DNA of 64,000 bases, from NCBI RefSeq assembly GCF_010894435.1, contig NZ_JAAIXZ010000016.1, forward strand, positions 124,001 to 188,000, written 5' to 3'. Position numbers and translations under genes: made by a program. The notes below the pieces were generated by a model. It had not been told where the DNA came from. It did no database searches and was given only the letters and a program-made list of their open reading frames with translations. Below, piece after piece: positions 1 to 64,000 of the stretch (within the stretch, counting starts at the first letter, position 1; each line of letters begins with the position of its first letter). The DNA comes from Pyxidicoccus trucidator (lineage in GTDB: Bacteria; Myxococcota; Myxococcia; Myxococcales; Myxococcaceae).

Positions 1-1
1 C

Positions 2-769
2 GTGCTCGGCGCAGGCGGCCACGTCTTCTACAGCTCCTCTCGAAACGGCAAGGGCTACTACGACAGCACCTTCACGCAGGACCCCTCGGGTCAGCCGCAT
101 GCCGCGCGCGCCCATGATGGCCAGGACGGGCGCACGCGAACCGCCTTCGTCCCGTTCGACCGGCGGATCCGCAACTGGGTGGCCTGCGCGTCTCCGCTTC
201 CCGCCTATCCCATCGCAATGGCCATCGGTCTCGTGGGTCGCGACGTCGGCATCCACAGCGCACGGGTCTCGGCGAACCAGCACGAAGGCGTCGGCCACAA
301 CGCCCAGCACGCGGTCCAGGCTTTTCCGCCCTTCGTCGACTTCAATGGCGCACAGGTCGCGGATGAGCAGAACCTCCACGGGCAGCCGAAAGTGGTGACC
401 GTGTTGTCGCGCGACGCCGTGCCCGGTCGAGACGTCTGGGAGCTCTCGTTCAACTTCCCCACCTCGCCCGAGGGCAGGCGCATCGACCTGGGGGCCGGGC
501 AGCACCCTGGCGGCGCGCCGCGCCAGGTGGCCGTTGGCTCCGGCATCGTCTACTACCACCGGTTCCAGCATTCGACGGAGCCGCCCAACCTGTTCGCGCC
601 GTACTGGCGGGCCGGACTGGCTCGGTTCTCCATCGACCGGCCGGAGCTGGGACGGCCTGAACGCTTCGCGTTCGACAACAAGACTGCTGCATTCCTGTCG
701 GACACCGGCGCCACCGGTGCGAAAGACGCGCTCGAGAGCCTTCGGTTGAATGGGTACGTCGGATGGTGA
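2..769 (+). CDS. Tad pilus-associated protein, probable C-terminal part (5' end outside window)
   Basis: Open frame from the window edge (a GTG at base 2) to TGA at 769; 255 residues are visible. There is no signal peptide or membrane segment at the visible N-terminus, so the true start probably lies upstream and this is the distal part of a larger protein. It overlaps the next gene (ATG at 763) by 7 bp. That gene has a TadE-like N-terminus, which suggests this one encodes a TadG-like or other Flp/Tad pilus assembly protein. I recognise no specific domain in the visible residues: aromatic-rich beta-type sequence (GSGIVYYHRF, LFAPYWRAGLARF), with a C-terminus that alternates Ala and Asp. The role is inferred from position only. 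Confidence 0.7.
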   Translation: MLGAGGHVFYSSSRNGKGYYDSTFTQDPSGQPHAARAHDGQDGRTRTAFVPFDRRIRNWVACASPLPAYPIAMAIGLVGRDVGIHSARVSANQHEGVGHNAQHAVQAFPPFVDFNGAQVADEQNLHGQPKVVTVLSRDAVPGRDVWELSFNFPTSPEGRRIDLGAGQHPGGAPRQVAVGSGIVYYHRFQHSTEPPNLFAPYWRAGLARFSIDRPELGRPERFAFDNKTAAFLSDTGATGAKDALESLRLNGYVGW

Positions 770-1812
770 CGAGAGAGAGACACGGGGTCGCCGCGGGAGG
801 CACGCGCGGGCAGGCGACGGTGGAGCTCATGCTCGGGCTCATGGTGTTCGTCACCGCGCTGGGCTTCGGTCTGCACTTCGCCGAGCTCGCGCATCTTTCG
901 CTCAAGGCCCATGAGGCCGTGGCGGCGGCGGCGTGGGATGCCACCGCGTACCGCGTCGAGCGCCCGGGCGTGGACGGCGTTGACGACTGGGCCTGGTACG
1001 ATGCGGACAGGTTCGCCGCGCCGCTGGCGGTGGCCGCCACCAACGCTCGCTACGGAGATTGGGACGGCCGCCAGAGCGCGGTGGGCAACAGCGGCCCCAC
1101 ACAGCTCTACACCCGAGCGAACGAGCTCACCACGGCCTGCATCCGCAGCGTGGACCCGCGCAACGGCTTCCGCGTCTCGGCAACCGCGAACGCCCCCGGG
1201 TACAGAGAGCCTGGCGCGCTGTCGTGCGTCACGCAGGGCGGTGTGAGCACCATCAACCTTCCGGTGCGATTCCTCCAGGATGCGGACAACGGGTTCTTCT
1301 CCGCCGAGCACCTCACGCGGAGTGCCTTCACGTTGTGCGGACTGGGCCGGCCGGTCGCGGGAACCCACTGTCGCGGCGCGCTGAACATCCTCCTCGGGGA
1401 CCACGGGCTCACGTCGGGAGGGGGCGAGGAGCACGAGTGCGCCGGCCTCAGTGACGACATCCCCGGACAACGCTGTGCGAACCGGGCGTTCTACAGCCTC
1501 GCGCACGAGGGGTGGGACCGGTCGATGGGGTGGACTGGCGCGCCCGAGCGGTGGGCGGACCGGGTCACCGGGAGCTCCCCCCAAGGGCGAGTGACCGGCT
1601 TCTACCTGAGCTTCCGGGGCGAGGAGTCTGGCACCTTCGGCGAGTCCCACGAGCGCATCTGGCAGACGCAGCCCATGGACTACAACCGCGCGCAGACCCC
1701 ATCGCAGGGGACGGTGAGCGGGACGTATCGCACTGCGTTCGACGCCTCGAACAAGCTCCGCGCGCGGACGGCGACCCAATTCGTCTATCTCGGGAGGTAC
1801 ACATGCGACTGA
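763..1812 (+). CDS. TadE-like pilus assembly protein
   Basis: 349 residues. A short basic N-terminus is followed by a TadE signature (GQATVELMLGLMVFVTALGF, residues about 17-36): Gly-Gln-Ala-x-Val-Glu followed by one hydrophobic helix, as in pseudopilins and TadE/TadF proteins. The remainder is a large, Cys-containing exported domain with no close family that I recognise. TadE-type proteins are minor pseudopilins of Flp/Tad pili in the envelope. The start ATG overlaps the end of the preceding gene by 7 bp. GTG at 766 is an in-frame alternative. The end overlaps the next ATG by 10 bp, so the three genes are one transcription unit. At 349 residues it is longer than usual for TadE (roughly 150-200), so the C-terminal domain may be lineage-specific. 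Confidence 0.8.
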   Translation: MVTRERHGVAAGGTRGQATVELMLGLMVFVTALGFGLHFAELAHLSLKAHEAVAAAAWDATAYRVERPGVDGVDDWAWYDADRFAAPLAVAATNARYGDWDGRQSAVGNSGPTQLYTRANELTTACIRSVDPRNGFRVSATANAPGYREPGALSCVTQGGVSTINLPVRFLQDADNGFFSAEHLTRSAFTLCGLGRPVAGTHCRGALNILLGDHGLTSGGGEEHECAGLSDDIPGQRCANRAFYSLAHEGWDRSMGWTGAPERWADRVTGSSPQGRVTGFYLSFRGEESGTFGESHERIWQTQPMDYNRAQTPSQGTVSGTYRTAFDASNKLRARTATQFVYLGRYTCD

Positions 1813-2474
1813 GCCAGAGCGTCTTCATTGCCGCCACGCTGGTGACAACACTCGCGATGAGCCCGGCCGTCTCCGCGAATCCCTTCGTGAAGGACGTCCC
1901 CGGTGCGGTCTCGAAGCCGACGCTCGCGGAGAAGACTGTCGTCGACGGCGTCACCATCGAGGCCTCGACGCTCGTCTCGAGCAAGGACGTCGCGACGCTG
2001 AAAGCCCACTTTCGCGCGAGGTTCGCGCGAAGCGGCCTGTACCTCGCGGAGGAGACGAAAGAGCTGAAGCTGAAGCTCGGCGAGCAGGTGACCGGGCTCG
2101 ATACGGAGAACCTCATCTCGTACACTGTCCTCCTGCAGCCCTCGGGGAAGAACGCGACGACGGTCATCGTCAGCTCCGCGAACCTGGGCAAGCGAGAGAC
2201 CCTGGCGGCCCCAGCGTTCGTGCCCATCTACCCGGGCAGCGGCCCCGTCACGAGTACCCAGATGGAATGGATGAAGTCGATGAGCTACGCGACGACGGCA
2301 ACGCCGGCCGAAGTCCGCGCGTTCTATCGCGAGAAGCTCGCCATGCAGGGGTACGAGCTACGCTCGGACGACGAGTTCGTGAAGGGCGCGGAGCGCATCG
2401 CGCTGACGGTGGCGCCGGGTGTGACGGAGCGCACCGTCCTCCTCGTCCAGGATGTAGGCACCTCGGTGCCCTGA
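1803..2474 (+). CDS. Exported protein of unknown function, Tad-operon partner
   Basis: 223 residues. The start ATG is preceded by GGGAGG 7 bases upstream and lies inside the end of the TadE-like gene; a longer upstream frame is rejected because this RBS plus signal peptide decide the start. A Sec signal peptide (MRLSQSVFIAATLVTTLAMS, then PAVSA) has a likely cut after Ala-25. The mature part has two similar halves, each carrying a pattern like 'vxxLKAHFRARFARSGLYLAEE' and 'vRAFYREKLAMQGYELRSDD', i.e. a duplicated alpha-beta unit in which a helix is followed by a short strand. No catalytic motif is visible. The context suggests a periplasmic partner of pilus assembly. Function unknown. Confidence 0.85.
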   Translation: MRLSQSVFIAATLVTTLAMSPAVSANPFVKDVPGAVSKPTLAEKTVVDGVTIEASTLVSSKDVATLKAHFRARFARSGLYLAEETKELKLKLGEQVTGLDTENLISYTVLLQPSGKNATTVIVSSANLGKRETLAAPAFVPIYPGSGPVTSTQMEWMKSMSYATTATPAEVRAFYREKLAMQGYELRSDDEFVKGAERIALTVAPGVTERTVLLVQDVGTSVP

Positions 2475-2551
2475 CGCGACTTCCAGCGCCGACGCGCCCT
2501 CCAGGTGGAGCAGCGCCGAACGGGTGCCCGTCTCTCGCGGGACAGGCCTCA

Positions 2552-2581
2552 CCTGCCCGGGCCAGTCGGCGCCCGGGCAGG
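2552..2581. terminator. Bidirectional hairpin between convergent genes
   Basis: An 11-bp perfect stem (CCTGCCCGGGC / GCCCGGGCAGG) with an 8-nt loop lies between the convergent ends at 2474 and 2593. There is no U-tract on either strand, so this is either a GC-type terminator or a 3'-end stabilising hairpin. Confidence 0.65.
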
Positions 2582-2592
2582 CTCAGCGCGGG

Positions 2593-3789
2593 CTACAGCC
2601 CGTCGACGTAGCAGAACCCGTAGGTGCGGTCGCTCCCGCCACCAGAGAGCGGGTAGTTGACGTAGCCGAGCTCCTCGCCCGCGCCACACTCCGAGCGGGC
2701 GCGTGCATAGCGATGGCACACGCCACGGCCTGTGCGCGCCAGGTCCACGCAGACGCCACGCGCGCCCTCGACGCCGCAGAACTCGGCGAAGCCAATGGCG
2801 CACGTCTCACCGATGAGCGCGGGGTCGAAGGCGAAGCCAATGGGCTCCATGACCGCCTGCTCGATGCACAGGCCGTAGACGCCACACACGGTGCCGCTCG
2901 GGCAGCCGGGGTTCGCGGCCATGAAGTCACACGTGGCCAGGCACTGCCGCGCGTCGGTGTAGGTGCCACTGCACGCGTAGCCCTGCGCGCAGTCCGTCGA
3001 CGCGAGCTCGTGCTCGCCTGCCGCCGGAGTGTACGTGCACGCCTCGCCCTGCGTCTTCGCGCCGAGCGACTTCTCCAGCGTCCCGTCGTCGGCCGCGTAG
3101 TTGTCGGCGACGCAGGTGTGGTTCGGCAGGTTCGCCGTCAGTGAGCCCTCGCGCGGGTCACATCCGCCGGCACGGACCGTGCTCCACGTCTCGAAGCGGA
3201 TCCACCGGCACTCGCCGCCCGCCACCGGCGCGGTTCCGGTGTACGGCCCGAAGAGCGGCGCCGCCGCCACGGACTCGCGCAGGACCACGTTCGAGAGCGC
3301 GCCAATCGTCTGGTCGGGGGAGACCTTCAGGGCGAGCAGGAGCGCTCCCGACTCGGCGACGAACATCTTCTGCCCCGCCGCACCCGCGTCCTGGTAGCCC
3401 CACACGCACTGCTCGCACGAGAAGAGGTTGGTGCCACCAGCAGCCAGGTCATGGAGTCCCGGAGCCGTATTCACATCCAGCCGGATGCGAGCGGTGTCCG
3501 CGACCGCGGGGTCTCCGAGGTTCGAGAACTCGCCGCGATACGTCGGCTGCTGGTAGTACATCACGGGCGCCATCTGGATGCCGTTCTGGAGCTCGCCCAT
3601 CGTGATTTCCGTACACCCGGCGGGCGGCGACAGCCACGAGGCCTGCTGCTCCACGGCTCGCAGCGCCTCCTGCCCCGCCTGAGGCGTCGGCGCTTCCGTT
3701 TCCTGACCACAGCCCACCAGCGCCGCCAGCAGGACTCCACCAATCCGCCACCTACCTACAGATGCAACTGTCATGTGATGAGAAGTCAC
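2593..3789 (-). CDS. Cysteine-rich lipoprotein of unknown function
   Basis: 398 residues. I chose the GTG start because GGGAG lies 8 bases upstream of it; an internal ATG at 3774 has no such site. A type II signal peptide ends in the lipobox LVGC (Cys-27), giving a lipid anchor. The following 40 residues are a Gln/Glu/Ala-rich linker. The C-terminal half (about 200-395) is rich in Cys, spaced like small disulphide modules (CAQGYACSGTY, CLATCDFMAANPGCPSGTVC). Such modules are common in myxobacterial surface lipoproteins. No enzyme motif is visible. It stands alone on the minus strand, converging with the Tad operon and followed by a strong hairpin. Surface exposure is an inference. Confidence 0.85.
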   Translation of the reverse strand: MTSHHMTVASVGRWRIGGVLLAALVGCGQETEAPTPQAGQEALRAVEQQASWLSPPAGCTEITMGELQNGIQMAPVMYYQQPTYRGEFSNLGDPAVADTARIRLDVNTAPGLHDLAAGGTNLFSCEQCVWGYQDAGAAGQKMFVAESGALLLALKVSPDQTIGALSNVVLRESVAAAPLFGPYTGTAPVAGGECRWIRFETWSTVRAGGCDPREGSLTANLPNHTCVADNYAADDGTLEKSLGAKTQGEACTYTPAAGEHELASTDCAQGYACSGTYTDARQCLATCDFMAANPGCPSGTVCGVYGLCIEQAVMEPIGFAFDPALIGETCAIGFAEFCGVEGARGVCVDLARTGRGVCHRYARARSECGAGEELGYVNYPLSGGGSDRTYGFCYVDGL

Positions 3790-4090
3790 GATGTCGTCTC
3801 CCAGAGGTCGATACGTTTGGGTTGGTGCTCCCCAGAAATTCGGGGAAGTCCACAGTTACGCGGACTGAAGTGTCGGTTTCAACGGGCCGGGGTCGGGGCG
3901 TGCGGGATATTTTCCGCGTGAGGGTCATCCGCGGCCGCGGCGTGACTTTTTCGTCGGCGAACGTCCCGACCGCGCAGCCTCTACTCCGGACTGGCGCACA
4001 GTCCGGGCGGTCCCCGTCAGCGGCCCTCCCCTACCTCGCTGCACGCTCCCGCCACCTCAAAAGCGCTCCCACTCTTGCGACGGCGACGAC
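3790..4090. other. 301-bp intergenic region with one small hairpin
   Basis: No credible gene. The region lies between the di-haem oxidoreductase end and the start of the lipoprotein gene, both on minus. It holds a 7-bp perfect inverted repeat, CCGGACT/AGTCCGG, at 3986-4006 with a 7-nt loop, a possible weak terminator of the upstream operon. The lipoprotein promoter must be in the 3790-3980 part, but I cannot assign -10/-35 boxes with confidence. Confidence 0.5.
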
Positions 4091-5566
4091 TCAGAGCGAA
4101 CCGAGAAAGGCGCTCAGCGCGTCGCGCTCTTGTCTCGACAGCTTCCGCACCGCCTCGCGCGCGGACGCGGCCTCGCCGCCGTGCCAGAGGACGGCCTCCA
4201 GTGGCGTGCGTGCTCGGCCGTCATGCAACAGGCGCGAGTGTCCACTCACCGTCTCGGCGCGGCCCAGGCCCCACAGCGGCGGCGTGCGCCACTCGCGTCC
4301 AGAGGCGAGGAAGTCCTCGCGCCCGTCGGCCAGCGCCTCGCCCAGGTCATGCAGCAGCAGGTCCGAGTATGGCCAGATGCGCTGACCGGACAGCTCCGGG
4401 TAGCCCTCCAGCGTGCCAGTGGTGATGGAGGGCCGGTGGCAGCGCGCGCAGCCCACGCGGTGGAAGACGGCCTTGCCCTGGAGGACCTGGGGTGCGTCCA
4501 CGCCCTCGCGCGTCGGCACCGCCACCGTGTGCGAGTAGAAGTCGAGCGACTCGAGCTGCCGCTGGCTCACCTCGGGTGTGCCACCGTGAGGTGCCGCGCG
4601 GCAAGCCGTCTGCCCCGCCATGCAGTTCTCCTGCGTGAAGAGCGTCGTCGTGAGGCCCAGGTCGCCCAGCAGCGCCGCCGCGTTCTGTTGCTCGAGGTCT
4701 GGCTGGTTGGCCTTCCACCCGAAGCGCCCTAGCACCTCGCGGCCCTGCCGGTGGCTCCACACGCGGTTGGGCCGGCCGGAGACACCATCTCCATTGGCGT
4801 CCTCCGGGTCTGCCCACTCCAGCAGCGTCTCTTCCCCCATTGCCGCCAGGAGGCCCAGTCCCACCATGGGTTGGGCCACGCGGGCCGACGTGCGCGTATC
4901 CGGCGCCAGTGGTCCGTAGGACAACTCCGTCAGCACCAGCGACGGAGACTGGAGCGAGTAGGGCTCTCCATCCTCGAAGGTGCCCGGGACTTCCGTCCAC
5001 AGCACGCGCACCTGCCCCTCGGCGCTCACGCCACCGCCTCCGCGAGGCTGGAGCTGATCTCCATAGGTAGGCTCGGGTTTCGGTTCGCCAAGCGCGTCCG
5101 TGCCGGGCACCGACAGGCGCACCAGCAGCGTGTCCGCCACCTCGCCCTCCTCGGGCGGCCTGCCGCGGCCATTGCCCAGATGGCAGGCGAGGCAGGAGAC
5201 GGAGTGAAAGAGCGGACCCAGCCCATCCCGCTCCGGCTGGGTGCCGCCCGCGCCCACCCAGTTCGCCTCGAAGACGGACTCGCCCACGAAGAACTCCGCG
5301 CGCCGAGCCAGCACGAGGTTGGCCGCCGGCTTCGTGAAGGCGGCGGCACCCGTCACCACCACGCTGGTATCACCGCCGGGCTTCTCCTCACCTTCCTCCA
5401 CCACGTCGAAGCGCGGCGGAGGCGGAGGCTCTTCCGGAGGGGGCTCCTCGGGAGGCGGCTCCTCCACCGGAGGCTGGGCGGAGGGGCGCGGCGCCCCAGC
5501 GCCGTCGCAAGCGACGAGGCCAAGGAGTGTCAGGAGAAGCAAAGAGCCGGCAACGGCCTGTTTCAA
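4091..5566 (-). CDS. Di-haem c-type cytochrome oxidoreductase lipoprotein (DUF1111/COG3488 family)
   Basis: 491 residues. TTG start; the TGA of the upstream gene overlaps it as TTGA, so translation is probably coupled. A signal peptide with lipobox LVAC (Cys-20) is followed by a Pro/Glu-rich tether (about 31-52). Two haem-c attachment motifs, CLACH (125-129) and CARCH (373-377), sit about 248 residues apart, as in the putative 'thiol oxidoreductase' family, a relative of MauG/di-haem peroxidases. Between them is a calcium-type loop with DANGDGVSGRPN. Family members are periplasmic; reported roles include iron-linked redox chemistry and peptide oxidation, but substrates are mostly unknown. The adjacent RCC1-repeat lipoprotein may be a partner or scaffold (inference). 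Confidence 0.9.
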   Translation of the reverse strand: MKQAVAGSLLLLTLLGLVACDGAGAPRPSAQPPVEEPPPEEPPPEEPPPPPRFDVVEEGEEKPGGDTSVVVTGAAAFTKPAANLVLARRAEFFVGESVFEANWVGAGGTQPERDGLGPLFHSVSCLACHLGNGRGRPPEEGEVADTLLVRLSVPGTDALGEPKPEPTYGDQLQPRGGGGVSAEGQVRVLWTEVPGTFEDGEPYSLQSPSLVLTELSYGPLAPDTRTSARVAQPMVGLGLLAAMGEETLLEWADPEDANGDGVSGRPNRVWSHRQGREVLGRFGWKANQPDLEQQNAAALLGDLGLTTTLFTQENCMAGQTACRAAPHGGTPEVSQRQLESLDFYSHTVAVPTREGVDAPQVLQGKAVFHRVGCARCHRPSITTGTLEGYPELSGQRIWPYSDLLLHDLGEALADGREDFLASGREWRTPPLWGLGRAETVSGHSRLLHDGRARTPLEAVLWHGGEAASAREAVRKLSRQERDALSAFLGSL

Positions 5567-7326
5567 GGCAGCGTCACCGGGATGGGGTCGGTATAGGACC
5601 AGCGGTCGATGACGGCATCAGGGCCGAGCGAGCCGTCGAGGTTCCAGCCCCACGCGTAGACGGAGCCGTCGGCGCGCACGGCAATGACGTGGGAGGCGCC
5701 CATGCCCATGGACGACAGCGGCGCCACCTCCGGCGACGAGGGCGAGGGGTCCAGGCGTCTCTGCTCCGTCAACCCCAGCCCGAGCTGGCCATTGCCGTTC
5801 TGCCCCCACGCCATCAGCGAGCCGTCCGCCCGCCGTGCGAAGCTGTAGTTACCGTTGGCGAATACGGCGCGCGCATCCGTCACGTTCTTCACCTTCACTG
5901 GCGTCGCGCTCTCACCGCCCACGGAGAGGGTGCCAGTCCCAAGCTGCCCACTGGCGTCCAGCCCCCACGCGGACACCGTCCCGTCCGTGTGCAGGGCGAG
6001 GATGTGGTCGCGGCCGTTGGCGATGTCCACCACACCCGTCACGCCCGGCACCTGATTCGGCGCCGTGTGGGCCTCGTCGTCGTCCGTGCCCGTACCCAGG
6101 TTGCCGTAGCTGTTGCGGCCCCACACCCAGACGGTGCCGTCGCGCTTCAAGGCCACCGAGTGCATGAAGCCGCCCATCAGCTTCACCACGTCCGTCAGGC
6201 CCTGCACCACCACCGGGGCGTCCCGCGACTCGGTGGTGCCGTCGCCCAGCTGGCCGTCATCATTGTTGCCGAAGGCGCGCACCGTGCCGTCCTCCATCAG
6301 CACCAACGCGTGCCTGTACCCGGGCGCAATCGCCACCGCGCCGGTGAGGCCTGGCACGCGCGTGGCCACATAGCGCGGAGTGACATCCGGCGTGTGGGGC
6401 TCGCCCTCGACCGGCGGCGTGCCCAGGCCAAGCTGGCCGTCCAGGTTCTCACCCCACGTCCACACCGTGCCATCCGACACGAGCGCCATGGAGAAGTTCT
6501 GGTTGAAGGCGACGGAGGCCGCCGCCTCCACACCCGGCACCATCCGGGGCTGCGTCTGGTTCGCCGTCACGTCCGCGCCCAGTCCCAGCTGCCCCCGGGT
6601 GTTGCGGCCCCATGCGTAGACGCGGCCGTTGCGCAGCGTCCCGCTGTGCAGCGCCCCGGCCGTGGCCAGCCCGCCGAAGTGGAAGGCCGCAGTGGCCTCG
6701 CCCGTGTTGCCCCGCGCGTCGCGCGCCTTCACCACCACCTGGTTGGCACCGGGCCGCGGCGACACGTCGAAGGCTACGGTGCCGTCAGTCGTGATGGGCG
6801 CCTCCAGCGCCTGTTCGGCCCCGCCGTTGAGCGAGTAGCTCATCCCCACCACGCCCTTGTTGTCCGTGGCGGCGACTTCGACGCGCACGCGGCGCACGGT
6901 GATGGCCAGGCCCTCTTCCGGCGACAGCACCTGGACCTCGGGAGGAACCCTTTCCGGCACATAGCGCAGGCTCATGACCCGCGCGCTCGTCCCGCCGCTC
7001 CGGTCCTCCGCCCCCAGGCGCACCGTGTTGTCGCCCTCGGAGAGCGTCACCTCCACCGTGAAGGTGCCGGAACTGGCCGGGCCCTGCGTCCACTCGACGG
7101 GACGCGCCTCGCCGTCGTTCACCTGCACCGTCAGCCCGGTCAGCACGCCCGGCGCGTTCACCGTGCCGGACAGCCGCACCACGGGCTCCTCGGACATGGC
7201 ACCCGACTCGGGCGAGAACACCATGACGTGAGGGGCTACGGGCACCCCGGGCGTGGACTCCACGTCCGACCCACAGGCGGCGAGCCACAGGGCCACGAGC
7301 GCCAGGAGACAGGCCCGGGACTTCAT
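5563..7326 (-). CDS. Lipoprotein with Ig-like and RCC1 repeat domains
   Basis: 587 residues. I chose the ATG at 7326 because a signal peptide starts here (MKSRACLLALVALWLAAC, lipobox LAAC, Cys-18); a longer open frame upstream is not needed. Residues about 30-215 look like two bacterial Ig-like beta domains (VVRLSGTVNAPGVLTGLTVQ; FTVEVTLSEGDNTVRL). From about 222 to the end there are roughly seven RCC1 repeats, each with a VYAWGxNxxGQLGLG core and a hALxxDGTVWxWG strand, forming a seven-bladed beta-propeller. Bacterial RCC1 proteins are usually secreted and of unknown partner. It is the first gene of the pair with the di-haem oxidoreductase and overlaps it by 4 bp. Confidence 0.9.
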   Translation of the reverse strand: MKSRACLLALVALWLAACGSDVESTPGVPVAPHVMVFSPESGAMSEEPVVRLSGTVNAPGVLTGLTVQVNDGEARPVEWTQGPASSGTFTVEVTLSEGDNTVRLGAEDRSGGTSARVMSLRYVPERVPPEVQVLSPEEGLAITVRRVRVEVAATDNKGVVGMSYSLNGGAEQALEAPITTDGTVAFDVSPRPGANQVVVKARDARGNTGEATAAFHFGGLATAGALHSGTLRNGRVYAWGRNTRGQLGLGADVTANQTQPRMVPGVEAAASVAFNQNFSMALVSDGTVWTWGENLDGQLGLGTPPVEGEPHTPDVTPRYVATRVPGLTGAVAIAPGYRHALVLMEDGTVRAFGNNDDGQLGDGTTESRDAPVVVQGLTDVVKLMGGFMHSVALKRDGTVWVWGRNSYGNLGTGTDDDEAHTAPNQVPGVTGVVDIANGRDHILALHTDGTVSAWGLDASGQLGTGTLSVGGESATPVKVKNVTDARAVFANGNYSFARRADGSLMAWGQNGNGQLGLGLTEQRRLDPSPSSPEVAPLSSMGMGASHVIAVRADGSVYAWGWNLDGSLGPDAVIDRWSYTDPIPVTLP

Positions 7327-7471
7327 GAAGGCCCCTGGAGAGATATTGAGATTGATTTGCAGAGTCATAAATTGGCCCGACCTCATATCGCTCGTGCCGA
7401 GAGGCGCGCAAGCGACACCGGGCTCAATTCGACGTTTCGCGAGATGTCGAAGCTGAAGGCGTCCGTCCGGA

Positions 7472-7498
7472 GGCAGGCGCCCCTCACGGGCGCTTGCC
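7472..7498 (-). terminator. Hairpin spanning the dehalogenase stop codon
   Basis: An 11-bp stem (GGCAGGCGCCC paired with GGGCGCTTGCC, with one G-U/G-T pair) and a 5-nt loop spans the TGA at 7486-7484. It would act as a terminator or 3' stabiliser of the minus-strand gene that ends at 7484. Confidence 0.55.
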
Positions 7499-8257
7499 GA
7501 GGACCTCCGCCAGTTCCCGGATGTCCTTGACCACCAGGTCCGGCTTCGTGGCCAGGGGGTAGAGCGCCTGGCCGGGGCGCGCCACGAAGACGGCCTGGAA
7601 TCCGGCGGCCTTTGCCCCTGCGACATCCCAGCCGTGGGCCGCCACCAGGACCGCATCCTCCGGTTTGACGCCCAGTTGCTCCGCCGCCCAGCGGTAGGTC
7701 CGCAGGTCGGGCTTGTAGACCTTGATGTCCTCGATGCTCAGGTTGCGCGTGAACAGCTCCGTCAGCCCGGCGTTCTTGAGCTGCGTCTGCACGCCGAGAT
7801 ACGAAGAGTTGGTCAGGGAGACCAGCGTGTAGCCCTGGGCCTTGAGCGCCCGCAGTCCCTCGATGACGTCAGGATGGGCGGGCAGCTCGAGCAGCGGTGT
7901 GACAATCGAGGCTCTCGCCTGTTCCTGGCTCAGTGCGATGCCGTTGTTCTGGGCCACCATCATGAGGGCGGCCGTGCCGACCGCGCCAAAGTCGTGATAG
8001 TTCCCCGTGACTGTCTCGACCAGCGAGTAATGCAACATGGTCGAGAACCACAGCGGCAGCAGCTCCTCCCGTCCGCCCAGGGCCTCCCCCACTGACTGAC
8101 GCATGGACTCGAGGTCCAGCAGCGTCTCGTTCACATCGAAGAAGATGACTTTCGGCGCTGGGGCGGCCTGCCCCTGCTGAGGCGCGGCACAGGACGACTG
8201 CAGGCCCACCCCCAGGCAGGCCAGCAGCAACGTCAGGAGTCGATGAGTCGAGCGCAT
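7484..8257 (-). CDS. Exported type II haloacid dehalogenase-like protein
   Basis: 257 residues. The start is set by AGGAGAG 6 bases before the ATG; the in-frame upstream extension is rejected. Residues 1-30 form an exported leader (LLTLLLACLGVGLQSSC, then Ala/Gln/Pro-rich). The HAD core follows: nucleophile motif FFDVNETLLDLE (Asp-41), the SLTNSS motif, a YKPDLRTYRWA lysine motif and AAHGWDVAGAKAAG. The last matches the (S/A)xHxWD motif of L-2-haloacid dehalogenases (2-haloacid + water to 2-hydroxyacid + halide). The catalytic residues seem intact. Known family members are cytoplasmic, so the signal peptide is unusual. The lipobox is imperfect (QSSC). Monocistronic on minus. Confidence 0.88.
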   Translation of the reverse strand: MRSTHRLLTLLLACLGVGLQSSCAAPQQGQAAPAPKVIFFDVNETLLDLESMRQSVGEALGGREELLPLWFSTMLHYSLVETVTGNYHDFGAVGTAALMMVAQNNGIALSQEQARASIVTPLLELPAHPDVIEGLRALKAQGYTLVSLTNSSYLGVQTQLKNAGLTELFTRNLSIEDIKVYKPDLRTYRWAAEQLGVKPEDAVLVAAHGWDVAGAKAAGFQAVFVARPGQALYPLATKPDLVVKDIRELAEVLGKRP

Positions 8258-8519
8258 CCGGCTCTCCTGTTCTGAGACATCAGCAAGGCACAACAGGGCT
8301 CTTTCGTGAGTCTTCCCGGAAAACGACGGGATGACAGCAGGGGAAGCGCGGTCCAACAGGCTGTGGTTCGCAGTGTTGGTTCGCTCTCACTTCGCACCCT
8401 GCCCGCGCCCCGTGCGCTTCTGAAGCGTCGTCCTGCACCCGGGCCGCATGGCCAGCGCCCCCGGCGGTGCGCACATAGGGCGACCACGGCATGTACCGAC
8501 CTTCCGGGGAACGACGACG

Positions 8520-10004
8520 ATGGCCGACCCACGCGCGGAGCAGACGTTCCAGAAGAGCATCCACACGCTGACTCCGAACGGCGCGCCCCCACGCACCGAG
8601 ACCGACAGTCTCGGTTCCAAACAGATTCCAGCCGACGCCTATTGGGGAATCAACGTCAGCCGCGCGCTCGACAACTTCGCCATCAGTGGACGTCCCATCT
8701 CGGTGTATCCCGACTTCCTCTTCGGCTACGCCTGCGTGAAGCAAGCCGCGGCGCGCGCGAATGCCGAAATCGGTGCGCTCGATGCGGCCACGGCCGAGCT
8801 CATCGACCGTGCCTGCGAGGAAATCAAGGGCGGCAAGCTGCACGACCAGTTCATCGTGGACGTCATGCAGGGAGGCGCTGGCACCTCCACGAACATGAAC
8901 TTCAACGAGGTCATCGCCAATCGCGGCCTGGAGCTGGCTGGCTACCCCAAGGGCAGCTACGAGCATCTGGACCCGAATGACCACGTGAATCGGAGCCAGA
9001 GCACGAACGACACCTATCCGACGGCGCTCAAGATCGGGTTGATGCTGTCCCTCGAGCGGTTGCTCGCGGAACTCGAGCAACTGGAACAGGCGTTTCGCGA
9101 CAAGGGGCGGGAGTTCGCGGGCATCGTGAAGATTGGCCGTACGCAGCTGCAGGACGCCGTGCCCATGACGCTGCAACAGGAGCTCGAAGGCTTCGCCGTC
9201 ACGCTGGCCGAGGACCACGCAAGCCTGAAGGGGGTCATCCGGCGCCTGGCGGAGGTCAACCTGGGCGCGACGGCGATTGGAACGGGCATCGCAGCGGACC
9301 CCCGCTTCGCGGAGGCCGCCCGCAAGCATCTGGCGGCAATCACCGGACACCCCATCGTCACCGCACCCGACCTGATTGAGGCGACCACCAACGTGGGCGT
9401 CTTCATGGAGGTGTCCGGCACACTCAAGCGCAGCGCGATGAAGCTCTCGAAAATCTGCAACGACCTGCGCCTGCTCAGCTCCGGACCCCAGGCAGGGCTC
9501 AACGAAATCAACCTCCCGCCGAGACAGGCGGGCTCGAGCATCATGCCGGGCAAGGTGAACCCGGTCATTCCGGAGGTCGTGAACGAGGTGGCGTTCGTGA
9601 TTGCCGGGGGCGATGTGACTTTGACCATGGCCGCCGAGGCGGGTCAGCTCCAGCTCAACGCCTTCGGGCCAGTCATGGCCCACGTGCTGTTCGAGAACCT
9701 CAAGTTCATGACCGCTGCCATGGAGACGCTGCGGGTGAATTGCGTGAGGGGCATCACCGCGAACAAGGAGCGGCTCGCGCAGCAGGTCGACTCCTTCGTC
9801 GGCGTCATCACCGCCCTCATTCCACACATCGGCTATGCCGCCGCGACGAAACTCGCGAGGGAGGCCCTCGGCGCGAACGCCAGGATTGCTGACCTGGTGG
9901 CGGCCTCCGGTCTCCTGACGCGGGAGCAGCTCTCCGAGCTGCTCTCTCCGGAGCGGCTGACCCGCGGCCAGGCACTGACGCAGAGAGACGACGAGGGGGG
10001 GTAG
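8520..10004 (+). CDS. aspA: Aspartate ammonia-lyase (aspartase)
   Basis: 494 residues. Catalyses L-aspartate to fumarate + NH3 in the cytoplasm. The fumarase/aspartase superfamily signature GSSIMPGKVNP is present. KIGRTQLQDAVPMTLQQE and the run VGVFMEVSGTLKRSAMK match aspartases; class II fumarases normally have GRTHLQDATP and TPxTLGQE. A substrate-binding TSTNMNFNEVIANR block and NRSQSTNDTYPTA are also seen. I chose the ATG at 8520 (GGGGA 9 bases before it); an in-frame ATG at 8448 would add 24 residues. The stop overlaps the GTG of the next gene by one base (TAGTG), so the two are co-translated. It sits with glutaminase, an anion transporter and a converging asparaginase, which points to amino-acid deamination. 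Confidence 0.93.
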   Translation: MADPRAEQTFQKSIHTLTPNGAPPRTETDSLGSKQIPADAYWGINVSRALDNFAISGRPISVYPDFLFGYACVKQAAARANAEIGALDAATAELIDRACEEIKGGKLHDQFIVDVMQGGAGTSTNMNFNEVIANRGLELAGYPKGSYEHLDPNDHVNRSQSTNDTYPTALKIGLMLSLERLLAELEQLEQAFRDKGREFAGIVKIGRTQLQDAVPMTLQQELEGFAVTLAEDHASLKGVIRRLAEVNLGATAIGTGIAADPRFAEAARKHLAAITGHPIVTAPDLIEATTNVGVFMEVSGTLKRSAMKLSKICNDLRLLSSGPQAGLNEINLPPRQAGSSIMPGKVNPVIPEVVNEVAFVIAGGDVTLTMAAEAGQLQLNAFGPVMAHVLFENLKFMTAAMETLRVNCVRGITANKERLAQQVDSFVGVITALIPHIGYAAATKLAREALGANARIADLVAASGLLTREQLSELLSPERLTRGQALTQRDDEGG

Positions 10005-11362
10005 TGAGCGGCCCGGCCATCCGCCGCCTGCGTAAGGCCATCCGTGAGCCCTACTGGCTGCTCCTGCTCGGCATGCTCGTCGTGGGAGTGGTTCTCGGAA
10101 TCTGGCTCGCCCGCAAACAGACCGACACCGCTCCGGCCTACTTCGGGATGGCCTGGGAGGGTGACCCCGACGACACCCGCTCCATGCTCATGGGCCTGCT
10201 CGGACTCCAGGTCACCGTCCTCACCGTCGTCCTGTCCCTGAATGCGCCGGTCATCCAATCCGCGGCGAACCAGTACTCGCCACGGCTGGTCCCCATCTAC
10301 CTGAAGAGCGCGCCGCTGCGCCGCGCCATCCCGCTCTTCGCCCTCTCCACGGGCTACATCCTCGCGGCCGTACGCGAGCTGGGCGTCATCCCAGACGCGG
10401 GAGTGCAGCCTCGGCCCGTGCTCTCGGGCGCCTTCATGCTGACCCTCGGAGCGCTCTTCTTCCTCGTCTTCTGCATGGTTCGCACCTTCCGCTTCATGCG
10501 CGTGGAGCGCGTCCTCGGGCTCGTCCAGGACCTGATTGTCTCGGCAACGGAGCGCCGCATCCAGGCTCGCCTGAAGCGGCTCCCGCTCGACCCTGCGGCG
10601 CCCCTGGCGCTCCCGGCGGATGCCACGGCGCTCGGCGCTCCAACGTCGGGCTACCTCGCCGAGGTCGACCTCCGGCGCCTCGCGCTGCGCGCCCGGAAGT
10701 GGGGCGTGCGGGCACGCATCTGCATCACCGTGGGCGAGTATGTCGACAAGGAGGAGGTCATCGGCTGGGTGGCGGCGGACGGCGGTGGGCCCGTGGATGC
10801 CCACGCGATACGAGACCTCTCCGACACCCTGCTCATCACCGCGGCACGCGAGCCCGGCAGCGACCCCGCCCTCGGGCTCCGCATCCTCGTCGATGTCGCC
10901 AATCGCGCCCTGTCTTCGTCCGCGAACGACCCCTACACGGCTCGGCAGGCGCTGCAGCAGGTTCGCTCGGTGATGCGCCGGCTGGCGGGCCTCCCGCTCG
11001 GGGACTGGAACGTGGTCGACCCGGACGGGAGGGCACGTGTCTCCGTCGCGGCCACGCGGTTGCGCGACTTCCTCTTCCTCGCTGTCGATGGCCCCCTCCA
11101 CTACGGAATGGGAAACCCCGAGGTGCTCGAAGAGGTGCTCCAGATTGCGCTCACCGTGGGCCTGGCCGCGCGCGACGCGGAAGACCGCGCCGCGGCGCAC
11201 GCGCTCCTTGCTCGCGTGCTCGCCGAGGCCAACGCCCACGGCGCCCAGGAGCGCGACCGCTTCCATCGCCTGCTCATCGAGGCGGACCGTGTCCAGGCGA
11301 CGTTCCAGGGGGGGCGCCGCACGACAGTCGAACGAGCGCGGGCCCATTGGCTTCCTGACTGA
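10004..11362 (+). CDS. DUF2254 family predicted membrane protein
   Basis: 452 residues, GTG start sharing one base with the aspA stop. Four hydrophobic helices lie in the N-terminal third: about 17-37 (WLLLLGMLVVGVVLGIWLA), 60-80, 105-120 and 146-165. A long soluble C-terminal domain follows. The order and the phrase MLMGLLGLQVTVLTVVLSL.. PVIQSAANQYSPR are typical of DUF2254 inner-membrane proteins, whose function is not known. The C-terminal part is mostly alpha-helical, with ERxRFHRLLIEADRVQATF near the end. Tight coupling to aspA suggests, but does not prove, a role in ion or osmotic balance during ammonia release. Confidence 0.85.
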   Translation: MSGPAIRRLRKAIREPYWLLLLGMLVVGVVLGIWLARKQTDTAPAYFGMAWEGDPDDTRSMLMGLLGLQVTVLTVVLSLNAPVIQSAANQYSPRLVPIYLKSAPLRRAIPLFALSTGYILAAVRELGVIPDAGVQPRPVLSGAFMLTLGALFFLVFCMVRTFRFMRVERVLGLVQDLIVSATERRIQARLKRLPLDPAAPLALPADATALGAPTSGYLAEVDLRRLALRARKWGVRARICITVGEYVDKEEVIGWVAADGGGPVDAHAIRDLSDTLLITAAREPGSDPALGLRILVDVANRALSSSANDPYTARQALQQVRSVMRRLAGLPLGDWNVVDPDGRARVSVAATRLRDFLFLAVDGPLHYGMGNPEVLEEVLQIALTVGLAARDAEDRAAAHALLARVLAEANAHGAQERDRFHRLLIEADRVQATFQGGRRTTVERARAHWLPD

Positions 11363-11463
11363 GTGGACGCCCCGCCCCTGCCCCTCGGTGCGATTGCACG
11401 CCTCGCGGTGCGTGGTGAGTGTTGCGTGAAAGGCTGCGGACACCGTGGAAACCGGAGACGCCG

Positions 11464-13305
11464 ATGCGTGAGGGGAAACCCACTCCTGAGGCGGTGCCCA
11501 TGGAGGAGACGGCCGACCCCATCACGGCGGCCTTGAACGAGCTTCACGCCAGTCTCGCGTCCGACTCGAGCGGCACCCTGGCCAGCTACATTCCCCAGCT
11601 GGCGGAGGTGGACCCGGGGCAGTTCGGGCTGGCGCTCGCCACGCTGGACGGGCGCCGCTACCAGGCTGGCGACGCGGCTGTGCCCTTCACCCTCCAGTCC
11701 GTGTCCAAGCCGTTCGTCTACGCGCTGGCCCTGGCCGACCTGGGGCTGGAGGAGGTGCTCTCCCGGGTGGGAGCGGAACCCAGCGGCGAGGCCTTCAATG
11801 CCATCAGCCTGGAACCGGGCAGCGGCCGTCCGTCCAACCCCATGGTCAACGCCGGAGCCATCCTGACCACCTCCCTGGTCCGGGGCGATGGACCGGCCGC
11901 GAGGTTCGAGCGCATCCGGGAGCTGCTCTCGGCGTTCGCCGGCCGGCCTCTCGACATGGACGAGAAGGTGTTTGCCTCCGAGCTCGAAACGGGAGACCGC
12001 AATCGCGCGCTGGCCTATCTGATGCGCAACGCGGGCTCCCTGCGGTGCGATGTCGACGAGGCCATCGACGTCTACTTCCGCCAGTGCGCGCTCCTGGCCA
12101 CCGCTGCGGACGTCGCCGTCATGGCAGCCACCCTGGCCAATGGCGGCATCAACCCCTGCACCAAGGCCACGGTCGTCTCTCAGTCGATTGCGGAGCATGT
12201 GCTCGCCGTGATGGCGAGCTGTGGAATGTATGACTACGCCGGAGAGTGGCTGCTGCGCGTGGGCCTGCCCGCGAAGAGCGGCGTCTCCGGCGGGCTGGTG
12301 GCCGTGAGTCCGGGGCAGTTCGGCATCGGCCTCTTCAGCCCGCCGCTCGATGCGCGGGGCAACAGCGTGCGAGCCGTCGCCGCGAGCCGCGTGCTCGCCG
12401 AGCGCTTCCAGTTGCACCTGATGCACCACCCCGGCCGCTCCGCCCCCGTCATCGCCCACGCCGGAAGCGCGGTGACGACCCGGTCCGGGCGGCTCCGGCG
12501 CCGCAAGGAGCGGGACGTGCTCCATGCGCATGGGGGCGACATCGACCTTCGAAGTCTCCAGGGTGACATCGAGTTCGCTGCCGCCGAGGTCATCCTCCAG
12601 TCACTGAGCGCGGTGCCCGCGGCCCGCCCCGGGAGCGCCCGCTGGCTGGTGCTCGACGTGCAAGGGATTTCCCGGCTCCATCCCGTCGCGGCGCGGATGC
12701 TGGACGCCGCCGTTCTCGAGCTCGGCACCCGCGGCATCGTCGTGGTGGTCGGGGACGGGCACCGTCGCGGCCTCCTCCCTCATGCCACCGTCGAGCTGCC
12801 CTCACCCGAGGAGGCGCTCGAATGGTGCGAGGACGCCCTGCTCGACCGTCACGGCGCGCTGCTCGCGCCCGCCGCCGAGCTACCGCTGAGGGACCATGAC
12901 GTGCTCGCGGCCCTGGATGACGAGGCACGCGCCGTGCTGAGCGCGGCAGTATCGCCCTACACCTACCAACGCGAGGAGAGGGTGCTCGCCTCCGATGACG
13001 AGGTCCTGCTCCTCATCCTCTCGGGACGCCTGGCGGCGTACACCCAGGGCGCCACGGCGCGAAGGCTCGGCTCGATGGGCCCGGGCACGGCGGTCACCCG
13101 GTTGCAACCCCTGGACGACGGCCGTGCCCAGCCCATGCTCGTCGCGGAGCTGCCCGGCGAGGGCGGGTTGCTGCGCCGGGCGCAGCTGGAGCGACTGGAG
13201 CGGGAGCACCCTCGCGTCCTGGCCCGGCTGTGGAGGTTGCTCGCCTCCAGCCGCGAGGTGGGCTGCTGGCCCGTGGCCGCCCCTGCCTGGGGGTCGAGAC
13301 GTTGA
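11464..13305 (+). CDS. glsA: Glutaminase fused to STAS and cNMP-binding-like domains
   Basis: 613 residues. The start ATG has CGGAGA 6 bases upstream; earlier in-frame starts lack one. Residues about 17-325 are a serine-dependent beta-lactamase-fold glutaminase (L-Gln + water to L-Glu + NH3): the catalytic pair is Ser-79/Lys-82 in LQSVSKPF, with PMVNAGAI, GNRAL-like NRALAYLMRN, SCGMYDYAGEW and the AKSGVSGG loop. Residues about 350-450 resemble a STAS domain (LVLDVQGISRLHPVAARML). The last ~130 residues look like a cyclic-nucleotide-binding beta-barrel, but I do not find the usual FGE..R.A phosphate-binding cassette. STAS/CNB tails on glutaminases are known in some bacteria and presumably regulate the enzyme or its assembly. 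A typical stand-alone glutaminase is about 310 residues. Confidence 0.92.
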   Translation: MREGKPTPEAVPMEETADPITAALNELHASLASDSSGTLASYIPQLAEVDPGQFGLALATLDGRRYQAGDAAVPFTLQSVSKPFVYALALADLGLEEVLSRVGAEPSGEAFNAISLEPGSGRPSNPMVNAGAILTTSLVRGDGPAARFERIRELLSAFAGRPLDMDEKVFASELETGDRNRALAYLMRNAGSLRCDVDEAIDVYFRQCALLATAADVAVMAATLANGGINPCTKATVVSQSIAEHVLAVMASCGMYDYAGEWLLRVGLPAKSGVSGGLVAVSPGQFGIGLFSPPLDARGNSVRAVAASRVLAERFQLHLMHHPGRSAPVIAHAGSAVTTRSGRLRRRKERDVLHAHGGDIDLRSLQGDIEFAAAEVILQSLSAVPAARPGSARWLVLDVQGISRLHPVAARMLDAAVLELGTRGIVVVVGDGHRRGLLPHATVELPSPEEALEWCEDALLDRHGALLAPAAELPLRDHDVLAALDDEARAVLSAAVSPYTYQREERVLASDDEVLLLILSGRLAAYTQGATARRLGSMGPGTAVTRLQPLDDGRAQPMLVAELPGEGGLLRRAQLERLEREHPRVLARLWRLLASSREVGCWPVAAPAWGSRR

Positions 13306-13352
13306 AGGCCACCGAGGGCTTCTGAGCCGTCGCGCACCGCAAGGAGTCGCCC

Positions 13353-14921
13353 GTGAGCCCCATGATGATCAGCTTCGCCGTCCTCGCCATGGTGGTGGTG
13401 CTCTTCGTCTGGAATCGCATCCCCGTGGGCATCGTGGCCATCGGCGCGAGCCTCACGCTCTACGCCACGGGGGTCCTCGAGCTCGAGCAGGTCCTCGCCG
13501 GCTTCGGTGAGCCCACCGTCATCTTCATCGCTACGTTGTTCGTGGTCAGCGAGGGCCTCGACGCGGCGGGCGTCACGACGTGGGCGGGGCAGAAGCTGAT
13601 TGCCCGGGCGGGACAGAGCAGCACGCGGCTGCTCCTGCTCACCATGCTTCCCGTGGCCTTCCTCACGGCGCTCATCAGCGTCAATGGCGCGGTTGCTGCC
13701 CTCCTGCCGGTGGCGGTCGTCATGGCCACCCGGCTCGGCCGGCCACCGTCGCAGCTGCTCATGCCCCTCGTGTTCGCGGCGCATGCAGGCTCACTGCTGG
13801 CGCTGACCGGGACACCCGTGAATGTCATCGTCTCGGACGCGGCGGCGGACGTCGGGCCGCGCGGCTTCGCCTTCCTCGAGTTCGCCCTCCTCGGAGTTCC
13901 CCTCCTGCTCGGGACTCTCGCCATCGTCCTGCTGTTCGGCCATCGCCTGCTCCCGCAGCGGACCGCCCGGGCAGTTCCCGCCGACTTCAGTGAGCACGCC
14001 CGGATGCTCGTGCGCCAGTACCAGCTCGACCATGACGTCACCGGCCCGCTGCTCACCCGCGAGCTCGGCGTCGCGGAGATCGTCGTTCCCCCCCGGTCGG
14101 GCCTGGTAGGGATGCAGGTCTATCCCGGCATGGTCACCCCCAGCGGAGACCTGGTGGTCCTGGCCGTCCAGCGCAAGGGAACCGACCAGGGCCCCGGGGA
14201 AACCGTGCTGGCCGTCGGCGACGCGCTGCTGCTCCAGGGCACATGGGCCGCGCTCGACGAGAACCTCGAAGCCCCCAGCGTGCTGGTCGTCAACCCGCCG
14301 GAGCTCGTCCGCCGGCAGGCTGTCCCCATGGGTGCCCGCGCGTGGGAGGCCATCGGCGTGCTCGTCGCCATGGTGGTGCTGCTCGCCTCGGGCGCGGTGC
14401 CGGCGGTCGTCGCGGGGTTGCTCGCGGCCTGCGCCATGGTCCTGCTGAAGGTGCTCACCGTCGAGCAGGCCTACCGCAGCATCTCCTGGACGACGGTTGT
14501 CCTGGTCGGCGCCATGATTCCGCTCTCGACGGCCATGTTCGAGACTGGCGCCGCGGAGAAGGTAGCCCACGCCCTGGTGAGCGTGGTCGGTCCCGCCGGG
14601 CCGTACGCACTGCTCGTCGGGCTCTTCCTGCTCACCGCCTGCCTGGGCCAGCTCATCAGCAACATGGCGACGGCGCTCATCGTCATCCCGGTCGCGGTGC
14701 TCGCCGCCGCGGAGACCGGCGTGTCCGCGCGCCCCCTGCTGATGACCGTCACCGTGGCCGCGGCGGCCTCGTTCCTCACCCCGGTCGCCACCCCCGTGAA
14801 CATGATGGTGATGGGACCCGGGGGCTACCGCTTCGGGGACTACTGGAAGCTCGGGCTGCCCCTGCTGCTGCTGTTCCTGGGGGTATCGACCCTCCTCATC
14901 CCCATCCTCTGGCCCTTCTGA
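13353..14921 (+). CDS. SLC13/DASS-type anion transporter with an RCK_C domain
   Basis: 522 residues, GTG start with AAGGAG 6 bases upstream. About 10-12 hydrophobic helices form two halves (about 1-200 and 325-522). Both halves have the GTPVN/ATPVN-type turns of the ion-transporter superfamily (LALTGTPVNVIV; LTPVATPVNMMVMGP). Between them is a soluble TrkA-C/RCK_C-like domain (about 225-310: PRSGLVGMQVYPGMVTPSGD..VLAVQRKG). Family members are Na+- or H+-coupled carriers of di/tricarboxylates or sulfate in the inner membrane. Next to aspartase and glutaminase, C4-dicarboxylate transport (fumarate or aspartate) is the most economical guess, but the substrate cannot be read from sequence alone. 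Confidence 0.88.
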   Translation: MSPMMISFAVLAMVVVLFVWNRIPVGIVAIGASLTLYATGVLELEQVLAGFGEPTVIFIATLFVVSEGLDAAGVTTWAGQKLIARAGQSSTRLLLLTMLPVAFLTALISVNGAVAALLPVAVVMATRLGRPPSQLLMPLVFAAHAGSLLALTGTPVNVIVSDAAADVGPRGFAFLEFALLGVPLLLGTLAIVLLFGHRLLPQRTARAVPADFSEHARMLVRQYQLDHDVTGPLLTRELGVAEIVVPPRSGLVGMQVYPGMVTPSGDLVVLAVQRKGTDQGPGETVLAVGDALLLQGTWAALDENLEAPSVLVVNPPELVRRQAVPMGARAWEAIGVLVAMVVLLASGAVPAVVAGLLAACAMVLLKVLTVEQAYRSISWTTVVLVGAMIPLSTAMFETGAAEKVAHALVSVVGPAGPYALLVGLFLLTACLGQLISNMATALIVIPVAVLAAAETGVSARPLLMTVTVAAAASFLTPVATPVNMMVMGPGGYRFGDYWKLGLPLLLLFLGVSTLLIPILWPF

Positions 14922-15020
14922 TCCTCCAAAGACATCACAAGGTGCCCCGAGGGCAGGTTGCTTCCCGGAAGAAGGTGTGGATGTTCCGCGACGCAATCCC
15001 GTAAGTATGAGGTGGAGTCC

Positions 15021-15596
15021 ATGCGTACAGTCCCGTCGAAAAGGATGTCACTGCTCACCGAGAGCGAGGCGCAGCTCGTGCTGGCCAGCGCTCCGCGCAA
15101 CGTGTCCGAGCTGTCGCCGCGAGAGCTGCGCAGCAAGATCCAGCGCACGCGCCGCTTGATGAAGAAATACGAGGACCAGGCGAAGCGGCAGCGGCGGGAG
15201 GCGCTTGGCAAGAAGACGCCCACCCGGTCCCGACGCGCCGAGGGCAACTTCAACACCCGCCAGAAGGCCGAGTACTTCGCGCTCACGCTGGAGCGCTTCG
15301 AGAAGCAGCTCACCCGGCTCGAACGGAAGACGTCGGCCAGGCCCCGCGCGGTGAGCGGCGCCCGCGCCAAGCAGGGAGCGCGTCGGACGCCGACGCGGAC
15401 GCGCGTGGCCACGGGTGGACGCAAGCCGGCCCGGCGAACGCGCACCGCGGGGCGCACCGCGAAGGTGTCACGCGCGGCCTCCCGTCAGAAGAAGGGCGGG
15501 GCCCTCAAGCAGCAGCGCTTCCCGGCCGTCAAGCGCCAGTCCCATGCGGCCGCCCGGGGCCGGCGGACCCAGGCACGGCGTGACCAGCGGCGCTGA
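15021..15596 (+). CDS. Basic Lys/Arg/Ala-rich protein with a helical N-terminal domain
   Basis: 191 residues. The start ATG has GGTGGAG 3-9 bases upstream. The N-terminal ~100 residues are helical and charged (LTESEAQLVLASAPRNVSEL, SPRELRSKIQRTRRLMKKYED). This pattern is seen in small conserved hypothetical proteins of many proteobacteria. The remainder is a low-complexity tail of Arg, Lys, Ala, Thr and Gly, like histone-H1 or AlgP tails, and would bind DNA, RNA or polyphosphate non-specifically (inference). No enzyme motif. It is the last plus-strand gene of the nitrogen block, facing the asparaginase gene across a 21-bp convergent gap. Confidence 0.82.
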   Translation: MRTVPSKRMSLLTESEAQLVLASAPRNVSELSPRELRSKIQRTRRLMKKYEDQAKRQRREALGKKTPTRSRRAEGNFNTRQKAEYFALTLERFEKQLTRLERKTSARPRAVSGARAKQGARRTPTRTRVATGGRKPARRTRTAGRTAKVSRAASRQKKGGALKQQRFPAVKRQSHAAARGRRTQARRDQRR

Positions 15597-15617
15597 GCGC
15601 CCGGGAAGCGGTGGGGG

Positions 15618-16604
15618 CTAGTAACGGAAGAATGCCTCCTGCACGGCGCCCCGGCCCATTCCCCGGGCCAGACACAGCTGGAGCAGGACGCGGCTCTTCT
15701 GCGGGTTGAGCTGGTCGGCGGCCACCAGGCCCAGCGCATCGTCGTCCAGCTCGATGTTCCGGCCCACATCTCCGCTCAGCCCCCGGCTGCTGCGCACGAC
15801 AACGACGCCCGCCCGCACCGCCTCGGCGAGCGCGCTCGCCGCATCCGTGGACACGTTGCCGTTGCCCATCCCCGCCACCACGAGGCCGCGCGCGCCCAGT
15901 GAGACGCTGGCGCGCACCAGGTCGGCGGGCATGTTGGCGTGGGCATAGAGGATGTCGACCCGGGGCAGGCGCTCGAGGCCGTCCACGGAGAACTCGGAAG
16001 CGGCCGAGTGCGGGTGCGGGGGCTGGCGGAAGTAGCGGATGCGTCCATAGCTGGCGCTGCCCAGCAGGCCCGGGCCCGGTGAGATGAACGTGTGCACGTC
16101 CGTGGTGCTCGCCTTCGTCACGTCGCGCGCGCAGTGGAGGTCGTCGTTCAGGACCACGATGGCCCCGCGGCCCCGCGCCGCGGGGTCCGCGGCGACGGCG
16201 ACCGCGTTGTAGAGGTTGAGCGGCCCGTCCGCGCTCAGCGCGGTGGCCGGCCGCATGGCGCCCGTGAGGACCACCGGCCGCGGGCTCTTCACCACCAGGT
16301 GGAGGAAGTAGCCGGTCTCCTCCACCGTGTCCGTGCCATGCGTGATGACGATGCCATCGGCTTCGTTGGCGCCGAAGAGCGCATCTATCCGGGCAGCCAG
16401 CAGCAGCCAGAGGGCGTCGTTCATGTCCTGGCTGCCGACCTGGGCCACCTGCTCGCCCCTGAGCTGCGCCAGCGCACGCAGCCCGGGGACGGCATCGATG
16501 AGTCCCTCCACGGCCACCTCACCGGAGCGGTAGCCCGGGTCCACCTCGGACCCGGCCTTCCCCGCGATGGTGCCGCCCGTGGCCAGAAGATGCACTCTCG
16601 ACAT
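15618..16604 (-). CDS. L-asparaginase, type II-like, without signal peptide
   Basis: 328 residues. Hydrolyses L-Asn to L-Asp + NH3; many homologues also have glutaminase activity. The catalytic residues are all visible: Thr-12 in ATGGTIAG, Thr-91/Asp-92 in THGTDTVEET and Lys-164 in DVTKASTTDV. TGAMRPATALSADGPLNLYN and RSSRGLSGDVG are also typical. Type II enzymes are usually periplasmic, but no leader is present here, so it is probably cytoplasmic. It is the last gene of a minus-strand unit with the AbgT transporter 15 bp upstream. The product aspartate would feed the aspartase encoded on the opposite strand. Confidence 0.92.
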   Translation of the reverse strand: MSRVHLLATGGTIAGKAGSEVDPGYRSGEVAVEGLIDAVPGLRALAQLRGEQVAQVGSQDMNDALWLLLAARIDALFGANEADGIVITHGTDTVEETGYFLHLVVKSPRPVVLTGAMRPATALSADGPLNLYNAVAVAADPAARGRGAIVVLNDDLHCARDVTKASTTDVHTFISPGPGLLGSASYGRIRYFRQPPHPHSAASEFSVDGLERLPRVDILYAHANMPADLVRASVSLGARGLVVAGMGNGNVSTDAASALAEAVRAGVVVVRSSRGLSGDVGRNIELDDDALGLVAADQLNPQKSRVLLQLCLARGMGRGAVQEAFFRY

Positions 16605-16619
16605 GGCGACCTCCGTGAC

Positions 16620-18212
16620 TCACCCGAGTCCCCAGGGAAGCCCCAGCAGGTGCCAACCCACCAGGAGCACAATCCACACCGCGAAGACCACCACGACGTA
16701 GGGCAGCATCAGCGCCACGACCGTCCCCACGCCCGCATCCTTCTGGTACTTCTGGGCGAACGTCACTATCAGCGCGAAGTAGGCGTTCATCGGTGAGATG
16801 GCATTGAACGGCCCATCACCCACGCGGTAGGCGGCCAGCACGACTTCGGGGTCGACATTCAGCCGCATCAGCAACGGCACGAAGACCGGCGCGAAGATGG
16901 CCCATTTCGGGACGGCGCCCGTCATGATGAGGTCGAGCATGGCGACGACCACGACGAACCCGATGAGCAGTGGGACGGCGCCGAGCCCCGCATTCTCCAG
17001 GACATCGCCCACCTTCACGGCCGCGAGCGTCGCCATGTTGGAGTAGGTGAAGAAGGCGATGAACTGGCTGATGATGAACAGCAGGAAGATGAGGCCGCCC
17101 AGCCCGGCGACCGCCTTCTCCATGGCCTTGATGACATCGACGCTGCTCTTGATGGTTCGCGCGCCGATGCCGTAGGCGGCTCCCGTCACCAGGAACAGCA
17201 CGGTGATGGCGACGATGAGGCCGTTCATGAACGGCGAGTCTCCGACGAGGGCGCCCGTCTCCGGATTCCGCAGGGGCGCGCCCGGCGGCAGGGCCAGCAG
17301 ACCGAAGACCACGAGGACCCCGATGAGCCCCCAGAACGCGAACTTCAGTCCCCGCGACTCATCCTTGGACAGCGCCGCCCCCGTCTCGGCCGGCTTCTCT
17401 CCCTTGTATTCGCCCAGCCGGGGTTCAATCACCTTGTCGCTGATGAGCGAGACCACGACGGTCAGCATGACGACCGAGGCGACGGAGAACCAGAAGTTCG
17501 CCGTCAGGTCGATGGAGCGCTCCGGGGCGAGGATATGGATGGCGTCGTTGGTGATCTCGGTCAGGATTCCGTCGAGCGGCTTGATGAGGATGTTGACGGT
17601 GAAGACCGCCGCGACTCCGGCGAAGGAGGCCGCCAGGCCGGCCAGCGGGTGCCTGCCCACGGTGAGGTAGGCCGCCGCCGCCAGGGGAATCAGGACCAGG
17701 TAGCCGGCGTCCGCGGCGATGCTCGACAGGATGCCGACGAACACCAGGATGTACGTCAGGAGCTTGCGAGGCGCGACCGCCACCAGCTTGCGAATCAAGG
17801 CGCCCACCAGGCCCGCCGAGTCAGCGACTCCGACGCCCAGCATGGCCACGATGATGACGCCGACCGCAGTGAAGTTCATGAAGTTCTGGACGACGCCCGC
17901 GAACATGAAGCGCAGCCCCTCTCCCGTCAGCAGGCTTTGCGCGACGGTGGTCGTTTCTTCCACCGCGTGGGTCTCCGGGTTGATGGTCTCGTAGGTGACG
18001 CTGGCTCCCAGCATGTAGAAGACATGGGAGAGCACGATGACGACGCCAATCAGCGCGACGAAGATCACCGCCGGATGAGGGACCTTGTTCCCTACCCTCT
18101 CGACGGTGTCCAGCACCCGCGCCATGCCCTTCTTCTTCGGCGGTTTCGCGGGCTCCTTCTTCTTCGTCTCGCCGGGGAGGTGAACATCATCGAAATGAGC
18201 GGCCTTACTCAT
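16620..18212 (-). CDS. AbgT family transporter (p-aminobenzoyl-glutamate transporter-like)
   Basis: 530 residues. The start ATG is at MSKAAHFDD; a longer frame upstream runs into the preceding gene and is rejected. After a Lys/Pro-rich cytosolic N-terminus (about 15-30) come about 12 hydrophobic helices. Family features seen are the VERVGNKVPHPAVIF start, the ADAGYLVLIPLAAA region and the DLIMTGAVPKWAIFAPVFVP hairpin, then YRVGDGPFNAISPMN. AbgT proteins take up p-aminobenzoyl-glutamate, or in some bacteria export antimetabolites. Position just before asparaginase suggests a link to amidated or glutamyl substrates (inference). A typical family length is about 510 residues. Confidence 0.92.
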   Translation of the reverse strand: MSKAAHFDDVHLPGETKKKEPAKPPKKKGMARVLDTVERVGNKVPHPAVIFVALIGVVIVLSHVFYMLGASVTYETINPETHAVEETTTVAQSLLTGEGLRFMFAGVVQNFMNFTAVGVIIVAMLGVGVADSAGLVGALIRKLVAVAPRKLLTYILVFVGILSSIAADAGYLVLIPLAAAAYLTVGRHPLAGLAASFAGVAAVFTVNILIKPLDGILTEITNDAIHILAPERSIDLTANFWFSVASVVMLTVVVSLISDKVIEPRLGEYKGEKPAETGAALSKDESRGLKFAFWGLIGVLVVFGLLALPPGAPLRNPETGALVGDSPFMNGLIVAITVLFLVTGAAYGIGARTIKSSVDVIKAMEKAVAGLGGLIFLLFIISQFIAFFTYSNMATLAAVKVGDVLENAGLGAVPLLIGFVVVVAMLDLIMTGAVPKWAIFAPVFVPLLMRLNVDPEVVLAAYRVGDGPFNAISPMNAYFALIVTFAQKYQKDAGVGTVVALMLPYVVVVFAVWIVLLVGWHLLGLPWGLG

Positions 18213-18235
18213 GGGAGTCCCGATCCTTTCCAACC

Positions 18236-19048
18236 TCAGAGCGACAGCTCGCCCCCCACCGAAAGCGAGGTGTCCGTACGCACCTTGCCCTCCGCGGGCG
18301 AGCTGTCGTGTTGCAGTTCGAAGAACGTGGTGAGCGAGAAGCGCTCCGTCATGTGCACGGAGAGCTTCGTGGTGGAGTCCAGGAGCACGCGCGAGTCGCC
18401 GATGACGTCCGGAAGCAGCAGGGCGTCCTCCCTGAGCTCCACGCGCTCGTTGACGTCGTAGCGGAACGTCACGCCGAGCGCGGGGGACCACAGGGTCACG
18501 TCGGGCAGGTTCTCGCGCGTGGGGACGTACTGGAACCTGCGGTCCCTGGCGTAGCTGCCACCGAGGTAGCCTCGCAGGAACAGCTCGTTTTCCTCCTCCT
18601 CGCGCTCGAGGATGGTGACGCCCATCCCCAGCTCGACCTCGGTGCGCAGCTCGAGGCTCGCTGGGTGGTCGGTCTCCGCGCCGAGGAACGTGTAGGCGCT
18701 GAGCAGGGGCGTGACGCGATATTCGCCGCGCGCCCACCCGCCGAGCGTCTTGGCCGTGAGCTCCCGCTCCGCGTCCTCGCCTTCAGCGGCGTCTCCGTAG
18801 GCACCATCCGCCTCCAGGGTGATGGCCCACTCTGGAGTGTCGTACTCCGCCATGGCGTCGCCCGTCACCGTGAACGCGCGGCTGTTGCCGCTGAAGAAGG
18901 AGATGCCGAGCCCGACGTCGCCCGTCCAGGGACCCTCCTCCTCTTCTTCTTCGACAAGCGCCGGCGGGGGTGCCTCCGCCGCCGCTTCGGCGGGAGGCTC
19001 CGTAGGAGACTGCGTCATGACCGTGAAGAGCAGGACGAGAGGACTCAT
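18236..19048 (-). CDS. DUF481 (YdiY-like) outer-membrane beta-barrel protein
   Basis: 270 residues. Start ATG with AGG upstream; an in-frame ATG at 19201 is rejected because this start gives a short hydrophobic leader (MSPLVLLFTVMTQS). A Glu/Ala/Pro-rich linker with six consecutive Glu precedes the barrel. The barrel part has alternating strands (VGLGISFFSGNSRAFTVTGD, and a NARTYx-like pattern) typical of DUF481 proteins, called salt-induced outer-membrane proteins in enterics. It is 23 bp upstream of the AbgT gene, so the two may be co-transcribed and the barrel might serve substrate entry (inference). Confidence 0.8.
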   Translation of the reverse strand: MSPLVLLFTVMTQSPTEPPAEAAAEAPPPALVEEEEEEGPWTGDVGLGISFFSGNSRAFTVTGDAMAEYDTPEWAITLEADGAYGDAAEGEDAERELTAKTLGGWARGEYRVTPLLSAYTFLGAETDHPASLELRTEVELGMGVTILEREEEENELFLRGYLGGSYARDRRFQYVPTRENLPDVTLWSPALGVTFRYDVNERVELREDALLLPDVIGDSRVLLDSTTKLSVHMTERFSLTTFFELQHDSSPAEGKVRTDTSLSVGGELSL

Positions 19049-19208
19049 GCTTGCCTCATGAGGTGGAGGGCCTGCCGGGCGCAGATCCGATTGAAGCCGG
19101 CGATTCCCAGCTTCGGGTTCCGCACAACCTTCGGCACGCCCCGCATGACTTGCAATCACGTGGCGTGAAGTCGAATGCTGGCTGCTACTCGTCAGGAGCA
19201 TGGCGGCA

Positions 19209-20849
19209 TCACTGAGCAGGCTTCAGCAGGGCACGCAGCCGAGCTGTCTTCTGTTCGGTCCACCCTTCGGGCCGTAGGAGCGCCACCCAGGCATCCACGT
19301 GCTCGCCGGTGTACACGTGGCCATAACCGGGAGGAACCGCCAGTCCCAGCGGCAGGTCGGCCGTCACCTGCCAGAACGTCACGAAGGGCAGCCACACCAT
19401 CTCGCCCAGGACGTCGCTTCCCCGGGGCTCCCGCAGCCAGTCCGGTCGCCGCAGCAGGAGCGAGGGGCTCCACCAGATGATGGGGTCGGAGGGGTGGAGC
19501 AGATACAGCACCCGGGAGTCACCCCATGGGGCGGACGCCGGAGGGATGTCCACGCCTGGCCTGCGGCTGAAGCGCACGATGCGGCCACTCCTATAGACGG
19601 GCTCCACCTCGGGGCTGCCAGCGTCGCGCTGGTCGGTGAACTCGCGGTACAGGGTGTTGAAGTTGGGGGGCCCCACGAACAGCACCCCGTCCGTGCGGTT
19701 GGCCAGGTCGCGCTCGCCGCTGAACGCCGTCTCCCCTCCGTAGGAGCCCAGGCTCTCGCCGAAGACGAGCAGCTTCGGGCGCTGGCCCGCGGGAAGGCTC
19801 GACCAGCGCTCATAGACGGCATCGAAGAGCGCGCGGCCGGCTTCACGCGCCCGCTCCTGGTCGACCAGGACGGAGAGCCATGACCACAGGTGCGAGTACT
19901 GCGTGGCGACAATCGCGGAGTCACCGGCAGTCAGGTACTCGAAGGCGTTCACGGCCTCCGGCACCACCCAGCCACTGCCCGTGGTGGTCACGACCAGCAG
20001 GTGGGCGCGCTCGAAGCCCCCTGCCCGCTCGAGGTCCCGCACCGCGAGCTCGGCCCGGCTCTCCGCGTCCGGTGCGGACGCGTAGCCGGCGTACACGCGG
20101 ATCGGCTCCTTCGCGGCCACCCCGCTGAAGGCGGTGAGGTCCTCCACCGAAGGGCCTCTTCCCACGAAGTTGCGCCCCTCCCGCCCCAGCGAATCCCAGC
20201 TCACCTGGGAGCCGGGGCCGCCGGAGCGCAGCGTGCTGCCGGGCGGGACGACCCCCTCCTCGGTCGTCGTGTCCCTCACGGCCAGGGTGCGGTCCGCCAG
20301 CGAGATGAGCCCGTCCCACAGCACGCCGCTGGCCACCAGCGCGGTGAGCACCACCACCGCCAGCCCGCTCGTCGCGAGGGCCGCGCGAGGACCGATGTGC
20401 CGCGAGAGCACCGTTTCCAGCCGGCGGTATACCGCCCGCAAGCCCCGTCCCGCGGAGATGAGCAGGAAGAAGACGGCCGCCCCGACGAGGAGCGCGACCA
20501 GGTAGCCAGGGCTGTCCGGGTGGGGGACGTCCATGAGCTCCCGGATGTGCCGCTGCCAGCGCCAGCCCATGAGCAACGAGCCCACCAGCACCACGCCTCC
20601 CACCCCGAAGAAGGCCTGCCACGCGCGCGGGCGTGGAGTCCTTGGAGGGCGGTGGGCGAACTCGCGCCACAGCCAGGCGCCCAGGACTCCCAGCCCATAA
20701 CCGATGACCGCGCTGATGCCGCTGACGAACCCCTGGAAGGGCCCGCTGCGCGGCAGCAGGGACGGAGTGAAGGACAGGCACGCGAAGACCAGCGCGGCCC
20801 ACGCCCCCGGCAGCGTGTAGTGAAGCCACCGGGGTGCGGCACGGCTCAC
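19209..20849 (-). CDS. Membrane alpha/beta-hydrolase (Abhydrolase_9, COG4425 type)
   Basis: 546 residues if it starts at the GTG at 20849, which overlaps the DUF308 stop by 4 bp (GTGA). The in-frame ATG at 20906 would give 565 residues but a 61-bp overlap, so the start is uncertain. The first ~190 residues hold four to five membrane helices, including LPGAWAALVFACLSFTPSLL and GVGGVVLVGSLLMGW. The rest is an alpha/beta-hydrolase with the nucleophile elbow GESLGSYGGE, a GPPNFNTLY loop and HPSDPIIWWSPSLLLRRPDWL. The membrane-plus-hydrolase layout matches Abhydrolase_9. Substrate unknown; such proteins are probably lipid-active at the inner membrane. Confidence 0.88.
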   Translation of the reverse strand: MSRAAPRWLHYTLPGAWAALVFACLSFTPSLLPRSGPFQGFVSGISAVIGYGLGVLGAWLWREFAHRPPRTPRPRAWQAFFGVGGVVLVGSLLMGWRWQRHIRELMDVPHPDSPGYLVALLVGAAVFFLLISAGRGLRAVYRRLETVLSRHIGPRAALATSGLAVVVLTALVASGVLWDGLISLADRTLAVRDTTTEEGVVPPGSTLRSGGPGSQVSWDSLGREGRNFVGRGPSVEDLTAFSGVAAKEPIRVYAGYASAPDAESRAELAVRDLERAGGFERAHLLVVTTTGSGWVVPEAVNAFEYLTAGDSAIVATQYSHLWSWLSVLVDQERAREAGRALFDAVYERWSSLPAGQRPKLLVFGESLGSYGGETAFSGERDLANRTDGVLFVGPPNFNTLYREFTDQRDAGSPEVEPVYRSGRIVRFSRRPGVDIPPASAPWGDSRVLYLLHPSDPIIWWSPSLLLRRPDWLREPRGSDVLGEMVWLPFVTFWQVTADLPLGLAVPPGYGHVYTGEHVDAWVALLRPEGWTEQKTARLRALLKPAQ

Positions 20850-21448
20850 ATGCCAGGTGCCATGCGCCGGTGCGGGCCGCGCACCCCGAGTGAGAAGGCG
20901 ATCCATGCGAACCCCCGGAAGAGGATTTCGATGCTCACGAAGGTGCCAATCAGCCGCATCGCCGATTCGGGGAACTGCCCCCAGACGATGGCGCTCAGCA
21001 GCAGCGAGATGGCGCCATTCGCCAGCTCCCAGCCCCAACCCTCCTGGCGGGTGGCCAGCGAGGTGACGATGCGGAAGAGCCCCGAGGCGGCCAGCCAGCC
21101 GATGATGAGCAGGGTGATGGACACCGCGCTCTGCACCGGGGCGCGCACCACCAACACGCCCACCACCACCGACAGCACCCCGGAGAGCAGGTGCAGGGTG
21201 AAGCCACGCGAGCGCCGACCGCCGAAGGCGTGGACCACCTCGGCAACCCCGCCCACCATGAGCGCCACCCCGAGCGTCATCACCGAGACGAGGCTCGTGG
21301 CCACCGAGGCCCTCATCGCGAAGCCGCCCAGCAGGACGAGCACCACCCCCAGCACCAGGAACCACACCCAGTGGCGCCGCAGCTCCTCCGCGGCCTCCAT
21401 GACGCGGGGGCCGGGCTCCGGACGTGGCTCTGCCTTCACTGGCTCCAT
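20846..21448 (-). CDS. DUF308 (HdeD-like) membrane protein
   Basis: 200 residues. Start ATG with GGGAGG 9 bases before it; a longer in-frame start lacks a site. Six hydrophobic helices are visible from about residue 28, in pairs separated by short Gly-rich loops (LVLGVVLVLLGGFAMRAS; VALMVGGVAEVVHAFGGRRS). This matches HdeD/DUF308, inner-membrane proteins linked to acid resistance in E. coli. It overlaps the downstream hydrolase gene by 4 bp. An acid-stress link would fit the ammonia-generating genes nearby, but this is only suggestive. Confidence 0.88.
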   Translation of the reverse strand: MEPVKAEPRPEPGPRVMEAAEELRRHWVWFLVLGVVLVLLGGFAMRASVATSLVSVMTLGVALMVGGVAEVVHAFGGRRSRGFTLHLLSGVLSVVVGVLVVRAPVQSAVSITLLIIGWLAASGLFRIVTSLATRQEGWGWELANGAISLLLSAIVWGQFPESAMRLIGTFVSIEILFRGFAWIAFSLGVRGPHRRMAPGM

Positions 21449-21945
21449 GATGGCCTCCCTGGCAACGCGCGGGTGGGACCGCCAGCCGGTATTTCCCGGC
21501 AGGCTCCCCGCGGGTCCCGCGTGCGGTACTCGCCCCGTCACCGAGGCTCAAACCGGAGGGTAGGCCCTCGGACCGCACCCGGCAGCGGGCGCTCAACACC
21601 CTCGTCAGGAAGAGCGCTCACGATTCAGGAGTCCCACCGCTACATGGCCTCGCGGTGGCCCCTCCCCCCGGGACGATGAAACAGGGCACCAGCGTCAGCA
21701 TGGCCAACCTCCGCGCCGATACCCAGGGCGGCATGGTGAACCTGTACAACCCGTGAACCGACTCGGCGCTCGGCCCTCTGCCAGCCCATCAGCGGCCCTC
21801 CTCGAGTTCGCCTATGCTCCGAACTGCGCCGGAAAGGCGGTGCTCAGCGTCCCGCTCCCGGGCCCGTTTCCGGGGCACAGGCGTTGGCGGGGGCCGAGCC
21901 GGCGGGTCCGGCGATTGAGCCCCGATTCCACCGCGTGGTAGGACG
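21449..21945. other. 497-bp divergent intergenic region
   Basis: Lies between the minus-strand DUF308 gene and the plus-strand YdbH-like operon and must hold both promoters. Apart from a short doubtful open frame at 21676-21756 I see no gene and no repeat. Confidence 0.5.
21676..21756 (+). pseudogene. Short open frame, possible 3' remnant of a lost gene
   Basis: ATG to TGA encodes 26 residues ending in GGMVNLYNP. The same frame stays open for at least 100 bp upstream without a good start. The coding look is moderate and no family is recognised. It may be a decayed gene end or chance. Confidence 0.25.
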
Positions 21946-24900
21946 ATGGAGACCGCCCGCTCCCAACCCAACATCATGGAATCCCCCGGAGCTGGACGAC
22001 CTCGCAGGCGGTTGGCACGAATCATCGCAGGCGTGCTCCTGCTTTTCGTTGCGACCCTCGCGCTGGTGCTGGTCACGGTGGTGGCCGCGCTGCACGACCT
22101 CGGTCGCCCCTGGCTGAAACAGCGCATCGTCTCCAGGGTGGAAGCGGCCACCGGCCTGCAGCTGGACTACCAGACAGCCCAGGTCGCCCTGCTCTCGGGT
22201 CTGCGACTGGAGGGGCTGGTGGTACGGACGCCGTCGCCGTTTCAAGGCGTCGCGCCCGAGCTGCTGCGCGTCGGCACGCTGGAGGCGCAATGGTCGCCAG
22301 GCGCGCTGCTGAGCGGGACTCCCCGGGTCGAGCGGGTGGCGGTGCGGGATGTGGCCCTTGCCCTGGTGGCCGACGAGGCAGGGCCCACGTCTCTCACGGG
22401 ATTGATGGGGCCGGAAGCCCCCGAGCCGCTGACCATTGAAGAGCCTCTCGGAGCCTCTCAGCAGCTCGCCGCCCTCCTGGCCTCCGCGCCTCCCTTCGGG
22501 ACAGTCGAGGTGTCGGGCGTGTCGTTGAGTTACGCCCGCGTTCGGAACGGTGAAGTGCTCGAGCGCTGGTCCTTGCGCGGGCTCGCGGCCGCTGTCGAAG
22601 CGAAGCATCAGGATGATGGCTGGAAGGTCTTCGCGAAGATGGGCCAGGCAGGTACGCCGCTTCCCCTGGAGCTGAGCCGTGAAGGCTCGGCCATTCCGTC
22701 GGCCCTGGCTCAGTTGGAGCTGGCCCTCTCGGTGGAGGCAGGGGCGTCGGCCGCTCGCGCGCGGGTGGACCTCGATGTCGCGCGGCAGACTTTTGAGCCA
22801 CGGCTCACGGTCCGCACGCTGCTGCACGGCGCGGCCTCGGCGAAGTTCGATGGCGAGAAGCGACACATCGTCATCGAGCTGGACCGCACCCAGCTGACCG
22901 ACAGCGCTGAAGTGCAAGCCCAGCTGGTGCTTCCGGACTCGGCGGAGGTTCCGCCCGTCGTGACGCGAGCCCTGGTGGAGCTGGACCTCGGACGGCTGCT
23001 GCAATGGGTCCCCGCGGATTGGCGGCCATTCTCCATCGAGCGCGGCAAGGTGCAGCTGGACGCCCAGGAGGTCACGCTCAGCGCCATGCCACAGCTGGGA
23101 GCCCAGGGCAGACTCGGGCTGGACGTCGACGTCACGGGCCTCCAGCTCTCTCAAGACGCGCTTCGGGTGGCACTCGGCGGTGGACGCGTCTCCCTGGTGG
23201 CGACTCCTGATGCCCAGAAGGGGCTGGCCGCTCGACTCGCCTTCGCGCTCCAGGGGCTCGACGTCGGGGGGCCCATCACGCTGCTGGCTCCGAAGGCCCA
23301 CGGCGAGCTGAAGGGCGCGCAGCTGCGGACAGACCTCTCATCTCCCATCAAGGTCGCGGGGGAGGTTGCCCTGTCCGGAATGGTGGATGCATTGGACGTC
23401 CGTGCCTCCGGGCTCCGGGCGACTGCTGAACGTCTGGGGTTTCAGCTTCAAGCCCCCTTGGGGGGGGAGCCGCCCTTCGCACTGAAAGTGGACGTGCCAG
23501 TGGGCGCGCTCCGGGTGGCCACGGCGGATGGACGCGAGGTGCTGAAGGGCCCCGTGCACGTGAAGCTCCACGCGTCGGAGGCGTTCCCCCAGTGGGACGA
23601 CCCGCGGCTCAGCACGGCCCGCGCCCGGCTGGAGCTCGACGTTGGCACCATGCACGCGTCGCTGGATGCCACCAAGGGGACCGACGAGGTGGCGTACACC
23701 CTGGCCGTCCAGACCCCGGACCTCGTGGCCGCTCGACCCTTCATCCCCGATTCAGTCGCCGCACGCCTTCCCTGGAAGCACCTGGCGGTGAACCTGGCCT
23801 CCTCGGGCAACCTGGCGGCGCTCTTTTCCCGCTCGCCACGGCTGGAGCACCGAACGGAGCTGCGCCTGCAGCGGCCGGGCTGGGACGACGTGTCGGCCAG
23901 CAACGTCGCCCTCGTGATGCGCTCGCAAGGAGATGCCTGGCGGCATCGGGGCGAGCTGGACCTTCGAGTCGAAGGGCTGCGCGCCGGTGAGACCGACGTG
24001 GGTCCTCAGCACCAGACCCTGACGCTGGACCTCGATCGCCGCAAGCCGTCGCTCCGGCTGGGGCTCACCAGCCATGCAGGGCTGAAGCTCGCGCTCGATG
24101 CGGCACTGGCGTTCGACCGGAAGGCCCGCGCGCTTCGCTGTGATGTGAAGGGCGACCTTGCGCCGGATGGTGCACTGTCACTGCTCCTGGCCAGGGCCCA
24201 GGTGCCCGCGGAGCTGGACACCTCGCGGCTCGCGCTGAACGTCGAGCTGCATGGCACGCTGCTCGGAGTGCTCACGGACATCGCCTCCGACGGAACCCCG
24301 AGCCTGGCCCCCTCCCCTCTGCGTACCGCCGGCTTCGAGGGAAAGGCGACGGTGGACGCGCGCGGCATCCGCTGGAGACAGGATGCCCAGTCGATAAACC
24401 TCCCCGCGCTGAACTGGCAGGTCGAATCGCACGTCGATGGGCCCCGGCGAACCGTCCACAGCAACCTGACGGTGGAAAAGCTCACCGTGGGCATGAGCGA
24501 GCGCCGGCTGTCCTTCGCCGGCCTGTCCAGCGACACCACCGCCACCTTCACCGAGAAGTGGGAAGCGGGCGAGAGCGAGCTGAAACAGCTCATGAAGGTC
24601 CGCTCCCTCGAGCAGAGGCCGGCGCTGCCCTATCCGGTTCAGGACCTGGAATGGTCGTTCTCCGCCCGCCGCAAGCCCCATGGCGTCATTCACATCCCCG
24701 ACCTGCGACTGTCCAACGGGGGGACGAGTACCCTGCTGAAAGCCGAAGGCCGGCTCGACCTCAGCGACAACCAGCGCCGCCTGGCGGTCCGGGGAGAGCT
24801 GGAGCAGGACCTGTCCAAGCTCGCGCAGCCCGGCCTCATCGAGAGCAGCGGCAGGGTCGCGGTGGACTTCCGGGTGGCTTCGCCCGACCTGGTGGTCTTC

Positions 24901-25662
24901 CGGACCCTTTCCAACCTCCTCCTCCAGAACGTGAACGTGCGGCTGCCCGGCTCGGGCATCACGGTCCAGGCGCTCGATGGCAACGTGCCGGTGACCGAGA
25001 ACGTGGAGCTCGTCCAGGGGCAGGTGCGGCTCTTGAGCGACATCGACGTGAACCCGTACTCGATGCTGCGCTACGCCGACCAACACCCCCTGCTCTCGCG
25101 GGGTGGCTTCATGTCGGTGGGCAGCATCATCACGCCGCGCATCTCCATCGCGCCCCTGGCCGGAAACCTGTCCATCAACCAGCACGTGGTTTCCATGAGC
25201 CAGCTGGAGATGGGCGTCCGCGGTGGGCGTGTCACCGGACAGTGCGTGCTGGACTGGCAGGGAGCGCACTCCACCCTGGAGGCCCACGTGCGGGCGACTG
25301 GCGTGCAGTCGTCACGGGGCGAGCCCTTTGACGGAAATGCCGCCGTGGTCATTTCCGGGAAGGAGCGCAGCGTCAACGGCCGCGCGGAGATCCTCCGCAT
25401 CGGCAACCGCCACCTGCTCGACCTGCTCGACCTGGAGGACCCGCACCACGCCGACCCCGCCACCAACCGCATCCGCTACGCGTTGCGCCTGGGCTATCCG
25501 GAGCATGTGCGGGTGAGCTTCAACCACGGCTTTGGCCGCCTGCGCATCACCATGGGCGGCCTGGCCAGGCTGATCAGCATCGACGAAATCCGGGGCATCC
25601 CCATGGGCCCCATCATCGACCAGGTCATCCACTCCCTGTACCCTCCGGAGGCCACGCCATGA
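21946..25662 (+). CDS. YdbH/AsmA-like protein, probable inter-membrane phospholipid transport
   Basis: 1238 residues. Start ATG with AGGA 6 bases upstream. A cytosolic N-terminus is followed by one membrane anchor (IIAGVLLLFVATLALVLVTV, about 27-46). A very long periplasmic domain of repeated beta-strands follows, starting with LKQRIVSRVEAATGLQLDYQ as in AsmA-like proteins. The C-terminal end (GGxxRLxxGxLRI-like; LARLISIDEIRGIPMGPIID, then QVIHSLYP) resembles YdbH/DUF748. In E. coli YdbH, TamB and YhdP together move phospholipids between inner and outer membranes as beta-groove bridges. The next gene is a YdbL-like DUF1318 protein with a 4-bp overlap (ATGA), as in the ydbH-ynbE-ydbL operon, which strongly supports the family call. 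Confidence 0.85.
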   Translation: METARSQPNIMESPGAGRPRRRLARIIAGVLLLFVATLALVLVTVVAALHDLGRPWLKQRIVSRVEAATGLQLDYQTAQVALLSGLRLEGLVVRTPSPFQGVAPELLRVGTLEAQWSPGALLSGTPRVERVAVRDVALALVADEAGPTSLTGLMGPEAPEPLTIEEPLGASQQLAALLASAPPFGTVEVSGVSLSYARVRNGEVLERWSLRGLAAAVEAKHQDDGWKVFAKMGQAGTPLPLELSREGSAIPSALAQLELALSVEAGASAARARVDLDVARQTFEPRLTVRTLLHGAASAKFDGEKRHIVIELDRTQLTDSAEVQAQLVLPDSAEVPPVVTRALVELDLGRLLQWVPADWRPFSIERGKVQLDAQEVTLSAMPQLGAQGRLGLDVDVTGLQLSQDALRVALGGGRVSLVATPDAQKGLAARLAFALQGLDVGGPITLLAPKAHGELKGAQLRTDLSSPIKVAGEVALSGMVDALDVRASGLRATAERLGFQLQAPLGGEPPFALKVDVPVGALRVATADGREVLKGPVHVKLHASEAFPQWDDPRLSTARARLELDVGTMHASLDATKGTDEVAYTLAVQTPDLVAARPFIPDSVAARLPWKHLAVNLASSGNLAALFSRSPRLEHRTELRLQRPGWDDVSASNVALVMRSQGDAWRHRGELDLRVEGLRAGETDVGPQHQTLTLDLDRRKPSLRLGLTSHAGLKLALDAALAFDRKARALRCDVKGDLAPDGALSLLLARAQVPAELDTSRLALNVELHGTLLGVLTDIASDGTPSLAPSPLRTAGFEGKATVDARGIRWRQDAQSINLPALNWQVESHVDGPRRTVHSNLTVEKLTVGMSERRLSFAGLSSDTTATFTEKWEAGESELKQLMKVRSLEQRPALPYPVQDLEWSFSARRKPHGVIHIPDLRLSNGGTSTLLKAEGRLDLSDNQRRLAVRGELEQDLSKLAQPGLIESSGRVAVDFRVASPDLVVFRTLSNLLLQNVNVRLPGSGITVQALDGNVPVTENVELVQGQVRLLSDIDVNPYSMLRYADQHPLLSRGGFMSVGSIITPRISIAPLAGNLSINQHVVSMSQLEMGVRGGRVTGQCVLDWQGAHSTLEAHVRATGVQSSRGEPFDGNAAVVISGKERSVNGRAEILRIGNRHLLDLLDLEDPHHADPATNRIRYALRLGYPEHVRVSFNHGFGRLRITMGGLARLISIDEIRGIPMGPIIDQVIHSLYPPEATP

Positions 25663-26198
25663 AACACCGCGGGTTGCTGCTGCTTGCCGCCCTCGCCTCT
25701 TCCGGGTGCCTCAGCGCCCCGGAGATTGTCATGGTCGATCGCGCGACAGCGCTCGAAGAACAGGCCTCAGGCTCGTTCAAGGACGTGGAGCTGCGGCTCG
25801 CTCGCGCGGGCATGCGCCCGACGCCGGTGCCGTTCACGCCCAACCAACTGGAGGAGATGGGCTCCCCACCCACGCCGTTGGTCGAGAACCTTGGCAAGAC
25901 CCAGGCGGACCGCGTCGACGAGCTGCTGCGGCGCCACTGCGTGGGCGAGGGGCGGGACGGGCTGCTGGTGGATACCCGGCGCAGCTGCCAGGCCGGGCGC
26001 TTGACGGCCGATGACGTGGCCCTCGTGGCACGGGTGAACCGGAGCCGGCTCCAGCTGTGGCAGTGGATGCGGACGGTCCGCCCCAGCGTGTCCGAAGAAG
26101 CGCTGCGCCGGAGCTGGCAACAGGTGCACGCGGAGGGTGTGGTCTGCGGAGGCTGGGTCGAGTCCGCTGACGGCACCTGGGGAGAGAAGAAGTGCTGA
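25659..26198 (+). CDS. YdbL-like DUF1318 lipoprotein
   Basis: 179 residues. A lipoprotein signal (LLLLAALASSGC, Cys-17) is followed by SAPEIVMVDRATALEEQASG, an N-terminal block seen in DUF1318 lipoproteins. The C-terminal half (about 95-178) lines up with E. coli YdbL: a short strand with GRDGLLVDT, then VALVARVNRSRLQLWQWM, then ALRRSWQQVHAEGVV and a final W-containing segment with ADGTW. In E. coli YdbL is a chaperone-like partner of the YdbH-YnbE bridge. Here a single lipoprotein may do both the YnbE-like anchoring and the YdbL job, since no small YnbE gene is seen (inference). It overlaps its neighbours by 4 and 7 bp. Confidence 0.82.
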   Translation: MKHRGLLLLAALASSGCLSAPEIVMVDRATALEEQASGSFKDVELRLARAGMRPTPVPFTPNQLEEMGSPPTPLVENLGKTQADRVDELLRRHCVGEGRDGLLVDTRRSCQAGRLTADDVALVARVNRSRLQLWQWMRTVRPSVSEEALRRSWQQVHAEGVVCGGWVESADGTWGEKKC

Positions 26199-29100
26199 CG
26201 CCCCGTGGCCGGTGCTTCATCGCCCTGGCCGTGCTCATCGCGAGCGGCGCCCGGGCGCAGGACGACGAGAACGAGGGAGGACTGCGCACGCTCTCACGGC
26301 TCACCGTGGGCGCGGGAGATCACTTCCTGGGCCAGCTGGTGCCAGCCGGGAACACGCTCATCTTCGCGTCCAACCGCAACATCGCGACCGAGATCTACTC
26401 TCAGGACCTGGACGAGGGCCGCGAGCGCCGCCTCTTCGACGAAGGCGCCGACGTGACCTGGCCGCGCGTCAGTCCCGACGGCAAGCACCTGCTCTACATC
26501 TCGTTCCGAAACCAGGCCAGCGGCCAGCTCTGTGTGCGGGAGCTGCCCGGTGCGGAAGGCCGCCGCTGCCTCGAAGCAGAGACCAGCGCGCTGCAGGCGG
26601 AGTGGATTGATGCCTCGCATATCGCGCTGGTGAGCCGGGCGTCCATCCAGGGCGACCTGCACCTGTCCCGGGTCTCGGTGAAGGACGAGTTGAGCGCGAG
26701 CCCCCTGCTCGAGCGCAACCTGACCAGTCCCACCATCTCACCCGATGGGCGCTGGCTGGTGTACGTCCCCATTGAACGCTCCGTGCAGCAGGTAGGCCCC
26801 GGCTTCGCCGCGCGCGCCTCCGCCCATCTGGAGGCAGTCCGGCTGGATCGCCCCGGCGAGCCCCCCATACCGCTGGCGCTCGACCTTCCCGGGCAGACCG
26901 GCCAGCCGGTGTTCGCGCTCGATGGGCGCTCCCTGTACGTGGTGCAGTTCTTCACCGACTCCAATGGAGACGGAGTGATTGACGCCAGCGACAGCGGGGT
27001 GCTCTTCCGGGTGCCCTTCGCCGCCGAGCGCGAGGACGCTCCCCAACTGGCCGCCGCCTCCAGTCCAGACCAGCTCACCAGTGTGTCCTGGAGCTGCGAG
27101 TACCCGGCGCCCGCAGCCGAGTCACTCATCGCGACCTGTTCGCGAGACCAATCGCTGGATGTGTATCAGCTTCCGCTGGATGGCCAGGTTCCCAGCACCT
27201 GGGACGTGCCTCGTCTCAATGAAGAGCTGGGAATGGCCGGCAGGCGCGCGGACCTCCTCCTGCTCTATCGCCAGCGCCTGCTGCGCGAAGCCCGGCCCAA
27301 ACCCCGCCGGCTGCTGATGATGCGCCTGAGCCAGCTCCACCTGACCTTCGAGGACTTCGGTGCGGCGGAGTTCTACGCCCGCCAGATGCGCTCGGTGGAC
27401 GACCCCGCCACCGCGGGACTGGCGGAGCCGCTGCGGATCCTCATCGACCACCGGCGCGCCATGAAGGAGCGCGACCGCGGCCGCATGGTGGAGGAGCTGA
27501 GCGAGGCCGAACGGCAACGGATGGCCGCGCTGGACCCCGCCGCGGCTCCCAGCCCGCCCTCCGCCGTCTTCCAGCACGTGGTGCGCAGTGAGCTGGCGGA
27601 GGCCGCTGGCGACTTCACGCGGGCGCGTCAGGAGCTGGAGGCGGCCCAGGTGACCGACACCACGACGCGTGCGGTGCTGGAAGCCTGGTTCGAGCGAGCG
27701 GACGCGCTGTACCGCAAGCTCGACGACCGGGAGGCCCTGGTCGAAGCCGGCCGCCGGCTCTCCATGAACAAGGCCTTCCGTGACGACGACCAGCTCGACT
27801 TCGCGCGCGCCGCCGTCCGCGCCCTGTACCGGGGGCGCCCCTACGACGAGGCGGATGCCGCCATGGCCCGGGCGCTCGCCTCGGCGCCTGCCGGCTCGGC
27901 CTATGCGTTTGCCCTGGAGCTGGGCCGGCACGTCAACGCGTTGCACGACGAGCGCCCACCCCGCCCCGTCCGGGAGGCGTTGATTGCGTTCTACCATCGG
28001 CAGGAGGACCCCCTTCGCCGGCGCGCATTGGTGCAGGACGCCGTCGAGCGCGCGGCGGGCCTCGGCGCCGACGGCGTGCTGGAGGCGTTGGCGACGGTCT
28101 ACGTCGACGACGCCCCGCCCGGCACCGAGGAGCGCCGCCGGGCAGAGCGGTTGTTTCGCCGCACGATGATGGGCCGCGCCTATCGCCGGTTGGGGAGGCA
28201 GCGCCTGGACGAAGCCCGCGCCGACTTCGACCTCGTGACGCAACGGACTGGCAACCTGGAGAGTGCTGTCGAATCCATGAGCCTGCGCCTGCGTGCCGAC
28301 GTCAGCCCCGAGGTGGTGGAGAAGGAAGTCACCACCACCTCCGCGAGCATGGCCAGGCCGCTCGCACACTTCGTGAAGGCCTACCTCACGGCGCGCCAGC
28401 TGCCCAAGCTGGAGGACCGCGCCCATCATGCCCAGGCGGTGGCGTCGGCCGTGAAGGAGCTGCGGGCAGCGTGGAAGGAGCTCAAGAACCAGCGCGCGAT
28501 GCATGCCCTCTATGGCTCCATCCAGCACGAGGACTTCCTCCGCGGCCACGAGCCCTCCGCCGCCGAGCGCGCCAACCGGCACTACCTGATTGCCCTGGAC
28601 CTGGTGCGCAACAACGTCCGCTACCGGGCGATGCTCCTGGGCGCGTTGGGGCTGTTGCACACCCAGGTGGGCAACTTCCACATCGCCCTGGGCTACCTCG
28701 AGCAACGGGACAAGTTGCCCTACGTGGACAACGCAGCAGGGCTGGCGGTGTCCCTGGCCCGTGCCCGGGCGCTCCTGCACGTCGGCCGCGAGGAGGAGGC
28801 CGCGCAGGCGGCGGAGAAGGCCCTGGCCATGGTGGATGCCTCACCGAAGCTGGCCAGGTTCGCCACCCTGGCGGTGGATCGCGCGGCGCTCTACAACCTC
28901 GCCGCGGGCCGATTCGAGCGTGCGTTGGCGCTCTACGATCGCGAGCTGCCCATCCTGGAGGCGAGCCCCCAAGACTCGGAGGGGCTGCGCAACCGGCTGG
29001 TGGTACGGCTGGCCCGCTGCGCCGCGGAGCTGGGGGCGGGGAAGACGCAGCGAGCAGTGGAGGACCTGGACATCGTGGATCGCGAACTGGCGACTCCGGC

Positions 29101-29659
29101 GGTGCAGGCCACGCTGACCGGGCGGCACGCCACACCCGAGCACACTCAGCGCTCCTATCGCATCATCGCCGCGGGACTGCGCGCCAATGCGGAGACCCGA
29201 CTCGGGCACCTGGACGCCGCCGCCCGCGCGCTCGAGCAGCGGCGGGCGCTGTTCCTGGAACAGTTCGACGAGACGGATCGCGATGAGGACATCGGCGCGG
29301 TGACGCTGGCGGAGCTGCGGCTGGCCGAGAATGCCGTGGACCGCCACGACACGGCGCAGGCGGCCCGCTGGTTGGGCAAGGCCATCGCCCACGCCGACAC
29401 CCTGATGGAGCGCACCCACGCACCGGTCTATGCCGGTCAGCTGAATGCGCTCTGGTTCGCGGCGCAGCTGCACGCGGAAGGGAACACGCAGCTGCCTTTC
29501 GACGTGCCCAAGCGGCTGGCCCAGGCGCACCGCTCCCTCATCGACCAGCGCAATCCCTCCTGGCGTTCATATCTGGCGTGGTTCGAGGTCTATCTGGCGC
29601 TTGGCGCAAACCCGCAAGAAGAGGTCCGGGACGCACTGCTGCTGCCCGCCCAGCCCTGA
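26192..29659 (+). CDS. Exported protein with WD40-like beta-propeller and TPR repeats
   Basis: 1155 residues. GTG start with GGAGAG upstream, overlapping the previous gene by 7 bp. A signal peptide (CFIALAVLIASGARA, cut near residue 22) is followed by a TolB/PD40-type propeller (about 35-330): LVPAGNTLIFASNRNIATEI, WPRVSPDGKHLLYISFR, SPTISPDGRWLVYVP. The remainder is helical repeats, TPR-like in places (RMVEELSEAERQRM; AGRFERALALYDRELPILEA; AYRRLGRQRLDEARADFDL). The combination suggests a periplasmic scaffold. Being third in the YdbH-YdbL operon, it may assist the lipid-transport bridge, but no direct motif shows this. The C-terminus is EVRDALLLPAQP. Confidence 0.88.
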   Translation: MLTPRGRCFIALAVLIASGARAQDDENEGGLRTLSRLTVGAGDHFLGQLVPAGNTLIFASNRNIATEIYSQDLDEGRERRLFDEGADVTWPRVSPDGKHLLYISFRNQASGQLCVRELPGAEGRRCLEAETSALQAEWIDASHIALVSRASIQGDLHLSRVSVKDELSASPLLERNLTSPTISPDGRWLVYVPIERSVQQVGPGFAARASAHLEAVRLDRPGEPPIPLALDLPGQTGQPVFALDGRSLYVVQFFTDSNGDGVIDASDSGVLFRVPFAAEREDAPQLAAASSPDQLTSVSWSCEYPAPAAESLIATCSRDQSLDVYQLPLDGQVPSTWDVPRLNEELGMAGRRADLLLLYRQRLLREARPKPRRLLMMRLSQLHLTFEDFGAAEFYARQMRSVDDPATAGLAEPLRILIDHRRAMKERDRGRMVEELSEAERQRMAALDPAAAPSPPSAVFQHVVRSELAEAAGDFTRARQELEAAQVTDTTTRAVLEAWFERADALYRKLDDREALVEAGRRLSMNKAFRDDDQLDFARAAVRALYRGRPYDEADAAMARALASAPAGSAYAFALELGRHVNALHDERPPRPVREALIAFYHRQEDPLRRRALVQDAVERAAGLGADGVLEALATVYVDDAPPGTEERRRAERLFRRTMMGRAYRRLGRQRLDEARADFDLVTQRTGNLESAVESMSLRLRADVSPEVVEKEVTTTSASMARPLAHFVKAYLTARQLPKLEDRAHHAQAVASAVKELRAAWKELKNQRAMHALYGSIQHEDFLRGHEPSAAERANRHYLIALDLVRNNVRYRAMLLGALGLLHTQVGNFHIALGYLEQRDKLPYVDNAAGLAVSLARARALLHVGREEEAAQAAEKALAMVDASPKLARFATLAVDRAALYNLAAGRFERALALYDRELPILEASPQDSEGLRNRLVVRLARCAAELGAGKTQRAVEDLDIVDRELATPAVQATLTGRHATPEHTQRSYRIIAAGLRANAETRLGHLDAAARALEQRRALFLEQFDETDRDEDIGAVTLAELRLAENAVDRHDTAQAARWLGKAIAHADTLMERTHAPVYAGQLNALWFAAQLHAEGNTQLPFDVPKRLAQAHRSLIDQRNPSWRSYLAWFEVYLALGANPQEEVRDALLLPAQP

Positions 29660-29736
29660 AAAAATACCCTGTGGCCATTTACAGGTACCACGGGTCTCTC
29701 TGTTCTCAGCGGACGCGGCGGGAGTCGTCCGCCCCG

Positions 29737-29757
29737 ACGCTCCCATGCCGGGAGCGT
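29737..29757 (+). repeat. 8-bp perfect inverted repeat after the propeller operon
   Basis: ACGCTCCC/GGGAGCGT with a 5-nt loop, 78 bp after the operon end and 36 bp before the M57 gene start. It may be a terminator of the operon or a leader hairpin of the protease gene. Confidence 0.4.
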
Positions 29758-29792
29758 GGGAAGAACCGCATCAGGACCCGAGGGAAAACAAC

Positions 29793-30563
29793 ATGTTCAA
29801 GAGAGCGGCAGTCCTCGCGGTGAGCTGTGGCGCTGTGCTGTTTGGCTGCGGTAGCGAGCAGTTGCCCGAGAACGAGGAGATCGTCTCCAACCTGATCGAG
29901 GCGGGGTTCACGGCCAACGACATCATGGTCGTCGACGACGCCGTGTACGTGGGCCGCGACGCCCATGTGACGCTCGAGGCGTCCCGCGAGATGCTCCAGC
30001 CCGGCACGGAGAGCGCGGAGCAGTACAGGACGACCAACCTCGTCAGCACCAGCGTGACGAAGATCTGCATCAATCCCACCTCCCAGTTCAACAGCTACAC
30101 CCGCCTCAGCCAGGGGCTCGATGCGGCCATCGAGAACTACAACAGCCAGGGGCTCTCCTTCACCATGGTGCGGGGACCGGCCACCGGCTGCAGCGCGAAC
30201 ATCGCCGCGAAGACCACGAGCGGCACCGGCGGCTCCGCTGGCTTCCCCAAGGGCGGCAAGCCCTACGGAACCATCAACATCGGCACCGGGCTGAACACCT
30301 ACAGCGTTGACGTGAACGAGCACGTCATCACCCACGAGCTGGGCCACACCATCGGCTTCCGCCACTCGGACTACTACGACCGCTCCATCAGCTGCGGCGG
30401 CTCGGCCGCCAACGAAGGCGCCTCCAACGTGGGGGCCATCCACATCCCCGGGACGCCGACCACGGCCAATGTGGGCGGGTCGATCATGAACTCCTGCTTC
30501 CGGTCGTCCGAGAGCGGCGAGTGGAGCAGCTCTGACCGCACCGCGCTGAACGCCCTCTACTGA
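29793..30563 (+). CDS. M57-type zinc metalloprotease lipoprotein (HEIGH-type)
   Basis: 256 residues. Start ATG with GAGGGAAA upstream. The lipobox is LFGC (Cys-19). A propeptide-like segment (about 20-85: EIVSNLIEAGFTANDIMVVD) is followed by the catalytic domain. The extended zinc motif HELGHTIGFRH gives His-181, Glu-182, His-185 and His-191, with a Met-turn-like SIMNSCF near the C-terminus. The family (dual-action HEIGH metallopeptidases, myxobacterial protease B relatives) degrades extracellular protein. Cys residues 92, 133 and those near 205 and 228 may form disulphides. Monocistronic; probably surface or secreted and used in predation or nutrient release (inference). Confidence 0.92.
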   Translation: MFKRAAVLAVSCGAVLFGCGSEQLPENEEIVSNLIEAGFTANDIMVVDDAVYVGRDAHVTLEASREMLQPGTESAEQYRTTNLVSTSVTKICINPTSQFNSYTRLSQGLDAAIENYNSQGLSFTMVRGPATGCSANIAAKTTSGTGGSAGFPKGGKPYGTINIGTGLNTYSVDVNEHVITHELGHTIGFRHSDYYDRSISCGGSAANEGASNVGAIHIPGTPTTANVGGSIMNSCFRSSESGEWSSSDRTALNALY

Positions 30564-30588
30564 GAGCTGGCGCTACGGCCCCCCGAGG

Positions 30589-30643
30589 GCGGTCCAGGAC
30601 TCCATGGGAGCCGGACTCTCGCGGGCACCGTTGCTTGGACCGC
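30589..30643. terminator. Possible terminator with a long loop between convergent genes
   Basis: GCGGTCCA and TGGACCGC, an 8-bp perfect pair, are separated by 39 nt between the convergent ends at 30563 and 30648. The loop is long, so this is weak support. Confidence 0.3.
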
Positions 30644-30647
30644 GAGT

Positions 30648-30977
30648 TCAGTTGCCCCGCTTCTTCTTGCCCCGCGCGACCTCGGTGGCCAGGGCATCCA
30701 GCCGCGCCGTCCAGAATGCGCGGAAACGGTCCAGCCAGGCGTCCACCTCCGCCAGGGGCGCAGCGTCCATGGCGTAGAGCCGCCGGGCCCCGTCTACCCG
30801 CACCGTGGCGAAGCCGCTCTCGCGCAGGACCTTCAGGTGCTGCGAGACCGCCGACTGGGTGATGCCGAACTCGCGCTGGACCACGGCCACTATCTCGCCC
30901 GAGGCGTGCTCGCCCTCCGCCAGTAGCTCGAGGATGCGGCGGCGAACCGGGTCGCCAAGGACGTCGAAGGCATGCAT
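30648..30977 (-). CDS. ArsR-family transcription regulator
   Basis: 109 residues. A winged helix-turn-helix of ArsR type covers residues 5-80: LGDPVRRRILELLAEGEHAS, then the recognition helix TQSAVSQHLKVLRESGFATV, then a wing. No metal-binding Cys pairs (ELCVCDL-type) are present, so it is probably a non-metal ArsR member of the SRPBCC-linked kind. The ATG overlaps the TGA of the SRPBCC gene by one base. It likely represses its own operon and perhaps binds a hydrophobic ligand or is controlled by the partner (inference). Basic C-terminal tail GKKKR. Confidence 0.92.
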   Translation of the reverse strand: MHAFDVLGDPVRRRILELLAEGEHASGEIVAVVQREFGITQSAVSQHLKVLRESGFATVRVDGARRLYAMDAAPLAEVDAWLDRFRAFWTARLDALATEVARGKKKRGN

Positions 30978-31603
30978 CAGCCTCCTGTATAGAACGCAGC
31001 CGTGCGCTCGGCCATCCCGCGGGCCACTTCCGGGGCCTCGCCGGCCGCCACGTGGGCCGCGGCCCAGGCCTCGGCGCTCGCACGCATGAAGCCCCTGGCC
31101 TCCTCAGAGGCCATCCAGTCGGGGTTGGCTTCCGGGGGGACGGAATCGCCGTTTTCGACGTGGCGGCCCAGGCCCAGAAAGCCCAGGTCCCAGCCCACGC
31201 CCGCGGCGCCGGGACCGAATTGGGTCCAGTGCGCATCGATGTCGGCGGCGTGCACGATGTGCTCGAGCGTCAGCCTCGTGCCCTCGCCTTCCCGTGCCAG
31301 GCGGACGTTCACCCAGCTCATGCCGCCGCCGAACTCCCAGGTCACGTCGAAGGCCGTGGGCGGGTCGCAGCGAGTGATGCTCCCGCCGGCGTTGTCCTTG
31401 AGCTGATATCGACCGCCCAGACGGAGCTCGCCCTCGACGGGCAGGAACCAGCGTGGGATGCGCTCGGCGTTGGTGAGGGCATCCCACAGGTCCTCGGCAT
31501 CGGTGCGGTAGAGACGGCTGGCAACCACCACGCGGGCCGGCTTGCCCTCGTGCGCGCGCTCGACGAACTCGCGCACCTCGGCGCCAATCGCTCTGTGCAG
31601 CAT
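30977..31603 (-). CDS. SRPBCC (AHSA1-like) domain protein
   Basis: 208 residues. A START/Bet v1-like fold of the AHSA1 type: SRLYRTDAEDLWDALTNAER, IPRWFLPVEGELRLGGRY, DVTWEFGGGMSWVNVRLA, GTRLTLEHI. Proteins of this kind bind small hydrophobic ligands and are often paired with an ArsR regulator, usually encoded after it. Here the SRPBCC gene comes first and the ArsR second, with one-base overlap. The last ~60 residues add a helical extension (ARGFMRASAEAWAAAHVAAG). The ligand is unknown. Confidence 0.88.
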   Translation of the reverse strand: MLHRAIGAEVREFVERAHEGKPARVVVASRLYRTDAEDLWDALTNAERIPRWFLPVEGELRLGGRYQLKDNAGGSITRCDPPTAFDVTWEFGGGMSWVNVRLAREGEGTRLTLEHIVHAADIDAHWTQFGPGAAGVGWDLGFLGLGRHVENGDSVPPEANPDWMASEEARGFMRASAEAWAAAHVAAGEAPEVARGMAERTAAFYTGG

Positions 31604-31644
31604 GTGCGGACCTCCCTTTTCCGGGGTTATTACAGACTGGCCTT

Positions 31645-31668
31645 ATATTAGCACACACTTAAATGACT
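31645..31668 (-). promoter_or_regulatory. Candidate promoter of the SRPBCC-ArsR operon
   Basis: Unusually AT-rich for this genome. On the minus strand it holds TAATAT at 31650-31645, about 42 bases before the SRPBCC start, which could be a -10 box. No clear -35 is seen. ArsR autoregulation would act here (inference). Confidence 0.3.
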
Positions 31669-31871
31669 GTGAGACCGCTGGCAGGAAGCTGCGAGGAAGG
31701 TCACCAGGCCACTGCACGAAGCCATGGCCATATCGGGCACGCCAGATAAGGAGGCCCCCGAGGCCAGGTCATGGCCGTGGGTCTTCCAGGCATGGGCGTG
31801 CTCCGGGTCCAGGAGAACGCTCGCGAGGCCGCTGACGTACCGGCCATGATGAAACCGTGATGAAGCGCGGA

Positions 31872-31896
31872 GCCCTCCATGCAGAACGTGGAGGGC
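31872..31896 (+). repeat. Perfect 8-bp inverted repeat upstream of the CarboxypepD gene
   Basis: GCCCTCCA/TGGAGGGC with a 9-nt loop, ending 46 bp before the ATG at 31943. It could be a leader hairpin or a remnant terminator. No U-tract. Confidence 0.4.
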
Positions 31897-31942
31897 CCGC
31901 CCTCGGATGATGGACACCTCCCGACGCACCGAGGTGGCTCTG

Positions 31943-32515
31943 ATGAAACCTGTCGCTCGCGCCGTGCTGTGCGGTCTCCTGTTGCTGGCCGTCCCCACCG
32001 TTGCGCTGGCGGAGGCCGGCACCGGGTCGAGTGTCCTCACCGGAACGGTCATCGACAGCGAGAGCCGGCTGCCCGTCGCCGAGGTCGTCGTGGTCGCGAC
32101 CTCGCCCGCTCTTCCGGATGAGCGGACGGCGGTAACGGATGCGAGGGGGAACTACCTCATTCCCAGACTGCCACCGGGTGGCTACACGCTCCGATTCGAA
32201 AGGGAGCTGTATGTGTCTCACGTCCGGGCGGACATCCAGCTGCGCGAGAAGCGCACGCTCCGCGTCACGGCGGAGCTGGTTCTCGAGGCACGCAGGGAAG
32301 AGGCCGCCTACTTGGGCCTCCAGCCCATCACCGACGTGGGCGCCACGAGCACAAGTGTCACCGTGGACGAGGAGTTCCTCCGGCGCATTGCCATGGCACG
32401 GCCCTCCCTGGAGGAGGATGCGCCATGCACACCCTGTGAGTCGAGCTTCGTCTGCGCCTGGTGTGAGGCAGGCGGCGCGCCGCGCAGGTCCCTCCAGGGT
32501 GAGCCGGGATTCTGA
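31943..32515 (+). CDS. Exported CarboxypepD regulatory-like protein, likely a truncated TonB-receptor (Oar-like) start
   Basis: 190 residues. I chose the ATG at 31943 with GAGG about 8 bases before it; an ATG at 31907 is an alternative. Signal peptide VLCGLLLLAVPTVALA. Residues about 28-118 form one carboxypeptidase-regulatory beta-sandwich (GSSVLTGTVIDSESRLPVAE, TDARGNYLIPRLPPGGYTL). The following TSTSVTVDEEFLRRIAMARP resembles the entry into a TonB-dependent receptor plug, but the protein stops 40 residues later in a Cys-containing tail instead of a barrel. It is probably a gene trimmed from a receptor that now stands alone. The stop is 7 bp from the convergent histidine kinase gene. Confidence 0.75.
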   Translation: MKPVARAVLCGLLLLAVPTVALAEAGTGSSVLTGTVIDSESRLPVAEVVVVATSPALPDERTAVTDARGNYLIPRLPPGGYTLRFERELYVSHVRADIQLREKRTLRVTAELVLEARREEAAYLGLQPITDVGATSTSVTVDEEFLRRIAMARPSLEEDAPCTPCESSFVCAWCEAGGAPRRSLQGEPGF

Positions 32516-32522
32516 TGCGTGG

Positions 32523-33815
32523 TCACACCGGGAAGGACAACGTGAACCGTGCTCCGCCGAGCTCCGAGCCGAGGGCGGCGACGCTCCCGCCGTGCACTTC
32601 CGCGATACGGCGGACAATCGCGAGGCCAAGCCCGAAGCCTGGGCTCTCCTCTGTACGCCCGTCGTCGAGGCGGTGGAACGGCTCGAAGATCCGCTCCCGC
32701 TCCGCGAGCGGAATTCCCGGCCCATCGTCGTCGACGTGGATGTGAATCGCGCGGCCCTCTCGGGTCAGGCTGATCTGGACCCGTGAACTCGCATACCTCA
32801 AGGCGTTCAGTATCAAGTTCGACGTCGCGCGCTCGACGAGCCGGGCTTCGACGCGAACGACGAGCGGCTCCGCGCAGGGCACAGGGGCGACAATTGCCGC
32901 CCTTCCAGGCACGATGGTGAGAGTCTCGCAGAGCGCGGCGAGGACCGGGCGCACGTCCACCGCAGCCCCGGCCGGTGCGCGGCGCCCCTTCAACCGCACG
33001 TAGGAGAGCAGCTCATCGATGAGCTGCTCGAGTTCCTCGAGACTGCGCTCCACCCGCTCGAACGCGTGTTCGCGCTCGTCGGGCTCGACCGCTTCGCGCG
33101 CGAGCGCAAGGCCGAAGTGCAACCGCTGGGTCGGGGCTCGGAGCTCGTGCGACGTGATGTGGAGGAGCTCTTCTCGCATGGCAATCGAGCGCTGGAGCTC
33201 TTCGCCCATGTGGTTCAGCGCCGTCGAGAGCGCACCAATGACGTCGCGTGAGCCAACCACGGCCCGCGCGTCGAGCTCCCCCTTCCCGAGCGCCTCGGCC
33301 GTTCGCCGCAAGTCCAGGAGCTGCCGGCGGACGGGGCGCAGGAGCGCGAAGACGCCGAGTGAGAGCCCTCCTACGAAGAGGAGGAAGAGCGCGGCGCCGC
33401 GCGCGCCGCCAAGCGGGAACATGAGGGGCAAGGGCCCTACCTGAAGGACGTGCCCGGTCCCTTCGATGCGCGCATAGAGTACGGACTCGAACACGGGGCC
33501 CGCCCGCACGACCTCCCCGCCATCGAGGCGTCCGAAAGCGGCGTCGCCGAGCAGTGCTTCCGCCCGGGGGATGATTGCGACGGGCACCCCGAAGCGCTTC
33601 GACGCCCGCTCGGCGGGACCTCCAAAGTCGTGGTACTGGCTGTAGCGCTCTTCGAACATCTCGGCCATCAACGCGACCGGCACCGCGAAGCTGGCTTCGA
33701 TGTTCCGCGCGAGCTGCGCGTTGATACGAGGGATGACGAACGCCTGGGCGGTGAGGCCGGCGAGCAGCACACCCGCGAAGATGTGGAGATAGACGCGGAG
33801 GAAGAGCCTGTCCAC
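32523..33815 (-). CDS. Sensor histidine kinase, partner of the adjacent OmpR-type regulator
   Basis: 430 residues, GTG start. Two membrane helices (about 9-27 and 138-160) frame a ~110-residue periplasmic sensor. A HAMP follows (about 160-212). The phospho-acceptor His-223 lies in HITSHELRAPTQRL. The ATP-binding lid is complete: NLILNALRYASS (N-box), DDDGPGIP (G1), GFGLGLAIVRRI (G2). The protein is typical of PhoR/RstB-like kinases. The gene starts 3 bp after the response regulator stop, so the two form one operon with the regulator first. The signal is unknown. Confidence 0.93.
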   Translation of the reverse strand: MDRLFLRVYLHIFAGVLLAGLTAQAFVIPRINAQLARNIEASFAVPVALMAEMFEERYSQYHDFGGPAERASKRFGVPVAIIPRAEALLGDAAFGRLDGGEVVRAGPVFESVLYARIEGTGHVLQVGPLPLMFPLGGARGAALFLLFVGGLSLGVFALLRPVRRQLLDLRRTAEALGKGELDARAVVGSRDVIGALSTALNHMGEELQRSIAMREELLHITSHELRAPTQRLHFGLALAREAVEPDEREHAFERVERSLEELEQLIDELLSYVRLKGRRAPAGAAVDVRPVLAALCETLTIVPGRAAIVAPVPCAEPLVVRVEARLVERATSNLILNALRYASSRVQISLTREGRAIHIHVDDDGPGIPLAERERIFEPFHRLDDGRTEESPGFGLGLAIVRRIAEVHGGSVAALGSELGGARFTLSFPV

Positions 33816-33818
33816 GGG

Positions 33819-34532
33819 TCAGCTCACTGTGTAGAGGTAACCGACCCCGCGGACCGTCTTGATGGCATCCGCCTCGCCGGAGGCTTCGCGCAGCTTGTGG
33901 CGAAGCCGGGAGACCCTGAGGTCGACGGAGCGATCGATGTCGTCCTGCTCCACGCCCCGGAGCCGCTGGTACATGAGCTGCCGGCTCACGACCTGTCCCG
34001 CATGGGCCATGAGCAGGAGGAGCACGTCGAGTTCGCCAGAGGTCAGGTCGAGCTCCTTCCCACGCAGCCAGGCTGTCCGCCGTGTGGAGTCGACCGTGAG
34101 CTCGCCGACGCGAAGGGGCGTGCCATCCGGCTGGGGGGGCGTGCTCGTGCGGCGCAGGAGCGCGCGCAGCCGAGCAAGGAGCACGCGGGGACGGACCGGC
34201 TTCGGCAGGTAGTCGTCGGCGCCGCTCTCCAGACCCACGACCTCGTCCACCTCGGCGCCACGTCCGGTCAGCATGAGGATCGGGCCCGGATAGGCGCCGC
34301 GCAGCTCACGGCAGACTGCGAAGCCATCCTTGCCGGGGAGCATCACATCGAGCACCACGAGGTCGGGCCGCGTGGCGAGGATCCGCGTCACCGCGCGTTC
34401 GCCGCTGCCTTCGCTCTCGGCGCTGAAACCGTGCAGTCGCAGGTAGTCGGCAATCATTGCCGTGAGTGCCCGGTCGTCGTCCACGATGAAGACGCTCGGT
34501 GCCGACGTGGATGTCTGACTCTTCTTCTCCAT
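33819..34532 (-). CDS. OmpR/PhoB-family response regulator
   Basis: 237 residues. The start is the ATG with GGGAG about 13 bases upstream; a longer frame overlapping the divergent gene's leader is rejected. The receiver domain (about 12-125) has the acidic pair in VFIVDDDRAL, the phosphorylated Asp-62 in VVLDVMLPGKDGF, and the switch/Lys region LTGRGAEVDEVVGLESG..YLPKPV. A winged helix (about 140-235) has GELTVDSTRRTAWLRGKELD and the recognition helix SVDLRVSRLRHKLREA. It is phosphorylated by the kinase just downstream and probably regulates its own operon or nearby genes. Confidence 0.94.
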   Translation of the reverse strand: MEKKSQTSTSAPSVFIVDDDRALTAMIADYLRLHGFSAESEGSGERAVTRILATRPDLVVLDVMLPGKDGFAVCRELRGAYPGPILMLTGRGAEVDEVVGLESGADDYLPKPVRPRVLLARLRALLRRTSTPPQPDGTPLRVGELTVDSTRRTAWLRGKELDLTSGELDVLLLLMAHAGQVVSRQLMYQRLRGVEQDDIDRSVDLRVSRLRHKLREASGEADAIKTVRGVGYLYTVS

Positions 34533-34671
34533 GGACGCCGGTGCTCCCGGATGGAGCATAGCCGAATCGTTGCGAGCACGTCCGCGCCAGCTCCATTTGT
34601 ATCGCTTCGTATCCTCCCCAAAGCCTCGTTGTTCCATGTGCCATCGTCCAGCGCACCCACAGGAGGATGCC

Positions 34672-35793
34672 TTGTCAAAGCAAGCCAGTCGCGAGCGCGT
34701 GATGAGCAGCCCGGCGAAGCCCCAGCCCGCCCCGGAGTGCATACCCACCACGGATGCACTCATCTATGGGGAGACGCTCTACCTCAACAAGGTACGTGGC
34801 GAAGCGCCTCTGTGGCTCTCGGGTGGGCGCAGCGATCAGCAAGCCCAGGTGTACACGCTCGACGGCGAGGGCGGCATGGAGGAGGAGAGCTATCGTTGGA
34901 CCGTGATGAAAGAGCGCGACACCGTGGGCAGCGGGCCCGTGAGCTATGGCGACGCGATCTATCTCAAGGTGGGCGGCAAGGAGCAGCGGTGGCTCTCAGG
35001 CGGCCGCGGCAACGACCAGAAGCTGGTGTGCACGCGCGACGGCGAGGGAGGCTCGAAGGAGGAGAGCTACCGCTGGACCGTGATGCAGGACCTCGACACC
35101 GTGGGCAGCGGCAGCGTCAAGCGAGGGAGTGCCATCTGCCTCAAGGTGGGCGGCAAGGAGCAACGGTGGCTCTCAGGCGGTCGCGACAACGACCAAAAGC
35201 TGGTCTTCACGCTCGACGGCAGGGACGGAAAGGCCAGGGACAGCTACTTCTGGACCACGGAACCGGTGAGCTACTCCCGCTCGTTCGCGGTCTTCGCCGA
35301 GGACTCCCCCGAGACGAAGAGGATGAAAGTGGGAGGAATGCACACGCGCGTGTTCACCCGCGTGGAGGCGCGCTCGCCGGACAACGCCATCCAGCTCGAC
35401 CTTGCCACAGGCATCATCACGCTTCCGCCAGGCACGTACCACATCACCGGATTCTCGACGACGGCCTATCTGTATCCGCCCGACGAGGGCGAGACGCTGG
35501 ATGGGATGATACAGAACAAGAAGCTGGCGAACGGCGGGTACTGCCGGCTGCGGCTCGCCGGAGGTGTTGCGGAGGACATCCCCAACGAGGAGGCCATCGC
35601 CGTCGGCAGCATCAGCACCGCCAACACGATACCCAGTCTGATTGAGACCTATTTCACCACGAACGTCGACGCCCAGATCCTCATGGAACACCAGTCCGGC
35701 AACACGGAGCAGGTCGCGGACGTCGTGCTGCGAGCCAATCCGAACGAGTCGCCCTGGCATGTCTTCGCGCATATCTGCATCTCCCGCTTGTAG
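34672..35793 (+). CDS. Repeat protein with three 59-residue units and a possible C1q/TNF-like C-terminal domain
   Basis: 373 residues. Start TTG with a strong AGGAGG (34661-34666) 5 bases before it; no ATG is as well placed. No signal peptide. Residues about 31-196 hold three copies of a unit with a conserved W-L-S-G-G-R core at Trp-48, Trp-107 and Trp-166 (exact 59-residue spacing), with SYRWTVM blocks at 73-79 and 132-138. The unit shape suggests a beta-trefoil or similar lectin-like fold. The C-terminal ~170 residues (SFAVFAEDSPETKRMKVG...; LPPGTYHITGFSTTAYLY) resemble C1q/TNF-type jelly-roll segments. A sugar-binding role is a guess. Divergent from the two-component operon, which could regulate it. 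Confidence 0.8.
   Translation: MSKQASRERVMSSPAKPQPAPECIPTTDALIYGETLYLNKVRGEAPLWLSGGRSDQQAQVYTLDGEGGMEEESYRWTVMKERDTVGSGPVSYGDAIYLKVGGKEQRWLSGGRGNDQKLVCTRDGEGGSKEESYRWTVMQDLDTVGSGSVKRGSAICLKVGGKEQRWLSGGRDNDQKLVFTLDGRDGKARDSYFWTTEPVSYSRSFAVFAEDSPETKRMKVGGMHTRVFTRVEARSPDNAIQLDLATGIITLPPGTYHITGFSTTAYLYPPDEGETLDGMIQNKKLANGGYCRLRLAGGVAEDIPNEEAIAVGSISTANTIPSLIETYFTTNVDAQILMEHQSGNTEQVADVVLRANPNESPWHVFAHICISRL
34762..35259 (+). repeat. Three 177-bp coding repeats
   Basis: Three in-frame units of 177 bp within the gene above. Units 2 and 3 share nearly identical DNA over the KVGGKEQRWLSGGR codons (from about 34963 and 35140). Confidence 0.8.
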
Positions 35794-35850
35794 GCCCCTG
35801 CCCCGAGGCGCACGGACCCGCGAGACATGATCGGCGGCCGTGGGCCGTGA

Positions 35851-35867
35851 GGTGCGGAAGTCGCACC
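35851..35867 (-). terminator. Small hairpin after the MFS gene
   Basis: GGTGCG/CGCACC, 6-bp stem with a 5-nt loop, 9 bp after the minus-strand stop at 35876. Convergent with the repeat-protein gene. Weak. Confidence 0.35.
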
Positions 35868-35875
35868 GCAGCGGC

Positions 35876-37168
35876 TCAGCGGGCCGTGCGTGCTCCCGGC
35901 AACAGGCGGACCAGCAAGGCCGCCAGCGCCGAGGCAGTCGCCAGCAGCGTCACCGCCACCCATCCCCACCGGGCCAGCACGAGGCTGCCGCTCGCCGCGC
36001 CGATGGACATGCCGATGAACATGCCGACGAACAACACCGCGTTGAGCCGGCTGCGCGCTGCGGGGTCGATGCCGAAGACAATCGTCTGATGCGCCACGAG
36101 CGTCATCTGGACGCCGAGGTCGAAGCCAATCGCGCTGGCGGCGAGCAGCCACAGCCGTGCGTTCGGTTCGAGCCACGGCGACGCAAACAACGTGGCGAAC
36201 GAGAGGGCGGTCAGTCCGGCGCCCAGGCGCGTGACCACTTCGGGGCCGAAGCGGTCCGCGATGCGGCCCGCCACCGGCGCGCCCAACGCCCCCGCCGCAC
36301 CGGCCAGGCCGAAGGCACCGGCGGCCGCGCTGCCCAGGTGAAACGGTGCACCATGCAGCATCACCGCGAGGGTGGACCAGAACGCGCTGAAGCCCACCGA
36401 GAGCAGGCCCTGCGCCAGCGCGGCCCGGCGCAGGGCGCCGTGCCTGCTCCAGAGGCGGGTGAGCGAACCGAGGAGGGCGCCATACGAGAGCGTGCTGGTC
36501 GGGCGGAAGCGCGGCAGGCCGCGCCAGGCCGCCACGCCAATCAGGGCCACGCTGGCGGAGGCCATCAGGTACATGGCGCGCCAGCCGAAGTGCTCGGCGA
36601 CCACACCACTGATGACGCGGGAGAGCAGGATGCCGAGCAGCAGGCCGGTCATCACCGTGCCGACCACCTTGCCGCGCTCGCGCTCGGGGGCCAGGGTCGC
36701 GGCGGCCGGCACGATGTCCTGCGCCAGGGTCGCCGTCAGGCCGATGGCGAAGCTCACCGCCAGCAGCAGGCCGATGCCCGGAGCGACGCTGCCCAGCAGC
36801 AGCACCCCGCTCAGCAGGGCGGCCTTGATGAGGATGATGCGGCGCCGGTCGAAGCGGTCGCCGAGAGGCGTCAGCAGCAGGATGCCCAGCGCGTATCCCA
36901 GTTGGGTGAGCGTGGGCACGAAGCCCACCGCCGTGTCCGAGGCCCCGATGGTGGCCCCCATCACCCCCAGCATCGACTGGCTGTAGTAGATCGATGCCAC
37001 CGACAGCCCAGCGCCCGCGGCCAGCAGCAGGCGCAGACCGCTCGACAAGGGCTCGCTGCCTCCGTGGCTGGCGGTCGCGAGCTGAGACGGACTGGCCGTA
37101 GCGGCGGAGACCGCTGCGGGCATGCTGCGGTTGCCGGCGGCTTCATGTACGGCACGAATGAAGGACAT
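35876..37168 (-). CDS. MFS transporter
   Basis: 430 residues. Start ATG with AGGGGTG upstream; a longer open frame through the LysR gene is rejected. About 12 hydrophobic helices and the MFS loop-2 motif LGDRFDRRRIIL are visible after helix 2; the second-half repeat is GRIADRFG. Closest in feel to the sugar-efflux/multidrug DHA1-type family. It is divergent from the LysR gene with 97 bp between the starts, a classic regulator-target arrangement, so the LysR protein probably controls it. Substrate unknown. Confidence 0.92.
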   Translation of the reverse strand: MSFIRAVHEAAGNRSMPAAVSAATASPSQLATASHGGSEPLSSGLRLLLAAGAGLSVASIYYSQSMLGVMGATIGASDTAVGFVPTLTQLGYALGILLLTPLGDRFDRRRIILIKAALLSGVLLLGSVAPGIGLLLAVSFAIGLTATLAQDIVPAAATLAPERERGKVVGTVMTGLLLGILLSRVISGVVAEHFGWRAMYLMASASVALIGVAAWRGLPRFRPTSTLSYGALLGSLTRLWSRHGALRRAALAQGLLSVGFSAFWSTLAVMLHGAPFHLGSAAAGAFGLAGAAGALGAPVAGRIADRFGPEVVTRLGAGLTALSFATLFASPWLEPNARLWLLAASAIGFDLGVQMTLVAHQTIVFGIDPAARSRLNAVLFVGMFIGMSIGAASGSLVLARWGWVAVTLLATASALAALLVRLLPGARTAR

Positions 37169-37265
37169 GTTGTTCACCCCTGGCGGTGCGAGACGAGAGA
37201 AGTGTGCGCCCGAGGGATGGAGGTCGGTAGTAGCGCGCTCCGCACATCGGTTATACGTCCCGCGT
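37169..37265. promoter_or_regulatory. Divergent promoter region of the MFS and LysR genes
   Basis: 97 bp between the two start codons. It must contain both promoters and, by family habit, a LysR box (T-N11-A) near the transporter promoter. No palindrome is clear enough for me to name. Confidence 0.4.
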
Positions 37266-38255
37266 ATGCCAAACTCCTCGAAGCCGGCTCGGCCGCGCGG
37301 TTCCCAGCAGAGGGTCCTCCCACCCGCGGCGCCAGCCACCACCGACCGGCTCGAGCTGATGCAGACCTTCATCCGCATCGTCGACGCCGGGAGCCTGTCC
37401 TCCGCCGCAGCGCAAATGGGCACCACGCAGCCGACGGTGAGCCGCCGGCTCCAGGCGCTGGAGCGCTCGCTGGGGCTGCGGCTGCTTCAGCGCTCCACCC
37501 ATGCGATGAAGCTCACCGAAGACGGCGTACGCTGCTACGAGCGCGCGAAGGAGCTGCTTGCCAACTGGGAGATGTTCGAGGCCGACCTGCGTGGCGCGAG
37601 CGACGAACCGGAGGGCACGCTGCGCGTCGTGGTGCCCCATGCGTTCGGGCAGCAGTTGCTGGTGGAGCCGCTGACGGAGTACCTGAATCGCCACACGCGG
37701 GTATCGGTCGAATGGCTGCTGCACGACCGGGCGGTGGACTTCATCGCGGACGGTATCGATTGCGCAATCCACGTCGGCGAGGTGCATGACCCCAGCGTGG
37801 TGGCGATCCGCGTGGCCGAGGTGCCACGCATCGTCGTGGCCGCGCCGTCGGTGCTGGCGGGCGTACCCGTGCCGACCCATCCCGACGAGCTCGCACGGCT
37901 ACCCTGGCTGTCGCTGCGCACGTTCTATCGCAACGAGCTATCGCTGACCCACGTGGCCACCGGCGAGGTCCAGCCCATCGTCTTCCAGCCGCGCCTGAGC
38001 ACGGACAGCCTCTACGCTCTCCGCAGCGCCGCGGTGAAGGGCCTCGGCGTCTGCGTAGGGTCGGCCTGGGTGCTGAACGAGGACATCGTGCGTGGCCGGC
38101 TCCTGCACCTGGTGCCGCACTGGCGGGCCGCGCCCTTGCCGATGTACCTGCTCTATCCGTATGCGCGGTTCCACCCGGCGAGGCTGCGCAGGTTCGTGGA
38201 GTTGATGAAGGAGACGATTCCGTCGGCCCTGGCCGTGGCAACGCACGCGGGCTGA
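37266..38255 (+). CDS. LysR-family transcription regulator
   Basis: 329 residues. The N-terminal winged helix (about 25-90) has LMQTFIRIVDAGSLSSAAAQ and TQPTVSRRLQALERSLGLRL. The substrate-binding part is type 2 periplasmic-binding-like (about 115-315), with ECxVRVGEL-like DCAIHVGEVHDPSVVAIRVA and PRLSTDSLYALRSAAVKGLG. The start is not certain: no good RBS precedes the ATG, and the first ~25 residues are Pro/Ala-rich. It probably activates or represses the divergent MFS gene. Confidence 0.9.
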   Translation: MPNSSKPARPRGSQQRVLPPAAPATTDRLELMQTFIRIVDAGSLSSAAAQMGTTQPTVSRRLQALERSLGLRLLQRSTHAMKLTEDGVRCYERAKELLANWEMFEADLRGASDEPEGTLRVVVPHAFGQQLLVEPLTEYLNRHTRVSVEWLLHDRAVDFIADGIDCAIHVGEVHDPSVVAIRVAEVPRIVVAAPSVLAGVPVPTHPDELARLPWLSLRTFYRNELSLTHVATGEVQPIVFQPRLSTDSLYALRSAAVKGLGVCVGSAWVLNEDIVRGRLLHLVPHWRAAPLPMYLLYPYARFHPARLRRFVELMKETIPSALAVATHAG

Positions 38256-38256
38256 G

Positions 38257-38355
38257 CCTCCTACCTGCCCGTGCCAGCAGGACCTGGTGCTCCTCGAGCC
38301 GCTGGAGGAGGCGTCCACCTATCACCTGGAGCGCCTCATCCGTTTCGACTGGTGA
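38257..38355 (+). pseudogene. Orphan gene 3' end, followed by a strong hairpin
   Basis: Open frame overlapping the LysR stop and running to TGA at 38353-38355. The visible end reads LVLLEPLEEASTYHLERLIR and FDW. No start is available since the frame runs back into the LysR gene. A perfect hairpin begins 5 bp after its stop, as if a real gene ended here and its 5' part was lost. The family is not recognised. Confidence 0.4.
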
Positions 38356-38359
38356 GGCC

Positions 38360-38394
38360 CGTGTCGGCCGCGCACGCGGGGCACGGCCGACACG
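38360..38394. terminator. 11-bp perfect hairpin between convergent units
   Basis: CGTGTCGGCCG/CGGCCGACACG with a 13-nt loop. It serves the LysR side (plus) and the lipoprotein gene ending at 38410 (minus). Confidence 0.65.
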
Positions 38395-38409
38395 CGACTC
38401 AGGGCGTCA

Positions 38410-38838
38410 TCAGCACCCGCACTTCACCCGCCGGAAGTCGGCCAGGACAAGCCACTCGGTGCACGTCTGCCCCAGGGGGTTGGAGCACACGCGGTACTTC
38501 TGGGTCGACTGGAAGGTGGCGCCCAGCGGGATGTTCTGACACGGCCCCTCGGTGCAGTCCCGGACGTAGCAGGGGCTGAGGCCGTATTCGGGATCACAGG
38601 AGGTGGGACCACAATCCGACGTGGCGGACCAGGCGCTACAGGCGCCATACCCAGCGGCCACACACTGATTGTAATTGTCCTGCTGGCAGGCATCCGCAAG
38701 CCCGAGCAGAACCTCGGCCTCCGCCTGCGAGGACGTCAGGGCTTCAGCGCCCTCTTCCGGAAGCCGCTCGTCCACGGGACCACAGCCAGCCAGCAAGGCC
38801 AGTACAACCGATCCAACCAACACTCCGAGCTTGCGCAT
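38410..38838 (-). CDS. Small Cys-rich lipoprotein of unknown function
   Basis: 142 residues. I chose the ATG at 38838 (GGGGTG 9 bases before) over GTG at 38847. The signal ends in lipobox LAGC (Cys-19). The mature part has about ten further Cys (ACQQDNYNQCVAAGYGACSA; CGPTSCDPEYGLSPCYVRDC; RRVKCGC at the end), suggesting several disulphides. No catalytic motif. Stands alone, flanked by gene remnants. A palindrome about 144 bp upstream may be a regulator site. Confidence 0.85.
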   Translation of the reverse strand: MRKLGVLVGSVVLALLAGCGPVDERLPEEGAEALTSSQAEAEVLLGLADACQQDNYNQCVAAGYGACSAWSATSDCGPTSCDPEYGLSPCYVRDCTEGPCQNIPLGATFQSTQKYRVCSNPLGQTCTEWLVLADFRRVKCGC

Positions 38839-38981
38839 ACATGTCACCCCAAGGCTCCCGCCGCCAGGAGCCAGGCCCGCCTGCTCTCGTCAAGAGACAG
38901 GTCGTCGTTGTCGTGTCTGGGAAGGCGGCCCGCCCTGAGGGAGCAGGTCCCGGCGCCCAAACTCTCACAACTTTCGTTTGG

Positions 38982-39001
38982 CTGACAATGGTAATTGTCA
39001 G
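38982..39001. promoter_or_regulatory. Perfect 8-bp palindrome, candidate operator
   Basis: CTGACAAT-GGTA-ATTGTCAG, both arms exact. AT content is well above the surroundings. It is 144 bp upstream of the small lipoprotein gene, the only intact gene nearby that could use it. Probably a binding site for a dimeric regulator (TetR/MarR/LysR size), which is inference. Confidence 0.5.
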
Positions 39002-39103
39002 ACGCAACTATTGCGCTTGGGCCAAGGGAGTCTGGCTGCAGCAATCCAGTGATATGGAATCAAATGGCGTGACTGTAGACTTGTTCAATGACTCCACACC
39101 TCT

Positions 39104-39256
39104 GTGAATAGGGTGGAGTGGGCCGCGCGGCCGTGCCCGACGGCCCCCTCCCCGAAGGTGCTCCAGTCCCTGGCGAGCCGGGGCGGCTACACGGGGCCGA
39201 TTGACGGCATCCCCGGCACCAACACGTACGCGGGCCTGGCGAACCTCCTGGACTGA
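39104..39256 (+). pseudogene. Remnant of a peptidoglycan-binding-domain protein (3' end)
   Basis: GTG to TGA, 50 residues. The last ~33 residues (VLQSLASRGGYTGPIDGIPG, then TNTYAGLANLLD) resemble the C-terminal half of a PG_binding_1-type domain, where a helix is followed by GY..GPIDGI.G..T. The first 17 residues have no such look, so the 5' part of a larger hydrolase gene appears lost. A 12-bp perfect hairpin lies 17 bp after the stop. Could also be a tiny expressed protein, but I favour a remnant. Confidence 0.5.
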
Positions 39257-39273
39257 CGCCGAAGCCCCCTGAC

Positions 39274-39303
39274 CACGGCCCGGAGCGACACCTCCGGGCC
39301 GTG
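39274..39303 (+). terminator. 12-bp perfect hairpin after the remnant
   Basis: CACGGCCCGGAG/CTCCGGGCCGTG with a 6-nt loop. No long U-tract follows. It is the strongest hairpin in this part and lies 17 bp after the remnant's stop codon. Confidence 0.65.
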
Positions 39304-39453
39304 TCGGTCGGGGCAACCGCCAGGCCTCGGACGACTCCCCTGCCCCGCCGAGAGCTGAGCGGGGGCGCCACTGGGGGCTGGCGGCACAGAGCGGGCCCCT
39401 GTGCCGCCACCACCGCGGGCGGCTGCGTCATCGCCCCGCGTGAAGCCTGACGC

Positions 39454-41349
39454 CTACGGCCGGCGCGCCTGGCTGTTCAGGTAGTCGGCATGCCACGCCG
39501 CGGGCAGGGCGGCCAGCAGGTCCGCCGGGACGGGCAGGTGCTTCTGCCGCTCCAGGTCCGTCTGCATCCGCGCGTCACCCACCACGAAGCCGTTGGCGAT
39601 GAGCGTGTGCTCCTTCGCGCCCACGTCCACGAGCTCCGCGTCCGTGCCCAGGGTCAGGTTGTAGACCTGTCCCTTGTAGGGCACGCGCTCCACCGCGGTC
39701 AGCGCCGCCTCGCCGTCGCGGGTCAGCAGCACGTCACCCGCTGCGAGCTCACCCGCCGCCACGACGCCGCGGGTGCGGCTCACCATGGGGTGGCGGTTCG
39801 TCACGAGCACGCCGCGGCCCTTGCCTGCCTTCAGGCGCACCAGGGGCTGGGACTCGGTGCCCTTCGTCACGGTGGTCACCGTGAGGGCACGGCCGCCCAC
39901 GTGCGTGAGCACCTGGTCACCTACCTGCACCGACTCCACCGGGACGGACTTCCCATCCGCCCGCAGCACGCGCGTGCCCGCCGCGAGGCAGCTGTTCTTG
40001 AAGTCCAGCACCGCCAGCCGGCGGAAGCCCAGGCGCTTCACCGGGCTGAAGCCGCCACCCGCGCGGGGGCACGTCGCATTCACGGTGGTGAAGGCCTGCA
40101 TCGCCACGTCCTGCTCGTGCCCGAGGCAGTCCGTGCCCAGGTCCATCAGGCCGTTGAAGGGCAGGCTGGAGGCGTCCACGCCCGCGCCCAACGGCAGGCT
40201 GCCCGTGAGCACCACCTGGCCCGGCACCGCCGCGACGTTGGCCACCTTGCAGCGGCCGCCCGCGCTCAGGAGGATGATGCTCACCTCGCTCGTCACCGAC
40301 TGCACGGTGCAGGAGGACGGAAGGCCCGTCACGTAGGTGCCCTGCGCCGGCAGGTACAGCTTGCTGCTGCTGAACGTGCCCGGCGTGGGCCAGTACGCCG
40401 CCGTGTCCGGCGTCCACCGGCGCGCGGTGAGCGACGTCGGCGCATTCACCGCCGCCACGCCCGTGTAGCCGCCCGCGAAGGCGACGACGTTGCCGGCGGT
40501 GTCCTTCTTCGCCAGCGCGTAGTCGCAGTCCATCGCGCCCGTCGCCGAGCCGCGCTCCAGGCAGGTACGGATGGCGTTGCCCGCGAGGTTGCCACCGATG
40601 AGCTCCCTCGGATGGTCGAAGTTCAGGCCTGGGGGCAGCAGCAGCACCGTGGTGTCCGCGGTGGAGTAGAACGTCTCCATGCGGCCGCTGGCCTCGTCAT
40701 AGGCCATGCCCATCGAGTCGTAGAACAGGACCCGGTCCGGCCCCGCGTCCAACACCACGTCCAGCGGGTCCGTCTCCAGCGTCTTGGCGAGGTAGGCCTC
40801 CGTGGCGGTGGTGGCCAGGAGCTGGAACTCCTGACGCTCGGGCGTCGTGGAGTAGGCGTTGAAGTCCACGTACGAATAGTCCGCGCCGCCCGCGCAGGTG
40901 ATGTAGCCCGAGCCCTGGAAGGTCGTCGCGCTGGTGCCATGGGCGACCTCCTCCAGCGGCAACAGGTGGGCGCACCACTCGGCGGTCGTCTGGGCTGCCT
41001 GGACGGTACCGCCGGCCTTCTCCGCGAGCACGCGCTCACGCTGCTGCGCCAGGCTGGAGAACAGCCGGGGCGAGTTGGCCAGGTTGTTGCCGGCCGACTC
41101 CAGGCGCTTCAACACGAAGGCGTATTGCTTCGCGTCGCCCAGGTCGAGCGGCATCTGTGTGCCGGCGTGGTGCTGCTTCCATTCGGCGTACAGCTTCGCC
41201 ATCTGCAGCGAATCCGTGGACCGTTCCTGGCGCACGGCGGCTGGCGGCGTTTCGCGCGCCGGCTCGGCCGTGCAGCCGGCCATCAAGGGAGACGTGAGCG
41301 CCATCGCCGACAGGGCGAGGCGCTTCCAGCGGGAGGTGACAGGGAGCAT
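39454..41349 (-). CDS. Lipoprotein with a C-terminal Hint (intein/Hedgehog-like) domain
   Basis: 631 residues. I chose the ATG at 41349 since it gives a normal signal with lipobox LMAGC; GTG at 41406 has no RBS. The large N-terminal part (about 30-450) is unknown and includes a Cys-containing beta-rich region. A Hint domain starts at Cys-454 (NSCLAAGTRVLRADG): VQVGDQVLTH, block B TNRH (Thr-517, His-520), VAAGELAAGDVLL and a final block with VYNLTLGTDAEL and HTLIANGFVVGD (His-581). The splice Asn expected at the end of an intein is absent and a ~45-residue tail follows, so the family is BIL/PT-Hint-like: self-cleavage at Cys-454, not full splicing, is expected. No toxin domain is recognised. 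Confidence 0.85.
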   Translation of the reverse strand: MLPVTSRWKRLALSAMALTSPLMAGCTAEPARETPPAAVRQERSTDSLQMAKLYAEWKQHHAGTQMPLDLGDAKQYAFVLKRLESAGNNLANSPRLFSSLAQQRERVLAEKAGGTVQAAQTTAEWCAHLLPLEEVAHGTSATTFQGSGYITCAGGADYSYVDFNAYSTTPERQEFQLLATTATEAYLAKTLETDPLDVVLDAGPDRVLFYDSMGMAYDEASGRMETFYSTADTTVLLLPPGLNFDHPRELIGGNLAGNAIRTCLERGSATGAMDCDYALAKKDTAGNVVAFAGGYTGVAAVNAPTSLTARRWTPDTAAYWPTPGTFSSSKLYLPAQGTYVTGLPSSCTVQSVTSEVSIILLSAGGRCKVANVAAVPGQVVLTGSLPLGAGVDASSLPFNGLMDLGTDCLGHEQDVAMQAFTTVNATCPRAGGGFSPVKRLGFRRLAVLDFKNSCLAAGTRVLRADGKSVPVESVQVGDQVLTHVGGRALTVTTVTKGTESQPLVRLKAGKGRGVLVTNRHPMVSRTRGVVAAGELAAGDVLLTRDGEAALTAVERVPYKGQVYNLTLGTDAELVDVGAKEHTLIANGFVVGDARMQTDLERQKHLPVPADLLAALPAAWHADYLNSQARRP

Positions 41350-41694
41350 CGCAGGGGACTCCGGAACCGGAAGCCCCGCCCACCATGGGTCATGGCTCCG
41401 GTTCACTCACAGTGTATTGCAGCAGTATCCAGGTGTCCCCTGAAATCAGGTTTATGAAAGTCACAACCGTGTGGCTGGGATTGGCGCGCTGGCGCGAGGG
41501 ATTGAGACCTTTTTCGGTTACGCCCGGGCGGAACCGTGACGCAGAAGGCCACAAACGGAGGGACGGGGGGGCCGGCCTGCTGGTGACGGTGCGCGCTCCG
41601 GGCCCTGGAGAACGCTCGACCCGACTGGTGTTAGTCTCGTACTCCCCGTGCGGCCCAGGAATGGGGCCAAGCGGTCACCGAGAGGAGTCCGAGC
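41350..41694. other. 345-bp divergent intergenic region
   Basis: Contains the promoters of the Hint lipoprotein (minus) and the small Cys-rich protein (plus). The first ~130 bp are relatively AT-rich, with a small CCTGA-AA-TCAGG repeat at 41439-41450. No gene seen. Confidence 0.5.
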
Positions 41695-42063
41695 ATGTCT
41701 TCGCGTCGCATTCATCATTCATGGGGTGTCGCCCTGTTGCTCACGCTCGCCACGGCCGTGCTGGCCGAGGCGCCCACCGAGGAGCCCGTCTCCCGCGAGG
41801 AGTCCACCCCGGAGGCCTCGCTGCTCACGTGCGAGGCAGCCCGCTGTGGCGCGGATTGGATGTGCGAGGACATGTGTCCCACCGCGGAGACCGCGGTCTG
41901 CGTCAACTTCTACTGCCAGTACACGTACCCGCCCGGGGGCGGAGGTGGAGGCGGTGGGAACCCTGGCTCGACCTGTACGGGCTACCGGTGCGGCGGCGAC
42001 TGGAACTGCGTCTGCGAAGGCCTGCAGGGCTACTGCGGACCCAACTCCATGTGCGTCTTCTGA
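41695..42063 (+). CDS. Small exported Cys-rich protein
   Basis: 122 residues. Start ATG with GAGGAG about 9 bases upstream. Signal peptide WGVALLLTLATAVLAEA. The mature part has an acidic stretch, then two Cys clusters (CEAARCGADWMCEDMC; CTGYRCGGDWNCVC) joined by an eight-Gly run (PPGGGGGGGGNP). Both clusters share a C-x-x-x-R-C-G-x-D-W-x-C core, so the protein looks like a duplicated mini-domain. Probably disulphide-bonded and extracellular. Function unknown. Confidence 0.85.
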   Translation: MSSRRIHHSWGVALLLTLATAVLAEAPTEEPVSREESTPEASLLTCEAARCGADWMCEDMCPTAETAVCVNFYCQYTYPPGGGGGGGGNPGSTCTGYRCGGDWNCVCEGLQGYCGPNSMCVF

Positions 42064-42174
42064 GCGGAGCCGGCCCCCGCGCTCCAACCCGCCCCCTGGC
42101 CCGGGCTCCGCGAGGGGAGCCCCGTTTCGGGTATCCTTCCCAGGCACGTCTGCGAAGAGGAGAGGATTGAGGCC

Positions 42175-43992
42175 TTGGCCACGTTGATTCCAGCCCTCAA
42201 CCAGTGCCTGGGTCGCATGCAGGCGGGGGAAAAGCGCTTTGCTCGCCGCCTCGAGGAGAAGCTCGAGGACGACTACCTCCTCTGGTACGACGTGCCGGTT
42301 GGAGCAACGGGCCATCACCCCGACTTCATCGTCCTCCACCCGCGGCGGGGAATTCTCGTCCTCGAAGTGAAGGACTGGCGACGTGAAGCCATCCAGGCCT
42401 TCGACAAGGCCGGTGCCACGCTCCTGACCAGCAACGGGCCCAGGCGCGTGGCCAACCCCTTCGAGCAGGCGCGCGTCTATGCGCAGGACATCGAGACCCT
42501 GCTGGCGCGGGACCCGGCGCTCACGCACGTGGGCGGCGGCTTCCAAGGCAAGCTGAGCCTGCCCTGGAGCTACGGCGTCGTCCTCTCCAACATCACCCGC
42601 CGCCAGTTCGACGAAGGGAAGCTGGGCGAGGTCCTTCCCGCCCACCGCGTCCTCTGCAAGGACGAGATGACGGAGGAATTTCCTCCCGAGGCCTTCCAGC
42701 AGCGGCTCTGGGCCATGTTTCCCTGGCAGCGGGAGCGACCGCTCACCCTGCCCCAAATCGACCGCATCCGCTGGCACATCTTTCCCGAGCTGCGGCTGGG
42801 AGGCACGCAACTGGACCTCTTCGCGGAACCGGATGCCGAGGCGACACTGCCAGACCTCCTCCACATCATGGACCTGCAACAGGAGCAGCTCGCGCGCAGC
42901 CTGGGCGAGGGGCACCGGGTGATTCACGGCGTCGCGGGCTCGGGCAAGACGATGATTCTGGGATTCCGCTGCCTCCAACTGGCCAGGGTGCTGCGGCGGC
43001 CGGTGCTCGTGCTCTGCTTCAACCGGGCCCTGGCCGCCTGGCTCGAGCAGACGATGGCAGCACGTGGGCTCGAGCACCAGGTGAGGGTCCGGAACTTCCA
43101 TGCCTGGTGCCGGGAGCAGCTGGTGCACTTCCAGGCGGGCCTGCCGCCCGAGGGGCTCGCTCCCGGCGACTACGCCGAACAGCTCGCTCAGCGGGTCATC
43201 CGCGCCACGGACCGGGGACTCATTCCGCGTGGACAGTATGGCGCGGTGCTGGTGGACGAAGGACATGACTTCAAGCCGGAGTGGTTGAAGCTGGTGGCGC
43301 AGATGGTCAGCCCGGAAACCAACTCCCTCCTGGTGCTGTACGACGACGCCCAGTCCATCTACCGCCGCGAGCGGTTCAGCTTCCGGAGCGTTGGAATCCA
43401 GGCCCAGGGGCGCACCACCATCCTGCGGCTCAACTATCGCAACACGGCCGAGATTCTTCGCTTCGCCGCGGCGTTCGCCAAGGACGTCCTCCAGCCAGAA
43501 GACGCGGACGAGGACGGTATTCCCCTCGTCCTCCCTCAAACAGCCGGGCGGCAGGGCCCTCCACCTCGGCTGGTGTCCCTTCCGAGTCTGCGGGAGGAGG
43601 CCGACTACGTGGCCGGCCACCTCCGTCAACTGCACACGGAGGGTTTCCGCTGGAGCGACATGGCGCTGCTGTACCGGAGCTCCGAGGTGGGCGAGGCCGC
43701 AACCCAGCGCCTCGCGCACGCGGGCGTCCCCTTCCAATGGGTGGGAAAGCACACGCGCCAGTCTCCCCTCGATGCCCGGCAAGACTCCGTGAAGGTGCTC
43801 ACCGTCCACGCCAGCAAGGGACTGGAGTTCCCCGTCGTCGCCATTCCGGGCCTGGGCCGTCCGCACTCCAGGGCGGAGAGCCCCAAGGAGGAAGCCCGGT
43901 TGCTCTATGTGGCGATGACGCGAGCCATGGAGCGCCTCGTCGTCACCCAGGCGCAGGCCGCCGCGCCCCACCCCCTCGCCACCGCGAGGTGA
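42175..43992 (+). CDS. NERD nuclease-UvrD-like SF1 helicase fusion
   Basis: 605 residues, TTG start with GAGG just upstream. The N-terminal NERD domain (about 10-130) has a nuclease-type core: Asp-50 in HHPDFIVL, and Glu-64/Lys-66 in LVLEVKDW (D..ExK). The helicase core has Walker A GVAGSGKT (252-259), LVLCFNRALAAWL, a variant motif II VLVDEGHDF, motif III-like YDDAQSIY and C-terminal VKVLTVHASKGLEF and LLYVAMTRAME. It would translocate on and perhaps cut DNA. Such fusions occur in repair and in plasmid or phage defence. No partner gene is next to it, so its job is unclear. Confidence 0.9.
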   Translation: MATLIPALNQCLGRMQAGEKRFARRLEEKLEDDYLLWYDVPVGATGHHPDFIVLHPRRGILVLEVKDWRREAIQAFDKAGATLLTSNGPRRVANPFEQARVYAQDIETLLARDPALTHVGGGFQGKLSLPWSYGVVLSNITRRQFDEGKLGEVLPAHRVLCKDEMTEEFPPEAFQQRLWAMFPWQRERPLTLPQIDRIRWHIFPELRLGGTQLDLFAEPDAEATLPDLLHIMDLQQEQLARSLGEGHRVIHGVAGSGKTMILGFRCLQLARVLRRPVLVLCFNRALAAWLEQTMAARGLEHQVRVRNFHAWCREQLVHFQAGLPPEGLAPGDYAEQLAQRVIRATDRGLIPRGQYGAVLVDEGHDFKPEWLKLVAQMVSPETNSLLVLYDDAQSIYRRERFSFRSVGIQAQGRTTILRLNYRNTAEILRFAAAFAKDVLQPEDADEDGIPLVLPQTAGRQGPPPRLVSLPSLREEADYVAGHLRQLHTEGFRWSDMALLYRSSEVGEAATQRLAHAGVPFQWVGKHTRQSPLDARQDSVKVLTVHASKGLEFPVVAIPGLGRPHSRAESPKEEARLLYVAMTRAMERLVVTQAQAAAPHPLATAR

Positions 43993-44035
43993 ACGCGGGA
44001 CGGGCAGACACGAACCCGGGTTGCGGTGCACGCCG

Positions 44036-45160
44036 CTACTTGCTCACCGCGATGGACTTCCGGAAGAGCGCCAGGCTGTAGACGAAGAACCCCACGCCCA
44101 CCGCGCCTACCATCAGGAACTGGCTCCAGACGGCTCCCAGTCCCCCGCCGCGGTAGATGATGATCTGCGAGAAGCTGACGAAGTGCCGGGAAGGCAGGAG
44201 GTAGGTGACGTACTGCAGCCACTTCGGCTGGCTCTCGACGGGAGTGCTCCCACCCGAAAGCAGCATCAACACCAGGATGACGAGGATGATCAGCAGCGCG
44301 AACTGCGCCATCGAACGTGAAATCGTCCCCAGGAAGATGCCGAGCGCCGTGGCGAAGAACAGGTAGAGCACGACGCCGACGAACCACAGCACCACCGAGC
44401 CGGCGAACGGCACCTCCAGCACCATGTCCACGACCAGGAGGAGCGAAGCCCCGGTCGCGACGAGAATCACGAGGCTGTTGGCCCAGACCTTCGCCATCGC
44501 GATTTCGAACGAGGTCAGCGGCATCACGAGCAGGTGCTCCAGCGTTCCGTGTTCGCGTTCGCGGATGACCGCGGCGCCCGTCAGGACGACCGTGAGCAGG
44601 GTTATCTGATTGATGATGGCCACCACGCTCTTGAACCAGGACGATACCCCGTTGGGGTTGAAGAGCTTGCGAACGACCAGGTTGACGGGTTTCGGCCCCG
44701 TCACCTCAGCGCGACTGAGAAAAGACGAGATCCGGTCGTTGATGATGTTCTTGATGTAGCCGGAGCCGATGCCCGCCTGCTGCATGGCGGTCGCGTCGAT
44801 GTTCACCTGGATGTCCGGATTGCGCCCCGCGCGCAGGTCATGCTCGAAGCGGGGCGGAATCACGACGACGAACATGAACCGGCCTCTGTCCATGTCCGCC
44901 TGGACAGCATCGGGGGAGATGACTTCAGGCAGCTTGAAACGGGGTGGATAGAAGGCGTTGAGCAACTCCTTGGACAACGCGGACCCGTCCTCGTCGACGA
45001 AGGCAATCGATGCGTTGTTCACCTCGCTCGAGGTCCCCGTGGCCTGGACATAGATTGCCAGGGTGAACGCATAGATGACGAATACAACCATCACCACGTC
45101 GCTCAGCAGGCTGCGAAGCTCCTTGAGCCCGAGCCACAGAATGTTCAGCAGCGAGTTCAC
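44036..45160 (-). CDS. ABC-2 type permease (YhhJ/YbhR-like)
   Basis: 374 residues. GTG start at 45160, two bases after the stop of the ABC ATPase gene; a longer frame would overlap it. A first helix (VVMVVFVIYAFTLAIYVQAT) is followed by a ~140-residue periplasmic domain (IAFVDEDGSALSKELLNAFY, FVVVIPPRFEHDLRAG) and five helices near the C-terminus with TGAAVIREREHGTLEHLLVM. This is the DrrB/YhhJ-type permease fold. It is last in a four-gene efflux unit, works with the RbbA-like protein and exports through the periplasmic adaptor and NodT factor (inference). Confidence 0.92.
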   Translation of the reverse strand: MNSLLNILWLGLKELRSLLSDVVMVVFVIYAFTLAIYVQATGTSSEVNNASIAFVDEDGSALSKELLNAFYPPRFKLPEVISPDAVQADMDRGRFMFVVVIPPRFEHDLRAGRNPDIQVNIDATAMQQAGIGSGYIKNIINDRISSFLSRAEVTGPKPVNLVVRKLFNPNGVSSWFKSVVAIINQITLLTVVLTGAAVIREREHGTLEHLLVMPLTSFEIAMAKVWANSLVILVATGASLLLVVDMVLEVPFAGSVVLWFVGVVLYLFFATALGIFLGTISRSMAQFALLIILVILVLMLLSGGSTPVESQPKWLQYVTYLLPSRHFVSFSQIIIYRGGGLGAVWSQFLMVGAVGVGFFVYSLALFRKSIAVSK

Positions 45161-45162
45161 CC

Positions 45163-47964
45163 CTATTTCTCCTGCTTTCTCAAGCCGACGACACTGATGG
45201 CCAGGAGAATGGGAATACACACGGCCAGGAAGGCGACATCCCGCATGAGGAGACCCGCCCCCAGTCCCTTCGTGAACGCGCCCAGACTGGCGTGCATGTA
45301 ATAGGAGGCCGGCCAGATGGAACCGACTATCAAGGCGCCGCCCTGCAGCGTGGAGACAGGCTGCAACAAGCCGGAGAACTGGATGGTCGGCACGATGGTC
45401 AGGATGGCCGTGACGAAGACGGCGGCGACCTGGCTACCGGTAAATGTCGAGGTCACCATCCCTAGGCCTGTCGTCGCCGCGACGTAGAACAGCGTGCAGA
45501 GCGTCAACATCAGGAAGCTGCCCTTGATCGGCACACCGAAGACGGTCAGCGCCAGGGCGGTCAGGATGAAGAAGTTGGCCATGCCGATGGCGATGTACGG
45601 CAGCTGCTTTCCGAGCAGGTACTCCAGCTTCCCCGTGGGCGTGACATAGAAGTTGATGATCGACCCCAGCTCCTTCTCGCGCACGATGCTGACCGTCATG
45701 AGAATCGCCGGTATCAGCAGCAGCAGCAGCGCCGGGACACTCGGCACGATGGAATAGACACTCTCGAACGTTGGATTGTACAGGAATCGCTCTTCGATAT
45801 TGGCCGTGTGCTTCTGAGCACCGGCCGTCTGGAAGCCGCTCGCGGGATCCCGCAGCAACCCGTTGTGGACGCCCTGGACATATTGCTCGACGGTGTCCCC
45901 ACGGAAGGTCATGGCGCCATCCACCAGCGCCAGCACCTCGGGTCCGGAGCCCCGGCGAAAATCCAGACCGAACCGGGGCGGAATCTCCAGCACCACCGAG
46001 ACATCGTCTGACTGGAGCCGGCGGAGCGCCTCGTCCGCGGATTGGGCCGGCGGAGTCGAGGCGAAATAGCGTTCCACCGCGCCGAATTGTTCGAGATACG
46101 CACGACTCTCTGGCGACTGGTCGAGGTCCAGCGTGGCAAAACGGATGTTCTCGACGTCGGTCGTGATGCCGAAGCCGAAGACGAGCATCAGCACCGCCGA
46201 GCCGACAAAGGCAAACGTCAGCCGGACCTTGTCGCGGAGGATCTGGATGGTCTCATTGTGGGCGTACGCGAGCAGCCGGCCGAGCCGCAGCCGGAGGCCG
46301 GCCCGGTCCGGTCGCGCGGCCTTGGGTGGGGCGACGGGCGCTTTGGCCGCGGGCTCCGGGACGGGAGGGGGGGCCTTGCTCTCGGTGCGCGCCGCTTCGG
46401 CAATGGCGTCCTCCATGTAGGCGATGAAGGCGGTCTCCAGGCTGTCGGCGTTCCGTGCCTCGATCAGCTTCTGGGGAGCATCCGCCGCCAACACCTTGCC
46501 CGCGTTCATGAGGGAGATCCGGTCGCAGCGCATCCCCTCGTTCATGAAGTGCGTCGTCACGAAGATGGTGACGCCCTGCTTCCGCGACAGGTCGATCAGC
46601 AGCTCCCAGAAGCTGTCCCGGGCGACCGGATCGACTCCCGACGTGGGCTCGTCCAGGATGAGGATCTGCGGCCCGTGCAGCACGGCGACGGCCAGCGAGA
46701 GCCGCTGGCGCAGCCCCATCGGCAGCGCATCGGCCAACGCATCCAGATGCGCGCCCAGTCCGAATCGCTCTACCAGCTCCTCGATGCGCGCCTTCGCCTG
46801 GTCTGGCGGCAGATGGTAGAGCCGGGCATGCAGGACCAGGTTCTGATGGACGCTCAGCTCGCCGTAGAGCGAGAAGGCCTGCGTCATGTAACCCAGGTTC
46901 TTGCGTACCTCCATGCTTCCGGCCTCGACGGAGTGGCCGAAGAGCTTCGCAGACCCTTCCGTGGGGGGGAGCAGGCCGGTCAGCATCTTCATCGTCGTGG
47001 ACTTGCCGCAACCGTTGGAGCCCAGGAAGCCGAAGATTTCACCGCGCTCAATCGACAAGGTGACGTGGTCGACGGCGGTGAAGGTACCGAAGCGGCAGGT
47101 CAGCCCCTCGGCCTCGATGGCCAGCTCCGCATTGCCCGGTGCACGTGGCGGGATGATGATTTCCTTATGTCCCTTGCGCTTCTCCTCGGGCAGCAGCGCG
47201 ATGAAGCACCGGTCCAGGTCCTGCGTCCCCGTGCGCTCCATCAGCTCCGCGGGGGACCCTGTCGCCAGCACGCGCCCCGCGTCCATGGCCACGATCCAAT
47301 CCCACTGCTGCGCTTCGTCCATGTAGGCCGTGGAGATGATGACGCTCATCCCCGGGCGCCCTACGCGAATATCGTCGATGAGCGTCCAGAACTGCCGCCG
47401 GGAGAGCGGATCGACGCCGGTCGTGGGCTCGTCGAGGATGAGCAGATCCGGGTCATGGACCAACGCGCCGCAGAGCCCCACCTTCTGCTTCATTCCCCCC
47501 GAGAGCTTGCCGGCGGGACGGGCCGCGAACTTGCCCAGTCCCGTGGCCTCGAGCAGCTCCGGGACGCGCACCTTGCGCTCCGCGGCTGACAGCCCGAAGA
47601 GCCGGGCCATGAAGTCGACGTTGTCGTAGACGCTGAGCTCCAGATAGAGGTTCTTGCCCAGCCCCTGCGGCATGTACGCGATTCGCGGGCCCACCGCGCG
47701 CCGGTGCCGGACGTCGGCGATGTCCCCGTCCAGGACAGTCACCCGTCCTTCCTGCATCTTCTTGGAGCCGGCGACCAGGGCCATCAGCGTCGACTTGCCG
47801 ACGCCATCCGGCCCCACGATGCCCACCATGATGCCGCTGGGAATATCCAGCGAGATGCCGTCGAGCGCCACGACGCTGCCGTAGCGGTGGGTCACGCCCT
47901 GGATGGAGACCACGGGCCTGTTGGCGGAGCCGCCCGGCGAGTCTGGAGACGCGGATGAGACCAT
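45163..47964 (-). CDS. RbbA/YhiH-like fusion: two ABC ATPase domains plus a permease
   Basis: 933 residues. Start ATG with GGGAGGG upstream. The first ATPase (about 18-250) has Walker A GPDGVGKST (51-59), signature LSGGMKQK and LLILDEPTTGVDP. The second (about 285-520) has Walker A GSNGCGKST and ILILDEPTSGVDP; its signature is PMGLRQRLSL rather than LSGG, as in other RbbA/YhiH proteins. From about 570 a permease domain of ABC-2 type follows, with one helix, a periplasmic part and five helices. Pairing with a second permease (next gene) gives a full exporter. E. coli RbbA binds ribosomes, but in this context drug/small-molecule export is more likely. Confidence 0.93.
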   Translation of the reverse strand: MVSSASPDSPGGSANRPVVSIQGVTHRYGSVVALDGISLDIPSGIMVGIVGPDGVGKSTLMALVAGSKKMQEGRVTVLDGDIADVRHRRAVGPRIAYMPQGLGKNLYLELSVYDNVDFMARLFGLSAAERKVRVPELLEATGLGKFAARPAGKLSGGMKQKVGLCGALVHDPDLLILDEPTTGVDPLSRRQFWTLIDDIRVGRPGMSVIISTAYMDEAQQWDWIVAMDAGRVLATGSPAELMERTGTQDLDRCFIALLPEEKRKGHKEIIIPPRAPGNAELAIEAEGLTCRFGTFTAVDHVTLSIERGEIFGFLGSNGCGKSTTMKMLTGLLPPTEGSAKLFGHSVEAGSMEVRKNLGYMTQAFSLYGELSVHQNLVLHARLYHLPPDQAKARIEELVERFGLGAHLDALADALPMGLRQRLSLAVAVLHGPQILILDEPTSGVDPVARDSFWELLIDLSRKQGVTIFVTTHFMNEGMRCDRISLMNAGKVLAADAPQKLIEARNADSLETAFIAYMEDAIAEAARTESKAPPPVPEPAAKAPVAPPKAARPDRAGLRLRLGRLLAYAHNETIQILRDKVRLTFAFVGSAVLMLVFGFGITTDVENIRFATLDLDQSPESRAYLEQFGAVERYFASTPPAQSADEALRRLQSDDVSVVLEIPPRFGLDFRRGSGPEVLALVDGAMTFRGDTVEQYVQGVHNGLLRDPASGFQTAGAQKHTANIEERFLYNPTFESVYSIVPSVPALLLLLIPAILMTVSIVREKELGSIINFYVTPTGKLEYLLGKQLPYIAIGMANFFILTALALTVFGVPIKGSFLMLTLCTLFYVAATTGLGMVTSTFTGSQVAAVFVTAILTIVPTIQFSGLLQPVSTLQGGALIVGSIWPASYYMHASLGAFTKGLGAGLLMRDVAFLAVCIPILLAISVVGLRKQEK

Positions 47965-47990
47965 TGGCTGAACCCTCCCGGGTCACCGGG

Positions 47991-49001
47991 CTAGTTGGAA
48001 TCGGGTTCAGCCTTGATGACGTTCTGCAATTGGGCAGGCCAGGGGGTGGCGGGGTCCACCTTGACGTAGCCGACCCCGCGAATGCCTGTCTTGATGCGCT
48101 CGACATAGCGGCCGGCCAGTTCCCGGGGGACCTGGAGCTTCACCCGGAACACCAGCTTCTCCCGCTCGCTCTTCGTCTCGACCTGCTTGGGGGTGAACTG
48201 CGCTTCCGGGGACACGAAGGAGACATACCCGGGGATCGATTGCTCGGGCTCGAAGTCGACGGTGAGGCGCGCTTCGGAGCCAATCTTCAATCTGGCGGCC
48301 TCGCTGGCCGGGAGGAATATCTCCATGTAGACGTCTTCCAGGTTCACGAGCGTCAGCGCCGGTCCACCGGGCGCGAGCACCTCGCCGGGCTCGGCGAGGC
48401 GATAGAGGACTCTTCCCGTCACGGGAGACTTGAGCGTCGCGTCGGCGATGCGCGTCTGAACCGTCTCAGCATTCGCTCGCGCGACCTCAATCTGCTCCTT
48501 GGAGGTCTTCAGCATCGCTTCCGCTTCCGCCAGGGTGGCCCTGGTGGTCGCCAGCTGGCTCGTTCGAACGTCCAGATCCCGCTGCGAGCCGGCGCCCTGC
48601 GCTACCAGCTTCCGGGCGCGAGCGACCTCGATGGAGGCAAGCTCGATTTCACTCTTCTGCTTGACGATCGACGCATGGGACACCGCCAGGCGTTCCTCCG
48701 CGGCCGCGACGTTCGCATGGGCTTCCGCCAGAGTGGCCTCCAGCGTGTTGGTGTCCAACTGCACCAGCACCTGGCCCGGCTTGACGAGGTCGCCCTCGTT
48801 GACAAGGATTCTTTCCACCCGCAGGGGTTCCTTGGCGGCGACATCGACCAGCTTCGCCTCGATTCGGCCGTTACCCGAGACGATTCCCTCTGGCAGCTCG
48901 GATTGCTTCCCCTTCCAGTACCGAAAGCCGATGAACGCGGCGACCGCGATGGCGATCAACCCAATGACCCACTTCGTCTTCCCTTTCGGGTTCTTGGGCA
49001 T
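47991..49001 (-). CDS. HlyD/YhiI-family periplasmic adaptor
   Basis: 336 residues. Start ATG with AGAGGG upstream; the longer frame through the NodT gene is rejected. One membrane anchor (WVIGLIAIAVAAFIGFRYW), then a lipoyl half (VNEGDLVKPGQVLVQLDTNT), a coiled hairpin of ~100 residues (EATLAEAHANVAAAEERLAV...) and the matching second lipoyl half with LKSPVTGRVLYRLAEPGEVL. It connects the ABC exporter in the inner membrane to the outer-membrane factor. The gene sits 10 bp after NodT and 26 bp before the ATPase gene, so all four are one operon. Confidence 0.93.
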   Translation of the reverse strand: MPKNPKGKTKWVIGLIAIAVAAFIGFRYWKGKQSELPEGIVSGNGRIEAKLVDVAAKEPLRVERILVNEGDLVKPGQVLVQLDTNTLEATLAEAHANVAAAEERLAVSHASIVKQKSEIELASIEVARARKLVAQGAGSQRDLDVRTSQLATTRATLAEAEAMLKTSKEQIEVARANAETVQTRIADATLKSPVTGRVLYRLAEPGEVLAPGGPALTLVNLEDVYMEIFLPASEAARLKIGSEARLTVDFEPEQSIPGYVSFVSPEAQFTPKQVETKSEREKLVFRVKLQVPRELAGRYVERIKTGIRGVGYVKVDPATPWPAQLQNVIKAEPDSN

Positions 49002-49011
49002 GGCAGACCCT

Positions 49012-50613
49012 CTATTGCTTTCCCGGTGGCGAGCTGTTCTTTGTTTCCTGCGCTCGCGGCTTGGACAACATGTCGCCCCAGTCAGTCCGCTTATCCATCT
49101 CGCGTTGCATCGGCTCCGGCACGACGGGCTGGTTCTGACGCACCTCCCAGCCGCCGCCCAGCGCCTTGTACAGGGCGACCAGATTCGTGGCGATGGAGGA
49201 GTTCGTCTGGGCAAGGTTGTTCTGCTGCTCCAGGAGCGAGCGTTGCGCTTCCAGCACGCGCTGGAAATCCACGGCGCCTTCCCGGTACTGCACCAGGGAG
49301 AGCTCCACCGACCTCTGCGCGGCCTTCACGGCGGCCTGCTCGAACGCCATGGCTTTCTGGGCATTGGCGTAGCCCGTCAGTGCGTCCGCCACCTCCTGGG
49401 CCGCCTTGAGCACCGTGTTGCGGTAGTTGACGAGCAGTTGCTGGAACCGCGCGTCTTCGATCCGCACACCATTCTTCAGGCGGCCATAGTTCAGGAAGGG
49501 AAAGACAATCCGCGGTCCAAGGGAATAGGCCAGGCTGCCGAGGGAGAAGAGATTGCCGGAGGAGCTGCCGCTGGTGCTCGCCTCGAGTCCGATCGTCCCG
49601 AAGATGGAGAAGCTCGGATAGAGCTCCGACTCGGCGATACCGATTCGGGCACACTGCGCGGCGGCATAGAGCTCGGCGCTGCGGACATCCGGGCGCCGCC
49701 GCAGAATCTCGGCCGGCATGCCGACAGCCACCGTCGCGGGCGCCATCGGAATCTGCCTGGGGCCCGCCAGCAAGGCCTCCACGTTCCCCGGGGGCTGGCC
49801 CAGGAGCGTGCTCAGGGCGTTGCGAGCCTGCTCCAGCCCACCTTCCAGCTGGGGGATGGTGGCCCGGGTGCTCTCCAGCAGGGTTGCGGCCTGCGCCACA
49901 TCGAGCTCCGAGGTGGCGCCGTTGCTGAAGCGCGACTCGGCGATCCGGAAGCCTTCCTCCTGAATCTTGACGTTCGCCTGGGCCTGTTCGATGAGCACCT
50001 CGAACGTCCGGACGACGACATAGGTTCGCGCGACCTCCGCGGTGAGCGAGACGAGGGCGGACTGGTAGTCCGCCACCGACCCGAGCAGGCTGGCGGTTTG
50101 CGCCTCCACTCCCCGCCGGTACTTGCCCCAGAAATCCAGTTCCCAGATGGCGTCGAAGCCCAGCTGGTAATCCAGATAGTGGCGGTCGAGGACACCGAAA
50201 TTGGCCGCATTGGCGCCGTTCTCACTGAGCCCCACCGCGGTTGCGCTGCCGGTGGCCACCTGGACCTGCGGATACTGCTGGCCGGTGACGATGCCCAACT
50301 GGGCGCGCGCCTCCACGATCCTCAGACCTGCAATCTGCAGCGGCAGGTTCTGCTGGTATGCGAGCTCGACGAGGCGATCGAGCGCCGGATCACCGAACGA
50401 CTTCCACCATCGGGTGTCGACCTCGGCCTGCTTCGAGAGTCGCGGGTCGCCCTGGGTGCGCCACTCCTGGGGAACCGCGGCCTCGGGCTTCGTGAAGGTG
50501 GGGCCTACCGTGCACCCGGAGAGCGCCGATAGCACGCCGAGCAGCGGCAAGGCGCCGACGAAGGGTGCGAGCCCCGGGTGCATCCCCTGTCTGGTGCTGT
50601 CCGTCCCCCGCAT
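49012..50613 (-). CDS. NodT-family outer-membrane efflux lipoprotein
   Basis: 533 residues. Signal with lipobox LSGC (Cys-34), then GPTFTKPEAAVPQEWRTQ, the classic NodT/OprM N-terminus. Two repeated TolC halves (about 75-280 and 290-490) carry LDRLVELAYQQNLPLQIAGL and the RRRPDVRSAELYAAAQCARI block. Outer-membrane trimer channel for the ABC exporter. First gene of the four-gene unit. The first ~15 residues before the hydrophobic part are long; the ATG at 50583 (MHPGLAPF) is an alternative start. Confidence 0.93.
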   Translation of the reverse strand: MRGTDSTRQGMHPGLAPFVGALPLLGVLSALSGCTVGPTFTKPEAAVPQEWRTQGDPRLSKQAEVDTRWWKSFGDPALDRLVELAYQQNLPLQIAGLRIVEARAQLGIVTGQQYPQVQVATGSATAVGLSENGANAANFGVLDRHYLDYQLGFDAIWELDFWGKYRRGVEAQTASLLGSVADYQSALVSLTAEVARTYVVVRTFEVLIEQAQANVKIQEEGFRIAESRFSNGATSELDVAQAATLLESTRATIPQLEGGLEQARNALSTLLGQPPGNVEALLAGPRQIPMAPATVAVGMPAEILRRRPDVRSAELYAAAQCARIGIAESELYPSFSIFGTIGLEASTSGSSSGNLFSLGSLAYSLGPRIVFPFLNYGRLKNGVRIEDARFQQLLVNYRNTVLKAAQEVADALTGYANAQKAMAFEQAAVKAAQRSVELSLVQYREGAVDFQRVLEAQRSLLEQQNNLAQTNSSIATNLVALYKALGGGWEVRQNQPVVPEPMQREMDKRTDWGDMLSKPRAQETKNSSPPGKQ

Positions 50614-50854
50614 TCAAGACACCTCGATGGCAGGGATGATCGACACGTCGCGGAGCGCGGGGAAGTACGAGCTATCCGAATGCCCCGCAGGGCAATCCGC
50701 GATGTCCTTTCACCATGGCCTGACACCGACCTGGGGGCGGCCTGATGTCGCCCGCCGCACAGGGTTTGCGTCTCAAGGCTGGCTCCTTCGGCTGTCTGAC
50801 GCATCCCCCAAGGTGCGCATTGCGCGTGCCGGAGGGCCGCACAACCATGAGGCC
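50614..50854. other. 241-bp divergent intergenic region
   Basis: Separates the export operon (minus) from the PPK2 gene (plus) and must hold both promoters. No gene and no strong inverted repeat seen. Confidence 0.45.
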
Positions 50855-51655
50855 ATGGCACAAGTCGCTGACACGGAGCCCCTGAAGCGCAAGGACTATG
50901 AAAAGGAGCTTCGCAAGCTCCAGGCCCGGCTCTGCCTGCTTCAGGATTGGGTCAAACAGGAGGGAATGCGCGTCATCGTGGTCTTCGAAGGGCGGGACGC
51001 CGCGGGCAAGGGTGGCACGATTCGCGCCATCACCGAGCGGGTGAGTCCCCGGGTGTTTCGAGTGGTCGCCCTCCCGGCGCCTTCGAGCCGGGAGAAGACC
51101 CAGATGTACCTGCAGCGGTACGTGCCGCATTTTCCCGCGGCCGGCGAAATCGTGATCTTCGACCGCAGTTGGTACAACCGGGCCGGGGTCGAGCCGGTGA
51201 TGGGCTTCTGTACTCCCGAGGAGCACAAGCGCTTCCTGATAGGCTGTCCCGTCTTCGAGAAGTACATGGTCGACAGCGGAATCATCCTGCTGAAGATCTG
51301 GCTCGAGGTCGGCAAGGAGGAGCAGGAGCGGAGGTTCGAAGCGAGGGTTGGCGACCCTCTTCGGCAGTGGAAGCTGAGCCCGATGGACATCAAGTCCTGG
51401 ACGCGCTGGTACGACTACTCCCAGGCGCGGGACCAGATGCTGGCCGCGACGGACACGCCGCATGCGCCCTGGCACATCCTGCGTTCCGACAACAAAAAGA
51501 AGGCGCGGCTCAACTGCATCCGCTTCCTGCTGGAGCAGATTCCCCACAAGCGGGTGAAGCGCGCCAAGGTGAAGCTGCCCCGTCGTTCCATGCGTGGCTC
51601 CTACGACGACGACGCCTCGCTCAAGGGGAAGAACTTCATCCCCGACAGGTACTGA
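50855..51655 (+). CDS. ppk2: Polyphosphate kinase 2 family protein (PPK2)
   Basis: 266 residues. Start ATG with GAGG about 4 bases upstream; the long frame before it runs antisense to NodT and is rejected. P-loop kinase fold with Walker A GRDAAGKGG (46-54), then FDRSWYNRAG (Walker B, Asp-103) and a lid with ARVGDPLRQWKLSPMDI. PPK2 enzymes use polyphosphate to phosphorylate nucleotides (ADP/GDP or AMP), in the cytoplasm. One-domain type, length normal. The C-terminus is basic (KRVKRAKVKLPRRSMRG). It converges on the tandem-HAD gene; a link to ATP supply in the carbohydrate block is plausible. Confidence 0.93.
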   Translation: MAQVADTEPLKRKDYEKELRKLQARLCLLQDWVKQEGMRVIVVFEGRDAAGKGGTIRAITERVSPRVFRVVALPAPSSREKTQMYLQRYVPHFPAAGEIVIFDRSWYNRAGVEPVMGFCTPEEHKRFLIGCPVFEKYMVDSGIILLKIWLEVGKEEQERRFEARVGDPLRQWKLSPMDIKSWTRWYDYSQARDQMLAATDTPHAPWHILRSDNKKKARLNCIRFLLEQIPHKRVKRAKVKLPRRSMRGSYDDDASLKGKNFIPDRY

Positions 51656-51677
51656 GCGTCCGTCCGCACCGGGACGC
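51656..51677. terminator. Small hairpin between convergent PPK2 and HAD genes
   Basis: GCGTCC/GGACGC, 6-bp stem with a 10-nt loop, starting right after the PPK2 stop codon. Weak. Confidence 0.35.
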
Positions 51678-51686
51678 GGCGCGTTC

Positions 51687-53225
51687 TCAGTGCGCTGCCT
51701 CCAGAGCGAGGTGCGAGGTGCCGTCCTGCTCGAGGAGGGCGGCCGGGTCGGCCACCACGACGTCCGCGCCGTGGCGGCGCAGCTCGGCGGGCCGGCCCAG
51801 CCGGTCGACGCCAATGACATAGGCGAAGTGGGCCGCCCGTGCGGCCGCGACGCCGGCAGGCGCGTCCTCGAAGACGACCGCTTCCTCGGAGCCGACCCCG
51901 AGGGCCCGGGCCGCCGCGAGGTAGAGTTCGTGGGGCGGCGCGGCGTCGAGCCGCGCGTCGAAGAGGTCCGCGATGCCTGCCGACCGGAGCATCTCGTCGC
52001 AATGCCTGCTCGGGGAGACGACCGCGGTCCGAAGGCCGGCCGCGCGCGCCGCCTGGACGTAGCGGACCGCTCCCTCATACGTCTCCACCCGCTCCTGCCG
52101 GAGCAGCTCGACCAGGACCGCTGCCTTGCGGTCGTTCAGCGCGCGAACCGTGCTCTCCGGCAGCGCAATGGCGCGGGAGTCGAGAAACGCGCGGAGGTCC
52201 TCCAGGGGCGGCTTGCCGTCGAAGTAGCGGCTGTAGTCGCGCACCAGGTCGAAGGGGATGAAGGGCTGCCCCGAGGCTCGCGCACGCTGCACCAGGTAGT
52301 AGTCGCACAGCTGCTTCCAGGCCCGGGCATGGAAGCTGGAGGTCTGGGTGAGGACGCCATCAAGACCGAAGAGGCAGGCGCGCGTGCGGGGCGGAAGCCC
52401 CAGCCGCGTCCGTGCGCGGGGCGGCTGGCCCAGGATGAAGGCGTCGACCGCGTAGGCGAACCCGTCCTCGTCGTTGGTGCGCGTGACGTGGCGTGCGAAC
52501 CGTTGGACCTCGGCGCTGGCGTTGCCCATGGCGATGCCAAGGCCGGCGGTGGTCAACATCGGCAGGTCGTTGGACATATCCCCGATGGCCGCGATCTGCT
52601 CGAGGGGAATCTCGAGGATGCGAGCGGCCTCACGCACGACCATTCCCTTGTTCGCTTCGGGGTGCGTGACGTCGACATAATAGGGCGTCGAACGTGCCGC
52701 CGACGCTTCGGTGCCCAGTCGCATGGCGAGCTCGGCCTCGCAGCGCGCGACCAGCGCGGTGTCCTCGCTCACACCCACGAGCTTGATGGGTGCGTCGAGC
52801 ACGCGGTGCAGGTCCGCGATGATGACCGGGTCGAACCCGACGTTGTTCCGCTCGCGCGCCACGCGGAACGCCTCGGGGCTTCGGAGGAACCAATCGGCCC
52901 CCTGGTATACCCAGACATCCAGGCCGGCCTGGAGCAGGTAGTCGACAGCCGCCCTGGCAACGTCGGGAGGAATCGTCCGCTGCTCCAGCACCGTCGTGAG
53001 GTCGGGTTTGACGTACACGCCGCCGTTGAAGGCGGCCAGGGGGTCGGTGAGCTTCAGCGCGGCCACCAGCCCTGCCATCCCGCGCGGCGGTCGCCCGCTC
53101 GTGACGGTGAACATGACACCGCTGGCGCGCAGCCGGGCGACGGCCTCGCAGGTTCGCGCGGTGAGGACCTTGTCCTTCGTCACCATGGTCCCGTCCACGT
53201 CCGCGATGAGCAACTTGATGGTCAT
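51687..53225 (-). CDS. Tandem HAD protein: Cof-type phosphatase plus a beta-PGM-like domain lacking the catalytic Asp
   Basis: 512 residues. Start ATG with GGAGAC 6 bases upstream. Domain 1 (about 1-265) is a HAD-IIB/Cof phosphatase: DVDGT with Asp-9 and Asp-11, TSGRPPRGM, and GDMSNDLPML with conserved Asp. Domain 2 (about 280-505) is like beta-phosphoglucomutase/OtsB1-type HADs found with trehalose enzymes, with FHARAWKQLCDYYL cap start, FVFEDAPAGVAAARAA-like VFEDAPAGVAAARAA and VVSPSRH. Its motif I reads LFGLDGVL: Gly-287 replaces the nucleophile Asp, and motif III lacks the usual Lys-Pro (APPHELYLAAA). So domain 2 is probably non-catalytic, a regulatory or sugar-phosphate-binding relic. 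Sugar-phosphate chemistry is likely given the next gene. Confidence 0.85.
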   Translation of the reverse strand: MTIKLLIADVDGTMVTKDKVLTARTCEAVARLRASGVMFTVTSGRPPRGMAGLVAALKLTDPLAAFNGGVYVKPDLTTVLEQRTIPPDVARAAVDYLLQAGLDVWVYQGADWFLRSPEAFRVARERNNVGFDPVIIADLHRVLDAPIKLVGVSEDTALVARCEAELAMRLGTEASAARSTPYYVDVTHPEANKGMVVREAARILEIPLEQIAAIGDMSNDLPMLTTAGLGIAMGNASAEVQRFARHVTRTNDEDGFAYAVDAFILGQPPRARTRLGLPPRTRACLFGLDGVLTQTSSFHARAWKQLCDYYLVQRARASGQPFIPFDLVRDYSRYFDGKPPLEDLRAFLDSRAIALPESTVRALNDRKAAVLVELLRQERVETYEGAVRYVQAARAAGLRTAVVSPSRHCDEMLRSAGIADLFDARLDAAPPHELYLAAARALGVGSEEAVVFEDAPAGVAAARAAHFAYVIGVDRLGRPAELRRHGADVVVADPAALLEQDGTSHLALEAAH

Positions 53226-53434
53226 GGCTGTCTCCAGCGCCCGCCCGCTCGCTGCTGCAACCGCGCGCCAGGCGCTGCCAGTTACGGCTGGGTCCAGGGT
53301 CAAGATGGCATCGCAATCCAGGTGACACCACCCTGCCCGGAGTGCCAGGGCAGGCCCCTTATCGAGCGCCCCCTGGCTGGTTGTCGGCCCAAGAGGGCGC
53401 GCTCAGGTTCTCTTCCGACGAATGGGAGGAACAC

Positions 53435-54499
53435 ATGCCGACGAGGCCAGGGCTCGACGAAACCGCGCGAGCAATCGTTGCTGACGGAAAGGGTATCCTG
53501 GCGGCGGACGAGACGGTCGCAACGATTACGAAGCGCCTGAAAGCGCGCGCAATCGAGTCGACCGCGGACAGCCGCCGCGCCTACCGCGAGATGCTCTTCA
53601 GTGCGCCTGACATCGCCTCGTTCATCGGCGGTGTCATCCTGCAGGACGAGACAATCCGTCAGGACAGCTCGACGGGCACCCCGCTGATTGACCTGCTGGC
53701 TGGCCGCGGCATCATCCCTGGCATCAAGGTCGACGCTGGCGTCCATCCCCTGGCCGGCGCGCCGGGAGAGTTCGTCACTGAAGGGCTCGACGGGCTCCGC
53801 GCGCGGCTCGAGGAGTACCGCGAGCTCGGTGCGCGCTTCGCCAAGTGGCGCGCGGTCATCATCATCCGCGACGGGCTGCCGACCGAGAGGTGCACCCACG
53901 CGAATGCGCACGCGCTCGCGCGTTACGCCGCCCTCTGCCAGGAGCTGGGCCTGGTTCCCATCGTGGAGCCTGAAGTCCTGATGGAGGGAGCGCACGCGCT
54001 CGAGCGGTGTGAGGAGGTGACGGGGCGCGTGCTGCAAGCGGTCTTCAACGAGCTCTTTGACGCGAAGGTGTCCCTGGAAGGGATGTTGCTCAAGCCGAAC
54101 ATGATCACCGCGGGCCAGGGGGCCGCCAGGCAGGGCTCGGTGAAGGAGGTGGCGGAGGCGACGTTGCGCACCCTGGTGCGCCATGTGCCGCCCGCGGTTC
54201 CCGGGGTCGTCTTCCTGTCCGGCGGACAGGACCATGTCCTGGCCACGAAGCACCTCAACGCCATCAATGAGCTGGACAGCTCGAAGCCCTGGAAGCTGAC
54301 CTTCTCCTACGGACGCGCGCTGCAGGACGAGGCGCTCGAAGTCTGGCGGGGCCGGCGCGAGAACGTGCCTGCCGCCCAGCAGGTGTTCCATCACCGCGCC
54401 TGGTGCGACAGCGCGGCGGCCCTGGGCAGGTACAGCGGCAACATGGAGGGCGAAGCGGGCATGGCCCGGGCAGAGAAGCCACCCTCCATTCACAGTTAA
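53435..54499 (+). CDS. Class I fructose-bisphosphate aldolase
   Basis: 354 residues. Start ATG with GGGAGGA upstream; an in-frame ATG at 53342 is rejected. Features of eukaryote-type class I aldolase: ARAIVADGKGILAADETVAT near the start, IPGIKVDAGV, the Schiff-base Lys in LEGMLLKPNMITAG, FLSGGQDHV-type FLSGGQ and LTFSYGRALQDEAL. Catalyses F1,6BP to DHAP + G3P (reversible). The C-terminal tyrosine tail of animal aldolases is missing. First of three plus-strand genes with phosphoketolase and acetate kinase, spaced 36 and 15 bp apart, so probably one operon. Confidence 0.94.
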   Translation: MPTRPGLDETARAIVADGKGILAADETVATITKRLKARAIESTADSRRAYREMLFSAPDIASFIGGVILQDETIRQDSSTGTPLIDLLAGRGIIPGIKVDAGVHPLAGAPGEFVTEGLDGLRARLEEYRELGARFAKWRAVIIIRDGLPTERCTHANAHALARYAALCQELGLVPIVEPEVLMEGAHALERCEEVTGRVLQAVFNELFDAKVSLEGMLLKPNMITAGQGAARQGSVKEVAEATLRTLVRHVPPAVPGVVFLSGGQDHVLATKHLNAINELDSSKPWKLTFSYGRALQDEALEVWRGRRENVPAAQQVFHHRAWCDSAAALGRYSGNMEGEAGMARAEKPPSIHS

Positions 54500-54535
54500 C
54501 CCGACTCCACACTCAACATTGATGAGAGGAATGTC

Positions 54536-57004
54536 ATGGCACACCCAACAGGGACGGGAGCATCAGAATATGGGTCGCCGTTGTCCGCCAGGGAGCACGG
54601 CCAGGAGCCCCCCGCGGCGGCCAGGGAGCCGGCCCGGGGGGGCGGACCGCTCACAGCCAGGGAAGTGGAGTTGATGAACGCCTACTGGCGGGCGTGCAAC
54701 TACCTCTCGGTGGGGATGATCTACCTCCAGAACAACCCGCTGCTGCAGAGGCCGCTGGTGCCGGAGGACGTGAAGCACCGGCTGCTCGGCCACTGGGGCG
54801 CGAGCCCGGCGCTGTCGTTCACCTGGATCCATCTGAACCGGCTCATCGTCGAACAGGACCTCGACGTCATCTTCGTGGCCGGGCCGGGCCACGGCGCCCC
54901 GGGCGTGCTCGGGCCGGCGTATCTCGAGGGCACCTACTCGGAGGTCTACCCGGACAAGAGCATGGACGCGGAGGGGATGCAGAAGTTCTTCAAGCAGTTC
55001 TCCTTCCCCGGTCACATCGGCAGCCACGTCACCCCGGAGACACCGGGCTCCATCCATGAAGGCGGCGAGCTCGGCTACAGCCTCTCCCACGCGTACGGCA
55101 TGGCCTTCGACAATCCCGACCTCATCGTCGCCTGCGTCGTGGGTGACGGCGAAGCCGAGACGGGACCGCTCGCGACGGCCTGGCACTCGAACAAGTTCAT
55201 CAACCCCGTGCGGGACGGCGCCGTGCTGCCCATCCTGAACCTCAACGGGTACAAGATCGCCAACCCCACCATCCTCGCCCGCATCAGTCCGGAAGAGCTC
55301 GAAGCCCTGTTCGTCGGCTACGGCTACAAGCCCTACTTCGTCGAGGGCAGCGACCCGGCCGAGATGCACCAGAAGATGGCGGAGACCCTGGAGCGCGCCG
55401 TCGAGGAGATCCGGGCCCTGCAAAAGACGGCACGGCAGACGGACACCCCGACGCGTCCGCGCTGGCCCATGATCGTCCTGCGCTCGCCCAAGGGCTGGAC
55501 CGGCCCGAAGGAGCTGGAGGGGCACAAGCTGGAGGGCTCCTGGCGCTCACACCAGGTCCCCTTCGGCGACGTTCGGAACAACCCGAAGCACCTGAAGGCG
55601 CTCGAAGACTGGATGCGCAGCTACCGGCCACAAGAGCTGTTCGACGAGCAGGGAAGGCTGATTCCGGAGCTCAGGTCGCTTGCACCCAAGGGGCCCCGGC
55701 GGATGAGCGCGAACCCGCACGCCAACGGCGGCCTGCTCCGCAAGGAGCTCAAGCTGCCCGACTTCCGCGACTATGCGGTCAAGGTCGTCTCGCGCGGCAC
55801 CAAGCTGCATGAGAACACGAAGCCTCTCGGCGAGTTCCTGCGTGACATCATGCGCGACAACCCGACGAGCTTCCGCGTCTTCGGCCCGGACGAGACAGCC
55901 TCGAACCGGCTCCAGGCCATCTACGAGGTGAGCAAGAAGACCTGGATGGCCAGCCTGTTGCCAGAGGACGCCGACGGGGCCGAGCTCGCGCGGGACGGCC
56001 GCGTCATGGAGATGCTGTCGGAGCACACGCTGCTCGGCTGGCTCGAGGGGTATCTGCTCACGGGGCGCCACGGCCTCTTCCACACGTATGAGGCGTTTGC
56101 CCACGTCATCGACTCCATGTTCAACCAGCACGCCAAGTGGTTGGACATCAGCAAGAACTACGTGAAGTGGCGCGCGCCCGTCGCCTCGGAGAACATCCTG
56201 CTCTCCTCGACGGTCTGGCGTCAGGACCACAACGGGTTCTCACATCAGGACCCGGGGTTCATCGACCTGGTGACGAACAAGTCCGGCTCGGTCACGCGCA
56301 TCTACCTGCCTCCGGACGCCAACACGCTGCTGGTGGTGGCGGACCAGTGCCTGCGCAGCACTGACTGCGTCAACGTCATCGTCTCGGACAAGCAGAAGCA
56401 CCTTCAGTTCACCAGCATCGACGAGGCCGTCGCCCACTGCGCCAAGGGGTTGGGCATCTGGAAGAGGGCCAGCACGGACGAGGACTCGGAGCCGGATGTC
56501 ATCATGGCCAGCTGCGGCGACGTCGCGACGCAGGAGGCCCTGGCCGCCGCCTCCATCCTGCGCGCGCGCGCACCGGGCCTGAAGCTGCGCTTCGTCAACG
56601 TCGTCGACCTGTTCAAGCTGCAGTCGTCGGCGGAGCATCCACACGGGTCCACCCAGCGCGAGCTCGAGAGCCTGTTCCCGCCGGGAAAGCCGATCATCTT
56701 CAGCTTCCACGGCTATGCATCGCTCATCCACAAGCTGGCCTATCGCTTCATCGACCACGAAGACCTGCACGTGCATGGCTACCGGGAGAAAGGCAACATC
56801 AACACGCCTTTCGAGCTGGCCATCCTGAACGAGACGTCACGCTTCCACCTGGTCATCGACGTCATCGACCGCGTGCCGGGGCTGCACGCGAAGGCGGGGC
56901 ACCTGAAGGAAGAGATGAAGAACGCCATCATCGACAACCTGGCCTACGCGCACGAGCACGGCAGGGACCGTCCTGAAATCGCTGACTGGACCTGGCCGGA
57001 CTGA
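54536..57004 (+). CDS. xfp: Phosphoketolase (xylulose-5-P/fructose-6-P)
   Basis: 822 residues, ATG with GAGAGGAAT upstream. TPP enzyme that splits Xu5P or F6P with phosphate to acetyl-phosphate plus G3P or E4P. Motifs: [40 protein letters not shown], the TPP motif [20 protein letters not shown], and VDVLDLFKL-like [11 protein letters not shown] near the C-terminus. Full length for the family (about 800). The N-terminal ~40 residues are low-complexity. Acetyl-phosphate would be used by acetate kinase in the next gene, giving ATP; this is the energy-conserving part of the bifid shunt. Confidence 0.96.
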
Positions 57005-57019
57005 GAGAGAGGCACACGC

Positions 57020-58267
57020 ATGGAGCAGCCAACGTTCGAAACGGAGGACGTGCCGGACGCGCTGCTCGTGCTCAACGCCGGCTCTTCGAGCCTGAAGTTC
57101 TCCGTCTTCCTCCAGGAGGAGCCGCTCCGGCTCCTCCTGCGGGGGGAGTTCGAGGAGCTGTCGACCCATCCGCGGTTCGTCGCACACGCGGATGGAGCCG
57201 TCATCGGTGAGCGGGACTGGGCCGCGGGAACGCGGCTCGGGTACGAGGGCGCCACCGACTTCCTTTTCGCCTGGGGCCGAGGGGGTGTACTCGGCGGGCA
57301 CCGGATCGCCGCCGTCGGCCATCGCGTGGTCCATGGCGGCATGCGCTTCTCCGGGCCCGCCCTTGTCGACGCGGCGGCCCTGGCGGAGCTGGAAGCGCTC
57401 ATTCCGCTCGCGCCGTTGCACCAGCCCCACTGCGTGGAAGCGATTCGAGCCGTCATGCGGACGGCGCCACTGGTGCCGCAGGTCGCCTGCTTCGATACCG
57501 CGTTCCACCGCACCCAGCCGCCCGTGGCCCAGGCCTTCGCCCTACCCCGTCGATTTGCCGAGGAGGGCATCCGCCGCTACGGGTTCCATGGGCTTTCCTA
57601 CGAGTACATCGCCTCCACGCTGCCTCGCGTGGTGCCCGCGGCCGCCGAAGGGCGCACGGTGGTTGCGCACCTCGGGAACGGCGCGAGCCTGTGCGCCATG
57701 TTCCGGGGACGTAGCGTGGCGACGACCATGGGCCTCACCGCCCTGGACGGACTCATGATGGGCACCCGCTGCGGTGCCATTGACCCCGGGGCCCTGCTGT
57801 ACCTGATGGACCGGCACGGCATGGACGCGCGCGCGCTGGAGCGGCTCCTCTACCAGCAATCAGGCCTGCTGGGCGTCTCCGGCGAATCCAGCGACATGCG
57901 CGAGCTGCTCGACAGCTCCAGTGCCGCCGCCGCCGAGGCGCTGGAGCTGTTCGTCTACCGCATCCAGCGGGAGCTTGGCTCGCTCGCGGCGGCGCTGCAT
58001 GGCCTGGACGCCGTGGTCTTCACGGGCGGCATTGGCGAGCACGCCGCGCCGATTCGCGAGCGGGTCTGTCGCGAGGCGGGCTGGCTCGGGCTGGAGCTGG
58101 ATGAAGAAGCCAATGCGCGCGGCGGCCCCTGCATCACCAGGCCCGGAAGCCGCGTCTCCGCCTGGGTGATTCCCACGGATGAAGAGGCGATGATTGCCCT
58201 CCACACCCGGCGCGTGCTCAGCACGGCAGGCCTGGCGCCCGGTCCGCGGGCGCCAGGCCTCAGGTGA
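57020..58267 (+). CDS. ackA: Acetate kinase
   Basis: 415 residues, ATG with GAGAGAGG upstream. Acetyl-phosphate + ADP to acetate + ATP. Motifs: VLNAGSSSLKFSVF at the start, VGHRVVHGG, FDTAFHRTQP, YGFHGLSYEYI, VAHLGNGASLCA and FTGGIGEHAAPIRE with VIPTDEEAMIA near the end. It directly follows the phosphoketolase gene (15 bp), a common pairing. The family usually has about 400 residues, so it is complete. A strong hairpin lies after the stop. Confidence 0.96.
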   Translation: MEQPTFETEDVPDALLVLNAGSSSLKFSVFLQEEPLRLLLRGEFEELSTHPRFVAHADGAVIGERDWAAGTRLGYEGATDFLFAWGRGGVLGGHRIAAVGHRVVHGGMRFSGPALVDAAALAELEALIPLAPLHQPHCVEAIRAVMRTAPLVPQVACFDTAFHRTQPPVAQAFALPRRFAEEGIRRYGFHGLSYEYIASTLPRVVPAAAEGRTVVAHLGNGASLCAMFRGRSVATTMGLTALDGLMMGTRCGAIDPGALLYLMDRHGMDARALERLLYQQSGLLGVSGESSDMRELLDSSSAAAAEALELFVYRIQRELGSLAAALHGLDAVVFTGGIGEHAAPIRERVCREAGWLGLELDEEANARGGPCITRPGSRVSAWVIPTDEEAMIALHTRRVLSTAGLAPGPRAPGLR

Positions 58268-58280
58268 GCGGGACAGGACT

Positions 58281-58310
58281 CGGGCCCGGGCTCCTCGAGC
58301 CGCGGGCCCG
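58281..58310. terminator. Strong hairpin after ackA, between convergent genes
   Basis: An outer 8-bp stem CGGGCCCG/CGGGCCCG and an inner GGCTC/GAGCC with a 3-nt loop, one bulged G at 58302: 13 bp in all. It lies between the convergent ends at 58267 and 58315. No U-tract. Confidence 0.7.
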
Positions 58311-58314
58311 GACC

Positions 58315-58647
58315 TCACATGGACGTCGGGACGTACACGAGGTTGGTGCCCTGGTAGGAAGGCCTGTAATACGTGCCTCCACACTGGTGGTAGGTGACGC
58401 CCCCCTGGACGACGTTGACGCAGCCAGCGGGCAGCGTGGACATCACCGCGGCCGTCGTTCCGACCACGGCGGCGGTCCCCACCGCCGCCGCGCCGACAGC
58501 GGCTCCCGCATAGACGGTTCGACGCGTGGTGCGGCGGGCCACGCCCGCGACGCTCACGGGCGTCAGCGGCCTGCCAACCACGGCCAGGACTTCGCCCGCG
58601 AAGAGCACGGACGCCAAGGTGAGGGCGGAGAGGTGGGCGCGTTTCAT
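58315..58647 (-). CDS. Small exported Ala/Gly-rich protein
   Basis: 110 residues. Start ATG with AAGGAGA upstream, overlapping the DUF2092 stop by 4 bp (ATGA), so the start is sure. An N-terminal leader (ALTLASVLFAGEVLAVVG) is followed by a hydrophobic Ala/Gly/Val helix (VYAGAAVGAAAVGTAAVVGT) and a C-terminal part with two Cys and Tyr/Gly/Tyr motifs (CVNVVQGGVTYHQCGGTYYR). Such small proteins are often found next to DUF2092 genes. Function unknown; envelope location likely. Confidence 0.8.
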   Translation of the reverse strand: MKRAHLSALTLASVLFAGEVLAVVGRPLTPVSVAGVARRTTRRTVYAGAAVGAAAVGTAAVVGTTAAVMSTLPAGCVNVVQGGVTYHQCGGTYYRPSYQGTNLVYVPTSM

Positions 58648-59483
58648 TTCGTGTCTCCTTGTGGCCCCGGGCGGGGCACCGCCTCGAGGAAGTCGATGCG
58701 TTCGGCGCCGTCGGGCCGGGTGAAGCGGAACACCGAGTCGTTGAAGCGAGGCGAGAAGTCCCACTCCGAGAGCTCGACGACGAACTCGGGCAGGCCCTCG
58801 ACCTTCTTCGAGACAATCAAGAGCTTGCGTGGCACGGGCACGGGCCCGTCTTCAATCCATAGCTGCCAGTCCGTCTCGTTTCCGCGAAACGCCAGGTGTT
58901 GGCAGGGAACGCCGCGGACGAAGCTCGAGCCCAGGTTGCTTCCCGAGACGACGTCCTCCATCAGGATTTTGGCGGGGTTGCTGTAGAGCAGGTCCGCCCC
59001 GGGCGCCTCGAGGCCCAGCTTCTCTCGAGCCGCATCGATGGCGTCGTCAAGTTTCGGTGGGGCTTCGGTGGTCGCGTAGTAACGGGTCTTCTTGCCAAAC
59101 AGGGTGAAGGTGCGCCCGTCGTAATAGAACTCGACGTCCGCCACCTCTCCGCGCCGGTCGCTCCGGAGCTTGTCGGGCCGCTGGAGTCGGACCGTGCTCG
59201 AGAAGTCGTACTCGATCTTTTCTCCTGTCTTGAGCACGACCTCCATCGAGCCATCCGTCTGGACGCTGAAGCGCTGCTGGCCGGCGAGGAAGTCGCTCAT
59301 CTTCTCCACCAGCGCGCGGGCCTTGGGGTCGACGACAGGCTTCTGGGCGCGCTCAGCCTCGGGAGGCGGGGCGGCCGCGGCGACTCCGCCGGCAAGTGTG
59401 GCAAGCACCGCAACGGACCCGCCCCACCGCCGCAAGCGTTTGGCGATTGAAAGGCTTCGTCCCCATGGCATTGGTTTCCCCAT
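58644..59483 (-). CDS. DUF2092 family exported protein
   Basis: 279 residues. I chose the ATG at 59483 because GGAGG lies 6 bases before it; ATG at 59501 and 59471 are alternatives. Signal peptide GGSVAVLATLAGGVAAAAP. The mature domain is beta-rich with the DUF2092 pattern: MSDFLAGQQRFSVQTDGSME, VRLQRPDKLRSDRRGEVADV, FYYDGRTFTLFGKKTRYYAT, and a late IEDGPVPVPRKLLIVSKK. It resembles LolA-like periplasmic beta-sheet proteins and may bind a lipid or ligand. Its stop overlaps the start of the small Ala/Gly-rich gene. Confidence 0.88.
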   Translation of the reverse strand: MGKPMPWGRSLSIAKRLRRWGGSVAVLATLAGGVAAAAPPPEAERAQKPVVDPKARALVEKMSDFLAGQQRFSVQTDGSMEVVLKTGEKIEYDFSSTVRLQRPDKLRSDRRGEVADVEFYYDGRTFTLFGKKTRYYATTEAPPKLDDAIDAAREKLGLEAPGADLLYSNPAKILMEDVVSGSNLGSSFVRGVPCQHLAFRGNETDWQLWIEDGPVPVPRKLLIVSKKVEGLPEFVVELSEWDFSPRFNDSVFRFTRPDGAERIDFLEAVPRPGPQGDTK

Positions 59484-59601
59484 CTCTGCCTCCGGCCGCA
59501 TTCCACGGAGCCCCAGGTGGAGGGGCTCCTGATTCGCGGGCTGCCTGAAACCTGAGGTGCGGCCCGTCCAGAATCAACCACCTGGAGGTGACCGCACCCG
59601 A

Positions 59602-59646
59602 CGCCTGCTGCCCTCCGCGCGCTCGGGCGCGGGCGGGCAGCAGGCG
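59602..59646 (-). terminator. 12-bp hairpin with a nested stem after the GH15 gene
   Basis: CGCCTGCTGCCC/GGGCAGCAGGCG, with a further CCGCGC/GCGCGG pair inside the 21-nt loop. Lies 8 bp after the minus-strand stop at 59654. Confidence 0.7.
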
Positions 59647-59653
59647 AGTCTGC

Positions 59654-61633
59654 TCAGGTCGGAGACGACGGCTCCGATGCCGGGATGGTGGCGCGCTCCT
59701 TCGCCTCCCGGGGCGCGGGGCCGGCGATGACCGCGGGGGCGCGGCCCTCGCTCCGGGCCGCGCGGGCGTTCTCGATGTTGACGATGGCCTGGATGAGCCC
59801 CGCATGGCTGAAGGCCTGCGGCACGTTGCCCAGGGACTCGTGATTCACGGGGTCTATCTCCTCGGCGAGCAGGCCCAGGTCATTCACGTACTCCAGCACC
59901 TGCCCGAGCCGCTCTTCGGCCCGCTCCACGTCGCCACGGACCGCGAAGCACGTGGTCAGCCAGAGCGTGCAGAAGGCGAAGGTCCCCTCCTCGCCAGGCA
60001 GCCCGTCCTTGCGGTCGATGTAGCGGTAGACGTGGCCGTCGCGCGTCAGCTCCTTGTCGATGCGCTCCACCGTCGCCGCCACGCGTGGGTCGTCCGGGGG
60101 CAGGAAGCCGGAGAGGAGCACCTGGAGGCCCGTGGCATCCAGCGCCTTCTGGCCGAAGGTCTGCACGAAGGCGCCGGTGTCCGGGTCCACACCCTGCGTC
60201 TCGATGGCCTGCCGCACCTCGTCCCGCGCGCGCCGCCAGCCATCGAGGTCCGGGTTCAGCTCGGGGAGGGGCTCGAAGAGGGTGATGGCGCGGTCCAGCG
60301 CCACCCACGCCATCAGCTTGGAGAACACGAAGTGCTGCCGGCCGCCGCGCGTCTCCCAGATGCCGTCGTCGGGCTCCTTCCACCGGCTCGCCGCCGTGTC
60401 CGCGACCTGCCGGATGAAGTCCATCCAGAAGCGGGTGGCGGGGTCCGCCATCAGCTTCTCGTAGTTGATGCCCAGGTTGTGGATGAGGCCGTACATCACC
60501 CCGATGAGCTCGCCGTAGGTGTCCATCTGGAGCTGGTCGAACGCGCCGTTGCCGGTGCGCACCGGTCGGCTGCCCCGGTACCCGTCCAGGAACGTCAGGT
60601 CCGTCTCCTGGAGGAAGCGCTCGCCGCCGATGCCGTAGAGAATCTGCAGCTCGTCCGTGCGGCCCGCCGTGGTGGTGAGGAGGAAGCGGGCGAACTGGCG
60701 CGCCTCCTGCCGGTAGCCGAACATGCCCAGCGCCGCGATGAGCACCGAGGAGTCCCGCAGCCAGCTGAACCGGTAGTCCCAGTTGCGCACGCCGCCCACC
60801 TCCTCGGGCAGGGACGTGGTGGCCGCGGCGATGATGGCGCCCGTGTCCGCGTAGGTGAGCCCCTTGAGGACGAGGAGGCTGCGCACCACCAGGTCGCGGT
60901 GGGGCCCCTCATACGTGCACCGGCCCGCCCAGGAGCGCCACCAGGACTCCGTGCGCTCCACGCGCGTGCGCAGGTCCGCCGACTCCAGCCGCGCCGGCTT
61001 CATCTGGTGCGGGCGCGCCCACTGGAGGGCAATCTCGCGCGTGTCGCCGGCCCGCAGCACCTCGCGGGCGTCGCAGCCGCCCTTCGCGTCGGAGGTGATG
61101 CGGCCGAGGTTGCACTGCAGGAGCAGCGAGTCCGCGCCTCCGAACACGACGGCCAGGTCATCCGCGATGGGATGGAGGTAGGGCGTGGTGCGGCCGAAGT
61201 CGAAGCGCGGGGAGAAGGTGACGGCCACCTCCACCTCACCCTTCTCGCACCGGACCAGGCGGATGAGGAGGTGCCGGGGCTGGGTGATGGCGAGCTTCCC
61301 GGACTCGCGCTCGTCCTCCCAGCACGGAAGGCAGTCCGTGACGGTGATGACGCCCGTGTCGGTGGTGAAGCGCGTCTCCAGGACATTCGTATCCGGCAGG
61401 TAGCGCCGGGTGATGGTGGAGGGGGCTACGGGGGCGACGCGGAAGAAGCCTCCCTTCTCGCGGTCCAGCATGCAGGCGAAGACGGGGTTGTTGTCGAAGC
61501 GATGGAAGCACATCCATTCCAGCGTCCCATCGCGGGCAACCATGCCCAGCGAGTGGCAGTCGCTGAGGAACGCGTAGTCGGAGATGGGAGGATAGGGAGT
61601 CTCAGCGGGGCGTACTCTGGTTTTGGAGTCCAT
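59654..61633 (-). CDS. GH15 glucoamylase/trehalase-family protein
   Basis: 659 residues from the ATG at 61633; ATGs at 61642 and 61651 are in frame and no start has a good RBS, so the start is unsure. The N-terminal beta domain (about 15-270) opens with the family block PPISDYAFLSDCHSLGMVAR and WMCFHRFDNNPVFACMLD. The (alpha/alpha)6 catalytic barrel (about 280-630) has VRNWDYRFSWLRDSSVLIAA, FQLQMDTYGE-like QLQMDTYGELI and EEIDPVNHESLGNVPQAFSH, which carry the acidic catalytic residues of GH15. No signal peptide, so cytoplasmic. Members hydrolyse alpha-glucosides including trehalose. The gene lies near a ROK kinase. Confidence 0.92.
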   Translation of the reverse strand: MDSKTRVRPAETPYPPISDYAFLSDCHSLGMVARDGTLEWMCFHRFDNNPVFACMLDREKGGFFRVAPVAPSTITRRYLPDTNVLETRFTTDTGVITVTDCLPCWEDERESGKLAITQPRHLLIRLVRCEKGEVEVAVTFSPRFDFGRTTPYLHPIADDLAVVFGGADSLLLQCNLGRITSDAKGGCDAREVLRAGDTREIALQWARPHQMKPARLESADLRTRVERTESWWRSWAGRCTYEGPHRDLVVRSLLVLKGLTYADTGAIIAAATTSLPEEVGGVRNWDYRFSWLRDSSVLIAALGMFGYRQEARQFARFLLTTTAGRTDELQILYGIGGERFLQETDLTFLDGYRGSRPVRTGNGAFDQLQMDTYGELIGVMYGLIHNLGINYEKLMADPATRFWMDFIRQVADTAASRWKEPDDGIWETRGGRQHFVFSKLMAWVALDRAITLFEPLPELNPDLDGWRRARDEVRQAIETQGVDPDTGAFVQTFGQKALDATGLQVLLSGFLPPDDPRVAATVERIDKELTRDGHVYRYIDRKDGLPGEEGTFAFCTLWLTTCFAVRGDVERAEERLGQVLEYVNDLGLLAEEIDPVNHESLGNVPQAFSHAGLIQAIVNIENARAARSEGRAPAVIAGPAPREAKERATIPASEPSSPT

Positions 61634-61698
61634 GCGCCACATGCTGTGCATGTGCGTGAAGCGATTGAATAACCCTGGGAGCGATGGCGTGGTCGTGC

Positions 61699-61788
61699 GC
61701 CTGCCCGTGGCAGGCCGTGCTCACCGGCGTAGGACGAGAGCACGGGGCGGCGATGGACGCCCCGCGCGCCGCGCGAGTGGCGGCGCGC
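61699..61788. repeat. Three hairpins in tandem between the ROK and GH15 genes
   Basis: Perfect inverted repeats: GCCTGCC/GGCAGGC (61699-61715), CGGGGCG/CGCCCCG (61743-61764), GCGCGCCGC/GCGGCGCGC (61764-61788). They sit downstream of the ROK gene (minus) and upstream of GH15. Confidence 0.5.
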
Positions 61789-61874
61789 CAGCACGTGGAC
61801 GGCCGGGCCCGGAGCAAGGCGGACCGCGTCTTCCCGTGGCTGCTGGCGCTGCCAGGCCTGAGGCGGGTGGGCGT

Positions 61875-63320
61875 TCAAGCCGGTGCGGGCGCCTTCGGCC
61901 TCGCGGGCAGGCTGGCCGCGGCAATCGCCTGCCCGTGGCGCTTGTCCTTCTCGCTCGGCATCCGCAGGTCCACGCGGGCGGCGAGCTCGGGGAACTCGAC
62001 GCGCAGCACCTCCCGCGCCGTGTCGAGCATGATTGCGCCGCCCCGTCCGGACGTGACCCGCCCGAGGACGAGCACGTGACGGAAGTCATAGACACTCGCG
62101 AGGTGGCCCAGCGCATAGCCCAGATAGGCGCCGAGCGTGAGGTACACGTCCACGGCCCGCTCATCGCCCTTCAGCATCAACTCCTGCAACTGCCTCAGCC
62201 GCGCTGGGAGCGGCAGCTCGCCGGGGACGGTGATGCCGGCCGGTCCGAGCAGCCTCCCCACGGCCTGCTGCGAGAGGTACTGCACGCAGCAGCCCTCGTC
62301 GCCCGACCACTCGTCGCGCGGGGCACCGGCGCGGTAGTCCATGGGGATGAAGGCAATCTCGTTGAGCCAGGGGGTGACGCACTTCTCACCGGTGACGTAG
62401 CCGCCCGCGGTGCTGGTGCCGAGCGCGATTCCCAGCACGCCACCACCGTCGTCGATGGACATGGAGCCGAGCAGCGCGGCGACGTCCCCGTCGTTGACCA
62501 CGTCGAACGGGACGTCGTTCCAGGCGTGGCGGAGGTCGAGGAAGATGTTCCTCACCCGCTGCTCGAAGAGCTCGGGCGGGATGCCGCGGAACAGCGAGGA
62601 GAAGCGGACCTGGTTGTCGACGTAAACGCCCGCGGCGCTGCCGCCGATGGCGTCAACCCGAGGGAGGTGCTGCGCCGCGCGGCGCAGCGAGTCCATGATG
62701 CCGTCCCAGTGATACCGGGGGTCCGGCTGGTGGTACGGGTCCCACTCCACCTCCTCGCTCCAGACCACGTGGCCGTCGATGATGGCGGCCACCTTGCGGT
62801 CGCTACCTCCCAGGTCGAAGCCGATGCGGCAGCCGTCGAGGTGGCCGCCCAGCGAGGTGCTGCCCGAGCGCGCCGGCGGCAACTCGCGTGCCGCCACCAC
62901 TTCGATGGGATGACCGTAGACGCTCTCGCCGACGATGCGCGAGTCGAAGCGACCCGTCGGACTCTCTCGGAAGTGCGCGCGAAGTTCCGCGACCAGTGGA
63001 GCGGGCGCGTCGAGGTGGATGCGATAGCCGCCGCGCGCCCAGAGTGAGAGCTTGACCAGTCGCTCGAGCATCCTGAAGTTCGCGGTGGCGAGGGCATCGC
63101 CCGCCGGGAGCAGGTCCGCCGAGAAGCGTGAAACCGCGCCGTCCTTCTGCTCGAGGGCGAAGCGCACCTGCACCGGATGCCCGGTCTCTCTCGCGCGCTG
63201 CTGATAGGCACGCCAGGCGAGCGCGGCCGGGCGAAAGAGCGGATCGAGCACCGGCACGACCTTTGGCGCCAGGAGCGCCGAGTTCCAGTGGGCATCCACA
63301 ATCGCGGGGGGTGGGAGCAT
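61875..63320 (-). CDS. ROK-family sugar kinase
   Basis: 481 residues. I chose the ATG at 63320 (MLPPPAIVDAHW). A non-ROK N-terminal domain of ~165 residues precedes the kinase, so the protein is much longer than the usual ~320. The ROK part starts at about 168 with IGFDLGGSDRKVAAIIDGHV (phosphate loop); VNDGDVAALLGS and LGIALGTSTAGGYVTG follow, the last being ATP-site-like. The usual Cys-rich zinc motif GxCGCGxxGC(L/H)E is replaced by DEWSGDEGCCVQYLS. It probably phosphorylates glucose or a related sugar in the cytoplasm, feeding aldolase and phosphoketolase (inference). Near GH15, with hairpins between. Confidence 0.82.
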   Translation of the reverse strand: MLPPPAIVDAHWNSALLAPKVVPVLDPLFRPAALAWRAYQQRARETGHPVQVRFALEQKDGAVSRFSADLLPAGDALATANFRMLERLVKLSLWARGGYRIHLDAPAPLVAELRAHFRESPTGRFDSRIVGESVYGHPIEVVAARELPPARSGSTSLGGHLDGCRIGFDLGGSDRKVAAIIDGHVVWSEEVEWDPYHQPDPRYHWDGIMDSLRRAAQHLPRVDAIGGSAAGVYVDNQVRFSSLFRGIPPELFEQRVRNIFLDLRHAWNDVPFDVVNDGDVAALLGSMSIDDGGGVLGIALGTSTAGGYVTGEKCVTPWLNEIAFIPMDYRAGAPRDEWSGDEGCCVQYLSQQAVGRLLGPAGITVPGELPLPARLRQLQELMLKGDERAVDVYLTLGAYLGYALGHLASVYDFRHVLVLGRVTSGRGGAIMLDTAREVLRVEFPELAARVDLRMPSEKDKRHGQAIAAASLPARPKAPAPA

Positions 63321-63520
63321 GCCCCAAAGGTGGGGACCGCTGTCCGCCGGTTCAAGCTCGTGCGCGCACTGCCGGCCCTGCGAGCGGAGGCAAGAAGGCT
63401 GCTTTCCCTCGGACTTCCGGCAGGGGCCGCCGGGCGGGCGGGACTCGGCACCCTTCCGTGCCGAGCGCATTGTCAGAAGGCCGACGCCGCGCGCCTCGGC
63501 GCAAACCCAAGGAGACGCCC
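63321..63520. other. 200-bp divergent intergenic region
   Basis: Separates the ROK gene (minus) from the DUF4136 lipoprotein (plus). No gene seen; both promoters must be here. Confidence 0.4.
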
Positions 63521-64000
63521 ATGCGGCTGCCGCTTCGTATCGCTCCGTTCCTGCTGGGCCTGATGCTCGCCGCCTGCGCGGGCATCGAGGTCAACACCCA
63601 CTACGACCCCAAGGCCGTGCCGCAGCTCGAGAGCTTCCGCACCTACGCCTGGCTGCCGCAGCCGGAGGGCAAGGACCCGCGCGTCTACAACGACATCATC
63701 GACTCCTACATCCGGCAGGCAGTGGACCAGGAGCTGCAGGGACGCGGCTACCAGCAGGTGGACGCGAACGCCAATCCGGACTTCCGCATCGGGTGGCAGG
63801 GCGCCATCGACTCGAAGGTGGACGTGAACACGGTGAACTCCTACTACGGCTACGGCTGGGACCCGATGTGGAACCCCTACTATGGGGGGGGCTACGGGTA
63901 CGGGGCGCCGTCCACCTACGTGCACGAGTACGAAGAGGGCACCATCATCCTCGACATGGTGGCCGCGAAGGAGAACAAGCTCGTCTGGCGCGGCACGGCC
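63521..64000 (+). CDS. DUF4136-type lipoprotein (3' end cut by window)
   Basis: 160 residues visible, no stop before the window ends. Start ATG with AAGGAG 6 bases upstream. Lipoprotein signal LLGLMLAAC with lipobox LAAC (Cys-19). The mature part starts VNTHYDPKAVPQLESFRTYA, then WLPQPEG, as in DUF4136 proteins, and later has DQELQGRGYQQVDANANPDF and a Tyr/Gly-rich insert (YYGYGWDP..YYGGGYGYG). The final visible part is EGTIILDMVAAKENKLVWRG, again DUF4136-like. Small outer-membrane lipoprotein of unknown function. Confidence 0.88.
   Translation, partial: MRLPLRIAPFLLGLMLAACAGIEVNTHYDPKAVPQLESFRTYAWLPQPEGKDPRVYNDIIDSYIRQAVDQELQGRGYQQVDANANPDFRIGWQGAIDSKVDVNTVNSYYGYGWDPMWNPYYGGGYGYGAPSTYVHEYEEGTIILDMVAAKENKLVWRGTA

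Follow-up and report, generated by a model that had tools for sequence, protein, structure and literature searches.

The locus described here is a block of three genes conserved as a unit at positions 32522 to 35830 of the window, by which we mean the whole 64,000-nucleotide stretch of Pyxidicoccus trucidator DNA that was analyzed. A membrane histidine kinase closest to RstB (32523 to 33815, minus strand) and an OmpR-type response regulator closest to RstA (33819 to 34532, minus strand; 237 amino acids from the ATG at 34532) lie divergent from a gene that we call LEC (34672 to 35793, plus strand), which starts at TTG and encodes a three-repeat protein with a jelly-roll-like C-terminal part. 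In translation the LEC frame is open throughout and gives 373 amino acids. The TTG start is supported by an AGGAGG ribosome-binding site at 34661 to 34666 (plus strand), kept in all five carriers of the gene, and by the aligned starts of the four homologues, the codons at the one shared position being TTG, TTG, ATG, TTG, and GTG with the window included; an in-frame ATG lies farther upstream, at 34531, but it overlaps with the regulator's own start codon on the opposite strand. A first, sequence-only reading had described LEC as a protein without a signal peptide, and indeed none of the five proteins has a hydrophobic segment at its N terminus (best 15-residue Kyte-Doolittle mean within residues 1 to 54, at most 0.73). 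No export signal or export system for LEC was found, and no catalytic or pore-forming domain was detected in it by Pfam, PHROG, NCBIfam, or PDB sequence searches.

RstB and RstA are the best NCBIfam models for the kinase and the regulator, but the scores stay below the curated cutoffs (250.6 of 478 bits and 206.9 of 330 bits, respectively); the regulator searches used 33819 to 34538, two codons longer than the gene given above. Between the divergent genes lies a conserved operator-like site, TGTATCGCTTCGTATC (GTATC-N5-GTATC; 34598 to 34613, plus strand), which can be written TGTATC(G/A)CTTCGTATC and carries GTATC twice, 10 bp apart from start to start, a spacing usual for OmpR-family sites. 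In the intergenic alignment, where 53 of 139 columns are invariant overall, the site forms a 17-column run with one change, a length reached by none of 20,000 shuffles (maximum, 16). With the variable base left free, the pattern occurs exactly once in each of the five carrier genomes, between the regulator and LEC, and none of these genomes has a copy with one mismatch. From the sequence we infer that the regulator binds this GTATC-N5-GTATC site. Copies with two mismatches number 14 (1 in G000, 3 in G010, 2 in G013, 2 in G023, and 6 in G026) versus 3 for the reversed control (1 in G000, 2 in G010, and none in the others), so further, weaker targets of the regulator elsewhere in the genome are possible. 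The intergenic region gave no match to a sigma-70-type promoter or a terminator.

LEC, the kinase, and the regulator are each present in the same 5 of the 27 genomes of the genus, and none of them was found in the other 22 (regulator and kinase counted at E ≤ 1e-60). Because the three genes are present together or absent, it is strongly supported that the two-component system, which the earlier reading had already placed divergent to LEC, matters for it. DNA homology with G023 runs from the kinase stop codon to 37 bp past the LEC stop and ends there on both sides; the convergent gene for a CarboxypepD_reg protein (31907 to 32515, plus strand) has its stop 7 bp from that of the kinase, at the point where the homology of the module ends. 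The five carriers present three neighborhoods, namely, the window's own, that of G023 and G010, and that of G013 and G026, and the MFS, LysR, CarboxypepD_reg, ArsR, and AHSA1 neighbors of the window were not found beside the module in the other four carriers over the 11 to 14 kb read. The order is A-B-module in G023 and A-module-B in G010, and G013 differs from G026 by about 3 kb extra on the left. In two related genomes, the module stands on opposite sides of one 2.6-kb block (L037, 1784 to 7657; L038, 3949 to 9867), which encodes a DUF3943 protein and a protein of the endonuclease/exonuclease/phosphatase type. With three neighborhoods among five carriers, the module has moved.

Genomes without the module also have the window's MFS/LysR flank and the flank with glutathione peroxidase seen in G013 and G026, but no empty site with both carrier flanks side by side was found in the stretches read. 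In G004, where LEC, kinase, and regulator were not found, homology to the right flank of G026 begins 20 bp after the G026 LEC stop; the 18 kb read there does not include hflKC. No transposases were seen by eye in the module flanks, from which five proteins were put to Pfam, so that a mobile gene may escape notice. Recent transfer is not needed to account for the distribution, since the identity of the module (92% between the window and G023 and 76% between the window and G013) is similar to or lower than the values for the MFS locus (91% and 86%). Elsewhere in the window, a 650-amino-acid protein (39454 to 41406, minus strand) has an N terminus that by eye is lipoprotein-like and, starting at about residue 473, Hint-type matches that all fall short of the curated cutoffs, and an open reading frame at 29445 to 30563 (plus strand), which we take to resemble M57-type peptidases, has a lipoprotein-like segment and the zinc-protease motif HELGHTIGFRHSD.

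The N-terminal half of LEC is made up of three 59-residue units (34759 to 35280, plus strand; residues about 30 to 203), predicted to form a MIR-like beta-trefoil. Their tryptophans, W48, W107, and W166, lie within WLSGG cores exactly 59 residues apart, a regularity first noted in the window sequence and kept in all five proteins (window and four homologues). The repeats match one another at 66 of 118 positions, compared with at most 21 in 2,000 shuffles, with the best of lags 40 to 79 used for the real sequence and the shuffles alike. In the DNA, three 90-nt copies follow at a spacing of 177 nt, and identity to repeat 2 amounts to 89% for repeat 3 and 62% for repeat 1. The claim that two DNA repeats are almost identical holds for the core of repeats 2 and 3 (45 of 48 nt) but not for the whole unit, in which 33 of 59 residues are shared. 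Recent duplication or homogenization had been proposed, of which the second part stands for some lineages: position-specific features, such as the KRG that opens repeat 3, are common to all five LEC proteins, so the triplication predates their split. Within a core of 42 nt, the window has the same nucleotide in repeats 2 and 3 at 40 sites and G023 does so at 39, and G026 has 40 such agreements between its repeats 1 and 3; comparing orthologous repeats across the two clades gives 24 to 33 agreements, and homogenization is not clear in G010 and G013 (best within-gene match, 34 sites). Gene conversion within lineages would leave such a pattern, and an older triplication, later homogenized in some lineages, appears to be a better reading of the repeats than recent duplication.

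LEC also changes faster than its partners. Over ten pairs, Nei-Gojobori counts give dN/dS values of 0.36 to 0.96 for LEC, 0.17 to 0.27 for the kinase, and 0.08 to 0.17 for the regulator (the last from 177 or 214 codons), those of LEC being two to four times the values of its regulators. For the whole gene LEC stays below 1, and the pair G023-G010 reaches 1.26 (0.149/0.119) when the tail is taken by itself.

Structure prediction bears out the earlier guess at a beta-trefoil in a model of low confidence. The AlphaFold model of LEC, made from the five sequences, has a mean pLDDT of 42, is best at residues 80 to 180, and forms a beta-trefoil at residues 27 to 203. Foldseek returned 44 matches to this trefoil at E ≤ 0.001, headed by the N-terminal domain of the honeybee ryanodine receptor (RyR; 5.5e-5) and including chains of IP3 receptor (IP3R), RyR, SDF2-like, microtubule-doublet, and botulinum-type trefoils. 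The best VIA match was the RyR1 N-terminal domain (Z 16.8 over 147 residues at 2.5 Å); the best 50 matches listed, with Z values of 14.9 to 16.8 over 140 to 171 residues at 2.5 to 3.5 Å, are nearly all RyR, IP3R, SDF2-like, or Pmt MIR chains, and Z gaps below about 1 cannot separate the RyR/IP3R N-terminal trefoils from MIR proper. The two are neighboring Pfam families. The N-terminal part of LEC is thus predicted, at low confidence, to be a MIR-type beta-trefoil, and the proteins with the nearest folds are mostly not classical lectins.

Sequence support for LEC as a MIR protein is slight, and the beta-trefoil fold of MIR is seen in LEC in the predicted low-pLDDT model only. For none of the five LEC proteins was a PF02815 (MIR) match reported at E up to 10 within HMMER's filters, and the same Pfam model does match genuine MIR proteins of the genus. 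A MIR profile built from five genuine MIR domains of the genus recovered 13 SDF2-like and PMT sequences in the PDB (E, 6.7e-37 to 2.9e-12). Against whole LEC it gave a P of 0.034 and an hhalign probability of 1.5% (residues 26 to 214 being the realigned path), with probabilities of 1.5 to 2.6% across comparisons; against the trefoil alone P was 0.018, from a scoring stretch of 11 residues, PVSYGDAIYLK versus PVSHGQIIRLK. Two of 150 column shuffles reached the MIR-LEC score, and the profile scored 21.1, versus 14.5 for the reversed profile and 12.8 for the tail. MIR (PF02815; SDF2 and protein O-mannosyltransferases) and RyR/IP3R N-terminal trefoils resemble LEC in size, in having three internal repeats, and in predicted fold, and MIR-type trefoils share the short in-register profile match, but where MIR repeats have LH(S/T)H, LEC has WL(S/T/K)GG. 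This fingerprint, as given in the available text of PMC7759382, is found in none of the five LEC proteins; the same text reports that Pmt2-MIR binds O-mannosyl peptides at the trefoil sites. Genuine MIR (PF02815) itself occurs in 5 of 189 Myxococcota genomes, all of this genus (L072 at G000:C13:185692-186102, L070, L071, L073, and L074), and in none of 14 control genomes, with the MIR domains joined to an endonuclease/exonuclease/phosphatase domain (two checked with Pfam and three by eye).

The C-terminal tail of LEC (35281 to 35793, plus strand) is all-beta and weakly TNF/C1q-like. When the tail was modeled alone (mean pLDDT, 45), Foldseek placed a CBM16 domain first in the PDB (E 0.093), with an Eph-receptor domain among the first rows and TNF-family chains appearing from rank 9 on; the search of viral proteins gave a best E of 0.053, and a C1q protein and collagen-like proteins were among its rows. 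The best VIA match to this low-confidence model had a Z of 6.7 (104 residues, 3.5 Å), and both searches lie within the range of chance (VIA Z below 8, Foldseek E above 0.05). The structural matches span residues 1 to 145 of the 174 modeled. We regard a TNF/C1q-like jelly-roll as likely, and the jelly-roll proposed earlier is weakly supported: 49 of the best 50 VIA matches listed belong to the TNF family, C1q, or BclA, and the remaining one is a dUTPase, but neither Z (at most 6.7) nor Foldseek E (at least 0.05) sets them apart from chance.

That no described family has such a unit agrees with our searches, as Pfam, PHROG, NCBIfam, and PDB sequence searches gave no credible match and no paper on a beta-trefoil/MIR/superlectin protein of this kind in myxobacteria was found in the open-access library searched. 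LEC matches were obtained in 5 of 100 genomes searched and in 5 of 195 genomes of the phylum (the window's own included in both), all in one genus (5 of 27 there), and the four homologues are 88, 80, 61, and 60% identical to the window protein. Ten stretches in a named genome collection, from which records close to the window's own were possibly left out, fit a pattern, and one of them, from Pyxidicoccus caerfyrddinensis, encodes a relative. Phage and plasmid collections gave chance-level matches, and searches of viral contigs found no relative. The matches that we regard as chance level are Pfam DNA_pol3_tau_4 (E 0.13, or 0.091 in another member), Pfam TRAPPC10 (0.0058) and D8C_UMOD (0.15) in one member each, an NCBIfam proteasome model (0.0074 over 29 residues), PHROG matches at 0.033 and 0.33, and PDB profile matches at E of at least 0.59. 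Also set aside were a short match between the tail and a 192-residue hypothetical protein of a Vibrio phage (E 0.07 to 0.1), a Roseinatronobacter plasmid match (E 0.3), a sixth genome, G025, for the repeat profile (22 residues, E 0.008), and five weak tail matches (E 0.09 to 0.94). Our verdict is that LEC is a real, lineage-restricted family within a regulatory module, with parts of known types in a new combination.

Ricin-type and CBM13 trefoils carry QxW in each repeat. In LEC homologues QxW is found at two trefoil sites in three proteins, at one tail site in another, and nowhere in the fifth, hence never in all three repeats, and there is no Pfam match to this type. Another comparable design is CBM92, which is described in the available text of PMC11039641 as a trivalent beta-trefoil with three repeats and one conserved Trp per subdomain; LEC shares the three repeats with one conserved Trp each and, by prediction, the beta-trefoil. 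The WExF that closes each CBM92 subdomain in that text is present in none of the five LEC proteins, and the Trp spacing is 59 in LEC versus 42 in CpCBM92A (W481, W523, and W565). According to the same text, such Trp-based trivalent trefoils bind beta-glucan, and one of the CBM92 domains studied comes from P. caerfyrddinensis. For the tail, the likely parallel is the TNF-like jelly-roll of BC2L-C, the Burkholderia cenocepacia superlectin, and of Photorhabdus PLTL, which in BC2L-C is paired with a second lectin domain (PMC3164656 and PMC12914763, as far as their available text goes). The order differs, as the TNF-like part of BC2L-C is N-terminal and is followed by a C-terminal domain that binds mannose/heptose, whereas in LEC the predicted trefoil comes first and the jelly-roll-like part second, and no PDB chain matches the LEC sequence credibly. 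BC2L-C is surface located although it lacks typical secretion sequences (available text of PMC3164656), and a role in symbiosis with nematodes has been suggested for the TNF-like lectin of Photorhabdus (available text of PMC12914763). Within the same bacterial group, MBHA, the Myxococcus xanthus hemagglutinin of the OAA family, is likewise a lectin with tandem repeats, but its description in the available text of PMC8166773, four repeats of about 66 residues in a beta-barrel, sets it apart. None of these published parallels (Pmt2-MIR, BC2L-C, CBM92, and the TNF-like lectin) is a sequence relative of LEC in the searches made.

With no known sugar-binding motif in LEC and with RyR and IP3R N-terminal domains as the top-ranked folds, the trefoil might bind proteins or lipids rather than sugars, and the module would then be an intracellular scaffold or stress protein with its own two-component switch. 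In ryanodine and IP3 receptors, the N-terminal trefoils take part in contacts between proteins, and the absence of an N-terminal hydrophobic segment would suit a protein that stays inside. We consider this unlikely, though it is the alternative to be taken most seriously; fast change and a narrow, patchy distribution fit external recognition better, and neither observation is decisive.

We favor, tentatively and at somewhat less than an even chance, a three-gene accessory module in which RstB/RstA-like proteins control an exported multivalent agglutinin built from a MIR trefoil and a TNF/C1q-like jelly-roll. The RstB-like sensor kinase and the RstA-like regulator would control at least LEC through the GTATC-N5-GTATC site, and LEC would be produced once the sensor fires and then released without a signal peptide. 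It would be a soluble protein, with an N-terminal MIR-type beta-trefoil bearing one Trp-containing repeat per lobe and a C-terminal half that is probably a TNF/C1q-like oligomerization jelly-roll. With three units per chain and perhaps three chains, such a multivalent agglutinin might cross-link glycans of kin, matrix, or prey, acting like BC2L-C with different parts. Control by the regulator, the jelly-roll trimer, export, and glycan binding are all steps that we infer, and the most economical account is that LEC is a regulated, superlectin-like protein that binds multivalently and leaves the cell without a signal peptide.

The agglutinin might instead be a weapon. Pyxidicoccus and Myxococcus belong to a predatory group, and LEC could be a secreted antagonist, lectin-type toxin, or prey-directed agglutinin, with a sensor that detects prey or grazers; the high dN/dS of the whole gene and of its tail and the different places in which this accessory module sits are in keeping with this. 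LEC lacks a detectable catalytic or pore-forming domain, however, and the conserved block has no extra gene that could give immunity, which leaves this reading distinctly unlikely. It is highly improbable that LEC is a soluble kinase-pathway partner that feeds back on the sensor instead of acting outside, as its co-occurrence with both regulators in 5 of 27 genomes and the sole exact site per genome might suggest, since such a partner should evolve as slowly as the proteins it works with, and LEC does not.

The regulated agglutinin that we favor also has a bolder form, which as a whole is unlikely: a relocating, self-contained myxobacterial lectin module with a dedicated sensor and regulator and one exact site, whose fast-evolving MIR-trefoil/TNF-trimer superlectin, with faces homogenized by gene conversion, would serve recognition of kin or prey.

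If the favored reading is true, the known superlectin designs would gain one in which a MIR-like trefoil from bacteria is linked to a TNF-like trimer. The 3.3-kb module would hold sensor, switch, operator, and effector together, so that a two-component signal and its output could be studied in isolation, and LEC would be a candidate for a protein that serves recognition in bacteria that are both predatory and multicellular.
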